A stretch of 64,000 nucleotides of DNA from Tranzscheliella williamsii (lineage: Eukaryota > Basidiomycota > Ustilaginomycetes > Ustilaginales > Ustilaginaceae), in contig JALBYF010000043.1 of the NCBI GenBank assembly GCA_023212725.1, positions 62,001-126,000 of the forward strand, written 5' to 3'. Positions within the stretch are counted from its first letter, which is position 1, and the number at the start of each line of letters is the position of its first letter. Below the pieces are notes generated by a model, which saw only the letters and a list, made by a program, of their open reading frames with translations, had not been told where the DNA came from and made no database searches. Shown in pieces: positions 1 to 64,000 of this stretch. The position numbers were made by a program, and so were the translations under genes.

Positions 1-1
1 C

Positions 2-157
2 GACCGTGCGGCGTACCTGGTCGTCGACCACCTCGAACTGCCCCTTGCCACGCCGGTTGGCAAGGTTTTCAAGGCACGCCGCGCCCCTGCGCCTGCGCCT
101 GCGCCGGCAGCTCGACGGCTGCGAGCGCGCAAGCGCGGCTTCCGCTATACCCGCTAG
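2..157 (+). CDS. 3' end of an unidentified gene (partial)
   Basis: An open frame enters from the left edge and stops at a TAG at 155-157, giving about 51 C-terminal residues. The visible tail has a hydrophobic stretch near DHLELPLATPVGKVF, then an Ala-Pro repeat, then a very basic end (RRLRARKRGFRYTR). Third codon positions are G/C rich, as in neighbouring genes, which supports real coding. No domain can be recognised from so short a piece. The gene is convergent with the next one on the minus strand, leaving only about 75 bases between the stops. Confidence 0.55.
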   Translation, partial: DRAAYLVVDHLELPLATPVGKVFKARRAPAPAPAPAARRLRARKRGFRYTR

Positions 158-232
158 CGTGTGCAGTGGCCCGTGCTGCTAGCGATGGAAATGACGATTA
201 CCTATGCATGTGTAGTTGTGTATGTGGACAGG

Positions 233-3200
233 TTAGGCGGGCTCGGGGGGGAGGACGGGGATGCCGGTCTGGCGGGTGAGGAGGGCGCAGTAGGTGGACC
301 ATTCGGCGGCGAGTTGCTGCTGGCGGGCGATCATGTCGGCGAGCCAGGCGGCGAGGATGTGTTTGAAGTCGACGACGCGTTCGAGGTCGAGGCGGTCCAT
401 CTCGTCCTTGCAGCGGCGGGTGACGGTGTCGAAGAGGCGGTGGGCGTCTAGCGCGCGCGACTCAGCGTCGGCGAGTTCGGCGAGGAGGGACTGGAACGAG
501 GTGTGGGGTGTGGTGGGATGGGTGGCCTTGAGCTTGTCGAGGCGCTGGCGCGCGCGGCGCGCCTCGTCGCCCAGCCGTGCCGCCTTGGCCCACACCTCGC
601 GCCGCACGACAAAGGCCTTGCGGACACTGCCGACGACGCGCTCGTACTCGTACATGGTCGTCCCCACCTGGCGCACATCCGCCTCGGCCTGCGCATCCTC
701 CAGCTCCCCCGCCCGCCGCACCACCTCGGCCAGCCCCGCAAAACACGTGCTCAACGACCGGCTCAAACTGCTCCCCGACAGCGTCACCAGCACCTGCCCC
801 ACCTCGTGCGTCGCCTGCACCATCTGCTTGCGCTGCGCCGACACCGCCGACACCGCCTTGACCATCCCCTTGAGCGCATTTTCCAGCGAGTCCAAGTAGC
901 TCTTTTGCTCGTTGAACCACTCGTCGCTCTCCTCGAACCGGTGCGCGCTCAGCGCGCCCGACGACAAGGACGACGAGCTGGGCACCATCCCGCCCAGCAG
1001 CACACTGCCCCACGACTTGTACGTCTTCTGCTCGGGCGTCACCACGGCACCCTTGACCAGATCGCGCTGCTTGACGTCGGCGGCAAAGTGGTCCGACTCG
1101 AGAAAGAGGCGCAGATCGTCGTCCTGCTGCAGCAGTGCGTGGCTGGCCATCTTGTTGATGCATGTCTCCAGCCCGACGCGCCGCGCCTCGACCAGCTCGG
1201 CGGCAAACCGGCCGATCGAGACCTTTTCCGGCACCGGCGGGACGATAATGCCCGGATTGTTCTGCACCAGGGCCGCATGCAGCCAGCGGAAGTCACGGTA
1301 CCGCCGCAGCACTGAAAACTGCGGCGCGCGGTACGCGGTGCAGTTGGTGTGCGTGCGCACCGTGTAGACAATGTGCGCCGTCATTGGGTCGCCGATCTTC
1401 TGCGGATCGCCCACCTTGATGCTAAAGTACCACTGCCGGTTGTGCAGCCGTGCGTACGTCTCCCGGTCGCGCGCATTCCGGATCTCGTCGAACGAAGGCC
1501 GATGGTAGAGCCGCGGCGGTGATGGTATCGAGCCGCCCGCGGCGGCCGCTTGCGTAGCGCTGCTGCTGGCCGCAGCAGATACGGCCAGCGCCGACCGTGC
1601 CGCGTCGCTCGACCCTCTGGATCCGCCCAACGAGGCGTCCGAGCTGACCGACGCTGCCGCCACCATGGGCTGCGCTGCAGTGCTTGCACTAGCGCCGTTG
1701 GCGACCGTCGCAAAGCTCGTCTGTCCATCTCGCGGAGAAGGCTGACCGTACTTGATTTCGTCGTCCTCGGAATCCTCCCTCTGACCGCGGGAGGTGCTCC
1801 GCGAGCTGGTGCCACTGGTGCTGATCCTTGAGCGGCTGCTGTGGCTCTGTTGGCGGGCGCCGCCGAACATGGTGCGTTCGTCGGTCAGCGACGAGAGGCG
1901 AGCGGCGCTCGAGGCACTGAGCGAGTGCTGTGCGATGCTCGAGCCTAGTCTCTGCCGCTCGCGGGCAGCAGCGAGATCCAGCGGGCTCTCTTGCACCAAC
2001 GAGGCCGTCGGCGTCGCATCGGCGGCGGCCTCCTCGCGCAAGGGCGACTCCGGCCGCTGATCGCTCTTGATCGAGCCGGGCGGCTGCGTGCTGGTCGGCG
2101 ACGGCAGCCCTGAGGTCGCAGGTGGAGTCGGCCGCGCCGTCAGCGAGTTGAGCGATGGGCGCGGCGAACCAGTCTCCGTCAGCGCTCCTGGCGCTGTAGC
2201 CTCTACAGCCTCTGCATCGCCCTCTGCGTCGCCCTCCTGGTCTTCCTTTTCCACCCCGTTTTCCGCCGACTTCTCCTGCGTTAAACCATTGTCAGTGGGA
2301 GTCGCATCGCGTTCCGCTCCGACTACGGACTTTTCCTCAGCTTGGGTCTCTGCCGTCGCTGCGCCCTCGGTGTTGGACTTCGACTCCGCCTCCTCAACCT
2401 TGGCCTTTGCTTCCTCTTTTTCGCCCTTAGACTTGGCTTCTTCCTCGTCGGCCTTGATTTTTGCTTCCTCCTCGGCGGCCCTGGCTTTTGCTTCCTGCTC
2501 CTCGCGCCTTTTCTGCTCTGCTGCCGCTTCTTCTTCGCGCTTCTGCCTCTGCTCCTCAGCTTGGCGCCGCTCCTCCTGTCTCTGGCGCTCCGCTTCCTCC
2601 TCTTGTCTCTTACGCTCTTCTTCTTGCTTCAGACGCTCGGCTTCGGCCTCGGCCGCCAATCTGGCTTCTTCTGCTAGTTTGTGCTGATAGCGCTCGGCGA
2701 GATAGGGGCGCCACCAGTCCTCGAAGGGGGTGGTGTGGATGGGGACGCCGTAGTGCTCGAGAACGTCGGTGTCGAGCTTGCAGTGGCGCGGGCGGGCGGT
2801 GGCGGCGATGGGATCGACGCTGTATTCGGGATCGAGGTGGTCGGTGCGGGTGTCGAAGCCGACGGCGTTGGCGATGCGGCTGAGGACCATGCACATGTCG
2901 TATTTGGTCATGGCCTCTTTGGCGCTGAAGTGAGTGATGGGCGGCGCGGGCTCGGCGCGCTGGACAAAGATATCGGCGAGCTTGAGCAGCGCCGTGGCGA
3001 CGTCAGCGACATTGGTCGGGTAGCGGACGGCGTAGGCGTCGCACTTCTGCGGAGGCGAGTCCCGCTCGATCGCATCGAGGAGAACATTGACTGCGGACTC
3101 GCCGTTGGAGGTGGTGCGGCCATAGAGCACGGGGACGCGGAAGTTGGTGTAGGTGCCTGGCTTGGCGTGCTGTGCGACGGCGCGCTCGCCTTGCAGCTTG

Positions 3201-3613
3201 CTGACGCCGTAGGCGTTGAGCGGATTCGGCTCGTCGTCGACCTGGTAGGGCGGCTTGGACCCGTCGAAAACGTAGTCGGTCGAGATGTTGATCAGAAGCG
3301 GAACGCTGGGCAACGCTGCGGCCGCCTTGGCCAGATGAGCTGGTACCTCTACGTTGAGGGCGTGCGATGCTTCCGGGTTGTTCTGCACTACGTCTGGGCG
3401 ACGCTCGGCTGCCGTATGGATGATGACATCGGGCTGAAAGTGCTCGAGGCAGGCGGCGAGGGCGTCAGCGTCGGTGAGATCGAGCTTCGCCAGACCCTTC
3501 TCGGGGTCTGCACGGGTTAATGCAAGCGCCAAGACGTCGTGCTTGGCTTCGATGCACTGCTGATGCACAGCACGGCCCAGCAGCCCCGAGGCACCGGTGA
3601 TGAGTACTTTCAT
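233..3613 (-). CDS. Fusion protein: MAT2B/RmlD-like reductase domain + ER/K-rich helix + Vps5/SNX1-type PX-BAR sorting nexin
   Basis: One uninterrupted ORF of about 1126 residues from MKVLITGASG; an upstream in-frame ATG at 3673 would add 20 residues. Residues 1-300 are an extended SDR of the dTDP-4-dehydrorhamnose reductase/MAT2B type: Rossmann motif GASGLLG, then NISTDYVFDG and the YGVSKLQGE motif with its Tyr-x-x-x-Lys. MAT2B is the regulatory subunit of methionine adenosyltransferase. About 120 Glu/Arg/Lys/Gln/Ala-rich residues follow, then a Ser/Thr/Pro-rich linker. A PX domain sits at about 724-841 (RRYRDFRWLH; VPPVPEK) and a Vps5-type BAR region at about 890-1120, as in the retromer sorting nexins Vps5/SNX1 that bind endosomal PI3P. 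No stop or obvious intron separates the halves. Domain calls are strong; whether the cell makes one polypeptide is inferred from the open frame. Confidence 0.85.
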   Translation of the reverse strand: MKVLITGASGLLGRAVHQQCIEAKHDVLALALTRADPEKGLAKLDLTDADALAACLEHFQPDVIIHTAAERRPDVVQNNPEASHALNVEVPAHLAKAAAALPSVPLLINISTDYVFDGSKPPYQVDDEPNPLNAYGVSKLQGERAVAQHAKPGTYTNFRVPVLYGRTTSNGESAVNVLLDAIERDSPPQKCDAYAVRYPTNVADVATALLKLADIFVQRAEPAPPITHFSAKEAMTKYDMCMVLSRIANAVGFDTRTDHLDPEYSVDPIAATARPRHCKLDTDVLEHYGVPIHTTPFEDWWRPYLAERYQHKLAEEARLAAEAEAERLKQEEERKRQEEEAERQRQEERRQAEEQRQKREEEAAAEQKRREEQEAKARAAEEEAKIKADEEEAKSKGEKEEAKAKVEEAESKSNTEGAATAETQAEEKSVVGAERDATPTDNGLTQEKSAENGVEKEDQEGDAEGDAEAVEATAPGALTETGSPRPSLNSLTARPTPPATSGLPSPTSTQPPGSIKSDQRPESPLREEAAADATPTASLVQESPLDLAAARERQRLGSSIAQHSLSASSAARLSSLTDERTMFGGARQQSHSSRSRISTSGTSSRSTSRGQREDSEDDEIKYGQPSPRDGQTSFATVANGASASTAAQPMVAAASVSSDASLGGSRGSSDAARSALAVSAAASSSATQAAAAGGSIPSPPRLYHRPSFDEIRNARDRETYARLHNRQWYFSIKVGDPQKIGDPMTAHIVYTVRTHTNCTAYRAPQFSVLRRYRDFRWLHAALVQNNPGIIVPPVPEKVSIGRFAAELVEARRVGLETCINKMASHALLQQDDDLRLFLESDHFAADVKQRDLVKGAVVTPEQKTYKSWGSVLLGGMVPSSSSLSSGALSAHRFEESDEWFNEQKSYLDSLENALKGMVKAVSAVSAQRKQMVQATHEVGQVLVTLSGSSLSRSLSTCFAGLAEVVRRAGELEDAQAEADVRQVGTTMYEYERVVGSVRKAFVVRREVWAKAARLGDEARRARQRLDKLKATHPTTPHTSFQSLLAELADAESRALDAHRLFDTVTRRCKDEMDRLDLERVVDFKHILAAWLADMIARQQQLAAEWSTYCALLTRQTGIPVLPPEPA

Positions 3614-3991
3614 GGCAGGCGCCTCGACGGCCGCAGCAGCGAGTCGAGTGGCTGACACGAGCGCCAGATGCACAGAAGGCTGGACTACGACAGCCTAGAC
3701 CGCGACAATGGGGAGACGAGACGGTGAAAGAGGCAGGAAGAATCGATCTCTTGCCTATGAGTACCCTAGCCCCTCTCGATGGTCTGAGCGGGGAAAGAAG
3801 GATACGCTTTAACAGAGAAAGTGTAGGCGCTCTAACACAGCAACGCGTTGACGCTCTAACAGAAAGAGATCGGTGTGATTTGGCACGACGGCGATGGTGA
3901 AGAAAGACGTAGGGCAGGCTCTGCCTTCTTCGCCGACGCCGTCACCGTTGCTCGAACACTAGCATCGAAGGGCGAAGCGGGACTGTCCACG
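3614..3991. other. Divergent intergenic region
   Basis: A spacer of 378 bases between the minus-strand fusion gene and the plus-strand HAD phosphatase, so it should carry both promoters. It contains a short repeated phrase, CTCTAACA, near 3830 and 3853. No clear TATA box or RNA gene was seen. Confidence 0.5.
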
Positions 3992-5064
3992 ATGGCGAAA
4001 CAGCCGATTGCGCAGATCAAGGCGGTCCTGTTCGACATGGACGGGCTGCTGCTCGACACGGAGGGGATCTACACCACCGTTGTCAACGAGATGCTGGCGC
4101 CGTACGGCAAGGAGCAGACGTGGGAGATCAAGGCCAACCTGATGGGCAAACCCGAGCGCGAAGCTACCTGTACGTATTTGTGCGCGGTGCGCGGCACGGC
4201 TGGCTTGTGCAGCGCGGAGCTTGACGGCACGTCGTTGTGGTAGAGCGGGGAAGCGAGTGGTTGCTGACACTGGTTGGATTTGTTGTTCGGGGTCAGTGAC
4301 GCTGTTGTCGGCGCTGTGGCCGCCGGAGAAGGGGGGGGAGATGTATGGTGCCGAGTGCCCGTTTGACGTGGAGACGTTTCTGCAGGAGCGGAATGCGGTG
4401 CTGCTCAAGGCGTTTGAGGGGGTGGGGGCGATGGCGGGGGCGGAGCGGCTGGTGCGGCACCTGGACGCGCACGGCGTGCCCATGTGCGTGGCGACGGGGA
4501 GCAAACGCCGCAACTACGAGATCAAGACCGCACCGCACCGCGCCATCTTCGGCCCCTTTGGCGAGCGCGTCGTCTGTGGCGACGACCCGCGGCTTAGTCG
4601 CGGCAAGCCGCACCCGGATGTCTTTGTCCTCGCCGCGCGCGAAGGCCTCCTCGCGCCGCACGCACAGCTCGACACCTCGCGCGCGCGTCTCGGCGACACC
4701 TGGACCCGCTCCCTCCGCGGCCTCGGCCCCGCCTTCGACGGCGCCGCCCACACCACCGGCGCCGAATCCGCCATCCTTGTCTTCGAAGACGCAAAACCCG
4801 GCGTCCAGGCCGCCCGCGCCGCAGGCATGCACGGTAAGCACCTTCCCCCCACCACACCCTAAGCCGCTTACTGACCGCAAAGTGCCGCCACCCTTTCCCG
4901 CTCCACTTGCATGCTTCACAGTTGTCTGGGTTCCCGACCCGAACCTGCGCGCCCTCTATCCGGACGAAGAGCTCGGCGCAGACCAGACGCTCAACTCGCT
5001 CCTCGACTTCGACCCCACCGACTGGGGCCTTCCGCCTTTCCCCGACCAGCCCGCTGCGCCGTAG
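3992..5064 (+). CDS. HAD-superfamily phosphatase (pseudouridine-5'-phosphatase / GPP-DOG type), three exons
   Basis: Exons at 3992-4169, 4297-4833 and 4922-5064 give about 285 residues. Donors are GTACGT (4170) and GTAAGC (4834); acceptors are TCAG and CACAG. Splicing restores the frame through EATLTLLSALWPP and GMHVVWVPDPN. Haloacid-dehalogenase motifs are clear: motif I FDMDGLLLDTE (nucleophile Asp and the second catalytic Asp), motif II VATGSK, the motif III lysine in GKPHPDVF, and motif IV FEDAKPGVQAA. Such enzymes dephosphorylate small phosphometabolites; related yeast and animal members act on glycerol-3-phosphate, 2-deoxyglucose-6-phosphate or pseudouridine-5'-phosphate. The VPDPNL tail is typical of the HDHD1-like group. 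The exact substrate cannot be read from sequence. A GC-rich stretch between motifs III and IV is longer than usual. Confidence 0.88.
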
Positions 5065-5144
5065 AGCCTGGCATCATCTTTGGCGCTATTTTGTAATAGA
5101 TGCTTTGCATGGGTATCGAGGACTGTGCATGCCGCCGGGGGGCG

Positions 5145-6060
5145 CTAGATGAGGAAGTTGGGGATGTCGGGGCTGGGAATGAGCCGGTGGAGCCGAGCAC
5201 GTATGAACGCCTCGAGCAGCATGTGGAAGCTTTGCTCGGCGGCACTGCCGGCGGGAGAGTTTGGGTGCAAGGCGGTGGACGGGGGGCGGAGGGCTAGGGT
5301 CGGGAGTTGGCGAGCGGATGATGTCTGCGGGTGGCGGTGGCGGTGGCGGCGGCGGGGGCCGGGCTTGGAGGAGGCCGGCGAGGAAGGCGGCGTAAGCGGC
5401 GGGGCGGGTGTCGGTGGGGCTGCCGCCAAAGGCGCGGGTGTGCCACCGCACCAGCATCTGCTGCAGCCGGCCCAGAAACAACAGCACCGCGGTGCTCCGG
5501 TACGAGCCGATCAGCTGCTCGCTCCAGTAGAGGTTCAGCCAGGTGCGCTGAAAGTTGCGCTCCTCGCCTTGCTCTACAGCATCGCCGGCGCGTTCGCCGC
5601 CGCTGCGGTGCCGGCTGATGCCCCTGTGTGGCGGTCGAGACTCGTGGCGATGCGCAGAGCGTGGCCAAAATAGCATAAAGCACGGTTGCCGCAGGCCTTG
5701 GGCGTTGGCGGATGGTACCACGAAAGCAGAAGCAGCGCCTGTACAATGTCGAGTGACCTCAGAACTTGCAACAGCACCGCCGGCAGCAGCGAGTCTAGTA
5801 TGTGGCGTCGCAGCCGTTAGGCGAGCTTGACGCTGTCCATCGACAACAGAGTGGGGCGGGCGGACATGACCGTGGGGGCGACCTTTGCGGCGAGCAGACA
5901 GACGGTGCTGCAGAGCAGGGCGGATTACCGGATGCGGGCAAAGGTGTAGAGGCGCGGATCAAAGAGATGGCACGCCGGATGGAAGGCTCCATAAGACAGT
6001 TAAACAGGTCGGACGCCAGCGTCTCGTCCAGGATGCCGAGAGAGATGGGGCTCAAGGAGG
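5145..6060 (-). pseudogene. Decayed fungal-specific transcription factor (Fungal_trans regulatory domain)
   Basis: Segments in different minus frames join into the middle-homology region of a zinc-cluster type regulator: DETLASDLFNCLMEP, then HPACHLFDPRLYTFARIR, then SALLCSTVCLLAAKV, then LRSLDIVQALLLLSWYHPP, then CYFGHALRIATSLD, then RTWLNLYWSEQLIGSYRS, ending near IPSPDIPNFLI. Lesions seen: a frameshift at about 5978-5988; an in-frame TAA at 5925-5927; a second in-frame TAA at 5817-5819; an apparent 2-base CA insertion near 5624-5631; and another frame change in the proline-codon tract near 5325-5350. No Zn2Cys6 cluster was found upstream, although minus-strand open sequence of linker type extends to about 6946. 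Several independent breaks argue for a dead gene over one sequencing error. Confidence 0.8.
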
Positions 6061-7078
6061 GCGGCCGAGCCCGGTGTGGGCTGAAACATGGCGGGGCTTG
6101 AGTAGCGCCGGTAACGGTCTGCTCTGCCGTCTGCACCGCCGCGCGCGGACGGACGGAAGAAGGAAGCGCCAGCGTACCCAGGTAGACTGTGCACTGCACC
6201 GCTATGATCTGCATCGACCGAGCCAGAATACGTATGATGGTTGTCGGTAGAAAGTTCAGCAGGGTTGGCCCCACTTTGCGGCGCTGCGATGCAGTATGGT
6301 TCATAATGGGCCAAGCAGCACCGTCGAAACGCTCGCTGTTGCCCACGCTAGCCTCTGTGTGGGGCTCGGATTCCGTGGCGTCGTCTACGGCCGCGGAGGG
6401 GGCTGCGTGCTCAGAGGCATAGACAAGCAAGCGCAGCGGGCTGTGGAGCGGTGGCGTGCAGCGCCGGCCCGGCAGAAGTGCAGCATCAGCCCTGTCGGTG
6501 CGCGAGACGGGCAAGGGGGCTGCGGCCGCATTTTCGGCATAAGAGACAGTGTTTGGCCATATCTGTGGGCGCCTGCTCGCTGAGACCGTCGGCGAAGTAT
6601 GCTGGACGCCATTAGCAGGCAGTGGGGGAGCTGGAAGCGCTTGCGGCCGCGTAACTGATTCAAGGGAGGCGGTGCCGTTCGACGAGGGACGGACACCTTT
6701 ACTCTGGGGAAAGCGCAGGCAGTGTGGCGCTTCGTACAGCGCACGCACTGGGCAGAGGCTGGCAGTAAGAGGCAGCGAACCTTGCTGCTGCGACACTCGG
6801 TGCACGAGATCGGGCGTCGGCAAGAATGGCGGTTGTGCGTGCGCTGAGCGGCTGGTGCGACGCCGCGGTGAGAGCCTCGCTGGGCTGCATGTCTCTCTCC
6901 ACCGCCTGCACCAATGACCGCAATGGAAACGCAAAGGAAAGAGCAAGCATCCTCCTATCGCTCAGCAACCTGATCATCATTACCGCCCGCACAGCTTCAT
7001 CACCGCCCGCACAGCTGGACATGATCCGCTTCCGACATCTCGCAGTCTAACATACGGAAAACACACGCCTTACACCTT
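6061..7078. other. Upstream region of the decayed regulator, no intact gene
   Basis: A minus-strand open frame (to about 6946) reads into the pseudogene but is Ser/Pro/Ala-rich without a recognisable domain. It may be the old N-terminal linker. No zinc cluster, RNA gene or mobile-element feature was seen. Confidence 0.4.
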
Positions 7079-7079
7079 C

Positions 7080-7149
7080 CTCCCTCCTCCTCCCTCCTCC
7101 TCCCTCCTCCTCCCTCCTCCTCCCTCCTCCTCCCTCCTCCTCCCTCCTC
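7080..7149. repeat. Tandem 10-bp polypyrimidine repeat, about 7 copies
   Basis: The unit TCCCTCCTCC is repeated nearly perfectly through 7081-7140 and continues into 7149. The plus strand is purely C/T; the minus strand is G/A with closely spaced GG and GGG runs, the pattern that can form G-quadruplex or triplex DNA. It lies between the 3' end of the acetyltransferase gene and the head side of the decayed regulator. Copy number is likely variable. Confidence 0.9.
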
Positions 7150-7273
7150 GCTCGTTCCTTCCCTTGCTTTGTCACAGACTAGCTCGTGAACACGGAAGCG
7201 TGGCTAGGAAGGCCATCATGTTCTTCTGCTGTTGTTCTTCTGCTGCAACCTATCGACGGAACGGGACGGAATA

Positions 7274-8118
7274 CTACGCCTGCCTGTGGAGCCGCTGCGA
7301 CTCGGAGAGTGTCTTGACGACGCGGGCTGGGTTGCCGACGGCGACGGACCAGTCTGGGATGTCCTTGGTGACGACGCTGCCAGCGCCAACGGTGCAACCC
7401 TTTCCGATCGATACGCCAGCCCTGTTGCGAGTTCGGAACGGGGACGTCAGCTTGCGGTCAGCGCACAGGCTGGAAAAAGCGGGGAAGGGGAAACTTACAT
7501 GATGCAGGCCTGGCCGCCGATCCACGTGTAATCACCGATGGAGACGGGGAGGGCGCGTTCGAGACCGTCTGCGCGCTCGGGGACGCTGACGGTGTGGGTT
7601 GCCGAGTAGATGTGGACGCTGGGGCCGAAGAGGACGGCGTGGCCGATGTGGACGGGGGCGACGTCGAGGATGCACATGCCCGCGTTCGCGTAGAACTCGC
7701 CGGCAAAGTGGATGTTATAGCCAAAGTCGACGTGGATCGGCGGCTCGATCAGCAGGCGCGCCGCGGCTGCTTCGGGGAGGTGGAAGAGCTGCTGGAGGAT
7801 CGTGCGGCGCTCGCGCGTTGCGACGTCGTTGAGCGGCTCGTCGGACACGGTTGTTGCAGCCACATCCACCGACTGCGGCCGTGACCGGTTGTAGTCGGCC
7901 TCCAGATTGCGCGCCACCAGCCGCTCCCGCGTCAACCCCTCGTCCAGCGCCAGATACGGCAGCCCCAACACCGCCCGCTCCCCCATCCCCATCGCCGCCA
8001 GTCGCGCCGCATACTTGGCATCGATGCGCTCAAACTTCTGCCCACTGCTCAGCCCGCGCATCGCATCCGCATCTTGCTGCTGCTGCGCGCCAACATCCGC
8101 CGCGACTCCGTCCTGCAT
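7274..8118 (-). CDS. Maltose/galactoside-type O-acetyltransferase (LacA/NodL-like, left-handed beta-helix)
   Basis: Two exons, 8118-7499 and 7421-7274, encode about 255 residues. The donor GTAAGT (from 7498) and acceptor CAACAG join GGQACIM to AGVSIGKG in frame. The N-terminus is a maltose-acetyltransferase (Mac) helical domain with [12 protein letters not shown]. Hexapeptide repeats follow ([41 protein letters not shown], whose His matches the catalytic histidine of the family; [32 protein letters not shown]). The family transfers acetyl from acetyl-CoA to a sugar hydroxyl. A segment between PERADG and ALPVSIGD matches the acceptor-site loop. The substrate in fungi is unclear. It ends in [11 protein letters not shown], as usual for the family. 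Confidence 0.9.
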
Positions 8119-9079
8119 CTCGTCTTGACGGCTACACCGTGCTTATCTAAGAATCGATTGAGCTGCGACACAGGGCAAGGTTGGAAGCGGAGGGCAGACC
8201 GACGAGGCTGGGAAAGGCCAGCTTTATAGGCAGCACGTAGGCGAAAGCGGGGCTGTGTCACAAGGGTCGGGCTTGGCATCTGTCCATCTTCCGACATAAA
8301 CACCGATACCAGCACCGACTCCAAGCGACTTCCGTTCTCATTTCTGTTCTCCAGTCGCCGTGTCTTACCAGCTGTCAGATGAACAGACTGTGCGGCATTC
8401 ACCCATCTGGCATAGTCCAGGCCCTCTTAAAGTGCCCGCTTACGAACTGCATCACCGCGGCGATCTCGTTGCCGTGCATGCTTCCCCTCCGGCCCTTCGC
8501 GGCCAAGGTCGGCCTACTGACCGCGGCGATCGGCACATCGGAAGCCAAGCTCGGCCCGAAGTTGCCAAACTGACTTAACAGACTCATCTCCCTTGGCTGG
8601 ACGTGGCTAGTCCATGGCGGTTTGGCCTGGTTGTAGCGACAGCTCATCAAGGTGTGTAGGCATCATCCTTCCCCGGAGGCGGAAAGCTCTTCAACGCACC
8701 GGGTCCAGCTGTAGCACGGAGGCTGGCGCCTTGCAAGTCAGCGACAGACAAAGAATAGGGGGACGGAGCTATTATTCCATTCAGGCCAAGCTCGAGGCCA
8801 GCCTGCGTGGCAAGCATGCGTGTGGTCAATCCAGATTGTTCAAGCTGTTCCATACGGAGCGGTGAGATGCGTGCATATTATGGAAAATCATATTGGACAG
8901 CACCGCCGGAGAAACAGTCAGAGGTGTCGGCAGTGTATCCGGGAACGCACCCTACGATACAGATTAGGGAGTTTAGTATGTCAATGCTTTTGAGAGATCT
9001 AGGTCCAGTTTCTACGCGGGTTCGATGCGCGAGTTGCAGCGGTCCATGATAACAGGGAGCAACGGTGGGAGTGTTGAGT
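8119..9079. other. Intergenic region, no supported gene
   Basis: 961 bases between the acetyltransferase start and the 3' end of the PP5 gene. Short open frames exist on both strands (for example minus 8647-8853, 68 codons, and frames on both strands at 8379-8650), but none shows a recognisable domain. It should hold the acetyltransferase promoter and the PP5 3' UTR. Confidence 0.45.
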
Positions 9080-10840
9080 TTACATGCCGAGCATTCCGTT
9101 CATGGCGCTGCCGGCGTAGGCCATAGGCTTGATGTTGGGATGCGGCTGTGCTCCAAAGACGGTCCAGTGGAGGGTGCCTTGGTCATCAATGCGCGCAAAG
9201 GCGCCCTGATTGCCTGTCGAGTCGCAGTAGTTGGGTGCCGAGAAGACGGTACAGCACAGTCCATCGTGCTCTTCCTCGTAGCCGTTCATCCTCACCTCGT
9301 GGCTTCGCAGGACGGCGGTGACTCCGTTCAACTCGCACCAGGCCCGCGTGATGTCGGGTCCAAATCCGAGCCCCACACCGCGTTTCGAGGGTCCTCGGCC
9401 GTGCGCCGTCTGCGGATCGCTCCAGAGAAGCTCCATCATCAGGCCCTCCTGCCCCGGCTGACCGATCTTGAACCGATTGATCGCTCGGATGTCGTCCAGC
9501 GTCACACCATCTTTGGAGAAAAGCCCGCCATGGACGACAAAGAATCGCTTCCGACCCTTGTCCTTGGACAGGATGGGCTTGCGCTGTGCCACGGTGCATG
9601 TTGAGGGCAGTTGGTCGCCCTGCAACGGCTCGCGCGGTGCAGTAATTAGCGTGGCCAGCGGCAAAGCGATAAAGGTCTGCGTGAACAGTTTGAAGGTCAG
9701 GTCGCCGTTGAATTTGGCCTTGCATTCGCCTTCGAAGCCGTAGACCTTGTTCATCTCCGAGGTCTCGTGGTTGCCGCGGTTGATGAGCGTAGTCTTGGGG
9801 TAGAGCCACTTGTAGGCAAAAATGGTCAGTGCAATCTCGACCGACCAGGAGCCGCGATCGACAAAGTCGCCGTTGAAGAGCAGCGCGTGTGTGGGCGACG
9901 GCTTGCCAGTCTGGTCAAGCAAATGAACAAAGTCGTAGAACTGGCCGTGCGTGTCGCCGATAACATCAATCGACGTTCCCTCGGCCACCTCGTAATCAAC
10001 CAGCGACGGTTCTTGCTGCATGGCGCTCAAAGCACCCAGGATGATTTGCCACGAGTAGCGGATATGCAGCTTGCCCCCATCTTTGAAGTGCTGGACCATG
10101 CTGTCAATGAAGCGCTGGTCAATCTGCCCAAGATGCTTGGTTTCTTCATTGTCGCCTTCGTTGATACGAGGACCGGTATAAGATTCGGGAACGATAGAGC
10201 CACCGGAGCCTTCTTTCAAATTCGACTCGACAACGTCGGCCGGCTTTGCGCCTTCTGATACCTTGATGGCACGCTCGAATTCGAGACGACGGATGAGCTT
10301 GAGGGTGGCATCGAGTTGTGCCTTGACAGACGTGTTCTTGGGCTCGAGGCGCGCGACTACCTTGAGATCTGGCAGCGCGGACTTGGGATCGAGGATGCTG
10401 AGATGAGCGCTGGCGCGGCGGAAATAGGCTTTGGAGAACTTCGAGTCCAGCTGAATGGCTTTGGTGGCATCCTCTATCGCCAGCCCGTGCTGTTCCAGCT
10501 TGAGCTCACAGGCAGCTCGGTTGCTATAGAACGCCGGGATGGACGGGTCGAGAGCGATGGCTTGACCATACTTGTGCTTGGCATCCTGATATTTACCACC
10601 GAGGAATAATTTATTCCCCTCGTCCTTCAACGCCTGGGCCTTGGCTTGCCGCTCTTCCACAGGCAGTGCGATGTCCTCGCGCGTTGGAGAGGGTGGCACG
10701 TCTGCTGATGTCGCGGAGGTCTGGTCCAGCTGTGTGACATCGGTTTGAAGAGACGAAGGCGAAGACGGCGCTGGAGATGATGATGCAGACGACCCTACGG
10801 AAGAGGAATCAGCCCCCTCCTGTTTTGGCGACCAAGACAT
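9080..10840 (-). CDS. PPT1: Serine/threonine protein phosphatase PP5 (TPR + PPP catalytic domain)
   Basis: A single-exon gene of 586 residues. After a Ser-rich N-terminus, three TPR repeats occupy about 65-195 (EGNKLFLGGKYQDAKHKYGQ; AFYSNRAACELKL; KAYFRRASAHL); in PP5 these bind the Hsp90 C-terminus. The PPP metallophosphatase domain carries the metal-binding signatures GDTHG (about 292), GDFVDRG (about 323) and RGNHE (about 355), then VHGG, RSHEV and FSAPNYCD. Length and order match yeast Ppt1 and animal PP5, which dephosphorylate Hsp90 and its co-chaperones and clients. The C-terminus (HPNIKPMAYAGSAMNGMLGM) includes the short autoinhibitory tail typical of the family. The start ATG follows a 5' flank shared with the oppositely oriented gene at 11528. 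Confidence 0.95.
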   Translation of the reverse strand: MSWSPKQEGADSSSVGSSASSSPAPSSPSSLQTDVTQLDQTSATSADVPPSPTREDIALPVEERQAKAQALKDEGNKLFLGGKYQDAKHKYGQAIALDPSIPAFYSNRAACELKLEQHGLAIEDATKAIQLDSKFSKAYFRRASAHLSILDPKSALPDLKVVARLEPKNTSVKAQLDATLKLIRRLEFERAIKVSEGAKPADVVESNLKEGSGGSIVPESYTGPRINEGDNEETKHLGQIDQRFIDSMVQHFKDGGKLHIRYSWQIILGALSAMQQEPSLVDYEVAEGTSIDVIGDTHGQFYDFVHLLDQTGKPSPTHALLFNGDFVDRGSWSVEIALTIFAYKWLYPKTTLINRGNHETSEMNKVYGFEGECKAKFNGDLTFKLFTQTFIALPLATLITAPREPLQGDQLPSTCTVAQRKPILSKDKGRKRFFVVHGGLFSKDGVTLDDIRAINRFKIGQPGQEGLMMELLWSDPQTAHGRGPSKRGVGLGFGPDITRAWCELNGVTAVLRSHEVRMNGYEEEHDGLCCTVFSAPNYCDSTGNQGAFARIDDQGTLHWTVFGAQPHPNIKPMAYAGSAMNGMLGM

Positions 10841-11527
10841 GGTGTGTGGCTAGAGAACTAGGCGACGTTGACCGTCTACGCTCTACTTGAGGGTTCACAG
10901 CAATCAAAAAGTTGCGAACCGTGAAGTGGAACAAAAGAAACAAGATCCTAGCCGTCTCTGCCCAGGGTGGGTACTGAGTACTTTTCTGTGAAAGCGCGTA
11001 GGCGCACCTGTGATACTGGTGCTAATCCAAATGGTGGTGGTGATGGCGCAGCAGCGGTTGACCGAACGTTATGAGAAGATAGGTGTGTAGTGAGAGGAGA
11101 AGGTGAGTGTACGACTGCGCTTGTCCAGAAGCCTACTGAAATCTTTCGTCCATCTTTATCGTGCGGCTTAGCGCGCCCTGTCGACATAACAGAATAAATT
11201 ACGGACTCGCGTGTTAAGCCCAGAATCATACCAATTTCACGCCAAAGGTGCCCCCACCTTCATCGCCTCATCACCTCATCACCTCTTTACCATCGCAGCC
11301 TAGCCCATTCTCTCCCATCTGCGCCGCGGCGTTCCTCCGCCGCTAGGCACGTTAGGCATCGTCTGCAGCCTAGTCGGGGCTTTCGCGCGGTCAGAGCGGC
11401 TCGTACATTTCGACTGGTAGTATCGACGGTCGTGCGTTTCGACAGATAGTATCGACGCTTCAAGTTGAGATGTGCTCTCTTGGCCTCTGAGGTGCTCTGA
11501 GAACGGCGCCGCCGGTGGTTGCCCTTC
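10841..11527. other. Divergent promoter region
   Basis: 687 bases between PPT1 (minus) and the large low-complexity gene (plus). It contains a CCAAT pentamer near 11230, a short tandem CATCACCTC-type repeat at about 11262-11286, and the imperfect direct repeat listed separately. No gene is supported. Confidence 0.45.
11406..11460. repeat. Imperfect direct repeat in the 5' flank of the 11528 gene
   Basis: Two copies, about 30 bases apart, of the pattern TTTCGAC-x-G-x-TAGTATCGACG, at about 11407-11430 and 11437-11459. Position, 70-120 bases before the start codon, suggests a leader or regulatory element, but no known site matches. Confidence 0.6.
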
Positions 11528-14500
11528 ATGTTCGGGCTTCTCAAAAAGCCCGTCAGCAGCGGCTCTGCACCTAGTACAGAAGATGCATCCGCTTCGGCTC
11601 CTTCCTCACCAACTGCACCGATATATCCCCAAGCTCGTCTGCCTCCGGCCAGTCAGCCCGCCGCTCGTCCTCCGTCTTCCGCTTGCCTAGCCTCCTCCTC
11701 ACAGCTCAACGGTCATCCAGAAGAAGCGCCACGGCATATCACACCAAATTCAGCAAACCCAGTCCCATCATCAGTGGCAGCACAAGAAGCCATGGCTAGG
11801 AAGAGGCACAGACAGAAACGCAGAGAACAGGAAGCCTATCATATCAAGGGATGGGAGAATCTCTACGGAGGTGGAGCAAGCAAGCCCGTTGTTCCAACTG
11901 CGTCATCATCTGCGGCCAAGACGTCTCTATCGCAACGTCGTTTTGCCGATTCATCCCAAAGTATGCGGCGGAGTGCAGACGCCGAACAACATCAACGTTT
12001 CCCTCCTATGAACATCTTCCCATCGTCTTCGCAGCCATCACCAGCTCATCTGTCCTCGGAACAACGTGCATTCCCTCCTAACGGCTCCCCTTCGGTGCTT
12101 TCAGGCGCACCGCTTTCGAGCACACAGTTAGGCAAGCGCAAGACAGACTCTGACCATTCTTCGACTGCAAACACAGAAGCTCCACAGGGCGTCGAGCATC
12201 CCGAGCGAGAAGGTGCTAGCCTGCAGCAGAGCGATGATTCCGGGGATGGCTTCGAAATCATAGGGATAACTGGGCCGCTAGCTAAGCGTGCAAGGATGGA
12301 AGACCATGTTTCGCCGCTGCTCTCAGCATCTTCCACCAAGGATGAACCCATCAGAACAGATGCAGAGGCGTCTCGGAAGCCAGAGGCTATCTTTGCCACC
12401 GCGGAGCACGTGCGTGTCCGCTCGACATCACCAGCCTCTCCATTGGCTGTTGTAGGCGAGCGCCAGCCGGACGCGAGGGTGCATGAGCAGGCTGCAGTAC
12501 CACTGGAATCAGACAACGTTGTTGCTCCGCAAACCAACACGGGGCCAGACATCAACCAGACGGTAGCAAGCTGTGGGAGACCAGATGGAGAGGTCCGACG
12601 CCCTGTCCTTCTAAGCCCTCGGCCTGACACGGAAAACCAGCTTCGAGCCGCTCCCGTTGTTGCAACGCTTGAACAGCAAGATCCGACAGGAACCATACAA
12701 GTGCCTGTAGAGCCTGCCGCCGTGCCCGGGGCACCACCAGATGTAGCAAACGCGTCTGCACTGACGAATGAGGGCCGTGGCTACGTAGGTGCCCTTTATA
12801 ACGAAGGTCAGGGTCTCGAACAATCAGAGGACGAAGAAATAGACGAGCTTGCTGAATCCGAAGCAGACGAAACCAACGAAGCAAACGCAGCGGCCAAGGA
12901 CGCGCACAATCCACGTGCCCCTCCAGTTTCGGCGTCAGACGCGCCATCCGACGCAGCTCTTCTCGAGGATACCGAGCTGGTGCAATCGCCCAGGCAAACC
13001 GACTTACTCCCTGAGCAGATAGAGCCCGAGCCGACGGCAATTACGCAACTTGATCGTGATGCAGGTCAAGCCGATGAAACAATCGCAGAGCAAGAGGCCG
13101 AGCAAGTCCTGGAGACAACGGCCGAACAAGTCGCGGAGACGACAGCCGAGCACATCGTGGAGACAACAGCCGAACATGACATCGAAACAGCGGTTGAACA
13201 AGTCGTGGAGACAACGATCGAACAAGTCATCGAGACAGCCTCGCAGCGAGAGGATCAGAACGGGCCTGCCAATCTGAATGGTCAGCTCGCTGAGCTTCCA
13301 GCCGCGTCCGAAGCAGAAGTGAGGGACGAGCTTTCGCGGCAGCCTGTACCCAACCCGCTCCCGCACCAAGATGAAGAACCCCAGGCCGCACAATTGGCGG
13401 ATGACAGTGCCAGCCGCTCATCGGCCGAAGTTGCGCAGAACGTTGGCAGCTCCAAAAGCGTCTCTGTAGGGCCTAAGGTCACCGCCACCGACAGGATCAG
13501 AGCATTACTTGGCGCCCTTGCAGGCGTAACGGGACGAGCCTCTTCCTTCGATACCATCCAGACATTGAAGCCAAAAAGAAAAGGCAAAGCGACCAGCCGC
13601 ACCATTGCGAACCTCCTGAAAACTTGGCAAGACCCGGCCAACATGATCCCCTGGGAATGCCTTGAAAATCTTCCTCCAGCCATTTTGCACCTGAGGGCCG
13701 CCGAGCACTTGTCCCTCCCGTTTGCCGAGCTGGTCAAGCGAGTGACCAACACCAGATCGGTTCATTTTCTCCTTGGTCAGTATACGGAAAGGCAGTTGCT
13801 TCGGGCGTTGATGGAATTCCCCCGGGTCCCACACATGCTTGAGAGCTGGAATCTCGAGAAAAACATTTATTACTCGCAAAGAGGTTTGGTCCCGCCGAGA
13901 GACACCGTGCCCGAATTCGCCCCTTGGGTACTCGCTGAGCCAAGCAGACCGTCAAATGCAGGTCCATCTCATTTAGACCGTGTTTCCTTATCTCCTTGCC
14001 TGCAAGCACCGTCCAACGAGGGCGTTCGACCTTCATCCACAGTGCCACTCCATTCGGTTCGGCCTTGCTCCGCATCAAGCACATCCTCGACGTGCCCACC
14101 TCAGCTGCCTGATGCCGAAGCCGCTGCTCTCCCGGAGGCCAGAAACGGAGAGGTTACGCGGCCCAATGCTGGCACGCTTTCGAGCTCTCGTCCCGAAAAT
14201 GGCCAGAGTCCAATGGCGGTGCGCTCGGCGGGTGTGGCTCTGGACCAGTCTATGGGTCAACGACAACCACGCTTGCAGGGACCGCAGCTTCCATCACCTC
14301 AGAGCCGACAAGCATGGTTCCCTTCGCCGTCCTCTGTTTCACGCGCTAGACCTGCAGCAGGAAATGCAGGCTATCCTTCGCCTGGCAATCGATTATCGCT
14401 ATCGCAGTCGCAATGCATGCCTCGACCAGAGCCATTCGCGCCCCCACAGGCAACACAGCCTACGCCACTACGGCCTGAGCAGCAGCAGTCCCTTGTGCAG

Positions 14501-15382
14501 ATGCTCGCACAGAAGCACCGGAACCAATCTGGCCAACAGCAAGCGCAGCTGCAGGGTACCACCAACCACCCGCCTCTGTCTTTGCCTAGCGGCAACTCGC
14601 AAGCAGCTGCCACGAGCGTGTCAACGCAAGCTTCGTCGGGCGCGGCTACGCTGGCGGCTTCGAACCCTCCTCCTCCGCCTGGCTCTGCAGCAACGTCGAG
14701 TACGAGCTTGGCATCGGCGTCTTCAGCGGTGCCCGGGTTGGCCTCCACAGCAGTGTCGCGTAAAGATATGGAGGCCATCTACTTTTGTCTGGTCGCCGAT
14801 TGTCTCTCGCTTGCGGAGCATGTCGCTGGAGGTAGCCGCGGGGACGAGATCGATGCACGCGAATACTTCAGCGAGGACGATGTGAACCGGGTGCTGGACT
14901 ATGTACTGAACCACTACGCGCAGGAGCTTGGATCGGGGTATGAGGGTGAGGGGCGGCCAGCAGCGCGGAAGGCGTATGCCAAGCTGCTGCACATGCAGCG
15001 GCTGACGGGGCGGGCGATCCGGCTGACCAAGCTGCTGTGCAGCGTGCGGGGGTGTCTGGCGGAGGCGGCGGCAAGCGGGACGATGGAGGCGTGGCCGATG
15101 CGCCTGGTTACCTCGACCGAATATACGCATGTCGTGCTGCAGATGTTCGGCGTCGCCCACCCGCCGGTCCCGCCCGACACACCCGAACGCAACCGCCTGA
15201 TCCTCGCCAAGATCCGCGCAATGAACAAGGAACTCGAAGCCATCCTCGAGGAAATGGTCGGCGCCGACAACCCCCCGCCCGCCCCGCCCGACACCACCGT
15301 CCAGCACGAGTGCTACCTCCTCGCCAAAATCTGCTGCAAGTACGTCGTCGCCGCCCTCACCCACCAGGCGCCCCCCGAGTAG
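11528..15382 (+). CDS. Large low-complexity protein with a conserved-looking C-terminal domain, unknown function
   Basis: About 1284 residues from the first ATG (MFGLLKKPVSSG). Most of the chain is Ser/Pro/Gln/Glu-rich and probably disordered. It includes an acidic stretch (QSEDEEIDELAESEADETNEAN), six 8-residue tandem repeats near residues 523-571, and a basic patch KPKRKGKATSR near 680. A short globular region follows at about 690-800 (IANLLKTWQDPANMIPWECLENLPPA). The last 210 residues are ordered and helical in appearance (DMEAIYFCLVADCLSLAEHV; KLLHMQRLTGRAIRLTKLLCSV; ECYLLAKICCKYVVAAL). I do not recognise this domain. The nature of the protein (nuclear or scaffold) cannot be decided from sequence alone. 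Confidence 0.8.
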   Translation: MFGLLKKPVSSGSAPSTEDASASAPSSPTAPIYPQARLPPASQPAARPPSSACLASSSQLNGHPEEAPRHITPNSANPVPSSVAAQEAMARKRHRQKRREQEAYHIKGWENLYGGGASKPVVPTASSSAAKTSLSQRRFADSSQSMRRSADAEQHQRFPPMNIFPSSSQPSPAHLSSEQRAFPPNGSPSVLSGAPLSSTQLGKRKTDSDHSSTANTEAPQGVEHPEREGASLQQSDDSGDGFEIIGITGPLAKRARMEDHVSPLLSASSTKDEPIRTDAEASRKPEAIFATAEHVRVRSTSPASPLAVVGERQPDARVHEQAAVPLESDNVVAPQTNTGPDINQTVASCGRPDGEVRRPVLLSPRPDTENQLRAAPVVATLEQQDPTGTIQVPVEPAAVPGAPPDVANASALTNEGRGYVGALYNEGQGLEQSEDEEIDELAESEADETNEANAAAKDAHNPRAPPVSASDAPSDAALLEDTELVQSPRQTDLLPEQIEPEPTAITQLDRDAGQADETIAEQEAEQVLETTAEQVAETTAEHIVETTAEHDIETAVEQVVETTIEQVIETASQREDQNGPANLNGQLAELPAASEAEVRDELSRQPVPNPLPHQDEEPQAAQLADDSASRSSAEVAQNVGSSKSVSVGPKVTATDRIRALLGALAGVTGRASSFDTIQTLKPKRKGKATSRTIANLLKTWQDPANMIPWECLENLPPAILHLRAAEHLSLPFAELVKRVTNTRSVHFLLGQYTERQLLRALMEFPRVPHMLESWNLEKNIYYSQRGLVPPRDTVPEFAPWVLAEPSRPSNAGPSHLDRVSLSPCLQAPSNEGVRPSSTVPLHSVRPCSASSTSSTCPPQLPDAEAAALPEARNGEVTRPNAGTLSSSRPENGQSPMAVRSAGVALDQSMGQRQPRLQGPQLPSPQSRQAWFPSPSSVSRARPAAGNAGYPSPGNRLSLSQSQCMPRPEPFAPPQATQPTPLRPEQQQSLVQMLAQKHRNQSGQQQAQLQGTTNHPPLSLPSGNSQAAATSVSTQASSGAATLAASNPPPPPGSAATSSTSLASASSAVPGLASTAVSRKDMEAIYFCLVADCLSLAEHVAGGSRGDEIDAREYFSEDDVNRVLDYVLNHYAQELGSGYEGEGRPAARKAYAKLLHMQRLTGRAIRLTKLLCSVRGCLAEAAASGTMEAWPMRLVTSTEYTHVVLQMFGVAHPPVPPDTPERNRLILAKIRAMNKELEAILEEMVGADNPPPAPPDTTVQHECYLLAKICCKYVVAALTHQAPPE
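13097..13240 (+). repeat. Six tandem 24-bp repeats encoding an 8-residue Glu/Thr-rich unit
   Basis: In-frame units of consensus A-E-Q/H-V-V-E-T-T (AEQVLETT, AEQVAETT, AEHIVETT, AEHDIETA, VEQVVETT, IEQVIETA). They sit in the disordered part of the 11528 gene. DNA copies are diverged at several positions, so the array is not a recent expansion. Confidence 0.9.
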
Positions 15383-15617
15383 CTCCGCCATCGCCTTCCC
15401 CGTCCATCTTTCCTTGCCCTACCCACTGCATCCCTTTGTATTCTAGCACGCATCCTTACCGATGACCCGACATTGAGAAGCGCCGATCTTAACGGGACGC
15501 GCAGGAGTCTGGCGGCGAAACAGTCGCTACTGCGGAAGGGAGAGAGCGGCTAGTTGCGCAGATGAGGTGGTGAGTACAATACACGGGCGAAGGGGCAGGA
15601 GAAGGGGGCGGGGTGGA

Positions 15618-16406
15618 TTACTGGCCCATGCCGCAGATGGAGAGTTCGCGCATTTCCTGGAGGACGGCTTCGACCTGTGCGTCGAGCTGACCGTCGGCGT
15701 ACTCTTCGCGGACGCCTTCGGCGAAGAAGCGCTGGACGCCGCCGAGCTTCTCGTAGCCATCTTCGGCGAATTTTGCCTGGATGCGGACCATGGCCTCGAA
15801 GCTGGGGTCGAGGTAGGGGATGCGGAGGTCTACAAGCTGGGGAAGTTCGGCTTTAAGCTGGTCGTCGAGGGTCTCAAAGATGATGCGGGCGTCTTCGAGT
15901 TCCTTTTCGGCGCGGGGAAGTTTGACGGGGTCGTCCGAGGGCTTGTCGACGAGTTTGCGATGGCGGGAGCGGGCGGCGTCGTAGTCGAGCAGTTTCTTGT
16001 GGCGCTTCTCGACGGTCTTGTTGACCTCGGGAAAGTAGGAGGCGAGCTTGCCGACGGGCTCGAGCACGGTGGCGCGGTAGGGCGCATCGATCTCCTTGGC
16101 CGTCTTGGTGTCCAGCTCGTCCACCGCTCGCCGGTACGCATTCGCCGACATGGCCGCATCGCTGCTGTCCGTGTAGAAGCCGTCCACCGCCTCGGCAATG
16201 CGCGCCTGCGACGAGGCCAGCGACCGCATCGCATCCAGATACGCCTTGGCCTCCTTCTGCAGCCCCACCACCTCCCGCTCCATGGTGCGGTACTGCTCCT
16301 CGCTGGCACTAAACTCGCTGTCAACCGTCCGCTCCACCTGCCCCGCCTTCTGCATCAGCGTCGTCCCCGCCCGGTTGATCGACTTTTTGAATCCGCCCCA
16401 CGACAT
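15618..16406 (-). CDS. RVS161: BAR-domain amphiphysin homolog Rvs161/Hob3
   Basis: 262 residues starting at MSWGGFKKSINRAG, the usual N-terminus of Rvs161/Hob3; the open frame extends upstream but without family similarity. The whole protein is an N-BAR domain: amphipathic start, then helices with ERTVDSEFSASEEQYRTME, LASYFPEVNKTVEKRHKKLLDYD and IPYLDPSFEAMVRIQAKF. There is no SH3 domain, which separates it from Rvs167. In yeasts the Rvs161-Rvs167 heterodimer curves membrane at endocytic sites and supports actin patch function and cell fusion. The gene is convergent with the 11528 gene, 235 bases between stops. Confidence 0.95.
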   Translation of the reverse strand: MSWGGFKKSINRAGTTLMQKAGQVERTVDSEFSASEEQYRTMEREVVGLQKEAKAYLDAMRSLASSQARIAEAVDGFYTDSSDAAMSANAYRRAVDELDTKTAKEIDAPYRATVLEPVGKLASYFPEVNKTVEKRHKKLLDYDAARSRHRKLVDKPSDDPVKLPRAEKELEDARIIFETLDDQLKAELPQLVDLRIPYLDPSFEAMVRIQAKFAEDGYEKLGGVQRFFAEGVREEYADGQLDAQVEAVLQEMRELSICGMGQ

Positions 16407-17053
16407 GCTGCCCACTTTCGTCCCTGCGCAGTCCAGCCAAAGATGTCTTGTTGCTGCGACGTAGATCCGACTTGATAGCCCGTCGGCGCTGGCAATAACA
16501 CGGGCGACGTTGACGCTGGATGGTTGATGATGCCAAGCGACGATGGCGGCCAGTCGATTTGGCGTGAGTGGATATCCACTAGTAATCATGAATATCACCA
16601 GCGTAGTTGTATAGTCCCGCTGTTTGTAATAAGACTATATATGCCTACACAGCCCAGCGTACAGCTGATTACCTCGATAATGGACGAGTAAAAGAGGCGC
16701 CTCCACCAACAACAAAAGACGCACGGGCGACTTACTACAATTGCGTATGGCTGTCAATTACACGCTGTAATCTGAGTACTTAGTTGTATATCAGAGCGTT
16801 CCAGGCCTGATTAATCTTGCTAATAGCTGGGGCTCGGACGGTAGTCTCCCTTTTGTATTCTCGGACCTTGGAACTGAGCTGGATGCGGTTGGACGCGGTT
16901 GAGCGCGGTTGGACCCTGAAGGTCCAAAGCTAGGGCAGGGCGAGCATGCTTCGACCCTCGATCAAAGTAGCCTACAGCCACGACCGACCTGATCCACTCT
17001 AGCCAGACGACCACGAGCAGAACGTTGGGCTTGGGATCAGCGCGGCTCGCACA
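16407..17053. other. Divergent intergenic region
   Basis: 647 bases between RVS161 (minus) and VPS60 (plus). An AT-richer core at about 16590-16820 has TATATATG-like sequence near 16635. A short GGATGCGGTTGGACGCGGTTGAGCGCGGTTGGACC phrase near 16879-16914 repeats GCGGTTG(G/A) three times. No gene is supported. Confidence 0.45.
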
Positions 17054-17713
17054 ATGAACCGGCTGTTTGGAAGCAAGGCTGCCAAGCCGAAGCCGTCGCT
17101 GACGGATGCGATTGCCTCGACCGAGGGGCGGGCGGATGGCGTGGAGGTCAAGATTCGCAAGCTGGATTCCGAGCTGGCACGGTACCGGGACCAGATGAAG
17201 AAGATGCGGGATGGGGCGGGCAAGACGGCGATCCAGCAGCGCGCGCTGCGTGTGCTCAAGCAGAAGCGGCTCTACGAGAACCAGCTGGCGCAGCTGCAGC
17301 AGCAGAGCTACAACATGGAACAAGCCACCATGACCACCGAAAACCTGCGCAACACCATGGCCACCTTCGACGCCATGCAGACCGCCAACAAGGAAATGAA
17401 AAAGACCTACGGCAAGATCGACATCGACAAGATCGAAGCCATGCAGGACGAAATGGAGGACCTCATCGAGGCCGCCAACGACGTCCAGGAAACCCTCGGC
17501 CGCAGCTACGGCGTCCCCGACGAGATCGACGAAGAAGATCTCCAGGCCGAACTTGACGCCCTCGCGGACGACCTCGACGCAGAAGACCTCGGCGCCGACG
17601 CCGTCCCCAGCTACCTCCAGTCCAACCAGGAACTTCCCGATTTCGTCGATCAACTGCCCAACCAACACTCCGAAGCAGCCGCCGAGCCCGGCGAAGCTCT
17701 CCGTGCTGCCTAG
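17054..17713 (+). CDS. VPS60: ESCRT-III-associated Snf7-family protein Vps60/CHMP5
   Basis: 219 residues in one exon. The N-terminus MNRLFGSKAAKPKPSLTDAI and the following basic helices (VEVKIRKLDSELARYRDQMKKM; AIQQRALRVLKQKRLYENQL) match Vps60/CHMP5. The middle has NMEQATMTTENLRNTMATFDAM, and the acidic C-terminal half (DEIDEEDLQAELDALADDLD) carries the region that binds Vta1 in known homologs. Vps60 acts late in multivesicular-body formation by activating the Vps4 ATPase through Vta1. Length matches the family (about 220-230). Confidence 0.95.
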   Translation: MNRLFGSKAAKPKPSLTDAIASTEGRADGVEVKIRKLDSELARYRDQMKKMRDGAGKTAIQQRALRVLKQKRLYENQLAQLQQQSYNMEQATMTTENLRNTMATFDAMQTANKEMKKTYGKIDIDKIEAMQDEMEDLIEAANDVQETLGRSYGVPDEIDEEDLQAELDALADDLDAEDLGADAVPSYLQSNQELPDFVDQLPNQHSEAAAEPGEALRAA

Positions 17714-18011
17714 CACATCGTCCCCCTTCTGTCGCCTTAGCTCTGCTTACCGTCTCATTTGTACTTCTATCGTTATCCATCTTTACGCACGCCTAACCAT
17801 GAGATTGCCTGTGACTTTTAGGTCCATCGACGCGAGTCCAACGTAAGACTGAACGTATGTAAAAGACCACAAATCAGGCGGAAAAAGAGCACATTAAATG
17901 CCTTGGAAAAACACCACGAGATTTTGGAGATGGATGAAATGCACGCAGAACAAGAGGGCAAGTAGTAGTACAGTTGCAAGGGCGCAAAGGCACAGGATGC
18001 AGGGGAGGTTG

Positions 18012-19559
18012 TTAGCAACATCCAGGGCACACGTGGAGATGTTCGTGTACAAAGGTGTCGCACTCGAGGCAAAAGTGGTGGTCGCAGCGGGTGCAGCGGT
18101 ATCGGGACGAGGCGGAGAGGCCGGCGTCCTCGAGCGCCTTGCTGGTCGCAGCTGTTTTCGGGGCGGTGCTGTTGCGTTTCGGAGCGGTGCTGGTACCGTT
18201 GCTGATGTCGTCCGACGGCTTAGGGGGAAAGTCGAGGTTACAAGCAAAGCAGGCGGGGCTGGTGTCGGTAGTGACCGCGTCCCATGGCACCGAGACCCAG
18301 TTGGGGACGGGAAAGAGGTGGTGGTAGGAGCGCGCCAGGTGGGTGCTCATGACAATGGTGATGCCACAGACCGGACAGTCGGTCGGCACGTCGCACACTT
18401 TGACGCCACAGCGCGGACAGAGGTATCCGCTGCCGCGCGAGCGCGAGTGGCAGGCGCACAGCGTCGGTGTTGCATGGGCTGGCAGCCGCAGCGGGAAGGC
18501 CATCTGCAGCAAATCCACCCCCGCCTGCTCTTCGTCTTCCTCGCCCTCATCCTCAGCAAGGCGCGACTGCCCACCCCGAGGCTTGCGCCGCCGGATGCCT
18601 TCGACAGCAGGCGGAGGGATCAGCTCGAAAAGTGAGTCGTGAAAGTGGCCTTCGTTGAGTGCTACACTAAAGGTACCCCCAGTGCGCGTGCAGACGTCCT
18701 TGAATACCTTGACCTCGGCCGCCAGATGCACGATCGAGACGCGGATCTTGTCCTTGACCAGCGTGTTGACCGTATCGTGGATATTACCCGGGTCGCAGGT
18801 GGTCAGACTGCCAAAGATCGCCAGGATTTCACGCGAATTCGAGGCCGGCAAGTGCACCAGACTGCTGCGCGCCATTTCCAGAGCGTTTTGCAGGCTTGGC
18901 TCTCCGCGCGGCTCCAGCTTACGCTTGTTGGAGAGCGAGGCGGTATGGTCCACCGTGTTGCCGCCCATCATAGCGAGGCGCTCGGCAATGCCCTGCCGTG
19001 TACCAATAATGGAGAGTTGCCCGATCGGGTTCTGGTCAAAGTACTCGGAGACAAACTGGCGTGCATACTGCAGCGTCACCTCGAAGCGGTTGGGCCGCAT
19101 GTCCTTTTCCAGCATGCTTGCTGATAGGTCGACGAGCAGCACCAGGTGACGTATGATACCCCTCTGTACAGGCGCCACATCTTTCAACACGCGCCGTCGC
19201 TTGGAGCCTTCAATCATGCTGCGAACCGCCCCCTCAAGCGACCCAGACTCATCCTCTGCTACTGCATCCCAGGACCTTTTGTAAGTCGCTTCCCATGAAT
19301 AGCCATTGTCCTTCGACTTGGATTTGGAGCTGGCGGCAAGCTTGGCCATGGAGGAAGACGCGGCGGCCGAGGCCGCCGACTTGCCGTCTAGCGCCGCCGA
19401 TGGTCGGCCAGCTGCACCGCGGAGGGCCGCACCCAGCCGCGGCAGAGCTGGCGCAGACCTGTATTCGTCACCGCTGTCGTCGTCATCTAAGAAATCTTCG
19501 GCCTCGTCTCCGTCCGCTGCGTCGTCCACATACTCGTCATCTCGTATGCGTGGGGGCAT
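18012..19559 (-). CDS. SSL1: TFIIH core subunit Ssl1 (p44/GTF2H2)
   Basis: About 515 residues from MPPRIRDDEYVDD. The N-terminal 90 residues are acidic and Ser/Ala-rich. A Ssl1-type von Willebrand A domain follows (IIRHLVLLVDLSASMLEKDMRP, MIDAS-like DLSAS; IGQLSIIGTRQGIAERL; SNSREILAIFGSLTTCDPG). The C-terminal third has two zinc-binding parts: CACHSRSRGSGYLCPRCG-x8-CPVCG, and the RING-like C4 set CFAC...RCTRCDHHFCLECD...HVCPGCC. In TFIIH, p44 binds and stimulates the XPD/Rad3 helicase in transcription initiation and nucleotide excision repair. The basic segment IRRRKPRGGQSR plus acidic EDEGEEDEEQ between the two parts looks species-specific. Confidence 0.95.
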   Translation of the reverse strand: MPPRIRDDEYVDDAADGDEAEDFLDDDDSGDEYRSAPALPRLGAALRGAAGRPSAALDGKSAASAAASSSMAKLAASSKSKSKDNGYSWEATYKRSWDAVAEDESGSLEGAVRSMIEGSKRRRVLKDVAPVQRGIIRHLVLLVDLSASMLEKDMRPNRFEVTLQYARQFVSEYFDQNPIGQLSIIGTRQGIAERLAMMGGNTVDHTASLSNKRKLEPRGEPSLQNALEMARSSLVHLPASNSREILAIFGSLTTCDPGNIHDTVNTLVKDKIRVSIVHLAAEVKVFKDVCTRTGGTFSVALNEGHFHDSLFELIPPPAVEGIRRRKPRGGQSRLAEDEGEEDEEQAGVDLLQMAFPLRLPAHATPTLCACHSRSRGSGYLCPRCGVKVCDVPTDCPVCGITIVMSTHLARSYHHLFPVPNWVSVPWDAVTTDTSPACFACNLDFPPKPSDDISNGTSTAPKRNSTAPKTAATSKALEDAGLSASSRYRCTRCDHHFCLECDTFVHEHLHVCPGCC

Positions 19560-19678
19560 GGTCACCCACGGTCACAGAGCATATGTGACGCAGTAGGCCT
19601 CGTAAGCTGCCGGCGCCTTCTTGCGGCAGAGGAGGGCGTCCCGTGCGGAGATATCTGGAGGAGAGTGATGAACAGATT

Positions 19679-19712
19679 GGCAATGTAGCCGCAATGTAGC
19701 TGCAATGTAGCC
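19679..19712. repeat. Three tandem 11-bp repeats GCAATGTAGCY
   Basis: GCAATGTAGCC, GCAATGTAGCT and GCAATGTAGCC follow each other without spacers between two divergent genes. Perfect spacing suggests either slippage or a cluster of identical binding sites. Confidence 0.8.
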
Positions 19713-19914
19713 AACAATCAGCTAAGCCTGATCGCTGGATGGCTGTATCGCTGTGAGTGACAAAAGAAGTGGAGTAAAGTCGAGATGTATGACCTAACAT
19801 ACAGGTCATTCGCTGTGTTAGGGCGACGCCATAGACCACCACTCGCACGAAATAAAGGCGCAGTTGTAAGGTCGCGTTGGCAGCTTCGAAGCCTTGAGCG
19901 CGACGGACAACTAC

Positions 19915-19943
19915 CATCATCCATCATCATCCATCATCATCCA
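19915..19943. repeat. CATCATC simple repeat
   Basis: Three copies of a 10-bp unit (CATCATCCAT type) about 90 bases before the start codon of the 20033 gene. Probably microsatellite in the 5' leader. Confidence 0.7.
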
Positions 19944-20032
19944 CTCCTAGTCTCTACCCCTGCTCTCTCCTCTCTCAACAACGCTAGTGTAGATTGGCTT
20001 TGGTACCAGCACAGCGTCTGCCGAGCACCGAT

Positions 20033-21730
20033 ATGAATATGCCTCCGCCTCACGGTCCCGGCGGTCATCCCAGCCATCCTTCACATGCGCCGCCGTCCGC
20101 CTCGCCATCACCGAGCATGCACAGTCGCCCTCATCCGCAGTCGCATCAGTTCGTGCCACAGCAGCAGCAGCAATATATGGACTCGCCTACTCCCTCCTCT
20201 ACGCGGGGGCGCAAACGTAAGCTCACAGCTCAAAACGTCCATCTCGCCCGACGTCCTTCGACGCATGGTGCCCCTGCCCACCCGCACGGTCAACCGCACC
20301 CGCACCATCCACAGGCGCAGCAGCAGAACCAGCATGGCCAACAGCCAGGCGCCTATCCGCCAAGACCCCAGTCCGCTTTTCTTGGGCTCAATTTACCGCC
20401 GACGATCGCGGACGAGCTCCCAGAGTCCGTTGTCGATGATCTCGACCGACTGACACCTCGTGACATTGCCGTGGCACGATACGCGCGCAACCACGAACTG
20501 CTCAGCATGATCTTTGACGCTCGTCGGATCGACACACTGGCGCCCGCGCCTTCTCCATATGCTAACGTCAGCACAGACGATCTCAAGTCTAAGCTAGACA
20601 CTGTCAACGCCGAAGTTTTACAGCTGCAGAGCGACCACGCCAGTAAGTTGCGTAAACTGAAGCACCTGGCTTCGGTCAAGGGCACCGCAGAGGGTGACGG
20701 AGTCGCCGACACGGAGCCTTCCTCCCCAGCGGCTGAGAATGAAGGCGAAGAAGCGTCACAGCATCACGAATGGGCCCAGAATCCATCCAGAGGCAGGATC
20801 CTTGGTTTGGGCTTTGTCACCGCCGAACCGCCCGAAGAGGCGCAGCCCAAAGCGTCCGACACAGAAATGAAACCTGCCGCCGCAAAGCCGTCGGCAGTGC
20901 CAGGCGAGAGTAGCACGGGCGCCTTCGCAGCTGATCCGGACGAAGCAAAGCGGAGACAGGAGGAGCGGGAGGCAATCGAGCGTCTGAATGCCTCGCTCCG
21001 CGTCTCGTCTTCCCCGCCTTCGCAGATTACTGCCGCACCTGCCACACCTGCCGTACCTGCCGCACCAGCTGCGCCAACTGCACCCACTTCTTGCGGCGCT
21101 TTGTCGACTCCTCCCGCCGCTGGCGATGCTGTGCCATCACCTGCGATCCCAGCGGCTGCATCCACGGCGCCGGTGCCTGCGCCCGCTGAGCCGGCTGCGC
21201 CGCCACAGGCAGCGACGAGCGCTTTGGAAGATACGCCAGCGAGGGCAGCTACATCTGCTGACAGCGCCGGCGACGCTGTGTCCGCAGCTACTGTCGAGAC
21301 GGCTGCTCAAGCCACGCTTGCGGCCAGCGATGCTGCCGCCATTCCCGAAACAGCCGTCGCGCCCACCGAGTCGATCCAACCAGTTGGTAGCAGCGCAGAG
21401 CAGGGCTCGGTCCCGACCGGCGTGGAAGCATCGGAGGCTGCTGCCGACATCGACATGCCAGAGGCGGTGCCGGAGGCTGCTGCCGCCACTGATGCGGACC
21501 AGAGTGCTCAGGCTACCGCCGACGGCGCTGCTGCTGCTCAAGCCGCTGCCACAGCCATGGACGTCTCGGACTCCGCTGTCGCGCAGGCCGCGCCCGAGGC
21601 GTCAGAAGAAACCACACCCCACGAAACTACGCTTCCAGCCCCAGCGCAAGCTGCCGCCGTTGAGACGCCCGCCCCGCCTGCTGACCCCGCAGACGTAGCA
21701 GCCCCATCCGAACCCTCTACAGCCCAGTAG
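20033..21730 (+). CDS. Pro/Gln/Ala-rich protein with a short conserved helical core, unknown function
   Basis: About 565 residues from MNMPPPHGPGG. The first 120 residues are His/Pro/Gln-rich with a basic GRKRKLTAQNVHLARRP segment that could be a nuclear localisation signal. The only ordered part is at about 130-220: IADELPESVVDDLDRLTPRDIAVARYARNHELLSMIFDARRID followed by a coiled-coil-like stretch (DLKSKLDTVNAEVLQLQSDHASKLRKLK). The rest is Ala/Pro/Glu-rich repeats. The arrangement (basic patch, short helical module, disordered tail) resembles accessory subunits of chromatin complexes, but that is only a guess from general appearance. I do not recognise the family. Confidence 0.75.
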   Translation: MNMPPPHGPGGHPSHPSHAPPSASPSPSMHSRPHPQSHQFVPQQQQQYMDSPTPSSTRGRKRKLTAQNVHLARRPSTHGAPAHPHGQPHPHHPQAQQQNQHGQQPGAYPPRPQSAFLGLNLPPTIADELPESVVDDLDRLTPRDIAVARYARNHELLSMIFDARRIDTLAPAPSPYANVSTDDLKSKLDTVNAEVLQLQSDHASKLRKLKHLASVKGTAEGDGVADTEPSSPAAENEGEEASQHHEWAQNPSRGRILGLGFVTAEPPEEAQPKASDTEMKPAAAKPSAVPGESSTGAFAADPDEAKRRQEEREAIERLNASLRVSSSPPSQITAAPATPAVPAAPAAPTAPTSCGALSTPPAAGDAVPSPAIPAAASTAPVPAPAEPAAPPQAATSALEDTPARAATSADSAGDAVSAATVETAAQATLAASDAAAIPETAVAPTESIQPVGSSAEQGSVPTGVEASEAAADIDMPEAVPEAAAATDADQSAQATADGAAAAQAAATAMDVSDSAVAQAAPEASEETTPHETTLPAPAQAAAVETPAPPADPADVAAPSEPSTAQ

Positions 21731-22093
21731 ATTGCCGCCCGTCGCGAGCCATCGCCGAAATTTGTCACCCTTACCTGGTTGCCAGCCTGGCCCAGTTAGC
21801 ACTGCTTCCACCTGCGAGAGCCTGTGCAAGAGATAGTTGAGCGACGACGTCGCTATCGCCGCAGCTGAACGACAGTCTAGTAGGACGTCCGCGGCGCCGA
21901 TGCTATGGGCCAGTTTCATCTTGACCGCCTTGATCATAATTCCGGCGGGTTGTATACTGCGATAATTCAAGCTAACTCTTGGTACAGGCAGAAGTTGGCT
22001 TACATGGCCGGATGGGTTATCACTGAATTGCAGAGGGAAACGGCGAGCTACGGGCGGATGTGCAAGGAGGGGCAGGGCGATAGGGGGAGGCGG
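21731..22093. other. Convergent intergenic region
   Basis: 363 bases between the stops of the 20033 gene and NOP53. Only 3' UTR sequence is expected; nothing else was seen. Confidence 0.5.
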
Positions 22094-23530
22094 CTAGGAG
22101 AACTTCTTGTAGTCGTGGGTTTCGTAGGCCTTGGTTTTGAGTGTCTTGCGCTTGGGGTACTGGCGGACGCGGGGTTCGATGATGGCGCGGGCTTGCAACT
22201 TGTGGTAGCGGTCGCGGAAGAGGTTGCCCTCCTGGCGGAGGGTGCGGAGGGACTCGCTGAGTTCGTCGCCGGTCTGGACGTCGAGGTGGTGCTGGGGGAC
22301 GCGGTGGCGGCCGATCTTGGAGCCGGCGAGGCCGGTTTTGAGGAGGGCCGCTTGTTTCTCGAGGCGACGGAGCTCGATGGCTTCGGTGCGCGCGGCGGCG
22401 AGTTTGGCCTGGCGCCGCTTTTCGGCGGGCATGTGCAGGATCGCAGCGGCCTCGATGCGCGCCTGCTTGCGCCGTGCCGCCTCCAACTGCTGCATCCGCG
22501 CCTTGCGCGCGCGCGCCCGTTGCTGCCGCGTCTTGCGCTTCGGCTCGTTTTTCTTGCCCTCGCCCTCCGATCCCGACCTAGCCTCCTCGTCGCTGCCGCT
22601 CGCCGCCTCCTCCCCGCCCGGCGAATCCAGATCCATCCCGCGGTATCTGCGCAGCTCATCGTCCTTCTGGGCTCGCAGCTCCGCCTCGCGCGCAACGATC
22701 GTGGCGAGCTTGGCCTGCCACGCCTGGCGCTCGGCCCGGTCCATCTGCTCAGTGTCTTCGAGACGCTTCTCGATCTCGTACGCCTGTTGGATAAGCTCTT
22801 CGTGCGACTCGAGGTCCGGATTATACGAGGATCCCGGGTGGGGCAGGTCGATGGCGGGGAGCTTGGTCTTCAGGTTGCCGTAGTCATCCTTTCTAAGCGT
22901 CTTGGGCACGTGGACGGTGGGCTTGACGACCAATGTCGAAGAGAGCCAGTCATCATCACTGCTGCTCGCTCTGGACTTGGACTTGCCCTTGCCGTTGGAA
23001 CCAGCCGAGACAGCAGCAGCCGAGCAAGAGGCAGCAGGCGCGGCGCTGTCCCATACGTCGTAGACGCCAGCCAACGTCTTGTTGACGACGTCGGAACTCT
23101 GCTCGGCCATGGCGGAGGGGTCGGCTTCGGCCGCAGATGCCAATCGCTGCCGGCCGACCATACGCCTCAGCTTGGCTTCGAGTTTTCTGTCGACGCCCTG
23201 GGTTTTGGCAGTGCCAGGCTGCTGCTTCCGGTTGGGCCGCACAATGGCAGCATGGCCGAGCTTCTTTTCCAGGATCTCGAGGCTCTTGAGCGGCTTTTTG
23301 CCGCGCGCCTGCTTGGCAAGCGGCGTCTCCTGACCACCTCTGTCCTCCACGAACAGGGCATCGGCAGCGGCCTCGCGGAGCGGGTCGCGCTGCTCCTCGA
23401 GAAACTGCTCGGTGCTGGTCAGGTCAATGTTCTTCCTCCACGCCTTCTTGCCCTTCCGTGAGGCCTGGCTGGGCTGGGCCGGCTGGCCAAGACTGTTTGC
23501 CGCCTTCTTGGCAGTGCGTGTGGGCGCCAT
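22094..23530 (-). CDS. NOP53: Ribosome biogenesis protein Nop53
   Basis: About 478 residues from MAPTRTAKKAANS; the open frame runs 41 codons further upstream but family similarity begins at this ATG. Recognisable Nop53/GLTSCR2 blocks: KGKKAWRKNIDLTSTEQFLEEQRD near the N-terminus, the VEDRGG segment, LGHAAIVRPNRKQQPG-type basic stretch, PGSSYNPDLESHEELIQQAYEIEKR in the centre, a long acidic/basic coiled region, and the C-terminal RHRVPQHHLDVQTGDELSESLRTL and GNLFRDRYHKLQARAIIEPRV. In yeast, Nop53 recruits the Mtr4-exosome to pre-60S particles through an N-terminal arch-interacting motif during 5.8S rRNA processing. It acts in the nucleolus. Confidence 0.93.
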   Translation of the reverse strand: MAPTRTAKKAANSLGQPAQPSQASRKGKKAWRKNIDLTSTEQFLEEQRDPLREAAADALFVEDRGGQETPLAKQARGKKPLKSLEILEKKLGHAAIVRPNRKQQPGTAKTQGVDRKLEAKLRRMVGRQRLASAAEADPSAMAEQSSDVVNKTLAGVYDVWDSAAPAASCSAAAVSAGSNGKGKSKSRASSSDDDWLSSTLVVKPTVHVPKTLRKDDYGNLKTKLPAIDLPHPGSSYNPDLESHEELIQQAYEIEKRLEDTEQMDRAERQAWQAKLATIVAREAELRAQKDDELRRYRGMDLDSPGGEEAASGSDEEARSGSEGEGKKNEPKRKTRQQRARARKARMQQLEAARRKQARIEAAAILHMPAEKRRQAKLAAARTEAIELRRLEKQAALLKTGLAGSKIGRHRVPQHHLDVQTGDELSESLRTLRQEGNLFRDRYHKLQARAIIEPRVRQYPKRKTLKTKAYETHDYKKFS

Positions 23531-24430
23531 GTCTGCTTCTGCGTGCGTAACGCCGGGCTTGATCCAAGTGACAGCAGCTGGCAAGAACGGAAAGATAGGC
23601 GCGGGGTATGAGAGGAGGGGGCTCAGAGCTTCGACCCTGAACGCAGCTAACAAGTCGCGGCCACTTTCCTGCAGCCAAGCCAGTCACTTTTTCTTTCTTC
23701 GCAAACACCTGAAATAACGTAAAATGAAAAATTTCCAGGCGAAAGGATACAGCGACGGGATTCTTACTAGCGCGACCACTCTTTCCCGATACCCGATCCC
23801 TTGCGAAACAATCTCACACCGAATCTGTCGGTCTAATGCTGCTTTTATTGGTGCAGTAGCAACACTCGTTGTAGTTGTCGTGGTGACTGTCTGCAAATGG
23901 GGGTTGCACTAAACGAGTGGCACAATCCTGCCGTAGGACCCTCCTCTGATGCCAGCGGCCTTCCAGATGAACGCTCATAGATTCGCCTCTGGGAGCTTGA
24001 CTTACTCTGCCATGGTCAGAGCGCGTGCGGGCAAAGAAGGGATCGGGGTGAGATTGTTTCGCACAGGATCGGCTATCGGAGAAATTTGATCGCACTAGTA
24101 AAAGTTAGATCGGCGGTGGAACAATTCCCGTTTCGAGCCAGAATTTCCGAAAGCCAAAAAAAAGGATCGTTTCAGGGAAGCCGACAAAAAGTCGAGAAAG
24201 GGTTGTGAGTGCGTCGTGAGAGAGTGAACGGAGTGAGCGAGGTGAAGGTGAGCTTCAGCCTCAGCATCGTCCTGGACTTGAACGCGGCGAGGTGTACGGC
24301 AAGAGCTGCACATTGCACTCCTTTTCGCTCTACAACTTTCTCTTGACGCGAATCGCCTCCAGCTCATTGGCATCGTCCTTATTACGACCAAATCAGTCAG
24401 GCCGCTACAGAGCACACTGCATTGACCGCC
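23531..24430. other. Divergent intergenic region
   Basis: 900 bases between NOP53 (minus) and the Yar1-like gene (plus), two ribosome-assembly genes back to back. It is less GC-rich than the genes, with A/T runs near 23700 and 24155. Open frames here are short and unrecognisable. Confidence 0.5.
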
Positions 24431-25099
24431 ATGTCGGAGAAGTCGGCCGTGTTGAGTCGCGACCAGATTGACGATCTGCTGCTGTGTGCCAGGTACGGCG
24501 ACCTTGGCGAGCTGCAGGGGGTGCTGGCGCCGCTGCTGGGAGGAGCCGAGCCGGGGGCAACGACGGCGCTGGTGGCGAGCGTCAAGAACGACGACGGCAA
24601 CACGCTGCTGCACTACGCGTGCGCCAACGGCCATCTCGAGGTGGTAGAGTACTTGCTGCCTGTGGCCGACCTGGATCTGCTCCTGGCGCAGAATGTGTCG
24701 GGCAATACGGCGCTGCACTGGGCGGGGCTCAACGGGCATCTGCCCGTCGTCACCGCACTCGTAGCCGCTATCGAGGCACTCGAGCGCCAGCATCCCGACC
24801 AGGCGCGCAAGCTCAACCTCGTCCTCCACCCCACCACCTCAGCACAGCACGACGCACTGCCCCAGCAGAACCCCTCACAACCCCCCTCCGACGGCTCAGA
24901 TCGAAAGCTCTGGGACGTGCGCAACAACGCAGGCAGAGGCCCCATGAGCGAGGCCCAGATGTCCCACCAGGAGGCCGTCGTCAAGTACCTCCTCGAACGC
25001 ATGATCGACGGCCCCGAAGACCCCGCCCCCCACCCCCCCCCCGACCCAGCCCAGCCCAGCGTAGAGCAGCAGGCCGCCGCCCTCAAAATCCAAGACTAG
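24431..25099 (+). CDS. YAR1: Ankyrin-repeat protein, Yar1-like Rps3 chaperone
   Basis: 222 residues from MSEKSAVLSRDQID. Ankyrin repeats: DDLLLCARYGDLGELQGVL, DGNTLLHYACANGHLEVVEYLL and SGNTALHWAGLNGHLPVVTALV. The C-terminal part KLWDVRNNAGRGPMSEAQ followed by a helix (EAVVKYLLERM) and a Pro-rich acidic tail is consistent with Yar1, which in yeast binds ribosomal protein Rps3 and guards it until assembly. A location next to NOP53 fits a ribosome-assembly role. The homology is good at the repeat level; assignment to Yar1 rather than another small ankyrin protein rests on length and repeat position. A Pro-rich low-complexity stretch near the end is unusual. Confidence 0.8.
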   Translation: MSEKSAVLSRDQIDDLLLCARYGDLGELQGVLAPLLGGAEPGATTALVASVKNDDGNTLLHYACANGHLEVVEYLLPVADLDLLLAQNVSGNTALHWAGLNGHLPVVTALVAAIEALERQHPDQARKLNLVLHPTTSAQHDALPQQNPSQPPSDGSDRKLWDVRNNAGRGPMSEAQMSHQEAVVKYLLERMIDGPEDPAPHPPPDPAQPSVEQQAAALKIQD

Positions 25100-26087
25100 C
25101 CGCGCCGCTCCCTATAGCCAACCGCAGCTCCTCTTTTCCTGTACTTTTAGCCTCCTCTGCATGACATAGACTCCTACCTTGGCGCCGTTTGCCAGTCTTA
25201 CTTTGGTGCTCGCACGGCTCCCCTTCACGCACATTGGCAGACTTGGATCTCGCACAGAGACAGAGACTGCGTGCTTATTTCGTGAATAATGGTGCGGGGG
25301 AGTGGCCCGTCAGAGACAGAACGGACAAGTCCCAGGAGGTCGGAACCATGCTCCCGGATCCTACCAGATTTGGTAGTAGGGACACAAGCAAATTTGGTAG
25401 TAGGGACACAAGGGGAGGCGGATGGGAAACCAGTAAGGATCTATCTGACCAGTGTCAGTGTCAGTCACAGTGTGCGAGAGTCGATGGAGCTGGAAAATGT
25501 TGGAATGAGCCCCAACGGAGCGACGGATTCCAGCGCCATCGGTGATCTCCCAGATCATCGGGATATCGGGCACGCTTGGGGCCCCGACGCCCCTATCACT
25601 ATCAATGCCCGGCATCTTCTCCCTCTTCCTTGCTACTCTCGGACCCCTTGCACTCATAGTATATATCTCAGCCACGATACACGCACAGATGTACATACAC
25701 ACACAGTCTCTACCAGATACGAATAAAAGGCAGCGTTGATCGCGACCAAGTATCGTGCGAGACTAGCGCGACCCGAGATCGCGCCAAAGGCGTAACAGAA
25801 AACACAACAAGTGCGCCTCGTTGCTGTTGGGCGTTGCAGCACAGATGAAGGCGTGAGGTGAGGTGGTTTGCCAGCTCAGACGCGCACGCAGCGAGGCCAC
25901 GTGATGCATCGTCCCTTGTTTACCGTTGCACGTCCTGGCTCGCATCCTGACTGCACCGTCACTGGCGTCTCGGTACTTGGCTCGAATCCTTCCATTCCCG
26001 CCTTGTCTACACCACCAGCGTCGTCCCTTTGAACGAGTTCCGATTGCTGCTGGCATACGGTAGTTCCGGCTTGACAGGTATCATACC
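25100..26087. other. Intergenic region before the NTPase-nuclease gene
   Basis: 988 bases with lower GC than the flanking genes. It contains the 24-bp tandem repeat listed separately, and CAGTGTCAGT-type short repeats near 25452. No gene is supported. Confidence 0.45.
25368..25412. repeat. Tandem 24-bp direct repeat
   Basis: The unit ATTTGGTAGTAGGGACACAA(GCAA) occurs at 25368 and again at 25392. The first copy overlaps a perfect inverted repeat CTACCA-GATT-TGGTAG at 25361-25376. A small duplication in a non-coding stretch; no function can be assigned. Confidence 0.85.
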
Positions 26088-29000
26088 ATGCAATCCGCAC
26101 ACGAGTCATTTCTCGCCAGCTTGAGAGAGGCGTGTAAGTCAGACTCTAGCCTAGAGTCTACGAATACCGATCTCGCCAGCCTCAGTGATGCCATCAAACA
26201 GGTTTGCGCTGATCATGCGGGCACCATCCCCCTGGGGGCTTTCTTAGCGACGGCGACACAGCTATACAACAGCACTGTTCCGTCAAGAAACGTCCAATCC
26301 AGCTCTACTTCTGATGCTGGTCACCCTACCACACCTCTGAATCGTCAAGCGCCGCTACCTATTCCCGATAGCCATCTTTCACCGACACGGATAACTGCCA
26401 ACCATCTGTCGTCACTTGCTCAAAAACTGTGCGCGACAGAATGGACCGGCCTTGTCGGGGTATTCAGGATTCTCCGCTCACTGCCCCCCTTGGACCCGAT
26501 CCCCGAGGCATTTCTCTCGGTCTTGAAGTATCAGCTGACAGCAGTCAAGAGCCGGATTGGATCCAACTCGGGGGTCCCATCCCTTCAATCCGAGAATGTG
26601 AGGTTCGCTCTTCGCAAGACCCTTGATCGTATTGCTCTGAATAAATTCGACGATGATCTTGCCACGGCATACTTCGTATCCGTCATGCCGGCACCTGCCG
26701 TTGTGCCTGGAGAGGCTTCTCGTCATGATGAGCAGGATCCCGGGCTGCTCTTACACCTTTCCCGCGGTCTGGTAGCTCCCTACCATGGCAAAGCACACGA
26801 GCGTCTCTTCCGGTTCGTCAAGTGCATCCAAGCAGAGATCGCAAGCGACAGCGAAAAAGAACCATATTGGAAGGGTACTGCAATCGTGCAATCAAGCGGC
26901 ACAGGCAAAACGCGGATGGTGCTCCAGCTTGGTCAAAGAGCGCCTCTTCTGTACATCTGTTTGCGCGAGCAATCCGCAGTCCTCTCTCGCCACGGTTTTC
27001 CTCTGCGAGATGCCAGTGTCATGGAGTTCTTCTCTCACTGTACAAGCTTCCTAGGGCTAGATACTGACGTGCAAGTCGGAGCTTACCTGGGCGCTTGGTT
27101 TGAGACGATCTCCGCGAAACTACAGCCGCTCAGCTCAGCGGAAGCAAAGGTCGAATTCCTTCAGAGGCTAAATACCTTCCCAACAGAATCAGGAGGCATT
27201 AACGAAGAGCGCAATAACTTGTTCAGGGCTGTTCGTGATGCCGCCGACAAGAACATTTCCATGTGGGAGAAGACGGGCATGACGATCCGCCCAGGCAACA
27301 TCTTCGGATACTTTATGGATGCAGGCGTACGAAGCCTCTCACTCCATCTCCGTGAGGCATGCAGTACTATGAGTTGCGAAGGATCCGAGACCGAGCCGCC
27401 GTTTACAGCCTTTGTGGCTTTCGACGAGTGCGTCGAACTCGACGTCGCTTCAAGAGTTCCGGTAAAAGGGAACAGCAACCAGTTGATCAGTCTGCGAAGG
27501 GCGTGGAACCACCTCAAGACACTGGAGAAGGAAACCGATGTCTGCTTGTGGCTCGTGTTGCTGAGCACGAACAGCTGTGCCGCCAAATTCGCCTCAAGCG
27601 ACCCTATACATAGGTCAGCCCGCGAGCAAAAGATGACCATGATGCCCACATTCAACAACCTAGGGTTCGATCTGATGTGCAGCTCGCAAGATGCCCTCAC
27701 CAATGCAGCTGGTGCTGCCTCCCTAGAGCATCTGCGATGCTATGGACGGCCACTCTGGTATTTCCACCGGCGGGAGAACTTCTGGGCTTTGCCGCGGATG
27801 AAGTTATTCTACGGCCAAGAAAGCAGAGTGCCGAGCGCAACGCTCATGTTCAATGTTCTCGCCTCTCGCCTCGCGCTTCACCTTCTACCCACCCATTCCT
27901 CTTCTGGTGGATCGCTTGGGGAGATGCCACTGATGTCAATTGAATCTGTGGATCGCCACATGCGCATTCTCAAAACTGTGATCGACTACGACAAGATCGA
28001 GGTGGTCGCACCCTCGGAGCCCGTCTTGGCTCTGACCGCTGCCGACTTCATGATCCCTTTATATGAACACCGGAACCGGATACTCTACGAAGACATCCTC
28101 AAAGCGCTCAAAAGCCTCCTGATCTCCTCAAAAAACCAATACTCGATTGCGGGGCCATTTGGAGAGTTTGTCGTCCGCGTTCTCCTGACTACCGCTTGGG
28201 ACGCACTCAAGTTGCAGACGTTTAGCGCACAAGAAGCGGGGAGGCAAGCCAGTCGCAATTGCCCGCCTAGCCAGGAGCAGCGGATGCACTTCCTTGGCGA
28301 GCCAGTGGAGTTTACATCCTTTATCAAGTCGCTCGTGGACCTCCCGGTAACGGTGATGGAGGCAGTTGAGAAGCCGCTCGAGCAATTGAGCCGCCAATTT
28401 CAAGGTCAACAGTGCAAAGGATGGATAAACTTTACTCACTTCGATACCCTGCCCGACAACATTGAGGTCGTTACGCCCGAGTTCCTTTGGGGTTGCTGGA
28501 AGCGCGGCGTAGCCATCCAAACCGCACACGAACAGCATGGCATCGACGGCATGATTCCCGTATTCGTGGGCGATCTGGCCAAACCCTTTGTCGATGAAGT
28601 CCAGCTTGGCTCTCCGACGGCGGAGTCAGACAACATGCGTCGCACTGCAGAAGAGACCGCCGCCCCGGGTCATATGACTTTCCTCGCATGGGAGGTGAAG
28701 AACAAACGCCGAGCTCGTAATGCATCATCCTTGCTGACTGACAGCATCTACGGCCCGTGCATTGTTGATACAAGAAGAGGCAAAGCTGCACTAAGCCGAC
28801 GTGGCTTCCTTACGATCCTCTTCGACGTCGGCACGGAAACCAAGTTCGGCTCGAGTGAACAAGAACACATACTGCTACGACCGCGCAGTTCAAGATCTCA
28901 AAAGCTCAACTCCAACCTCCTCGACCTACGAGGCATACAGGACCCAGCGTTGTGGCCGTGTCTGGACGTTCTGCGCAGCCGCGCTTCCTTCCAGTCCCTG

Positions 29001-29249
29001 CTGCACGCCGATCCGGCTCTTCCCCGAGAAGAATTCAACACCTATACCCCGCCGCTATCAAGCAGCACCTTTGCACCGGAGCTCCCAAGCTGCACACCGT
29101 GCCAGCTTCCGGACGATGATGCGGACAGGAAGGATGGGACCCGGCGTGGCTGCGAGCACAATGAGGTCAATCAAGACGACAGCGAGGTACCCGACACGGA
29201 AGGTCATATGCGTAGCAGTCCGACCAAGCGTCCGTTCGACAATTTGTAG
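26088..29249 (+). CDS. P-loop NTPase with candidate PD-(D/E)XK nuclease domain (Crinkler/CR-type architecture)
   Basis: 1053 residues in one exon. The N-terminal 240 residues have no recognised domain. A P-loop NTPase follows: Walker A QSSGTGKTRMV at about 268, hydrophobic-then-acidic Walker B FVAFDECVELD at about 440, and a sensor-like LWLVLLSTNS near 486. The C-terminal third contains HGIDGMIPVF (about 818) and FLAWEVKNK (about 866), which fit the D...(D/E)-x-K catalytic pattern of restriction-endonuclease-fold nucleases. NTPase plus nuclease is the layout described for the Crinkler-RHS-type (CR) protein class in fungi and oomycetes, linked to effectors or genome conflict. No signal peptide is visible. 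Codon use and GC are lower than in flanking genes. NTPase call: good. Nuclease and CR assignment: motif-based inference. Confidence 0.75.
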   Translation: MQSAHESFLASLREACKSDSSLESTNTDLASLSDAIKQVCADHAGTIPLGAFLATATQLYNSTVPSRNVQSSSTSDAGHPTTPLNRQAPLPIPDSHLSPTRITANHLSSLAQKLCATEWTGLVGVFRILRSLPPLDPIPEAFLSVLKYQLTAVKSRIGSNSGVPSLQSENVRFALRKTLDRIALNKFDDDLATAYFVSVMPAPAVVPGEASRHDEQDPGLLLHLSRGLVAPYHGKAHERLFRFVKCIQAEIASDSEKEPYWKGTAIVQSSGTGKTRMVLQLGQRAPLLYICLREQSAVLSRHGFPLRDASVMEFFSHCTSFLGLDTDVQVGAYLGAWFETISAKLQPLSSAEAKVEFLQRLNTFPTESGGINEERNNLFRAVRDAADKNISMWEKTGMTIRPGNIFGYFMDAGVRSLSLHLREACSTMSCEGSETEPPFTAFVAFDECVELDVASRVPVKGNSNQLISLRRAWNHLKTLEKETDVCLWLVLLSTNSCAAKFASSDPIHRSAREQKMTMMPTFNNLGFDLMCSSQDALTNAAGAASLEHLRCYGRPLWYFHRRENFWALPRMKLFYGQESRVPSATLMFNVLASRLALHLLPTHSSSGGSLGEMPLMSIESVDRHMRILKTVIDYDKIEVVAPSEPVLALTAADFMIPLYEHRNRILYEDILKALKSLLISSKNQYSIAGPFGEFVVRVLLTTAWDALKLQTFSAQEAGRQASRNCPPSQEQRMHFLGEPVEFTSFIKSLVDLPVTVMEAVEKPLEQLSRQFQGQQCKGWINFTHFDTLPDNIEVVTPEFLWGCWKRGVAIQTAHEQHGIDGMIPVFVGDLAKPFVDEVQLGSPTAESDNMRRTAEETAAPGHMTFLAWEVKNKRRARNASSLLTDSIYGPCIVDTRRGKAALSRRGFLTILFDVGTETKFGSSEQEHILLRPRSSRSQKLNSNLLDLRGIQDPALWPCLDVLRSRASFQSLLHADPALPREEFNTYTPPLSSSTFAPELPSCTPCQLPDDDADRKDGTRRGCEHNEVNQDDSEVPDTEGHMRSSPTKRPFDNL

Positions 29250-29525
29250 CTGGCGTCGGCGCTGTGTCTGTCGGCGCTAGGACCCACATCCGGCCTTACC
29301 CCTGCCACTGCCACCCGCCACCACAAGCCGCCGTTGGTATCGTCTTCTCCTGACCACACTCTCATAGAGAACGACATCACATATTGTATATAGACATCTG
29401 CAATTAAAGACAGGGATGAATCAAGCCTATCTGCTGGTAAGACTGCCAAGGCCGAGTGGTGCGCCGACTCGATGCGGCGTAATGGAAAAGGGGCGGAAGG
29501 GAGATGGTTGGCGCGCAGACCGCAC
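29250..29525. other. Short convergent spacer
   Basis: 276 bases between the stops of the NTPase-nuclease gene and ATP4. Nothing beyond 3' UTR sequence was seen. Confidence 0.5.
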
Positions 29526-30551
29526 TTAGATAGCCTTGCTCTTGACCAGCGCCTCGATCTCGCTGACGGCGTTGTCGAGGATCTGCTTCTGCAGCTTCTC
29601 GTCGTTGAGCGAGTCCTGGACCTTTTTCATCACGGTAGCGGCAAGCTCTCGCTGCTCCTGTTCGCGCTCGCTCGCCTCGAATCGCACCCACGAGTCAAGC
29701 ACGGACTTGACCTCGGCGGCAAGGGTGGTCTTCTGTCGCAGTTCAAACACCTCCTTTTCCGACTGGGCCGTCTCCTTGGCGATCTGGTACAATGCCTGGG
29801 TCAAGCCAACCACATCCTTCTGCTGCTCGACAGAGTCGATTCGCGTCTGGACAGCCTCAGTGTGCTTGTCTCGGGCACCGTTAAGGATCTTGGAGATTTT
29901 CTGTAGTAGTCAATCAGAACCAAAAACGCTGTGCATCAGTAACCTGCGTCTCACAGTAAATCCCAATATCATCAGTCCTGCTCTCCAAAGTGTCCTCCCA
30001 TCTCGCTTCTGTACGCTATGCAAAGCAGCACACGGCGAAGGCCTGGGAGCTGGCGCTCCGGATGTTATGTGCAGGTGCTAAGCATCCTTTCGATTGCTGT
30101 GACTCCCCAGAACTGTGGTGCACCGTTTCCATCTTTGCGAGCCATTCTCCACCATGACCAGCGCTTGTCAACTGCCGAGCTGATGGAGGCTGCCGATTCT
30201 TACCTCGATCTGGGAGTCGGCCCACTCCTTGTACGGACCGGTGACGGCGCGGCCGACGAGGACAGCGAAGATGATGGAGCCGACAAGGATGACAGTCTCT
30301 TCGTTGGCGACGTAGATCTCCTTGCTGATAGCCACAGCGGTAAGACCGGTGCCGAGGGTAACCCAGCCGGTCTTGCTGACGAGCGAGTTGCCGGGCAAAG
30401 CGTCGAGGATCGAGCTGGCTCGAGCTTCGGGCGATGGCTTGTCGCTGTAGAGGCGCACGGCGGCGATCGAAGCCACTCGAGGCGCAGCCGACGTGGTAGG
30501 CCGGGTCAGCGCAAGCGAAGGGGCACGTCGGGCAGCAGCTCGGAACGACAT
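29526..30551 (-). CDS. ATP4: Mitochondrial F1Fo ATP synthase subunit 4 (subunit b)
   Basis: Two exons, 30551-30204 and 29900-29526, give about 240 residues, close to the usual 240-250. The donor GTAAGA and acceptor CTACAG remove a 303-base intron and join KEWADSQIE to KISKILNGARDKH in phase 0. The N-terminus MSFRAAARRAPSLALTRPTT is a mitochondrial presequence (Arg/Ser/Ala-rich). Two membrane segments follow (GWVTLGTGLTAVAIS; VILVGSIIFAVLVGRAV), then a long hydrophilic helical stalk. Subunit b forms the peripheral stalk that holds F1 against Fo rotation. The C-terminal KLQKQILDNAVSEIEALVKSKAI is family-typical. Confidence 0.95.
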
Positions 30552-31591
30552 GTTGGCGAATCAGGTGCAGTGAACTGGTGCGGAGGACAGCGGCGATGAT
30601 GACAGGGAGAGGTGAGAAACAGATGGTGCAGCTACAAAGTCAATTGGCGATGGACGGTGAGCTGCTTCGCAAACGCAAAACCAACCACGCTTACCAGCCA
30701 TCGCGAATGGCTAGAACCATGCTTCCGTCTAACTAGCTTTAAGAGTCCAGTCCGTCCTAACGCCTTTTGGGATCTTCTCAAATCAACCACGCTCTTACCA
30801 TTTAAGCCTCTAGAAGAAACAAAGACAGCGAATAGCAACCATTTCAGTCTAGAGGCTATTTGCTTCAAACGCATGAGGCTCGCACATGTAATCCCCGTAC
30901 GTGTTCAATCAATACAGATTGCGAGTAGCAATAAGTGTCCGATCACGGGCAAAGGCTAGTACAGTTACAAAACGCGGACTGCGCAGGCATCTTCATTAGA
31001 CCCGTACTCAACCGGCTGTAGGAACCGGATCCGAATTTTGCAATCGGGACAGCTGTTCTATCGGGAGGTTTATCTTCGGATCTCGATACCTGGAGTAGCT
31101 GCATATTGACATCAACTGTCTTGATGTCAGAATTCTCGACCCTTACGCACGCCCACAGCCATAAGCCGGCCGCACATGACTTGGCTCGATGATGACTGTG
31201 CAATGATTCATAGCTTCTGCTCCGTGGCTCCATTGACTCGTGTCGCTGCTCGTCCGAGCACATTCACCTGCAGATGATGCGTTCATAGCGAACGTCGCCG
31301 TGTCTCGGGTCCCCTCGGACGCCGTCCACGCCATGCTTGACTTCACCTTGCAGGCCAGCAGAACAACCCAGATCGACATGGAATATGCTACAGTGGAGAA
31401 GTGTAGTGTTCTCGATACGTTTCCGAGGTCGCTTTCTTCTCTCGAGCCTTGTCTTCTAGCGAGGAAACCAAGCGCAGGACATATAAGAGGCTCTGACCGG
31501 CTGCTCGGTTCACAAGGTTCCTACCCTCTTTCATAGATCTCACCAACATTTCATCTCTGATACATCAACAAACCCAGTCATACTAGTCAAC
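30552..31591. other. Intergenic region
   Basis: 1040 bases between the ATP4 start (minus) and the start of the small hydrophilic protein (plus). A TATAAG element near its right end and one CCCCT stress-type pentamer near 31309 are the only regulatory-looking sites. Open frames present are short and unrecognised. Confidence 0.45.
31482..31487 (+). promoter_or_regulatory. TATA-like element upstream of the 31592 gene
   Basis: TATAAG lies 105-110 bases before the start codon and is followed by a CT/A-rich leader with repeated TCATC/CATCAA phrases. Position and context fit a regulated core promoter. Confidence 0.5.
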
Positions 31592-32163
31592 ATGTCGGAT
31601 GCCTACGCAGGAAAATCTGATCAGCAGATCATCGACGAGCAGGTAAGTTCTTTTGTCCCGCTGTCTAGGCACTCGAAGAGGATGACTATGAGAGCGCAGC
31701 CTGACCTCTTACTTGCTGCTCTGCTGATGTACAGTTCCAAGATCTTGACCACAAGTCGGACCACCGATTGAAAGACTCGTTTAACCCCAAGACCACCGTG
31801 ACCTCGGAAGAGTCCGGCGTCAATGAGTCGGGCCTGGACAAATTCCCAGGCGCTTCTGTCAGCGTAGGCCGCACAGGCCAGACGGGCGGTGGTACCAACC
31901 CTCAGAACATCCCTCCCGAAGAAGGGGGAGATGACCGAAGCCAGCGAACCGGCGAGTCTAGCATCCGATTCGAAGGCACTGGCGGCCCAGAGGACAAGAA
32001 GTACGAGGCGCTCAGAGACAATCCGGGCGGATTCGACGCCAACCCTCGAGGCATCGACCAGACGCGACAGGGACAGCTTAACGAACCCGTGCCCAGGACA
32101 GAAGACCAGGCCCTGGATCCTGACCAGGAGGGTACTGCCCGCAGCCACGCCATCAACTCATAG
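31592..32163 (+). CDS. Small hydrophilic Gly/Asp/Asn-rich protein, stress-type, unknown function
   Basis: Exons at 31592-31642 and 31735-32163 encode 159 residues; donor GTAAGT and acceptor TACAG join DQQIIDEQ to FQDLDHKSD. The protein lacks hydrophobic segments and cysteines and is rich in Gly, Asp, Glu, Gln, Arg and Asn (SESGLDKFPGASVSVGRTG-like stretch; NPQNIPPEEGGDDRSQRTG; DNPGGFDANPRGIDQTRQG). Such composition is seen in fungal stress and desiccation proteins (LEA-like, conidiation type). With the TATA element and a CCCCT motif upstream, a stress-regulated gene is plausible. No named domain is recognised. Confidence 0.75.
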
Positions 32164-33370
32164 TCCTGCTTGTTGAAAAACACTCCCTATCCTAGTAGTT
32201 GGTGAATCGGTAATCTTTGCATTGTTCTGGGTATACGAATCACATTTCCAGTTTCCTTTGCCGCCACGCCGACTGACTTGAGTGTGTTTGGCAGCGACAG
32301 CAGCGTCGATCACGTAACCGCCACGGGACTTGATTTTTAGCGTCGATGACGACTGCCAAAAGGGACAGTCGCTCTACCATCTTGGTGTCAGGAACGGTAT
32401 CGAACCGTTGTTGTAAAAAGCAGGCTGCTTAGTCCAGCTGCTTTAACAGAAAATTCTAGGATGAGGGCTAACCAGCAAGCACCAGCGGACAAGCAGAAGA
32501 AAGGGTAGTCAGAATAAGGACAGCGACAAACCTAATCACGAATGAGCGACCTGAAGCCGCTTCGCCCCGGTTCTGGATAAAAGCTAAGGTTGTGAAGTAA
32601 TAGGCACTACTCCCTTATCGAATGAGTTCAAAAGGCGAGTCAATTAGAATATTGTGATTGGCAGGCGCCAGTTAAACGTGCAAATTACGTGTTAAGACCA
32701 GAATTTCTTGGCGCTAGTGAGTTTGTGTGCAGAACTACAAAAGGTGAGGCGGGGGAAGTGGGAGCGAGGAGAAGTTCGGGGAGTTCATGCATGCCTGCGG
32801 CTTTGCGTTGAGTCGCTAAATCGAAGTCTTTCAACTGTCAATTGCCCTCAGTGACTCCGCCTTGGGTACCCCATAGCCGGCATCTACTGCCTCCCGGCCG
32901 CGCTCTTCCCCAGCGTGCATCTCTCGTGACTGTGACTCGGACCGACAGCTCTTCCGGCTTGACCCTCTTCCTGAGCTTGCTATTCGCCCTCATCCATCCT
33001 TGCTTTCCCCGCAACAGAGACCATCCATCGCTTCTCCATTCTACCCTTCTCTTCCTTTTCCCATCCTCTCCCTCCTCAGCAACCTTCAAAGCCCTACGCC
33101 TGTCTCGCATCGAGCCATCCCTGCAAGTCAAAACCTACCTTGCCGGCACCAGCTCTCTACCATACACCGATACTTGGCCACGGCTAACACCATTGGCACC
33201 CAACAGTTTCAAGGCGCAGCGTCAAGCAGACTGAAGGCAGTAGTTCACAGTCAGCTTGCAGTTGCGCAGCCTTGCTAATTCGCCAACGTATACATCGGCA
33301 TAGGTTTCTCTTCGAGTGTCGAGCCCGGGAGTCGCTTCCCTTCGGGCTGCCTCAAGCACAGAAGCGCATC
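32164..33370. other. Intergenic region with a tRNA-like patch and a CT-rich leader
   Basis: 1207 bases before the PDK-like gene. It holds the tRNA-like sequence at 32365-32460 and a pyrimidine-rich stretch at about 32940-33110, the usual look of a fungal transcription start region. Open frames through this stretch lack recognisable domains. Confidence 0.45.
32365..32460 (-). other. tRNA-like remnant (T-arm/B-box and D-arm-like motifs, wrong order)
   Basis: The minus strand has a perfect Pol III B-box/T-arm hairpin, AACGG-TTCGATA-CCGTT (plus 32393-32409), followed by CCTGACACCA. Just downstream come a D-arm-like TGGTAGAGC and an anticodon-arm-like hairpin GACTG...CAGTC. No complementary 5' acceptor strand was found and the loop sizes are off. 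It is therefore not called a tRNA; it could be a degenerate or rearranged copy. Confidence 0.3.
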
Positions 33371-34903
33371 ATGTAAGTTCTGTCACACGGGCGACCTGCA
33401 CGAATCCTCGCTCGATTTGTGTGATAGAGGTTGACGGCGGTCTCTGTTTTGCTCTTGATCTGGACCCGCAGGAGCTACAACATTTCACAAAAGCTGTGGT
33501 CGCAGCTGCATCACTTTGCAAGCTTTCCACAGACCGGCATCTCGCTACGTCAGATGGTCCAATTCGGCCGCAATCCAAATCCTGGTACCATTCTCCAGGC
33601 AGGCAGCTTTTTGGCTGAAGAGCTTCCTGTCCGGCTGGCACATCGGGTCAAGGAGCTCGACGAGCTGCCTCATGACCTGTCTAAAATGCCCTCGATCGTT
33701 AAGGTGAAAAACTGGTATGCACAATCGTTCGAAGAGCTCATTGATTTTCCGAGGCCGCAGCTCTCCGAGCCTGTACAGAAGCTTCTGCAGAAAGCATCGC
33801 AAAGTGCCGAGCCCTTGCCCGAATCCAAACCAAATCCGAGTCTCTTGGAATCCGCTGCGATCAGTGACAGCGAATCCGGCATGGCCAAAGCACTGGTACC
33901 AAGAAGCAACGGCAACAGCAACGGCAAGAACGGCAACGGCTCAAGGTCGCGAACGCTGCTCGAACATCGGTATTACGCCAATTTGCCGGACCACGAATGG
34001 CCATCGGAAATCATTCAATACAACGAAGACTTTACAAAGGCGCTCGAGAAGATCAAGAAAAGGCACGATGCCGTCGTCACCACAATCGCCCAGGGGGTAC
34101 TCGAGTACAAGCGGTCCAGGAGAGCCAACACGATTCAGGCCGACGTACAGGCATTTTTGGATCGATTCTACCTGTCGCGTATCGGCATCCGTATCTTAAT
34201 TGGTCAGCATATCGCTCTCAGTCGCACGTCGCAGCAGCCTGCCAATCTGATCGAAGGCGGAGGCGCAAGCAGCGCCATTGCTGCTACATCCAGCCAGGCG
34301 GTCAAGGCGGAAGCCAAGCCCGAGGCGGAGCAGTACGTCGGTATTATCTGCACCAACACCAATGTGGGTGCCATGGCACACGAGGCTATCGAGAACGCCA
34401 GATTTGTGTGTGAAGAGCACTACGGCTTGTTCAAGGGTCCGCCTGTCCAGCTGGTATGCCCGCCGGATCTGACGTTCATGTACGTGCCAAGCCATCTGAA
34501 CCACATGCTGTTCGAGCTGCTCAAGAACTCGTTGCGTGCCGTGGTAGAGCGGTACGGCGTAGAGCAGGAGGACAACTTTCCACCGATCAAGGTGATCGTT
34601 GTGGAAGGCAAGGAAGACATTACCATCAAGATCAGCGATGAAGGTGGAGGAATTCCAAGAAGCGAGATGGCACTTGTCTGGACGTATATGTACACGACAG
34701 CGCAGTCGGAGGATCTGGATCCCGAGTTCAGCGCTTCGGACTTCAAGGCGCCTATGGCTGGTTTCGGCTACGGCCTTCCGCTGGCAAGGCTCTACGCGCG
34801 CTACTTTGGAGGCGACCTGAAGCTGATCTCGATGGAGGGATACGGCACTGACGTCTACATGCACCTGAATCGGCTATCGTCGAGCAGCGAGCCTCTGCCG
34901 TAG
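33371..34903 (+). CDS. Mitochondrial pyruvate/branched-chain 2-oxoacid dehydrogenase kinase (PDK/BCKDK family)
   Basis: Main exon 33472-34903; with AT at 33371-33372 spliced to G at 33472 (donor GTAAGT at 33373, acceptor CCGCAG), the start codon forms across the intron and gives MSYNISQKLWSQLHHFASF, a good family N-terminus; total about 477 residues. Family blocks: FPQTGISLRQMVQFG, AEELPVRLAHRVKELDELP, FYLSRIGIRILIGQH; then the GHKL ATPase fold with N-box HMLFELLKNSLRAVVE, G1 ISDEGGGIP and G2 GFGYGLPLARLYARYFGG. It phosphorylates the E1 alpha subunit to switch off pyruvate or branched-chain dehydrogenase in the mitochondrial matrix. An insertion of about 70 low-complexity residues (SNGNSNGKNGNGSRS) is unusual. 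PDK versus BCKDK is not decided. Confidence 0.9.
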
Positions 34904-35278
34904 GAATACCTCAGGTCCAAATACGGCTGGAAGCACAACCGCACCATCCGTGAGATCGAAGCCAAGGAGAGGGCCGTGTCGAAGGAGCAAGCGGGCAAGG
35001 CAAGGCCGGAGCCGTCGAGCTTGGACCTGCCCGCGTTCCCGTACCCGCATCCGCCCTCGCATCCCGGCCTCTTTGAGCACGGCCGTTTTGGACCTGCCTC
35101 CCCTGCAGCAGGAGGGGGGGCGTTCGGATTCCTGCTAGCCCTACTGCCCAAAAAGTGGCAGACCAGGTGGGGGTCGGTGGACCAGCGGCAGTCCGGGGAG
35201 CGCAATGCCGCGGCGCATCCCTCGGCCCTGCCTCCGGCACCACCCACCCGCAACGGCTCTGCCAACCGGACCATCTGA
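34904..35278 (+). other. In-frame coding-like ORF directly after the PDK stop codon
   Basis: Directly after the TAG at 34901-34903 the same frame stays open for 124 codons to a TGA at 35276-35278. It reads EYLRSKYGWKHNRTIREIEAKERAVSKEQ, then a Pro/Gly-rich part and LPKKWQTRWGSV. Third positions are G/C rich, as in true exons, and no ATG occurs in it. It may be a readthrough extension, an exon used by alternative splicing (CCGTAG could act as acceptor), or the end of another gene. Confidence 0.45.
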
Positions 35279-35522
35279 CCACCCAGGGCGTCTCTCTCTT
35301 ACCACCCGTCCCTATGCCCCGCCCATGTATGTACAGTACGCAACTCCCATACCATGCAAACCATATCGCAACGAAACTGTTCGCCGGTCGAGATTGCTCC
35401 TGAATCTGTCAGACACTCAGTCACACCCCGCTCACTCCGCTCACTCAGCCAGTGTCAATGCTACGCTGCCGCCACTATGAGGGATGTCGAGTGGGGAGTG
35501 GAGCTGACAATCCTACTTTGTG

Positions 35523-35557
35523 AGTGGATCACAAGTGGATCACAAGTGGATCACAGG
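35523..35557. repeat. Three tandem copies of AGTGGATCACA
   Basis: An 11-bp unit repeated three times, the last with one change (GTGGATCACAG). Located about 1.1 kb before the ABC transporter start. Confidence 0.8.
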
Positions 35558-36474
35558 TGGACGATATCTTGGCTCGGCCGTGTGGAGGATGGCCAGACAA
35601 GGTGGGTCACGTGTGTGAGGCATCTTGGTTAGGCCGAGGTGGAGTCGAGTGGAGGGGGAGGGATGAGGGTGGAGGATACGGTAGCGCATGTTTTGAAAGC
35701 GGCCCAGGAATTCGCCGGTGGCGCTTCCGCTGCGGGTCTGCGCTTCATTGATTGGGCGGTACCGACGGGGCTCGAATCGCGAGTGGCTGCGGCGACCGCT
35801 AGACCCGCGCGCAACAGCGAGACGTGCGAAGTGTCAGCGGAAGAAACGGCCGCATGTCGATCGCACCGTGTGGATGCAAATGCAGAACCGGCCGAGCGTT
35901 GCGCTATCGATCCAAAGCTCCGATAAGGCGCAGCCACCGGAAATCAACAGACGGCTATCCAAATCCGCGCCAATCTCCGATCGAGTCAAGTCCGCACCAA
36001 ATTGCGTCTTGGCAACGAGTCACGCTTGTGTCATTCCCAATCGCATACATCTGCCCGGATCCCGCATCGTTAAGATTATTACTATTATGAGCTGCCGCGC
36101 GTCACAGAACGTTCTGACAGCACTTCAGTACGGCCCGTAACATGACTTGTGACGTGACTCGGTGCTCTTGCCGTATTCATTGCGGTTGTGGCGCGCCGTG
36201 ATTGAGAGCAACAGGCATCGCCGGCAGCCGGGCTCAGCAACGCCAGAGGAAGCGCAATACGCGCCTCCCAAATTGCGCCTTGCGTCTCGCGGTATGCTAA
36301 TCGAGGGCTGCGGTCTTGGACCCGGTGAGTTGGGTGGAGTTCTTTGACGCATGCAGGGGAAATGGAGAGACGGACTCGCACTTGTGGAGTTTCCGGACAT
36401 TTCTGCCGGTCTTCCACTATCTACATTGCCGCGACGGTGAAGCAAAACTGTCAAAAAACTCTGGGACCGTCCAG

Positions 36475-36480
36475 TATATA
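36475..36480 (+). promoter_or_regulatory. TATA-like element upstream of the ABC transporter
   Basis: TATATA about 190 bases before the start codon, followed by a C-rich stretch and CT-rich leader. A plausible core promoter; no pleiotropic-drug-response element (TCCGYGGA) was noticed nearby. Confidence 0.4.
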
Positions 36481-36668
36481 TTGGAAGGCCGTGGATGTGT
36501 CAGCACCGATACGACCTTACGCCCCCCCGCCCAGTTGACTCCGATCCGTCTGCCTCCCTACATCTGCAACGGTATTGAGTAGCGACCCGGACGTCGTCGT
36601 CCCTCTTTCGATTCGATTCGGTTTAGTTTGTGGTCTTCTCGCTTTTGCATTGCTCGTCGCTTGTGACC

Positions 36669-39600
36669 ATGACTTCGACCCATGCGGCTCCCGGCGTGGA
36701 TAAGGCGGGCGCAACCGCCGCCATGGCCACGTCGCAACTTCAAGGGGGTCCTCAGATTCCCCCGCAGGAGGGCGCCAATGCCCGGTCCGCCGATCTCCTG
36801 AGCCGTCAGACCAGTACCGGCACGTGGGGTGAGCCAGCAAGCGGTGAGCACGTCGATGTCGACCAGGCTATGCACGAATTCGGCCTGGCCAGACAGTCGT
36901 CGCGCAATTCGCAGAGGAGTGCCAATGCTGCTGCATCGCCTTCCACCGGCGGCCCAGCCTCCTTCCTTGGCAGCACCGCGCTCGGCCGCGCCTTCAGCGG
37001 CGACCGCAAAACATCCAGGATCAACGAGAACGAGCCAGACATCGAGGCCAACAACGCCGATGATGACGACAGCAGCACCACTTCGCCCACCCAAGACGAG
37101 TTCGACCTGGGCAAATGGCTCCTCAGCCGCAGCGCCCAAGCGCAGCAAGAAGGCATCGACTCTGGTAAGCCCGTAGGCATGCTCTGGCGCGACGTCTCCA
37201 TCACCGCACCAGGCACCGGTGGCGGCGGCATCTTTGTCAAGACCCTCCCTATCGCTATCACCAACACCGCATGGAGGGATCCCATCGGCATTCTCACTAC
37301 CCTTATCCCACCTCTCGGCAAGCTCTTGACCCCAAAGAACATGCCTACCACCTACCTCCTCCAGAATGCCAGTGGTGTGCTCAAGCCAGGCGAGATGCTC
37401 CTCGTCCTCGGCCGACCCGGCTCCGGCTGTTCTACCGCCCTCAGAGCGATCACCTCCAAGAATCACACCAACGTCACCAGTTCCGGAAGGATTCTGTACG
37501 GCGGCCTGACTCCAGACGAAGTCAACCGCAAGTACCGCGGCGAGGTCGTCTTCGTCGACGAGGAAGACACCCACTTTCCGACGCTTACCGTGGGTCAGAC
37601 GCTCGAGTTTGCACTTCGAAACAAGGTACCGCATCGATCGAGGCGGATGAAGGGCGAGTCGCGCCAGCAGTTTATCGAGACCTGCATCGAGGTGATGCTC
37701 AAGATGTTTGCCATGTCACATGTTCGCGACACCATTGTGGGCGACCAGGCGGTGCGGGGTGTCTCTGGCGGCGAGCGCAAGCGGACGACCATCTCCGAGG
37801 CGCTCGCGACGCGTGCCAGTGTCATCGCCTGGGACAACTCGACGCGGGGCCTAGATGCCTCGACGGCGCTCGACTATGCGCGCTCGCTGCGCATCATCAC
37901 CGACATCGCCCAGCGCTCCACGATCGCAACGCTCTACCAGGTCTCGGAAAGCATCTACGACCTCTTTGACCGCGTCGCCGTGATCGATGAGGGCAGATGC
38001 ATCTACTATGGCCCGCGCAAATGCGCGCGCTCCTACTTCTACGAGCTCGGCTACGACGCACCCACCCGTCAGACCACCGCCGACTTTGTCACCGCCCTCA
38101 CCGACCAAAACCAGGTGCTCTACCGCGAAGGCTGGCAGGACCGCGCCCCCAAAACCGCCGCCGACCGCGAACGCGCCTGGCACCAGAGCCCGCTCTACGA
38201 ACAGCTCGTCGCTGAGATGCACTCCTACGAACAGCATCTCGCCCAGTCCGAACAGGCCACCCAGCTCAAACACACTGTTCGCTCCGAAAAACGCAAGGGC
38301 GTCAACAAGGGTTCCAGCTACACTGTCAACTATTGGGATCAGGTCGTCAGCTGCATGTGGCGCCAGCTCCTGATCAAGTGGGGCGCGCGCGGCGATCTCT
38401 ACGTCAAGCTCTTTACCATTATCTCGGTCTCATTCATGATCGCCTCGCTCTTCTACAACCAGCCGTACGATTCCGAGGGGGTCTTCACTCGCGGCGGTAT
38501 TCTCCTCTTCGCCTGCCTTTTCAACGGCTGGCTGCAGCTTTCCGAGTCGTTCGAAGCAGTGGCCGGCCGGCCGATGCTGGCCAGGCATCAGCAGTTTGCC
38601 TTTTACCGTCCGTCGGCCGTGGTGGTCGCTAGGGCGTTGGTGGATATCCCGTTTCTCTTGATCCAGTGCTTCCTCTCGTCGATTATCATTTACTTCCTCG
38701 CCAACCTGCGCAGGGATGCCGGTGCGTTCTGGATCTTCTATGTTTTCTGCTTCCTCTCAGCATACAGCTTGACGGCGCTCTACCGCATGTGCGCCGCCTT
38801 CTCGCCCGGCTTCAACGAGGCGATCCGCTTCTCCGTCCTGTCGCTCAATCTGCTTATCATTTGGGTAGGCTACGTGCTGCGTCGGCCACAGATGAACTGG
38901 CTCGTCTGGCTCAACTACGCACAGCCCATCTCGTACGCCTTCGAGGGCTTCCTGGCCAACGAGCTCAACTACGACATCCAGTGCAATCCTTCGCAGATCG
39001 TTCCGTTCGGCGAGGTCAGGGATCCGGCGTATCAGACCTGCGCCCTGACCGGTGGCCTGCCCGGCTCGCTGGTCGTCCCCAGCGCCGACTACCTCTCCAC
39101 CACCTTTGGCTACTCGCGCAGCAACATTGGCAGGAACGTGGGCGTGGTCATCGCCTTTGTCGTTGCCTACCTGATCCCTACCATCATTGGCGCAGAGATC
39201 ATGAACTTTGGCGGCGCCGGCGGTGGTGTTACCGTGTTTGCCCGCACCAAGGCCGCCCAAAACCACGTTAAAGGAATCGCTCCCGCCAAGGCCGACGATA
39301 TCGAAGAAAAGGCGGCCGCCAACGCTGCCGTCGCTCCGGGCTGTGACTCGGCCGGCAGTGTGACCCGCGCCAATTCGCCGTCATCGGCTGGCAAGAAGGC
39401 GGGCGCGGGCTGCGACGACAAGCAGACGCAGGTCAAGACTGCCCAAGAGCTTGACAGCCGGGCCATCTTTACGTTTAAGGATGTCTCTCTGACACTGCCC
39501 ACCGGCCGGAAGCTGCTCGACGACATCACCGGCTATGTCAAGCCAGGCACCATCACCGCGTTGATGGGTGCATCGGGTGCCGGCAAGACCACCCTGTTGA

Positions 39601-41411
39601 CGTCGCTCTCGCAGCGCGGGGTGGCTGGTGCTCTGACCGGAGAGATTCTGGTCGACGGAAAGCCGCTCGGGCCGGGTTTCCAGCGAGGAACCGGCTTTGT
39701 CCTCCAGGGTGATATCCACCTCGCCTCGCAGACGGTCCGCGAGGCGATTGAGTTTTCGGCTCTGTTGCGGCAGCCGGCCGAGGTTCCGCGCGCGGAGAAG
39801 CTAGCAGATGCACGACGTGCGATTGAGCTGCTGGAGCTCGAAGATCTGCAGGACGCCCTCATCGGTGTTCCTGGCTTTGGCCTCGGCGTCGAGCGACGAA
39901 AGAGGGTGACGATCGCCGTGGAGCTGGCGGCGAAACCCGACCTGCTCCTTTTCCTCGACGAGCCTACCTCGGGTCTCGACTCGGCGGGAGCCGCGTCCAT
40001 TGTCCGCCTCATTCGTCGCCTCGCCAGCGAGGGGCAGGCCATCCTGTGCACCATCCATCAACCCAGCGCGCTCCTGTTCGAGGCATTTGACAATCTGCTC
40101 CTGCTCCAGCCCGGCGGACGGACTGCCTACTTTGGGCAGATCGGGCACGAAATGGCTCGCGGATCCGACAGGGTGCGCGAGTACTTTGAGCGCAACGGCG
40201 CCCGAGCCTGCCCCCCCTCCACCAACGTGGCCGAGTACATGCTCGAGGTGGTGGCACAGAAATCGGGCAAGCCGTGGTCCGAACGTTGGAAGGCATCCCC
40301 CGAGGCCAGAGCATTGCGGACCACGGTGGACGAGATCAATGCCGACAGGGCGACGCGGCCCGCCATCGACGATGGCCGCGGCAACCGCGAATACTCGGCT
40401 ACGCTGCGGACGCAGATCGTAGAATGCACAAAGCGACAGTTCAGGGACCTCTGGAGAGATGCCCCCTTTGCGTACGGTGTCCTCTTCTCCAATATTGTCA
40501 CTGGCTTTGCCGCTGGAGGTGGTTTCGCCCATCTCGGAACTTCGCCCACCGATCTACAGTACCGAGTCTTTGTCATCTTCCTCGTCATCCTCAACTTCCC
40601 GGCAACCGTGAACTCGATCATCTCGAAGTTTTGGGAGATGCGCATCACATTTACGGTACGAGAAGCGCCATCGAAGACCTACTCCTGGATCGCTTTCATG
40701 ACGGCTTTCGTGGCGGTCTCGATTCCGATTGCGCTGGTGGCGTCGGTGCTGTTCTTTTTGCCGTCGTTCTTCCTGCCCTTCTATAGTCAGCCGTCGGGTG
40801 TTGCCGGGCTTTGGTTCCTGATGATCTTCTTTGTGACGTGCTACGAGATGTTTTTCTCACTGGCACTGGCAGCGGCGTGCCCGACGCCAGTGACGGCGGC
40901 GAACCTGCTGCCGTTCCTGCTGCCGTTTATTGCGATTGTCAATGGGGTGATCAAGCCCAAGGCGACGTTGCCGGCGCCGTGGTCGGGGTTGATCTATGCC
41001 AATCCGCTGTACTGGTACGTGCGGTCGATGGTGGCCAACATCATGCACGACGTGCCCGTACGGTGCGTGCAGGAGGACCTGGCCATCTTTGACGCACCTG
41101 CCGGCCAGACGTGCGGCCAGTACGCGCTCGAGTGGGTGCAGTCGGTCGGCGGCCAGCTGCTCAACCCCGACGCATCCACCAGCTGCTCCTTCTGCCAGTA
41201 CCAGCTCGGCGACCAGTTCGCCGCCACCCTCGGCGCCACCTGGGGCTTCCGCTGGAAGGGCGTCGGCATCGTCGCCGGCTACGCCATTGGCCAGCTCTTC
41301 CTCGCCTACGCCGCCTACTGGTACTTTACCGAGAAAGGCTACGGCCTCGGCGCCGGCCTCATCCCCTCGCTCGTCAACAAGGTCAAGAGCCGCGGCAAGG
41401 GCAGGAACTAA
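36669..41411 (+). CDS. PDR-subfamily (ABCG) full-size ABC transporter
   Basis: About 1580 residues from MTSTHAAPGVDKAG, layout NBD1-TMD1-NBD2-TMD2. NBD1: atypical Walker A GRPGSGCSTAL near 248 (Cys for the usual Lys, as in fungal PDR pumps), signature VSGGERKR, Walker B-like VIAWDNSTRGLDAST. TMD1 includes FTRGGILLFACLFNGWLQLSE-type helices. NBD2: canonical Walker A GASGAGKTTLL near 966, degenerate signature LGVERRKR, and LLFLDEPTSGLDS. TMD2 ends with an extracellular Cys-containing loop (CVQEDLAIFDAPAG; CGQY; CSFCQYQLGDQF) and a last helix. The complementary degeneration of the two ATP sites is normal for the PDR family. These plasma-membrane pumps export xenobiotics, sterols or lipids. Substrate cannot be read from sequence. 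An N-terminal extension of about 160 residues is low complexity. Confidence 0.95.
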   Translation: MTSTHAAPGVDKAGATAAMATSQLQGGPQIPPQEGANARSADLLSRQTSTGTWGEPASGEHVDVDQAMHEFGLARQSSRNSQRSANAAASPSTGGPASFLGSTALGRAFSGDRKTSRINENEPDIEANNADDDDSSTTSPTQDEFDLGKWLLSRSAQAQQEGIDSGKPVGMLWRDVSITAPGTGGGGIFVKTLPIAITNTAWRDPIGILTTLIPPLGKLLTPKNMPTTYLLQNASGVLKPGEMLLVLGRPGSGCSTALRAITSKNHTNVTSSGRILYGGLTPDEVNRKYRGEVVFVDEEDTHFPTLTVGQTLEFALRNKVPHRSRRMKGESRQQFIETCIEVMLKMFAMSHVRDTIVGDQAVRGVSGGERKRTTISEALATRASVIAWDNSTRGLDASTALDYARSLRIITDIAQRSTIATLYQVSESIYDLFDRVAVIDEGRCIYYGPRKCARSYFYELGYDAPTRQTTADFVTALTDQNQVLYREGWQDRAPKTAADRERAWHQSPLYEQLVAEMHSYEQHLAQSEQATQLKHTVRSEKRKGVNKGSSYTVNYWDQVVSCMWRQLLIKWGARGDLYVKLFTIISVSFMIASLFYNQPYDSEGVFTRGGILLFACLFNGWLQLSESFEAVAGRPMLARHQQFAFYRPSAVVVARALVDIPFLLIQCFLSSIIIYFLANLRRDAGAFWIFYVFCFLSAYSLTALYRMCAAFSPGFNEAIRFSVLSLNLLIIWVGYVLRRPQMNWLVWLNYAQPISYAFEGFLANELNYDIQCNPSQIVPFGEVRDPAYQTCALTGGLPGSLVVPSADYLSTTFGYSRSNIGRNVGVVIAFVVAYLIPTIIGAEIMNFGGAGGGVTVFARTKAAQNHVKGIAPAKADDIEEKAAANAAVAPGCDSAGSVTRANSPSSAGKKAGAGCDDKQTQVKTAQELDSRAIFTFKDVSLTLPTGRKLLDDITGYVKPGTITALMGASGAGKTTLLTSLSQRGVAGALTGEILVDGKPLGPGFQRGTGFVLQGDIHLASQTVREAIEFSALLRQPAEVPRAEKLADARRAIELLELEDLQDALIGVPGFGLGVERRKRVTIAVELAAKPDLLLFLDEPTSGLDSAGAASIVRLIRRLASEGQAILCTIHQPSALLFEAFDNLLLLQPGGRTAYFGQIGHEMARGSDRVREYFERNGARACPPSTNVAEYMLEVVAQKSGKPWSERWKASPEARALRTTVDEINADRATRPAIDDGRGNREYSATLRTQIVECTKRQFRDLWRDAPFAYGVLFSNIVTGFAAGGGFAHLGTSPTDLQYRVFVIFLVILNFPATVNSIISKFWEMRITFTVREAPSKTYSWIAFMTAFVAVSIPIALVASVLFFLPSFFLPFYSQPSGVAGLWFLMIFFVTCYEMFFSLALAAACPTPVTAANLLPFLLPFIAIVNGVIKPKATLPAPWSGLIYANPLYWYVRSMVANIMHDVPVRCVQEDLAIFDAPAGQTCGQYALEWVQSVGGQLLNPDASTSCSFCQYQLGDQFAATLGATWGFRWKGVGIVAGYAIGQLFLAYAAYWYFTEKGYGLGAGLIPSLVNKVKSRGKGRN

Positions 41412-42787
41412 ACCCCTCGACGCCTGCTACTCGATCGACGTACCTCTCTCTCACTTGGCACACAAACACCCTCATTGGATTGTATTCTCTCTATCTACTC
41501 TCTGCTAATTTTCTCCTGGGCGCCGTTAACGGCTGCAGCCGTTCCACACAGAAGTGATACACGGCAGTGGCTGCATGTGGGGCTTGCGATTGGCACCCTC
41601 GAAGGCGCGAGCGTGTGATGGTGGAACGGGCCCGCTTTCAATAGCAAACGGAAGTGGTGAGGTGGCAAGCCCTCTGATCGCCGGTCCCCGTTACTGCGGC
41701 GGCGGTTGCGAGTGGCAGGATCGCCATCAACAGAGAATCGGGAGAGGATCGGGCCCCCACGCTTCACTCTCCCCACTGCGCATTCCAGAGGCGGAACGGA
41801 ACTGCGACGCAAGTGCCAGGTGCGTCTTGTCTTGAAATGTACTTGGCTCAGTGAATAAGGCGTGGGGTGAAGTACCTGACAGTATTCGTATTTATTTTAT
41901 TGTATTCGGCTATTTTGGATAACTGGCGACGGTTAGTATTGGGATTAGACCCGCCAGCGATTCATTTGGCGCGTTGTATTTAGGATGGGTTGGCTTGGGC
42001 CCCTCTCCAGACGGCGGGTGACAGCACAGTCCCTTAGTCTTTGTCCCAATCGCAATGCTAATCTTGAAGTGATGCTGCCAACGGCTTGTCAAGCTGCCCA
42101 AGTCGAGATCTGTTGTGTTGCGCGCGCCTTTAGCTTGGCTTGCTTGTGTTCCTGCTCGACGTGCGTGCAGCATTCAGAAAGCATCCACTCTACCCTCACT
42201 CGGTGCACCTTTTCTTTTCCCATCAGAGCCTTGCCTCTGCCATATCACCCCTCGCCGTCGTCGTCTTCCTTCACGATTCCTCCACGCCGCGCTAAGCCGC
42301 AGTCGCTCCTAGCACGCTCGCCCAGCATAGTACACTGCAACACCGCGTTGGTCTCTGCTTTCCTCAACCTTGGCCCAGTGCGACCCCGACCCACCCAAAT
42401 CCCCACCCTTCTCGTCCTCTTGCTTACTCTCTTCCTCTCCCTTCTTTCAGTACACCTTCGCTCCTTCATCCTTCACCCCGCTCGCCGAGTCTGCCTTGAC
42501 GCAACGTTGCAAGCCGCAGCCAGATACCAGCAACGTGTCTTTCAGTGAACTCCAAGCTTGAGCAGCAACTCCAGCGCAGTCCAAGTAAAGTACGGCGCAA
42601 GATACTACTAGCTTCCTCCTTGCTCTGCTACGTCGACATTATTTATCTGCGCATCTAGGCCGCTGATAGAACCGCAACGACATAGACCGCCCCGTCTTGA
42701 TACTGTGTTGATAATCGCGGGGCAGCACCATCCTGCTCGCTTCCAGCCATACCTCTCGTAGCCCATCCTGCAGCGGGCTTGCCCGTC
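41412..42787. other. Intergenic region and long CT-rich leader of the HSF-type gene
   Basis: 1376 bases. The right half (42180-42480) is strongly C/T-rich, as in long 5' leaders of fungal regulator genes. An open frame at 41985-42548 (187 codons) in this leader has no domain and looks like composition. No RNA gene was seen. Confidence 0.5.
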
Positions 42788-44971
42788 ATGAACGGCCTCG
42801 AAAACGGCCAGTCCTTCGATACGGCCTTCGACGCCTACTTCCAAGCGCCCCCTGCTTCGTCTCCTGGCCATCACGACCCGCATTCACAAGCCAACTCTCC
42901 TTCCTCCTTCTCCCATCTAGCCGCGGGCATCGCCGGAACCGACCCCTCCAACGCTGCCTTTGCCCATAATCCTGCCTCCTTGCGCTCGACTTCGGCAGGA
43001 GGCAATCTACACCTCAATATCTCTGGCTTATCCATGAAGACAGAGACAGCCGACTCGATACATCAGCAGCAGCACTCACATTCACATTCACAGCAGCGTC
43101 AGCAATCTCTACCGCAGCAGCAGCAGCAGCAACACACGCAGCACACGCAACACACGCAGCACCCGCAGCACCCGCAGCACCCGCAGCACACGCAGGATCC
43201 TCATCCGCAACACTATGCCAGCGGAATGACATTGGGGGGCACATCGCCTTCCTCGCCTCACTCCAACGCTGCTTCTCCTGGCGATGGCACCGCGACCTTC
43301 AAGGGCGCCAGCTCATCACCCATGCTGCAGCCTCACTCAGCCTCGATGGCCAGCGCCACCGCATCCTCGCCTCTCAAAAGCGAGTTTAACGCGAACGAGA
43401 GTAGTATGTCGGCCGCAATGCGTTCTTTCAGTTCGAGTTCCATTAAGAGTGCCGCTGGCTCGCTCAACGCCGACAGTCCTCTCTCTGCTCTCGGCGCAGG
43501 AAACCAGAGCGCCGGAGATATCTCCATCGACGACCCCACTTTGGCCAACCAGTCCGATGCCGAGTTGGCAGCAGAGAAGCGTCAGAGCAGCAAGTTTGTC
43601 TACAAGCTATTCCGTATGGTCAGCGATCCTGACTACCAACATTTGATCAGCTGGAATCGCAACGGTACCAGTGTCATGGTCTGTAACTTTGACGAGTTTG
43701 CAAAGGAGGTACTAGGAAAGCACTTTAAGCACAGCAACTTTTCCAGTTTCATACGACAGCTCAACATGTACGGCTTTTACAAGGTCAACAAGACGCCTCG
43801 AGGCCATCGTCAGACAGTAGATGCGCAGATCTGGGAGTTCTCTCATCCCAAATTCCTGCGTGCTCGGCCGGATCTGCTGGACGATATCCGACGCAAGGCG
43901 CTGGATTCGGAACATGCGCGTGTAGAAGCGCGAGATCTGCAGTACAGCGTCAGCGTTGGCCAGATGCAGTTGCGCCAGCAGGTCGACGAGATGCAGTTCC
44001 GTATCGAAGAGCTGACAGAGCAGAACATGGCGCTGCGCACCTTTACCACGCAGCTGCGCGATGTGCTCGGCTTGCTTTTGGAGCATACCAAAAAGACCAG
44101 CGGAGGCAGCCTTGCGTTTGACGTACGTATACCCACTCTAGATATGCCATCGCCCATGCCTCCGCAGGGTTTGTGGACTCCTCAAGGCCATGATGGCCCT
44201 CCCATTTTTGTCACCGAGCCTGAATTTGGCGCAGGAGGCGGTCGGCCGGGTCCGGACGCCTCCCCCTATCATGCCAACGACCCTTTCGGCATGAGCATGG
44301 CAGGCACACCGCTCTCCCGTCGCGTTTCGGCCGGCTCGGTGCACAGCGATGGTATGGTTGCGATGAACGGATCGCCGATGCATGGCTCGATGCACTCGGA
44401 GCATCCCATGATGATGGCAGGTCTTCCGCAGCGGTCCTCTTCCTATGGCGAGAGCCAGATGCCTCCCCCGCAGTTTTCCTTGCAGCGCTCGGCGAGTGGC
44501 ATAGGTGGTAGATCCAACCTGGCCGGCCTAGCCATCGACACATCATCAGCAGGTGCTTTTATGCACGGCAGTAACGGCGTCAGCCCCACCTCGGCAGGGC
44601 TAATGGCTCACAATCCGGGGCTTGGCGTGGGCAGCATGCCGCCGTCGCCGTTGACACCGCAACATCAGGCGATGATGGCCGCGATCAATACGCCTTTGCC
44701 ACCCTCGCCAGCGCCCGGCTCGCTTCCCGGTGGGCAGTTTAGTAGTTCGCCGTACCTCCAGAACGGCGGCTTCCATCCCTTTGGCCATCCGAGCATGCCG
44801 ATCGGCGAACCCAACTTTTTTGGACCGGACATGGACGGTCCCAACGCCAAAGCGATGCGCACTCCTATGAAACGCACCGCCTCGAACTCGGGCCCGAGCC
44901 AGCAAGGGACGCCGATAGTGATGCACCATTCCACCTCCCCTGGTCTATCCAAACGCAAGTCACCCGTCTGA
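42788..44971 (+). CDS. Heat-shock-factor-type transcription factor
   Basis: About 727 residues from MNGLENGQSFDTAF. The N-terminal 260 residues are Ser/Gln/His-rich with an HTQ/HPQ repeat. The HSF DNA-binding domain is at about 268-370 (KFVYKLFRMVSDPDYQHLISW; FKHSNFSSFIRQLNMYGFYKVNKTPRGHR; WEFSHPKFLRARPDLLDDIRRK), with the recognition helix SFIRQLNMYGFYKV. A coiled coil follows (SVGQMQLRQQVDEMQFRIEELTEQ). The long C-terminal part is Pro/Ser/Gly/Met-rich. There is no response-regulator domain, so it is not Skn7. It may be Hsf1, or an Sfl1- or Mga1-like morphogenesis regulator. It binds nGAAn-type elements in the nucleus by family rule. Confidence 0.9.
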   Translation: MNGLENGQSFDTAFDAYFQAPPASSPGHHDPHSQANSPSSFSHLAAGIAGTDPSNAAFAHNPASLRSTSAGGNLHLNISGLSMKTETADSIHQQQHSHSHSQQRQQSLPQQQQQQHTQHTQHTQHPQHPQHPQHTQDPHPQHYASGMTLGGTSPSSPHSNAASPGDGTATFKGASSSPMLQPHSASMASATASSPLKSEFNANESSMSAAMRSFSSSSIKSAAGSLNADSPLSALGAGNQSAGDISIDDPTLANQSDAELAAEKRQSSKFVYKLFRMVSDPDYQHLISWNRNGTSVMVCNFDEFAKEVLGKHFKHSNFSSFIRQLNMYGFYKVNKTPRGHRQTVDAQIWEFSHPKFLRARPDLLDDIRRKALDSEHARVEARDLQYSVSVGQMQLRQQVDEMQFRIEELTEQNMALRTFTTQLRDVLGLLLEHTKKTSGGSLAFDVRIPTLDMPSPMPPQGLWTPQGHDGPPIFVTEPEFGAGGGRPGPDASPYHANDPFGMSMAGTPLSRRVSAGSVHSDGMVAMNGSPMHGSMHSEHPMMMAGLPQRSSSYGESQMPPPQFSLQRSASGIGGRSNLAGLAIDTSSAGAFMHGSNGVSPTSAGLMAHNPGLGVGSMPPSPLTPQHQAMMAAINTPLPPSPAPGSLPGGQFSSSPYLQNGGFHPFGHPSMPIGEPNFFGPDMDGPNAKAMRTPMKRTASNSGPSQQGTPIVMHHSTSPGLSKRKSPV
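43111..43215 (+). repeat. Gln/His codon repeat (HTQ/HPQ tract)
   Basis: CAGCAG runs at 43114-43130 followed by 9-bp CACACGCAG / CACCCGCAG repeats to about 43196, encoding a Gln run and then HTQ-HTQ-HTQ-HPQ-HPQ-HPQ-HTQ. Length-variable tracts of this kind are common in fungal activators. Confidence 0.85.
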
Positions 44972-45906
44972 GACACGCCACATCCAGCGCTGGCTTTATG
45001 CCCTCGGTGTTCCCTTTGTTATCCTCAACACTCGATCTAATTGAACCACAGCCCTTCAGCAGCCTCATATACCCGGTGGCTACCTAGCCGCAGTCCACCA
45101 CAAACGAAGAAGAGTCAGGATGCAAAAGCGGCCCTGTCTACGAACCGCACTCCCATCACGGACAATGCAACAACACCGCCTCTTCCCAAGTGGCTACTCC
45201 GCCCGCTCTTGCTGTTTGTCTATCCAATAACCGACCACGGCCTCACACTTTCCTTCTGAATTTGGTGTACTTGCTACGTTATTATTGTCGCTGATGCTGT
45301 ACGGAAATCAGTTCGGTGTTGCTGGCTTCTGGTCTGGATTGGGCGATTCGGTACGATATCCACTTTCCCGTTCCCGCCAGCCGAAGGTCGCCGTCCTGTG
45401 ACGTGCTATGCTGTGCTCCCACGATCAGCCTGTGACTGTGATGTCGCGTAACGCCGAGCCAGTGACAGTTTGGTAGGGCCATCTGTCAGCACACTTTGGC
45501 AGTCTGTGAGTGCGCGAAGGTGAACACAGCGCCGACTTTTTATGATTGTACGATGACTTGTCAGATTGGAAATCATGGATGCAGCCAAGCAGGGTCCAGC
45601 AGGAACCATTCCAAGGCCGGCGACGATCTGCGGTGGGTATGCAGGCGGCCTTGGCTGTTGCAGTAGCAGATCTGAGTGTCAAACGTGAGCGAGTGCCGCG
45701 CGCACTTCATCACCACCCACAACCACAGGAACTATGGCTGGCGTTCCTTCCCCAACCCCCCTCTTAGCTCAGCTTCTCACCACCATCGCGCCCCTTCCAC
45801 GTGCTGGTAGTGGATTCTGACTGCGTCCTGATCGACTCGGTATCCACTAACGTACGTCTGCTGTGCGCTTACGATCGGCTGCTGGTCAGGTGTCTGCCAC
45901 CGAACC
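44972..45906. other. Intergenic region
   Basis: 935 bases between the HSF-type gene and the dipeptidyl aminopeptidase gene, both on the plus strand. It must hold the 3' UTR of the first and the promoter of the second. No gene, RNA or clear motif was seen. Confidence 0.45.
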
Positions 45907-48900
45907 ATGGCGAGGCATGCGCGCCTGCCGAGCGCTTCGTACGACTCGGATGCGACAGCGTCCGACGCCACCGTGGAGGAAACTGCCACCACGGCGCACG
46001 GCGGCCGGTACAGGGATGATGACACAGCCGCGGCGCATACCACCTATCCACCGCGCCACGTCTCCTCGTCGGCAGATGTGAGCGACAGTGCAGACGAAGA
46101 GGATGCACTGGCCAAGCTGCCGCTCGACGACGACGAAGAGGTAGGCCTCATGCAGGCCGACCGCGCCAACCGCTCGCGCTTCCAGCGCAAGCCGGTGTGG
46201 ACCCGCCTCGCTCCCTCCTTCCGCAGCGAGAAAGCGCAGACATCTACTACCGCAGGCTGCTTCATCTTTGGCGGCGTCATCCTCGGCTTCCTCCTCTGCC
46301 TCCCCCTCCTCCACTGGCTCTCAAGCTCATCAGCCCGCACCTCCTCTTCTACTCCGCCAAATGGCCACGCCTCGTCCTCACAGACAGATGCCTCCCTACC
46401 GCTAGCTGCGAATTCGACAGCGTGGAAACAGCCCGCCTCGTCCAATGATATTGCGGGCCATTTCGCCCTTTCCAACACCCAGCGCTTCAAGGTTGACTTT
46501 GAAGATCCCGGTTGGGAGACCGTGGCGCAGTCTGCCGCCGGGACCGGGCTTTCGCTGCAAGAGGTGACTTCCTTCAAGACGTACGACGGCAAGGACCTCA
46601 TGGGCCTCGATATGGATACCGTCTTCGGCGGCACTCTTCTTCCTCAGAGTAGCGACCTGACATGGAGCGAGGAAGACCGCGACGAAGGCGTTTTCACCCA
46701 TGTCGACTGGACCAACCGCGACATCTGGGTCGAAGACGTAACCCATGCACGGCATCAGAAGACCGGCACCGGCAAAGTAGCCTCCTTTGGCGGCAAGGTC
46801 CGGCTTGTGGAGGGCAAGGATGTGCTCAGTCCCAGCGGCCAGATGCTGAGTTGGACCAGCTTCAAGGTAGCTCCGGACATGAAGTGGATCCTCTTCTTCA
46901 GCGAAGAAGTCCAGCAGTGGAGATACAGCAAAAAGTACCACGTCTGGCTGCATAACATTGCCGAGAAGCGCACCGTCCCGATCGGTGCCGGGCCTTCGAA
47001 GCCTCCTCAGGTCTCGTACGCGGCGTGGGCGCCGATCGCGCGCGGCGCCTTGGTCTCCTCGGAGCCTCCAGGTATTGCCTACGTCGAGCAGAACGATCTT
47101 TACTTCATCCCAGCAGCCGGAGCCGCACCGGTCAGAGTGACGCAGGACGGCGCTGCCACCCTCTTCAACGCGGTCCCAGACTGGGTTTACGAGGAAGAGA
47201 TCTATAACACAGACTATGTCATGTGGTTCAGTCCTGGCGGTTCTAAGCTCGTCTATCTGCGGCTCGACGAGTCCGCCGTGCCGTTGTATAAGTTCCCAGT
47301 CTACAATCCAGACCCCTACGTGGCCGGCAAGACGACTCCGTACCAGACGATGACGCAGATGAAGTATCCCAAGCCAGGCTCGCCGAACCCCACTGTCAGC
47401 GTCAAGATGATCGACCTGGACGAAGTGAGACGGGCCGCTCGCACCGCCGCAGTGCTCCGTCCAACGCAGTATGAGCTCCACAGTCCATTCAGTCCGAAAG
47501 GCAAGTCGAACAACCCAGTCGATCGGATCCTGTCTAGCGATAAGGGTATCCGGGGCCGGCTCGTCACCGAGGTGAAATGGGTGAGCGATGATCAGCTGCT
47601 TGTCCGCGAGGTGGACCGGTACAGCGATGTGATGCGGCTTGTGCTCTTTGACCTCGGCCGCGACAATCTCCCCAAGACCGCCTCGGCGGGCGCGGTCGAT
47701 CTGCAGGGCAAGGTCGTCCGTCGCCAAGACGCGCGCGCAGATAAGAGCGGCTGGATTAGAGCAGCGCAGACGATCGAGCCTCTCTCGCACCACAACCTCT
47801 CCGTTGGAAAGACGGCGTACCTTGACATCCTCGTCTCTCCTCAGGGCTTCCGCCATCTCGCTTTTTTCGAATCGGCGACTACAGAGCAGCCTACGTTCCT
47901 CACTTCGGGAGCCTGGGAGATCGACGAGCTGAAACACGTCGACGCCAAGCGCGGCAAGGCCTACTTTATCGCTGCACGCCCCACGCCTGCTCTGCGCAAT
48001 CTCTACTCGGTCGAGCTGCCGGACTGGAAGACGCGGGGCGCCACCGCCTTGTACAAAGCCAAGGAGCCCGTGCCTCTGACCGACGTCACCAAGCCTGGCA
48101 CCTACGATGCCAACTTCGACCCAAAGGGCGCCTACTACGTGCTCAACTACCAGGGGCCGGACGTGCCATATCAACGGGTCCTCGGCGTCGACAACAGCGA
48201 CTTTGTTCTGGAGCTGGAAGACAACAGCCTGTTGCGCCAGATTTCTAGCCAGTACGTGAAGCCCTCGAGCGTGTACTACAACATGGTGCTCAACAGCACC
48301 ATGGCCGACGGAAGCGCCGTTGTGGCCAGCGTACAGGAGATTCGACCGCACGACTTTGATCCGTCCGGCGCGACCCGGTATCCGGTGCTGGTCCGGGTCT
48401 ATGGCGGGCCGGACTCGCAGCTGGTCGACGCGCGATGGAACCGCGCCGACTGGCATCAGTACGTTGCCTCTACGCTTGGCTATATCGTGCTGGTGGTGGA
48501 TGGGCGCGGGACGGGGTACAGGGGGCAGGCGTACCGCGCCTCGGTGGCGCGCCAGCTCGGGCGCGTCGAGGCAGAGGACGTCAACCAGGCGGCGCAGCTG
48601 GTCGCGACGCTGCCCTACGTCGACGAGACGAGGATCGGCATCTGGGGCTGGAGCTACGGCGGCTACCTCACCGGCAAGGCAGTCGAGCGCAACACGGGCA
48701 TCTTCTCGCTGGCCGTCTCCGTGGCGCCGGTGACGCGCTGGCAGTTCTACGACTCGGTCTATACCGAGCGATACATGAAGTCGCCGCAGGAGAACAAAGC
48801 GGGCTATGCAACCGCAGAGATCCACGTCAACAACGCGTTTAGCAAGACAAAGTATATGCTGATGCAGGGCTCGGCGGACGACAATGTCCACTTTAGCAAC

Positions 48901-49158
48901 TCGGCGCATCTGCTCGACTTGCTCACCAAGGCCAAGATCCGCGGCTTCCGCTTCCGCATGTTCACCGACAGCCGCCACAGCATCAAGACCCGCGGCGCCC
49001 ACCGCGAGCTCTACGAGGAGCTGACCGCTATGCTCCGCAACGTGTGGGGCCCCGGCGGCCGCCGTGATCCCAAACCGCCTCCCACGGCTGCCGCTGCCAG
49101 CGGCAAAGCCAGACCCGGCCTGCACAATTCCGTCGAGAGAGCCAGAACCGACGTCTAG
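45907..49158 (+). CDS. Type II membrane dipeptidyl aminopeptidase (DPP IV family, Ste13/Dap2-like)
   Basis: 1083 residues. A cytosolic acidic N-terminus of about 115 residues precedes one membrane segment (GCFIFGGVILGFLLCLPLLHWLS, about 116-138), giving type II topology. Next comes a DPP IV beta-propeller (DDQLLVREVDRYSDVMRLVLFD and similar blades; DWVYEEEIYNTDYVMWFSPGG contains the double-Glu motif that anchors the substrate N-terminus), then an alpha/beta-hydrolase domain. Catalytic Ser is in GWSYGGY (about 915), Asp in GSADDNVHFSNS (about 991) and His in DSRHSIKTRG (about 1022). The family removes X-Pro or X-Ala dipeptides; Ste13 trims mating pheromone in the Golgi and Dap2 acts in the vacuole. 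The exact compartment is open. It is longer than yeast homologs (about 820-930). Confidence 0.94.
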   Translation: MARHARLPSASYDSDATASDATVEETATTAHGGRYRDDDTAAAHTTYPPRHVSSSADVSDSADEEDALAKLPLDDDEEVGLMQADRANRSRFQRKPVWTRLAPSFRSEKAQTSTTAGCFIFGGVILGFLLCLPLLHWLSSSSARTSSSTPPNGHASSSQTDASLPLAANSTAWKQPASSNDIAGHFALSNTQRFKVDFEDPGWETVAQSAAGTGLSLQEVTSFKTYDGKDLMGLDMDTVFGGTLLPQSSDLTWSEEDRDEGVFTHVDWTNRDIWVEDVTHARHQKTGTGKVASFGGKVRLVEGKDVLSPSGQMLSWTSFKVAPDMKWILFFSEEVQQWRYSKKYHVWLHNIAEKRTVPIGAGPSKPPQVSYAAWAPIARGALVSSEPPGIAYVEQNDLYFIPAAGAAPVRVTQDGAATLFNAVPDWVYEEEIYNTDYVMWFSPGGSKLVYLRLDESAVPLYKFPVYNPDPYVAGKTTPYQTMTQMKYPKPGSPNPTVSVKMIDLDEVRRAARTAAVLRPTQYELHSPFSPKGKSNNPVDRILSSDKGIRGRLVTEVKWVSDDQLLVREVDRYSDVMRLVLFDLGRDNLPKTASAGAVDLQGKVVRRQDARADKSGWIRAAQTIEPLSHHNLSVGKTAYLDILVSPQGFRHLAFFESATTEQPTFLTSGAWEIDELKHVDAKRGKAYFIAARPTPALRNLYSVELPDWKTRGATALYKAKEPVPLTDVTKPGTYDANFDPKGAYYVLNYQGPDVPYQRVLGVDNSDFVLELEDNSLLRQISSQYVKPSSVYYNMVLNSTMADGSAVVASVQEIRPHDFDPSGATRYPVLVRVYGGPDSQLVDARWNRADWHQYVASTLGYIVLVVDGRGTGYRGQAYRASVARQLGRVEAEDVNQAAQLVATLPYVDETRIGIWGWSYGGYLTGKAVERNTGIFSLAVSVAPVTRWQFYDSVYTERYMKSPQENKAGYATAEIHVNNAFSKTKYMLMQGSADDNVHFSNSAHLLDLLTKAKIRGFRFRMFTDSRHSIKTRGAHRELYEELTAMLRNVWGPGGRRDPKPPPTAAAASGKARPGLHNSVERARTDV

Positions 49159-49618
49159 CCCTTGTACCGCACACTATACTTGCATCACAACGCTCCATCC
49201 AGGCGCCAATCCATTGCTGTCAAAAAGACTAGCTTGTGCCGTGGTGGACCAGACAGAAGGGCAGTCCTCGCAGACCTCCCTGCCACATCATCGATTATGC
49301 GGGCAAAGGAGTGGAAACCGACATGGAATCCCGCAATTAGAGCTTCTGCGGTCTGGAATTAGAGCTCGATGGAAGCGGCGGCGGTCGGAGGAAAAGCCTG
49401 TAAAGCGAGCAAACTACGCCATCCAGTTGGCCGATAGCGTGCCTGCATTGCCCGCGAAAAGTATCAGCGCGGGGGGGTGTGCGCCTACCAAACACAGGCA
49501 GCTTGCGCCCTTTCCTCTGTCCCTACCCTCATCATCGTTTCGGTCCAGCGACGGGCAGGACGCGCATTAGAGCTGAAGGGCGTCCGTGGCCTCTCCTTGG
49601 CGCTGGTCTGCAAGTACC
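49159..49618. other. Intergenic region
   Basis: 460 bases between the peptidase and the permease, same strand. Nothing was recognised beyond probable 3' UTR and promoter. Confidence 0.45.
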
Positions 49619-51337
49619 ATGTCTCCTCTCGACGAAGCTGCTGCGGCGGGCTACGTCCTGGGCGAGGGCGATGCGACCGACAAGCTCCAGGCGGAGGAGT
49701 CTGGGCGGGATACGAGCGCTGATGGCAAGTCGGTGGCTTCGATGCGGGGCGAGGTGCCGGTGGCCAAGGAGCTGGAGGCGGGGGTAAGCGCCGCGGAGGA
49801 GCGGGATCTGAAGCGCGGGTTGGGGCAGCGGCATCTGTCGATGATCGCGCTGGCGGGGTCGATCGGCACGGGGCTCTTCCTGTCGCTGGGCGGGGCGATC
49901 CAGACGGGCGGGCCGCTGGGTGCGCTGATGGGCTACGCCACGGTGGGCGCCATCGTCTGCGCGGTCCAGTTCGCACTCGGCGAGACCTCGGCACTGCTGC
50001 CCGTGACCGGCTCGTTCGTGCGCCACGCCGAACTCCTCCTCGACCCCGCCTGGGCCTTCACCGTAGGCTGGAACCTGGTCTACGGCAACACACTCTCGAT
50101 CCCGTCCGAGATCTCGGCCATCTGCGTGCTCTTCCAGTTCTGGACCGACCTCAACTCGTCCGTCTTTATCGTCGTCTTTATCGCACTCACCTTCGGCGTC
50201 GGCATGGCGCGCGTGCGCATCTTCGGCGAGGTCGAGTTTGCCTTTGCCTCGCTCAAGCTGCTGACCGTGGTGTTTCTGATCCTCTTTGGGCTGGTGGTCA
50301 ATCTGGGCGGGGTGCCGGGCGTCGAGCGGATTGGGTTTCGCTACTGGCGCGATCCGGGCCCGCTGGTGGAGCACATTGGCACGGGCGCCTGGGGCGGCTT
50401 TCTGGGCTACTGGAGCGTGATGATCAATGCGGTCTTCTCCTTTGCCGGCGTCGAGTCGCTGGCGATGGCGGCGGCAGAGACGCGCAATCCGGCGCGCGCC
50501 ATCCCGCGGGCGTGCAAGCGCGTGTTTGCACGCATCGTCCTCTTCTACCTGCTGGCAGTGCTCGTCGTGGGCATGCTGGTCGCCAGCGACGATGCGCGCC
50601 TCGACGATGCGTCCGGGACCGCGGCGCAGAGTCCGTTCGTGATCGCGGTCCAGGCGGCTGGCTATCCGGCGGTCGGGTCCGTGGTGAATGCCGTGGTGAT
50701 CAGCTCGGCCTGGTCCTCGTCCAACCAGGCGCTCCTCGCCGGCTCGCGCGTCCTCTACGCCCTCGCGCTCAAGCGGCAAGCGCCGCGCTGCTTCCTCCGC
50801 ACCACCTCCTGGGGCACCCCCTACCTCTGCGTCGCGTTCTTCAGCCTCTTCATGCTGCTCAGCTTCATGGCACTCTCCAGCGGCGCACTCACCGTCTTTT
50901 ACTGGTTCGTCGCACTCACCTCGGCAGGCGTCCTGGTTTCTTGGTCCACCATCCTGGCCAACCATCTCCGCCTTCGCCGCGCGCTGCGCATCCACGCCAT
51001 CCACCCCTCCGAACTCCCCTGGAGCCACGCATGGACGCCGTACGCCTCGGCTGCCGCCCTCGCCATGTGCCTCGCCATCCTGTTTACTGGCGGCTTCGCC
51101 GTGTTTACCCGCGGCAACTGGGACGCCAATGCGTTTGTCGCTGCGTATCTCGACATCCCCCTCGTCGTCGTTGGCTTTCTCGTGTGGAAGCGCTGCCGCC
51201 GCACACGCGCCGTCCGCCTCGCTGACCTCCCCCTCCGCCATCTCCTAGACTCCTCCGCCGCGCGCATCGCCGCCGACGACGCACGCGATCACCCCACCCG
51301 TGGCCCGCTCCGCCTCATCAGCTGGATCTGGGACTAG
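49619..51337 (+). CDS. Fungal amino-acid permease (APC superfamily, YAT family)
   Basis: About 572 residues from MSPLDEAAAAGYVLG. After an 80-residue hydrophilic N-terminus, the YAT signature begins: LKRGLGQRHLSMIALAGSIGTGLFLSLGGAI, then GPLGALMGYATVGAIVCAVQFALGE and LPVTGSFVRHAELLLDPAWAFTVGWN. Eleven to twelve membrane segments can be traced (for example FAFASLKLLTVVFLILFGLVVN; FSFAGVESLAMAAAETRNPARAIPRA; LLFLVVALTSAGVLVSWST-like region near the end). These plasma-membrane proton symporters import amino acids. The specificity is not readable. The GVESLAMAAAETRNP motif is the conserved TM6-7 loop of the family. Confidence 0.92.
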   Translation: MSPLDEAAAAGYVLGEGDATDKLQAEESGRDTSADGKSVASMRGEVPVAKELEAGVSAAEERDLKRGLGQRHLSMIALAGSIGTGLFLSLGGAIQTGGPLGALMGYATVGAIVCAVQFALGETSALLPVTGSFVRHAELLLDPAWAFTVGWNLVYGNTLSIPSEISAICVLFQFWTDLNSSVFIVVFIALTFGVGMARVRIFGEVEFAFASLKLLTVVFLILFGLVVNLGGVPGVERIGFRYWRDPGPLVEHIGTGAWGGFLGYWSVMINAVFSFAGVESLAMAAAETRNPARAIPRACKRVFARIVLFYLLAVLVVGMLVASDDARLDDASGTAAQSPFVIAVQAAGYPAVGSVVNAVVISSAWSSSNQALLAGSRVLYALALKRQAPRCFLRTTSWGTPYLCVAFFSLFMLLSFMALSSGALTVFYWFVALTSAGVLVSWSTILANHLRLRRALRIHAIHPSELPWSHAWTPYASAAALAMCLAILFTGGFAVFTRGNWDANAFVAAYLDIPLVVVGFLVWKRCRRTRAVRLADLPLRHLLDSSAARIAADDARDHPTRGPLRLISWIWD

Positions 51338-51514
51338 CTCCTTCCCCTTCTCCCTTTCCCCTTCTTTCCGCTCTACCTTTCTACCTGACGCGTAGACTGG
51401 CGATACTTTGTGAAGGTTCTGCTTGCGCCCGTCACAGATGAAGATGACCTGGCTTAAGCAGGGTGGATATACTATAGTACAAATGCAAACGGCGGCGCAG
51501 CACGTGGCGGGGTG

Positions 51515-53113
51515 CTAGGTCGCAGGGGTGCGGGCGGCGGGGCGGCCGCGGGAGCGAGAGCGGCTGGGGGTGGCGGCGCGCCAGACACGGGCGATGTCGG
51601 GGCGGAGGCGGGCGCGGCTGGTGGCAGGCGACGTGCGCGAGGGCGAGGGCGCGGCGCGCGGCTCGTACGTGTACTTGCGCGCCGGCGGCAGCTGCCTCGG
51701 CGGCTCGCCGTCCTGGTCGCACAGCTCGGCAAGGCAGGGCGAGTAGAAGATCTCGCCCTTGACCACCTTGGTCAACGTCAGCGCCGACACGCAGAGCCAC
51801 AAGACTACCTCGACCAGCGCCAGCACCGTCCCCACGACGCGAAACGCGCCCGAGTCGAGCTCGGAGCCAAACTTGATCGCCGCAGTGGCAAACACCCCGA
51901 GCGGAAACGTAAAGCCCCACCAGCCGAGGTTGAAGCTCAGGCTCGAGACCAGATACAGATCCAGCAGGCTGGAGACCGCCAGACAGAGCCAGACCAGCCC
52001 GACGCCCCAGATGACCAGAGCTACGGGCACGCTGACGGCGTAGATGGCGGCGGCCATGATGCGTGCGCTCTCCGGCGTGGTGCTGGAAGCGGCACCTAGC
52101 CATTGGCCGGTCTCCTGATTGAGCTTGTAAAGGACGGAAGAGATCTGCATCAGCGCGAAACTGCCCTGGCCGCAGGGCCCGAGTGGCAGGAAGGTGGAGA
52201 CGATCAGTTGTGCGGGGGGGATCTTGTAGATGGCGAGGCGGGCAAAGTAGATGGCCATCAGGAGAAAGGCAAAGCCGAAGCCGGTGCCCCACAGAATCCA
52301 GGCGACGATGAGGGTCAGCTTGGCCTCGGCGGGAGGCAGGATCTCGGCGACCAGGCCGCCCGAGGCGGCACACACGATGGTGGTAACGACGGGGAGAAAC
52401 CACACGGCGGTCATCTTGTCGAACGAGTGGATGTGGCGGGTGAATTGGAGGAAAGGCAGCGCAATGCAGGTGGCGAGGGCGAGGAGGGCGTCGATCCACC
52501 AGAGCGCCCATGTGAACTGGACGAAGCGTGGGCCCCAAGCGGGCGCCGCAGAGACGGCACATAGGCTGACGATGGTGGAGAGGCCCATAGGAAACGTGCC
52601 GATGAAGAGAGACTGGGTGGGGTGGAAGAGCATGATGGGGAAGAGACTGGGCCATATCGTATACCTGGCGATGCTGAGGGCGAGGAAGACGACGAAAAGG
52701 ACGACGTTGAGGCCGAAGATGAGATGGGAGATGATGGATAGGCCGTGGAATTGATATGGAAGCTGGTGGAGAAGGAGGGCGGTGATGCCGGTGCCCATGG
52801 TGACGCTGAACCAGCTCGGAGTGAAATGGAGGATGGTACGGCGCAGCGCGGCGGGCAGCCTTGGACATGGCGACGGCAGCGAGGTGTTGGCGGACACGGG
52901 CTCTTCTGTCGAAGGAAGCGCTGGCAGATGATGCGACGAGGAAAGCGAAGGCGAGGCGAACAAGCCACTCGGGTCTTCTGGCGGCGGCACAACCGGCTGA
53001 CTCCAGGAGCGGTTCAGCAGAACATCAGCATGGTCGCCGCCACCGGCCCCGGTATTGGGGCCGGCTGGATCGTGTGCGCCTGCAAGATCCGCATGTCCCT
53101 TCTCCAGATCCAT
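51515..53113 (-). CDS. SSU1: TDT-family transporter, Ssu1-like sulfite efflux pump
   Basis: 532 residues. After a hydrophilic N-terminus of about 90 residues, RTILHFTPSWFSVTMGTGITALLLHQLPY is the typical first helix of the tellurite-resistance/dicarboxylate transporter (TDT) family. Ten membrane segments follow (for example LIFGLNVVLFVVFLALSIARY; LFIGTFPMGLSTIVSLCAV; KMTAVWFLPVVTTIVCAASGG; FLPLGPCGQGSFALMQIS). The FLPLGPCGQG motif and similarity of HIHSFDKMTAVWFLPVV favour the Ssu1 sulfite branch over Mae1-type malate permeases. Ssu1 exports sulfite across the plasma membrane. The C-terminal tail is rich in Arg/Pro/Ser. Confidence 0.88.
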   Translation of the reverse strand: MDLEKGHADLAGAHDPAGPNTGAGGGDHADVLLNRSWSQPVVPPPEDPSGLFASPSLSSSHHLPALPSTEEPVSANTSLPSPCPRLPAALRRTILHFTPSWFSVTMGTGITALLLHQLPYQFHGLSIISHLIFGLNVVLFVVFLALSIARYTIWPSLFPIMLFHPTQSLFIGTFPMGLSTIVSLCAVSAAPAWGPRFVQFTWALWWIDALLALATCIALPFLQFTRHIHSFDKMTAVWFLPVVTTIVCAASGGLVAEILPPAEAKLTLIVAWILWGTGFGFAFLLMAIYFARLAIYKIPPAQLIVSTFLPLGPCGQGSFALMQISSVLYKLNQETGQWLGAASSTTPESARIMAAAIYAVSVPVALVIWGVGLVWLCLAVSSLLDLYLVSSLSFNLGWWGFTFPLGVFATAAIKFGSELDSGAFRVVGTVLALVEVVLWLCVSALTLTKVVKGEIFYSPCLAELCDQDGEPPRQLPPARKYTYEPRAAPSPSRTSPATSRARLRPDIARVWRAATPSRSRSRGRPAARTPAT

Positions 53114-53875
53114 CTCGATGCTATCGAAACACTAGCTGAGTTTCATGAGCGGTGGTGTGGAACGGACCGCCTTGCGTTTGCCTTGCTAAGGGCGGAAGAG
53201 AAGATGAAGAGAAACAACAACGTCTCTACTCATCTCTGCCAGGTGACTCCACCAACAGCATGGTGGGACGCTTTGACGTCGTGATTGGAATGCGTTGATG
53301 TCGTGCTTAGCCTCACCGTTGTCCATCAACTTAACAAACCCCATTTCCGCCCTTTCAACCGTGGTTCGCTCAGAATTCACATTACAACTCTACCTCGCAA
53401 TTAGTAGTGCGTGGCTGAGTTCCGTTTGCACAGACGTTTCCACGATGGTTTGACAGGAAATGTGTACGGCGGAAACAGTTACCACCCGTACTTAAAGTAG
53501 GTCGTGACTCGATGTTGCAGCTGCTCCACGGCCCACGCCACGCTCACTCCTGCTGCGCCTTGCCTGTAGCTTCCATCTCGCTGCTTGCAATGTGGCGGCC
53601 ATACGCACAGAGACCGCAATGTAAAGCATGTATGATGGATCACGATGAAAAGCATAGACCGTCGATGCACTGGCGAGACTGACTAGGCAAATCCATCGAC
53701 GCTGACAGAAAGCAACGGTGACGATGGTGGCTCGGTGTGATCACGATGCTGGACAAACAAGAGCTGGATGAGGGAAGTGGATGGTTCGGGGAAGTAGGCT
53801 ACTCAATGTGAAGAAGCCGGACATCCACGACGCTCCTGGGCTCTGGCGCGACTGTGGGCAGAGCGGGGTGATGAA
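53114..53875. other. Intergenic region
   Basis: 762 bases between the SSU1-like start and the 3' end of the DUF1349 gene, both on the minus strand. It should hold the SSU1 promoter. No gene was recognised. Confidence 0.45.
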
Positions 53876-54565
53876 TCAGTTCGGCTGGACGGTCCAGTCT
53901 GAAATGAGACCCGACGTTGCCTGGCTCTTGGGGCCACAGACCATGGCGCCGAGCCACCAGTCCTGCATGCCTTGTCCGGCGCAGAAGCCTTTGACTTCTC
54001 GCAAAAGGAAACGCTTGGACCCGTCATACGAGTAGTGGATGAAGATATCGGCGCCGGCTTTGTGGATCTCGATCCAGACCCTGTCGCAACTGTCTGGCTT
54101 CGGAGCCAAGCACCAGTCCGCATACGGATTGCGACTCACGGCACTGTTGTGCGGCGGCTTACCCTACCGTCAGCTTCGCCCAGCCATTGATCTCATCCTA
54201 CTTCACTGCGATGGGCAAACTCACCCGACATACTGAACGTCGCCTTCGTTCTCCACGCCGCTCTTGAGCCACTTGTCACCCAATCGGATGAACAGGGTCG
54301 TCTGCTGGAAACGCTCTTTGCCTTTCTGGCTCAGCCAGCCGCTGAGCTTCCACGACGAGGCGGCGTCCGCTTGATGGACTTGGTAGGCAACCGGGCCAGA
54401 ACTGCGATGCGCATCGCTCTCCGGTGCCGACCCCGGTGCCGTGTCCCACCAATCGGTGTCAGGACCCGAGTGCACTGTCACATCGAAAGACCCCTCCAAG
54501 CTGCCTGGTTTTGCATCGAACTTGGACGTTCCCGTAGGGTCGTGGAATTGCCACCTATCCGACAT
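53876..54565 (-). CDS. DUF1349 family protein (concanavalin-like fold), two exons
   Basis: Exons 54565-54225 and 54143-53876 encode about 202 residues from MSDRWQFHDPTGTSK. The donor GTGAGT and acceptor CAACAG restore frame through QYVGAVSRNPYADW. Family marks: TDWWDTAP near the N-terminus, KLSGWLSQKGKERFQQTTLFIRLGDKWLKSGVENEGD in the middle, then RVWIEIHKAGADIFIHYSYDG and KGFCAGQGMQDWWLGAMVCGP. DUF1349 proteins are widespread in fungi and bacteria and resemble lectin/laminarinase beta-sandwiches; the yeast member (YBR053-type neighbourhood not implied) has been called regulation of enolase protein 1, but the biochemical role is unknown. The open frame continues upstream of the chosen start to 54820 without similarity. 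Confidence 0.85.
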
Positions 54566-55070
54566 GCTATTGACTCTGGGTCGGGGACGCCAGCGATGCG
54601 GTTCAGGAAGCGAAGCGGGGTTGAAGGCACAGACGACGAGGGAACACAACACGAGTCTGACTGCAAGGCCTGTGTGGGGTACTCTCGGCCCGATTCGGCC
54701 TCGCTGCCCGGCTTCCATGCACCGACGTCCGCTCGCCTGCCTTTTGCAGCTCAGACCTTGGATAACCACATCGGCGAATTCGCGGCTTGCTAATTCACCG
54801 ACATTCGCCTTTTCCCACAATGCTCATCCTCTCGCTGCCCTGGCGCTCCTCATCTCTCGCTGCTCTGGTTCTGCTCAGACGCTGATCTGAGCGCTTCCCG
54901 CCACTTCACCACCGGGCCTTTGGTCGGCTACCTAGCAATCATAAGACTTTTCTGCGCGCAGCTCTGTTCCAGGTATATAACATTCGGGAAAGAGCTACGT
55001 ATCCTTTCCGCACGCCCGTGTTACGCCCCCGTATGCTGCAATAATCGCGAATGTAACTGTCGCGGCCACT
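54566..55070. other. Divergent promoter region
   Basis: 505 bases between the DUF1349 gene (minus) and the MFS transporter (plus), serving both. The TATA-like element at 54974 points to the MFS gene. Confidence 0.5.
54974..54980 (+). promoter_or_regulatory. TATA-like element upstream of the MFS transporter
   Basis: TATATAA, 91-97 bases before the start codon, in an AT-richer patch. A good core-promoter candidate. Confidence 0.55.
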
Positions 55071-56546
55071 ATGTCGTCGTCTCAGGTTCATACTCTGGAG
55101 CTTGGCAACCCGGCCAGGCCCAGGCACGCTCTTTCGAACTCCAGTCCGGTTGAACAACATGGTCTGCGCCTGGCCGTCAAACGTGCGCTGAGCAGTCTCA
55201 CATATGGCAGCGATAAAACCACGTTCCTGAAAGAGGCCAGCTTATACACCTGCTTTGGTCTCGCCGGCTGGGTCGACGCCACTCCTGGCGCCTTACTCCC
55301 CGCGATTCGAGACCACTACCACCTGGACTTTGCCGTCGTCTCGATGCTCTTTGTCGGCAATTTCTTCGGCACGGTCACGTCGGCCTTCATCACTACCATT
55401 CTGGTCGACAAGATCGGCTTTGGCAAGACCGTCACGCTGGCCGGCGCCCTTGGGATCATTTTTCCCGTCCTTTTCCTCACCCTGCCGCCGTTTCCGGTCC
55501 TCGTTGTCGGCATGGCTTTTGTCGGCGGCTGCAACGGCATGCTCGAGGCGCTTGTCAACGTGTGGATGTCGCAGCGGCCGCGGGCCAACGTGCGCCTCGG
55601 CGTTGCCCATTTCCTCTACGGGTTCGGCGCGCTCTCGTCGCCCCTGGCTGCGATTCCGTTTGTCCATGTCGGCCGCGGCGGGCCGGCGTTCCAGCACTTT
55701 TTCTTCGCCTCGCTCGGACTTGCCATCGTCACTTGTCTGCTGGTCACTGTTGCCTTCCGGCTTCGGCGCGAAGAGCTCGTTGAAGGCACGCACGAGAGCG
55801 GTGCGGAAGCGTTGGAGCTGCGCGACAAGCCCGCACTGGACGCCGGCTCGGTGGGGACGCCTTCGGGCTCGACTGTACCGCGGGCGACGCAGGGGCTTGG
55901 CGCGGGCCAGAAGCTGCGGATCCTGCTGCGGCAGCGATACGTGCAGATGCTGTCGATCTTTACCATGATCTACGTGGGCGCCGAGGTGACGGTGGGCGGG
56001 TGGACGTCGACGTTCCTGATCGAGGTGCGCAACGAGGAGGCGAATGCCAATCTGCTCGTCTCGGGCTTTTGGGGCGGGATTGCGCTGGGGCGGATCCTGC
56101 TCATCCCGCTGACCGCGCTGATGGGCGACGAGGTGGCGTGTCTGCTCTACCTCTGTCTGGCCGTGGGGCTGCAGCTGCTCGTGTGGCTCGTGCCCAGCGT
56201 CGTGGCCAATGCCATTGCGCTGGCGCTGCTCGGCCTCTTTCTGGGCCCCGTCTTCCCCATCATGATCCGCAGCGCCAGCCGCAGCATCCGCCCGCGCGCC
56301 TTCCTCACCCCCGCCATCGGCTTCATCTCCGCCTTTGGCTCCGCAGGCATGGCGCTCCTCCCGCTCATCGTCGGCCTCGCCTCCCAAGCCGCCCCCTCCG
56401 GCATCCGCATCCTCTCCCCCATCCTCCTCGCCCTCCTCACCACCCTTGTCCTCCTCTGGGCCGCCGCCAACAAACCCTTCTTCCTCGCAACGCTCACCCA
56501 CCGCCCCCTCCCCGAATCCATCCACCTCGACAGCCGCGTCGACTGA
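55071..56546 (+). CDS. Major facilitator superfamily transporter
   Basis: 491 residues. About 12 membrane segments are visible: TCFGLAGWVDATPGALLPAIRDHY, FAVVSMLFVGNFFGTVTSAFI, FGKTVTLAGALGIIFPVLFL, PVLVVGMAFVGGCNGMLEAL and, in the second half, MLSIFTMIYVGAEVTVGGWTSTFLI, GFWGGIALGRILLIPLTALMG and others. The pattern GLAGWVDATPGALLPAI plus the large-branch GFWGGIALGR resembles the FucP/Bsc6 type fungal sugar-permease-like group. No substrate-defining motif is seen. The C-terminal half shows strong G/C codon use, as in neighbours. The 3' end converges with the P5B ATPase gene. Confidence 0.9.
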   Translation: MSSSQVHTLELGNPARPRHALSNSSPVEQHGLRLAVKRALSSLTYGSDKTTFLKEASLYTCFGLAGWVDATPGALLPAIRDHYHLDFAVVSMLFVGNFFGTVTSAFITTILVDKIGFGKTVTLAGALGIIFPVLFLTLPPFPVLVVGMAFVGGCNGMLEALVNVWMSQRPRANVRLGVAHFLYGFGALSSPLAAIPFVHVGRGGPAFQHFFFASLGLAIVTCLLVTVAFRLRREELVEGTHESGAEALELRDKPALDAGSVGTPSGSTVPRATQGLGAGQKLRILLRQRYVQMLSIFTMIYVGAEVTVGGWTSTFLIEVRNEEANANLLVSGFWGGIALGRILLIPLTALMGDEVACLLYLCLAVGLQLLVWLVPSVVANAIALALLGLFLGPVFPIMIRSASRSIRPRAFLTPAIGFISAFGSAGMALLPLIVGLASQAAPSGIRILSPILLALLTTLVLLWAAANKPFFLATLTHRPLPESIHLDSRVD

Positions 56547-56737
56547 CCCACCGCACCCCACCGAACTGAGCCGCGCCTTTTCCGTCCTTGTCTCGCCGTT
56601 TCTGCTCAGTTCGCCGCTTGCAATGAATTTCTTTTCCTGTGACTGCACGCGCGAGAATCATCAAGCCACGATGGCTGCCAGTAGGTGGGCGATAAAGAAG
56701 CCGGAGAGCATGTGCGGCAGGAATTGAAGGGGGGAGG

Positions 56738-59700
56738 CTATGGTGGGCCGGTGCGGGCGGAGAAGACGGAGAGGAGGAGGGCGGAAAAGTCGGCAAACAT
56801 GAACTGGGCGTCGCCGAGGGAGCTGCCGAAGGAGTACAGGAGGAGGACGGAGCAGAACTGGAGGAGCGAGGTGAGGCAGATGTAGGAGAAGCAGCCGAAC
56901 GAGGTGACCAGGGCGGCGCGGCCCTCCTTGATCGTGTCGATGACGCAGGCGATGTCGGGCTGGTTCGAGGTGAAGGGGGCTGCGACCGAGGCCTCTGCCT
57001 CGGAGAGCGAGATGCCGATGTCGGCGGCCTTGAGTGCGCCGCAGTCGTTGGCGCCGTCGCCACACATGCCCACGGTGTAGCCGAGCGCCTGGAGCCGCTC
57101 GATCAGCTCGTGCTTCTCGTCGGGCGACATGCGCGCAAAGATGGCGCCCTTGATCAGCATCCGCCGCAGCGTCTCCACCGGCGCAAAGTCGACCATCCAG
57201 CGGAACACATCGCCGGTCAACGCCAGCTGGTAGTCTTGGAAGTCAAACTCGTCTAGATCCAGCACGTGCCGGTCGGTCTCGCGCGGCTTGAGATTGTATG
57301 GGTCCAGCTTGATCCGGTCGTCGTCGACGCTCGACCAGTCGACCACGGCGCGCGCCGTCCGCTGCCCGCCCTCGACAAACGTCGGCATAAACACGTGCGC
57401 CGACGGCCCCACCATCCCGCACTCGCGCGCAACGCTGATCGCCGTCCGCGCATTGTCGCCCGTCACCATCTTGGTAATGATGTTGGCCTCCTTGAGCGTC
57501 GCAATCGCCGGCGCCGTCCCCTCCTTGAGCTTATTCTCAAAGATGATCAGCCCCAGGAAGCGCAGCCCGCTCTCCGCCTGCTCGCGCCGCATCCGCTGCG
57601 CCTTGATCCAGCTCATGCCCGGCATCGACTTGCCTGCACACGCAATCACACGGTATCCGTGCTTGGTGTAGTACGACAGCAGATCCTCGTAGTCGGCAGG
57701 GAAGCTGGCCTTGTCGCAGATATCGGCCATCACCTCCGGCGCTCCCTTGACGAACACCTCCATCGACTGGGACTTGAGCCGCTTCACAACTACGCTCATC
57801 CGCCGCAGCGCCGAGACAAACTCAAACGTCCGCAGCACACCCAGCTCGAGAAAGTGGGCATGTCGCCCCGACTTGATCGCATCCTCCATTTCGAACGCCT
57901 GGCCACCCGGCGGGCGGACAACCGTCTGCACCAGCGCAGGAGGCCGTTCGGTCAGCTTGCTCTTGCCGTTCTTGGCCGTGCCCGTCTTCGTGGTGGCCTT
58001 GGCAGAGCGTTCCTTGCCCTCGTCCAGCGTCCAGCCGGTGTATTCAAACATCTTGACGTCCAGCGGGTCGCCAATCACCTCTCCGTCGACCACCTTGAGC
58101 GAGTGGCAGGTCGCCAAAGCGTACAGCAGCGGGATTTTTCGCGCATCCGTGTCGCTCTTGCTCCCGATATTAACTGGCATTTCGTCGACGGTTTCGTGCA
58201 GCTCGCTGAACCGCCCGGCCTTGAGGTCGATCGTCCGGGCTCCTAGAACGTCCAGACCGTCGGCGGTCAGGGTCCCCGTCTTGTCGAAGCAGAAGACGTT
58301 GACTTTGCCGCCGATGATGACCCGGTTGGGGGAGATGCAAAAGATGCCAAGCTTCCGGAGGCGGTTGATGGCAAAAGAGATTCCGATCGACATGGTAGCG
58401 GGCAGCGCCGGCGGCACGACAACAGTAATAAGGTCCAGAGCGCGGATCACGATCGTATGCCAGGCGATTCCGATCTTGACAAAGTTGACCGCAGCACCGG
58501 TGAAGCCCACCGCAGCGACAATGGCAAGGAAGCCGATGAAGCGGAAAGAATCGCGATAGAACTTGAAACCCATGGGCTTCGGGAAGAGCATGCTCCGAAC
58601 CAGGGCCCCCTTGGTGGTATTGAATCCGGTGCGGACTACCATGGCCTTGGCGCCGGCTTCGTTTTTGTCACTGGTGCCGCTGCCTCGGATCCGGATGATG
58701 CGTGTGCCGGCGAAGAGAAAGTGTTTGGCAAGGTCCGGCGTGACATCGGTGCCATTGGCATGCAGGCCAGGTAAGCTTTGGGTAACCAGGGGCACCTTGC
58801 TGACTGGCACACTTTCTCCCGTTAGCATGCTTTCGTTGACAATGGCGTCTCCGCTCAGCAGCACACTGTCGGCGGGGAACAATAGCAGACCATTCTCGGT
58901 GACATCGTAGACGTCTCCTGGCACGAGAGCGCTGGAGTCCAAGGTTTGCCATGTGCCTTCACGCAAGACGCGAACCTCGCACGTGAAGCGGCTCATCTCG
59001 CGCATGCGATTTACCGTCTGGCGAGTCTCGATGAGGGTGGTGAAGATCGAAGCGAGTGATATCACTGCAATGCAGAAGGCATAGTAGTAGTAGTCGTCGA
59101 AAGACCAGAGGATAATGGAAACGATTTGAAACATGTAGAAGGGATGAAGTACCTCGTCGACAAGCAGCTGCCATGTCGATTTCGCCTTGATCTCAATCAG
59201 GTTGCCACCGAAGATGGTCGTCCGATCCTTTTCAGCATCCCAGGTGATTCCGTTGTTGATAGTGCTGATGGACGTCCAGAGAGGATCTCTCCAGTCCTTG
59301 ACCATTCTAAACCTTCCCGAAGGAGGATGGAGCGCGAAGCGGGTGTATCTGTAGTCGAAGTAGGTGAAGTCCATCAGTTGCTCGGTGTGTACGCCAGAAA
59401 GCATGGCTTGCGCAGGATCTCCCTCGGCGATCGCAGTCGCTGTGCTGCCGTTGACAGTGTCAGAGTGGAGTTTTGGGGAGCCATCGCCCACAATGCTGTT
59501 TTTGGCCGAAGTATTTTTGGAAGGGGCGTTGCTCTTGACGACAAGGCCCGGAGGGAGGGTGGCCGCGGGGCTGCTCTGGAATTCGGCCTGGGTTGCCGGA
59601 GGCTCTCGACTGGAGTGCGAGAAGACAGTGGCAAGCGGACGGGCAAAGGGAATCGTGACCATCTCCTCCTTGTGAAGATCACCCCACTGATTCTCGACCA

Positions 59701-61183
59701 TGATAAAGTCGGCATCTTCGAAGTTGACCTCCTGACAAACGTACTTGATGCGGAGCCCTGGCAGCCAGCGGCCAAGGAGATAAACAATGCCTACAGTGAG
59801 GAAGCAAACGACAGTGTAGAGGACGTGACGCAGGACCAGCGTGCGGTAGCCTTTGAAGCGGATCAGGGTATCTTCTTCGGCCAGGTAGACCTGCTGCCTA
59901 CTGCGGGTGTTCTTGTCGAGGAAGCTAAGCTCCTTCAGTGCGTCTGCCGTACTTTTTGCCGACTCGCCATCTCGATTGCCTGATCGATGGAGATCCGCAT
60001 CCGATCGCCCAAAGCCGGACGCGTTGACGTGTTCGGAAAGACGGCGACCGCCAATCTCTGCGTCGAGCTCGTCTTCCGGCGGATGGTCGGTGGAGTAGCG
60101 GGTATCACCAAACACGGGATCGACAGCACCGGTAAGTGTGCCGAAGGCGGACGGCAGGAGGCCGTTGCGGTTGGAGCCGCCTTCTTCGTCTGAGGTGTCA
60201 TAGGAAGATGGATCGTCTTCGTCCTCGTTGAAATCGTCGTTGTCGTCGAAGCCGTAATCCTCGTCGCTCCAACCTCTGCCGTCTTGATCCAGATCCGAAC
60301 GAGCGGCTTCAGACGGAGCACCGCGCGAAGAGAGAGCAGAGCTGGAAGAGTGCCTCCTGCCGAGCAAGGGACGGGAGAAGGAGCGGCGACTGGCCTTGTC
60401 GTCGTCGTCGTCGGGTCGATCGCCACGGAACGAGGCAAGGATGGAGCCCAACATGCCTTTGGGCTGGCTGGTTCCGGACAGGTCGGCGTCTTCGGGGAGG
60501 CGCTTCCTACGTCCAAAGTGGTAAGCGCTGCCGCTCCTGCCGCTTTTGCCGCTGCGTTGGCTTGGAGGCTTGCGACGGCCTGCCACCGAGTCAGGCGAGA
60601 TGCTACGTTCGCTGGACGTGGTAATCGCTTCGCTCTGTGCCGAGGCGGTGGAGAGTTTGCGGGTGCGACGGGGCGAACGGCCTTCCATAGAAATGCGTCT
60701 CCTGGAAGTGCGAGACGACTTGCGGCCGAGTTCTGGCCGAGCGAGTTGATGGCGCATGCTGCTGATAGAGCTGGGCACGGCACCTGCGCCTGGCCCATCA
60801 AAGATGCTAGCCTGCTCATCGTAGCTTCCCACCTGACTGTCTCTGCGCCTTCGCCGACCTATATCTAGAGGTGCTCCAGACGACGAATTGTCTTTCTCTT
60901 GGTCGCCGTGCAAGTCAAGGCCAGCGTCTCGCTGAGACTGGGCCCACTCGAAAGCCTCCCTGGTTTCGCTTTCGTCGAAGTAGGGCGATGAAGGAATGGG
61001 GGGGGAGCCTTCCTGCGCCACATCCGCTTGCTCTTCTGCCTGGTGGACTTGCCGTGCAGATGCCCTATCCGGCAGACGAAAAGGCGCTTGATACTCGTCT
61101 CCGGCGATTTCGAAAGGTTGCTGCGAGCCGGCACCGCGTCTCGGCGTTGCCTGCCCAGCATCGGGACGATGAGGCTCGGACAT
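56738..61183 (-). CDS. YPK9: P5B-type ATPase, N-terminal through M6 (Ypk9/ATP13A2-like), lacking the C-terminal membrane segments
   Basis: 1481 residues. About 400 disordered Ser/Arg/Asp-rich residues come first, then the P5B membrane and catalytic core: TLVLRHVLYTVVCFLTVGIVYLLGRW, A-domain MLTGESVPVSK (about 786), M4 VVPPALPATMSIG (PPALP, diagnostic of P5B, about 926), phosphorylation motif CFDKTGTLT (about 967), hinge CGDGANDCGAL (about 1376), then M5-M6 ending SALLLSVFSARTGPP and a TAG. Homologs continue through M7-M10; here those lie in a separate ORF upstream (61727-62347). P5B pumps move polyamines or similar cations out of late endosomes or vacuoles. In the next frame after the TAG, TIASPLQFLPHMLSGFFIAHLLAAIVA gives a different hydrophobic tail, so a frameshift-plus-divergence is another reading. 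Confidence 0.9.
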   Translation of the reverse strand: MSEPHRPDAGQATPRRGAGSQQPFEIAGDEYQAPFRLPDRASARQVHQAEEQADVAQEGSPPIPSSPYFDESETREAFEWAQSQRDAGLDLHGDQEKDNSSSGAPLDIGRRRRRDSQVGSYDEQASIFDGPGAGAVPSSISSMRHQLARPELGRKSSRTSRRRISMEGRSPRRTRKLSTASAQSEAITTSSERSISPDSVAGRRKPPSQRSGKSGRSGSAYHFGRRKRLPEDADLSGTSQPKGMLGSILASFRGDRPDDDDDKASRRSFSRPLLGRRHSSSSALSSRGAPSEAARSDLDQDGRGWSDEDYGFDDNDDFNEDEDDPSSYDTSDEEGGSNRNGLLPSAFGTLTGAVDPVFGDTRYSTDHPPEDELDAEIGGRRLSEHVNASGFGRSDADLHRSGNRDGESAKSTADALKELSFLDKNTRSRQQVYLAEEDTLIRFKGYRTLVLRHVLYTVVCFLTVGIVYLLGRWLPGLRIKYVCQEVNFEDADFIMVENQWGDLHKEEMVTIPFARPLATVFSHSSREPPATQAEFQSSPAATLPPGLVVKSNAPSKNTSAKNSIVGDGSPKLHSDTVNGSTATAIAEGDPAQAMLSGVHTEQLMDFTYFDYRYTRFALHPPSGRFRMVKDWRDPLWTSISTINNGITWDAEKDRTTIFGGNLIEIKAKSTWQLLVDEVLHPFYMFQIVSIILWSFDDYYYYAFCIAVISLASIFTTLIETRQTVNRMREMSRFTCEVRVLREGTWQTLDSSALVPGDVYDVTENGLLLFPADSVLLSGDAIVNESMLTGESVPVSKVPLVTQSLPGLHANGTDVTPDLAKHFLFAGTRIIRIRGSGTSDKNEAGAKAMVVRTGFNTTKGALVRSMLFPKPMGFKFYRDSFRFIGFLAIVAAVGFTGAAVNFVKIGIAWHTIVIRALDLITVVVPPALPATMSIGISFAINRLRKLGIFCISPNRVIIGGKVNVFCFDKTGTLTADGLDVLGARTIDLKAGRFSELHETVDEMPVNIGSKSDTDARKIPLLYALATCHSLKVVDGEVIGDPLDVKMFEYTGWTLDEGKERSAKATTKTGTAKNGKSKLTERPPALVQTVVRPPGGQAFEMEDAIKSGRHAHFLELGVLRTFEFVSALRRMSVVVKRLKSQSMEVFVKGAPEVMADICDKASFPADYEDLLSYYTKHGYRVIACAGKSMPGMSWIKAQRMRREQAESGLRFLGLIIFENKLKEGTAPAIATLKEANIITKMVTGDNARTAISVARECGMVGPSAHVFMPTFVEGGQRTARAVVDWSSVDDDRIKLDPYNLKPRETDRHVLDLDEFDFQDYQLALTGDVFRWMVDFAPVETLRRMLIKGAIFARMSPDEKHELIERLQALGYTVGMCGDGANDCGALKAADIGISLSEAEASVAAPFTSNQPDIACVIDTIKEGRAALVTSFGCFSYICLTSLLQFCSVLLLYSFGSSLGDAQFMFADFSALLLSVFSARTGPP

Positions 61184-61726
61184 GATCAGATCTGGCAGGG
61201 AGACAGGACAGAACGGGAGCTAGGCGAGCGGCGTCCTGCAACCGAGGGCCATGAAGACGTAAGTGGGTTTACAGGGTTAAGAGGTGTAGGGATGCGACGG
61301 GAAGAGGTGGTCGGTTGATGGGCCCAACCACAGTGATTTGCGAAGCTGCGCCTTTGCTCTTTGCAGGTCTACAAATAACAGCGACCTAACACTCATTGCG
61401 TCAACCCGCAGCTTGTGGCGCGTGGCTGATGTGCAGGCAGGAGAGCGCAACCTCTCATCGAGCAGCGACTTCACAGCTCACACTGTTCGGGGATGAACCT
61501 AACCCGTCGTTGGCGTCTGAATCTTACACCCCTGACTACCTGTCTACCCGCTTCACGGCAGAGTAACACGGGCCGCCGTTATTGACGACGGACACCGCTG
61601 CCCGAACAGTGGCAAAGGGGAAAGTGTTGAGCGACGACGAAGCGCCAATACAAGTACAGGAGGATGGAAGGATACGGAGGTGGATACGTTCGGTTGCGCA
61701 GGGACGAGCAGCGGGGGAAGTGAGGA
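61184..61726. other. Spacer between the two parts of the P5B ATPase
   Basis: 543 bases: 3' flank of the M7-M10 ORF and 5' flank of the main ATPase ORF. No open frame links the two in the order M6-M7. Nothing else was recognised. Confidence 0.55.
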
Positions 61727-62347
61727 TCATGGATCGCCGTCGTGTTGCATGCCCCTTTCGACAGACTTGTACATCTTGGAGCCATGCTTGCGGGACTTTC
61801 CCTTGCGCGCCCTTCTGAAGAAGCGCTGTAAACCTTTGGTGGCCTTGACAACGTGCTTCGACAGGACCGTCTCGAAGAGGAAGCAGAGACAGGTGTTGAG
61901 GAGGACAGCGACGAAGAGAGCCACGTGGAAGGATCGGGGGAAAGAGACCAAGCCAAGCAGATCGAAGACGACGCCAGAGGGCGTGAAGAGTGCATAGAGA
62001 GAGAAGAGCAGGAGCGCCGACACGGTGCCCATCAGCCAGACGTTGGTGTAGACGGGCTTGCGGTAGGGATACCCGGTGCTGTATACCAGCGAGCCAATGA
62101 TGTACTGGAATGACGAGATGAGGAAGATGGCCGAGTTCTCCGGGTTGGTCACGTTGAGCTCATCAGGGTTGATCTGTGGCGGCTCATACCACGGCTGTCT
62201 GCGGGTGTACCAAAATGCCCATAGCTGGAACGAGCCACAGATGGCGATCTGCCCGATCAAGCTGACCAGAACCTTGCACGAGACCAGGTTTGCAGTGGGC
62301 GCTTTTGGATGGATGGGCGTATGCACCTGTGCATATCCACTGGACAT
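61727..62347 (-). CDS. Separate ORF carrying the C-terminal M7-M10 membrane part of a P5B ATPase
   Basis: 206 residues from MSSGYAQVHTPIHPKAPTANLVS, where HPKxPTANLVS is the usual start of the P5B M6-M7 region. Four membrane segments follow: VLVSLIGQIAICGSFQLWAFWY, SAIFLISSFQYIIGSLVYST, LMGTVSALLLFSLYALF and FHVALFVAVLLNTCLCFLFETVL, then a basic tail (RRARKGKSRKHGSK). The loop QPWYEPPQINPDELNVTNPENS between the first two segments matches the lumenal loop of Ypk9/ATP13A2. It contains no catalytic residues. The main ORF of the same family lies downstream and stops just before this part. It may be a remnant of a second tandem copy or a living half-gene. Confidence 0.85.
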   Translation of the reverse strand: MSSGYAQVHTPIHPKAPTANLVSCKVLVSLIGQIAICGSFQLWAFWYTRRQPWYEPPQINPDELNVTNPENSAIFLISSFQYIIGSLVYSTGYPYRKPVYTNVWLMGTVSALLLFSLYALFTPSGVVFDLLGLVSFPRSFHVALFVAVLLNTCLCFLFETVLSKHVVKATKGLQRFFRRARKGKSRKHGSKMYKSVERGMQHDGDP

Positions 62348-62637
62348 CGTGGCTAGTAGGCGCCGCCTTTGCAGTGACAGCGTTGTTCTTCCGCAGTGCC
62401 GCTGTTGATGCTGTTGGAGGGTGACAGGCTCTCGCAGCTTCTGGCCTGCTAAAGCGAAATGGAAAGAGACGGTCCACTTTGCCTCATCACGCGTATCGGC
62501 CGGAAACGGCGAAGGGAAAGAGAAGACGGAAAGTGGACTGTTAAGGCGGACAAGCGCGTGCAAAAGGCAGGACGGAGGACGGATACAAGATCCTCGCTCG
62601 GTAGATGCCACTGAGCTGACACGCCCCACATCTGCCC
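62348..62637. other. Divergent promoter region
   Basis: 290 bases between the M7-M10 ORF (minus) and the SurE-like gene (plus). An open frame in the minus direction extends from the M7-M10 ORF to 62734 but lacks P5B similarity. No regulatory motif stands out. Confidence 0.45.
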
Positions 62638-64000
62638 ATGCTAAGGTCGCGACCGGCCCAACTTGTCCTTGCCAGCTTCCTGGTTCTGCTGAGCGCAGTC
62701 TTTCTGCGTCCAAGGCATTCCCCAGCTCCGCCACAGTCGTCGGCTTCGGCGGCTTCCATCGGTATCGATCTCGCGGGACAGTTGGCTGATAGCTTCGGCG
62801 AGCACCCGGTCATGTCCCAGCGCAACCTCAGCGCCTCAGCGGCTAGCGGCAAGCCAAGGGTACTTCTCGTCAATGACGATGGGCCGCCGTCCAAGGTGAG
62901 TAAGCAGAGGGCTGTATTTTGTCTGTGTCGCCCTCAAGACCGGTTTCTGACGCCTGTCGTCTCTCACAGCACTCGCCTCACGTCTTGGGGCTGTACGAAG
63001 CGCTCACCTCGCTAGGCTGGGATGTGACCGTGGTCCTGCCTTCTTTCCAAAAGTCGTGGGGGTCTATGCAGTTCTCGCTGCAGGGGCCGGTCAGCTATTG
63101 GTACTACTATCCGCTGAAGGACAACTTCGACGGGTCGCATCCAGGTACGGCAGAGTCGTGGTCGTCCACGCGGAGGCCGATCAACCGGGAACGCGGGGAG
63201 ATGGCCGAGTGGATTCTGCTGGACGGCTCGCCGACGACGGCGTGCAATGCGGGCCTGTTTAATCAGAATGCCTTCTTTGGCGTCTCGCAGCAGGCGGAGG
63301 GGGGCGCAGCCTCCACCGAGACGCCATTTGATCTGGTGGTGTCTGGGCCCAACTTTGGGCGGAATACGGGTACGGCGTTTGCGCTGTCGTCAGGGACGCT
63401 GGGGGCAGCGATGGCGGCGTCGCTGGCGGGGGTGCGGAGCATTGCGCTCTCCTTTGGCCATTTTGTGAGCAACCCGCCGACGTCGGCGGAGCGCGCGCGC
63501 GCCACGGGCCCGGGGCTCACGCCAGCGCGGTTGCGCGAGCTGGCGACAACCGCCAACCAGCTCGCCGCTGCGCTCACGCAGAGGCTCTGGCAGAGCTGGC
63601 ACACCGAACCAGAGGTGGGCTGCTACAGCGTCAACGTTCCGCTCAGCGAGACGCTGGTCCAGCCCCAAGTCGTCTGGACGCGGATCTGGGAGAACCGCTA
63701 CGGTCCGCTGTTCGCCGCCAATGCCGCGTCGCACTACACCTCCCCCCCAGCCCCGCTCCCACCCACGGCACCTCGCCCTGAACGCACGCTCCACTTTGCC
63801 CCCAACATGGCCTCTCTCCTCGGCCCCAAAATACTCCCTCCCGGCACCGACGTCTGGGCGATCCTCAACGGCTACATCAGCATCTCGCGCCTCCGCCCTA
63901 ACTTTATGGAGGTCGACAAGGACGGCCGCGGCCTCGACCCGCCGCGCACCGGCAGCGCCACAGCCACGCCACCCGAGCTCACGCCGGCCCTTGATCTCGA
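62638..64000 (+). CDS. SurE-like phosphatase/nucleotidase, secreted or membrane-anchored, partial
   Basis: Exon 1 is 62638-62895 and exon 2 starts at 62970 (donor GTGAGT, acceptor CTCACAG), joining NDDGPPSK to HSPHVLGLYEAL in phase 0. Exon 2 is open to the window end, so the C-terminus is missing. The N-terminus MLRSRPAQLVLASFLVLLSAVFL is a signal peptide or anchor. The SurE fold shows the metal-binding NDDG near residue 80, a downstream block LVVSGPNFGRNTG with the SGPNxGxN signature, then GTLGAAMAASLAGVRSIALS. SurE proteins are divalent-metal-dependent nucleotidases or acid phosphatases. In fungi they include secreted acid phosphatase-like proteins and the SurE-TTL protein Pby1; the signal peptide favours the former. 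Confidence 0.88.

Follow-up and report, generated by a model that had tools for sequence, protein, structure and literature searches.

Must a P5B ATPase be a single polypeptide, and what is to be made of a locus at which the gene for one appears in two parts, the second placed before the first? To our knowledge, P-type ATPases of the P2–P5 classes are treated as a single catalytic chain with ten transmembrane (TM) helices. In the window analyzed here, a 64,000-nucleotide stretch of the Tranzscheliella williamsii genome (18.2 Mb, 135 contigs), this ten-helix core is absent from any single open reading frame (ORF): helices up to M6 lie in a main ORF, and M7–M10 lie in a small ORF (the C chain). 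We hold with good confidence that the locus encodes a naturally split P5B (Ypk9/ATP13A2-type) ATPase, carried by two conserved genes and probably forming a two-subunit pump with altered cargo handling. The features concerned (positions are those of the window) are as follows.

56738–61183, minus strand: main chain, P5B ATPase from the N-terminus to M6 (1481 aa; stop codon TAG at 56738–56740; TIGR01657 positions 4–904; PF12409, PF00122)
56741–56899, minus strand: M5–M6, residues 1429–1481, remodelled cargo helices, ending in SVFSARTGPP (11 of 32 conserved sites changed; 19 split sequences)
57044–57061, minus strand: GDGAND, P-domain hinge, residues 1375–1380 (sequence motif)
58271–58285, minus strand: DKTGT, phosphorylation site, residues 967–971 (sequence motif)
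58400–58414, minus strand: PPALP, P5B signature in M4, residues 924–928 (sequence motif)
58811–58822, minus strand: TGES, A-domain dephosphorylation loop, residues 788–791 (sequence motif)
61184–61726, minus strand: 543-bp spacer from the C-chain stop to the main-chain start, presumed main promoter (position only)
61727–62347, minus strand: C chain, stand-alone M7–M10 (206 aa; TIGR01657 positions 919–1054; 27 homologues of 142–307 aa; AF2 fold)
61739–61780, minus strand: C-terminal helix of the C chain, residues 190–203, likely P-domain docking helix (AF2 helix with low pLDDT; residues invariant in 23 sequences)
61853–62278, minus strand: M7–M10 helices of the C chain, residues about 24–165 (AF2 helices 24–49, 69–90, 103–121 and 138–186; hydropathy)

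The main ORF ends in SVFSARTGPP, followed by TAG. On the same strand, 543 bp before the main ATG, lies the C-chain ORF, within which HPKAPTANLVS is found. The C-chain frame is open upstream to a GTG at 62734 (ORF table), and its ATG at 62347 coincides with the start of most relatives aligned. The two ORFs are complementary without overlap, since they match positions 4–904 and 919–1054 of TIGR01657 (P-ATPase-V, length 1055), respectively; together with the ORF positions, these matches bear out the coordinates, strand, order and M6–M7 junction given in a first-pass annotation of this DNA. The main chain scores 961.7 bits against TIGR01657, above the curated cutoff of 618.25, and carries the P5 N-terminal domain PF12409 at residues 437–534 (89.1 bits vs. 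22.7); the C chain alone scores 72.9, under the cutoff, at positions complementary to those of the main chain. The catalytic motifs DKTGT (967), TGES (788) and GDGAND (1375) are intact in the main chain, and its M4 contains PPALP (residue 924), described as the P5B signature in PMC8233418. By sequence the pair is a P5B ATPase, new in its architecture.

A locus of this kind could be the product of decay or artefact, whether a dying second copy, a mis-assembly or a missed frameshift, and the odd order of the parts, alone among the observations, speaks for such an origin. Against it stand the intact catalytic motifs and the content of the genome itself, in which no other complete or fused copy of the split subtype was found among the best candidates scored. 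On the same basis, the main ORF gave one full match and more distant P-type ATPases (27 matches), the small ORF gave one full match and the end of a paralogue, itself fused, on contig 89; at the DNA level the region matched only itself and this paralogue. The second P5B (contig 89, 57824–61048) has the same domains as the split one and is 47% identical to it over residues 742–1470; unlike the split pair, it is a single fused chain of 1358 aa, and it retains the Lys and Tyr of M5 (by eye).

The same split also recurs in other species. In a search for main-chain homologues (7980 candidates scored; best 120 of 7756 examined, P0001–P0120), the best 18 (P0001–P0018), with 81–89% identity across the searched portion, share one end point: each stops 107 residues from where GDGAND begins, with SARTGPP or SARTGPY as its last residues. 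The Melanopsichium sequence P0020 ends in SARTGPA. One hundred of the 102 sequences below them (P0019–P0120) extend at least 130 residues from GDGAND, past the M6–M7 loop, in one chain, the exceptions being P0020 and P0074. The latter, from Rhizoctonia AG-1 IB, ends near M6, but its M6 is of the fused type and the other Rhizoctonia sequences are full length; it is probably a truncated model. Stand-alone M7–M10 homologues number 27 (142–307 aa), with Testicularia, Ustilago, Melanopsichium, Thecaphora, Pseudozyma, Kalmanozyma, Sporisorium and Mycosarcoma as the sources of those rows, only a part of the total, that carry a name; the C chain of U. maydis (Mycosarcoma) is UMAG_05267. A profile search with M7–M10 (7999 candidates scored) returned 29 matches at E ≤ 1e-5, consisting of the same 27, one from Meira and one from Olpidium. 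We do not accept these two as stand-alone M7–M10 proteins beyond the smuts: Meira P0148 is without a Met, is marked partial and has fused-type residues, and Olpidium P0149, a MAG model on a 2.9-kb contig, retains GDGAND while missing M5–M6 and is probably a broken model. Within the 27 C chains, four (P0142, P0145, P0146 and P0147) begin inside or after M7 and two (P0136 and P0144) are longer, probably through model errors.

Both halves are named in seven species: T. cyperi, U. loliicola, P. hubeiensis, T. frezii, P. flocculosa, K. brasiliensis and M. pennsylvanicum. Among the rows listed, only the C chain could be assigned by name to U. maydis, S. graminicola and S. reilianum, and only the main chain to U. 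hordei. The closest relative among the matches listed is Testicularia cyperi, with a main chain 89% identical (from residue 430) and a C chain 83% identical. Testicularia belongs to the Ustilaginales, Thecaphora to the Urocystidales and Violaceomyces to the Violaceomycetales, all within the Ustilaginomycetes; the Violaceomyces sequence P0019 (a partial record) runs unbroken through the M6–M7 loop into M8. Trees of the engine were built with nine split species (T. williamsii and eight pairs, with P0013/P0147 and P0020/P0129 left out); the one that includes Violaceomyces gives the split clade a support of 100 and places Violaceomyces as its sister with 91. At the protein level, the split is old and common to the Ustilaginales and Urocystidales sampled, and a single fission, after the Violaceomyces branch, is the simplest reading. 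As would be expected of a naturally split membrane protein, complementary ORFs are fixed in a clade whose outgroup is fused.

The first-pass annotation had asked whether related smuts have a single ORF here: the species listed do not, whereas Violaceomyces and other basidiomycetes do. The conservation of both halves in two smut orders supports its suggestion of a two-chain P-type ATPase, in which the assembly of the chains is inferred, and contradicts the dying copy, assembly error and missed frameshift that it had offered as alternatives. The age and wide sharing of the split, and the remodelling of M5–M6 on the same branch, lay outside what that annotation could see. Other species repeat the two-part layout, which excludes chance. 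The recurrence of the split, with an identical end point, in many other sequences leads us to reject assembly error, frameshift and decay; in addition, the halves are linked on one contig in five of five comparable species (see below). We therefore give decay or artefact practically no credence.

The fixed end point bears equally on a further alternative, in which trans-splicing or another joining step restores a full-length chain. A trans-spliced split gene does exist, that for Hsp90 in Giardia (PMC8494341). Here, however, 18 of the 18 best homologues share the end point of the main chain, and an ATG stands at a comparable position in most of the C chains aligned. Moreover, in the last 60 nt of the main coding sequence and the next 60 nt, GT occurs only twice, at 56798 and 56767 (TCCGTCTTC), and neither site is donor-like by the usual splice donor consensus. 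A joining step is accordingly very unlikely, and we return to two separate chains.

The ends of the main chains differ from fused homologues in more than length. Sites were counted as conserved when at least 95% of 93 fused homologues agreed at them, and changes were scored in 19 split sequences (T. williamsii and P0001–P0018, with P0020 excluded from the split group). The 93 were drawn from the 102 sequences P0019–P0120 by leaving out P0019, P0020, P0024, P0027, P0030, P0032, P0038, P0074 and P0102; sequences with fewer than 270 residues from GDGAND or with at least 1800 aa were dropped, and P0019 was aligned without being counted. In M5–M6, 11 of 32 conserved sites are changed in the split sequences, compared with one of 329 (N956I) in the rest of the main chain (Fisher p 5e-12). 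Three control clades of fused sequences (19 Malassezia-like, 6 Tilletia-like and 15 Tremellales-like rows, several of them unnamed, delimited by row number and name) show 0/31, 0/34 and 0/31 changes in M5–M6, and 10/353, 1/332 and 5/333 elsewhere. The changes in M5 are K1433S, M1435I, A1436C and Y1438T; the others in M5–M6 are A1453G, I1464 to A/V/L, deletion of a Leu after D1465, I1468 to A/V/C, loss of P1470 (the invariant Pro of M6), A1472S and M1475S. K1433S is also present in the fused Violaceomyces protein, so the change in M5 began before the split, probably with this substitution.

Branch lengths were estimated with the engine tree fixed. On the stem of the split clade the engine accumulated 0.050 changes per site, M5–M6 1.051 (55 columns) and M7–M10 0.471; the corresponding values for the rest of the tree are 4.356, 1.68 and 7.528. 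Inside the split clade, M5–M6 (1.033) exceeds the engine (0.418) 2.5 times, against 0.39 times in the rest, and M7–M10 (1.174) exceeds it 2.8 times, against 1.7 times in the rest. Both parts are thus faster relative to the engine within the clade, which could mean looser constraint, for M5–M6 possibly over the whole part. In a tree without Violaceomyces, 11 of 16 branches are at or below 0.04 in M5–M6, and U. trichophora (0.402) and K. brasiliensis (0.176) make up over half of the M5–M6 total; we take this pattern to reflect a burst of change, after which constraint returned in most of the nine species compared. As far as these alignments go, the remodelling of the cargo helices roughly coincides with the split, on the same stem branch, and the ATPase engine is unchanged while M5–M6 is rewritten.

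What this means for cargo can be gauged from known P5B pumps. Ypk9, as represented by structures 7op1, 7op3, 7op5 and 7op8, whose source species we take to be Chaetomium, and human ATP13A2 have DKTGT, TGES, GDGAND, PPALP and the PF12409 N-domain in common with the split pair; the acidic cargo residues are retained in T. williamsii (D917, D1458 and D1465), and the TM7–10 fold is predicted for its C chain. Ypk9 and ATP13A2 are each one gene, in contrast to the two genes of T. williamsii. The residues of Ypk9 that contact spermine, D630, Y1157, D1177 and D1184 (PMC8233418), align with D917, T1438, D1458 and D1465: the three Asp are retained, and the Tyr is replaced by Thr in 19 of 19 split sequences aligned, in which M6 is also one residue shorter and lacks its Pro. 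The human Site1 residues Q944, F963 and D967 (PMC10082790) are likewise retained in T. williamsii by the same alignment. Since the three acids stay, binding of a polycation by the split pump is still plausible, in a changed pocket, and a new cargo is possible. The rebuilding of M5–M6 and the exchange of Tyr for Thr, with the acids kept, indicate that cargo handling has probably been altered while the engine has remained the same.

The C chain, for its part, retains 34 of 38 sites conserved in fused tails (a comparison that used all 27 C chains and T. williamsii), and K191, Y193, E197, R198 and M200 are invariant in 23 sequences. The C-chain alignment comprised 22 of the 27 homologues and T. 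williamsii; a second comprised 25 of the 27, 16 fused proteins and T. williamsii. An AF2 model of the C chain matches P5B TM7–10 with an rmsd of 2.7 Å over 163 columns of 7op1, and P5A structures match it as well as P5B structures do (VIA-align; best 50 rows); the predicted fold is that of P5-type TM7–10. For the main chain, AF2 yields a weak model (pLDDT 68, pTM 0.47). In P-type ATPases the M6–M7 loop is cytosolic. Because the cut falls in a cytosolic loop, helix counts are even and the ends are cytosolic, each chain should be able to insert alone.

We envisage the following course. In an ancestor of the Ustilaginales and Urocystidales sampled, after the divergence of Violaceomyces, the P5B gene broke in the short M6–M7 loop, and the two parts became independent genes with starts and stops of their own; both genes were retained. 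On the same branch, M5 and M6 were rebuilt, the spermine-contacting Tyr becoming Thr and M6 losing one residue and its invariant Pro. Each chain would insert into the membrane by itself, as P-type topology suggests; the four-TM C chain would then pack on M5–M6 of the main chain and dock on its P domain via the conserved C-terminal helix, and the resulting two-subunit pump would run the usual phosphorylation cycle. In Ypk9, the C-terminus contacts the P domain (PMC8233418).

Alternatively, the chains may no longer cooperate, the main chain acting as a six-TM pump and the M7–M10 chain having another job. The same M5–M6 surface that would face M7–M10 is the one that has been rewritten, with M6 shortened, and, relative to the engine, both parts change more quickly in the split clade than in the rest of the tree. 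Six-TM pumping has a parallel in P1B-type ATPases, whose cores work in this form. Within the split clade, moreover, the rates of M5–M6 and M7–M10 show no correlation (rho 0.03, p 0.91, 16 branches), and there is therefore no positive sequence sign of co-evolution. Yet the C chain has kept the fused-tail sites and the invariant C-terminal motif described above, and both halves are named in seven species; independent functions seem unlikely to us, and two chains that assemble into one pump with altered cargo handling remain the most likely outcome. A bolder version, in which fission and the rebuilding of M5–M6 gave a true two-subunit P-type ATPase a new cargo or mode of control, the M7–M10 subunit being made, withheld or exchanged independently, is one that we put forward tentatively.

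The gene order remains to be accounted for. Five species have a name and a contig for each half: T. cyperi, U. loliicola, P. hubeiensis, T. frezii and P. flocculosa. In all five the contig sizes are equal, which links the halves on one contig; for K. brasiliensis and M. pennsylvanicum no main-chain contig is given. Three more pairs, from U. trichophora, S. scitamineum and a 33,990-base contig, also agree in contig size, which in their case served as the pairing criterion as well. In U. loliicola (002430/002431) and P. hubeiensis (005570/005571) the two halves bear neighboring locus tags; in T. frezii and P. flocculosa the tags are separated by 12 and 6, respectively, so that genes probably lie between the halves there. 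Fission in place would put M7–M10 downstream; its upstream position fits the tandem duplication with complementary loss proposed in the first-pass annotation, which we infer to be the best explanation of the C-part-first order. The proposal agrees with the order and the linkage and is plausible, although no significant remnant of a duplication accompanies it. In six local-alignment tests around both ORFs (200 shuffles each), the region upstream of the C-chain ATG against Violaceomyces M5–M6 gave a score reached by 11 of 200 shuffles, not significant after six tests, the spacer against the main N-terminus one reached by 22 of 200, and the other four tests ones reached by 73–128 of 200; none is significant. 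The term circular permutation, which had been attached to this route, is misapplied, because each half is a separate ORF with its own start and stop. Fission in place, through a stop and a new promoter in the M6–M7 loop, with the order swapped later by rearrangement, is an origin that we take seriously without favoring it: the lack of a duplication remnant and the wider tag spacing in T. frezii and P. flocculosa agree with it, but it needs two separate events, and the consecutive tags in U. loliicola and P. hubeiensis count against it.

Under either origin, what the other fungi compared make as one pump protein is encoded as two separate proteins in T. williamsii and its smut relatives. These two orders offer a natural experiment in which evolution appears to tolerate a cut between M6 and M7, coupled with a bout of rapid change in the cargo helices; it makes testable what M7–M10 contribute to the pump, and which residues of M5–M6 set the cargo choice of P5B ATPases. 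Among the matches listed from the open-licence literature, a scope outside which most subscription-journal papers lie, we found no report of a naturally split P5B or other P-type ATPase, and the passages of two papers on P5 ATPases (PMC5837089, PMC12655044) that contain ‘split’ use it in unrelated senses. That fragments of a P-type ATPase can assemble is indicated by artificially split SERCA (as cited in PMC3464245), which is engineered, whereas the split P5B is natural. A close counterpart is split-Doa10 of Kluyveromyces, called the first unequivocal case by its authors in 2012, in which fission in a cytosolic loop left fragments that assemble into an active enzyme (PMC3464245); together with split SERCA, it shows such assembly to be possible. 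Like the split P5B, it goes back to the breakage of a nuclear gene at a cytosolic loop of a polytopic membrane protein and is present as two ORFs throughout a clade. Split-Doa10 retains the original order with a 508-bp spacer and is a genus-level split whose assembly has been tested, whereas the split P5B has a swapped order, extends over two orders of smuts and, unlike split-Doa10, is a P-type pump with remodelled helices. Beside split-Doa10 (PMC3464245), the split P5B would add another well-marked case in which a nuclear gene for a polytopic membrane protein has been divided, here with the gene order changed.

The P5B ATPase main chain (N-terminus to M6) and the C chain, a stand-alone M7-M10 ORF, are flanked by two features on the forward strand:

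55071-56546, + strand, Major Facilitator Superfamily transporter gene (PF07690)
62638-63015, + strand, ORF on the strand opposite to the C chain, the two starts lying 290 bp apart

The transporter gene is convergent with the main chain, its end lying 191 bp from the main-chain stop. The ORF at 62638-63015 and the C chain may have a promoter region in common. A VNDDG stretch in this ORF resembles SurE by eye; a Pfam search of the piece containing it gave no match.

Among the homologues, P0148 (a partial Meira miltonrushii model matched by the M7-M10 profile) begins, without a Met, with IHPKRPT, within the M6-M7 loop. This start may mark an exon border in the loop, which, if true, would bear on the origin of the fission. 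P0074 (Rhizoctonia solani AG-1 IB), whose M6 is of the fused, single-chain type, terminates 105 residues from GDGAND, and is likely a truncated gene model, because other Rhizoctonia rows are full length. P0004 (L1887_60628), with Cichorium endivia as its database source, is 87% identical to the main chain and ends in SARTGPY; this plant assembly therefore probably contains smut DNA.

The second P5B of the window's own genome is a fused chain of 1358 aa, encoded on contig 89 (G000:C89:57824-61048; locus L002, 895-4971, - strand). It retains the M5 Lys and Tyr, as judged by eye, and shares 47% identity with the main chain across residues 742-1470.
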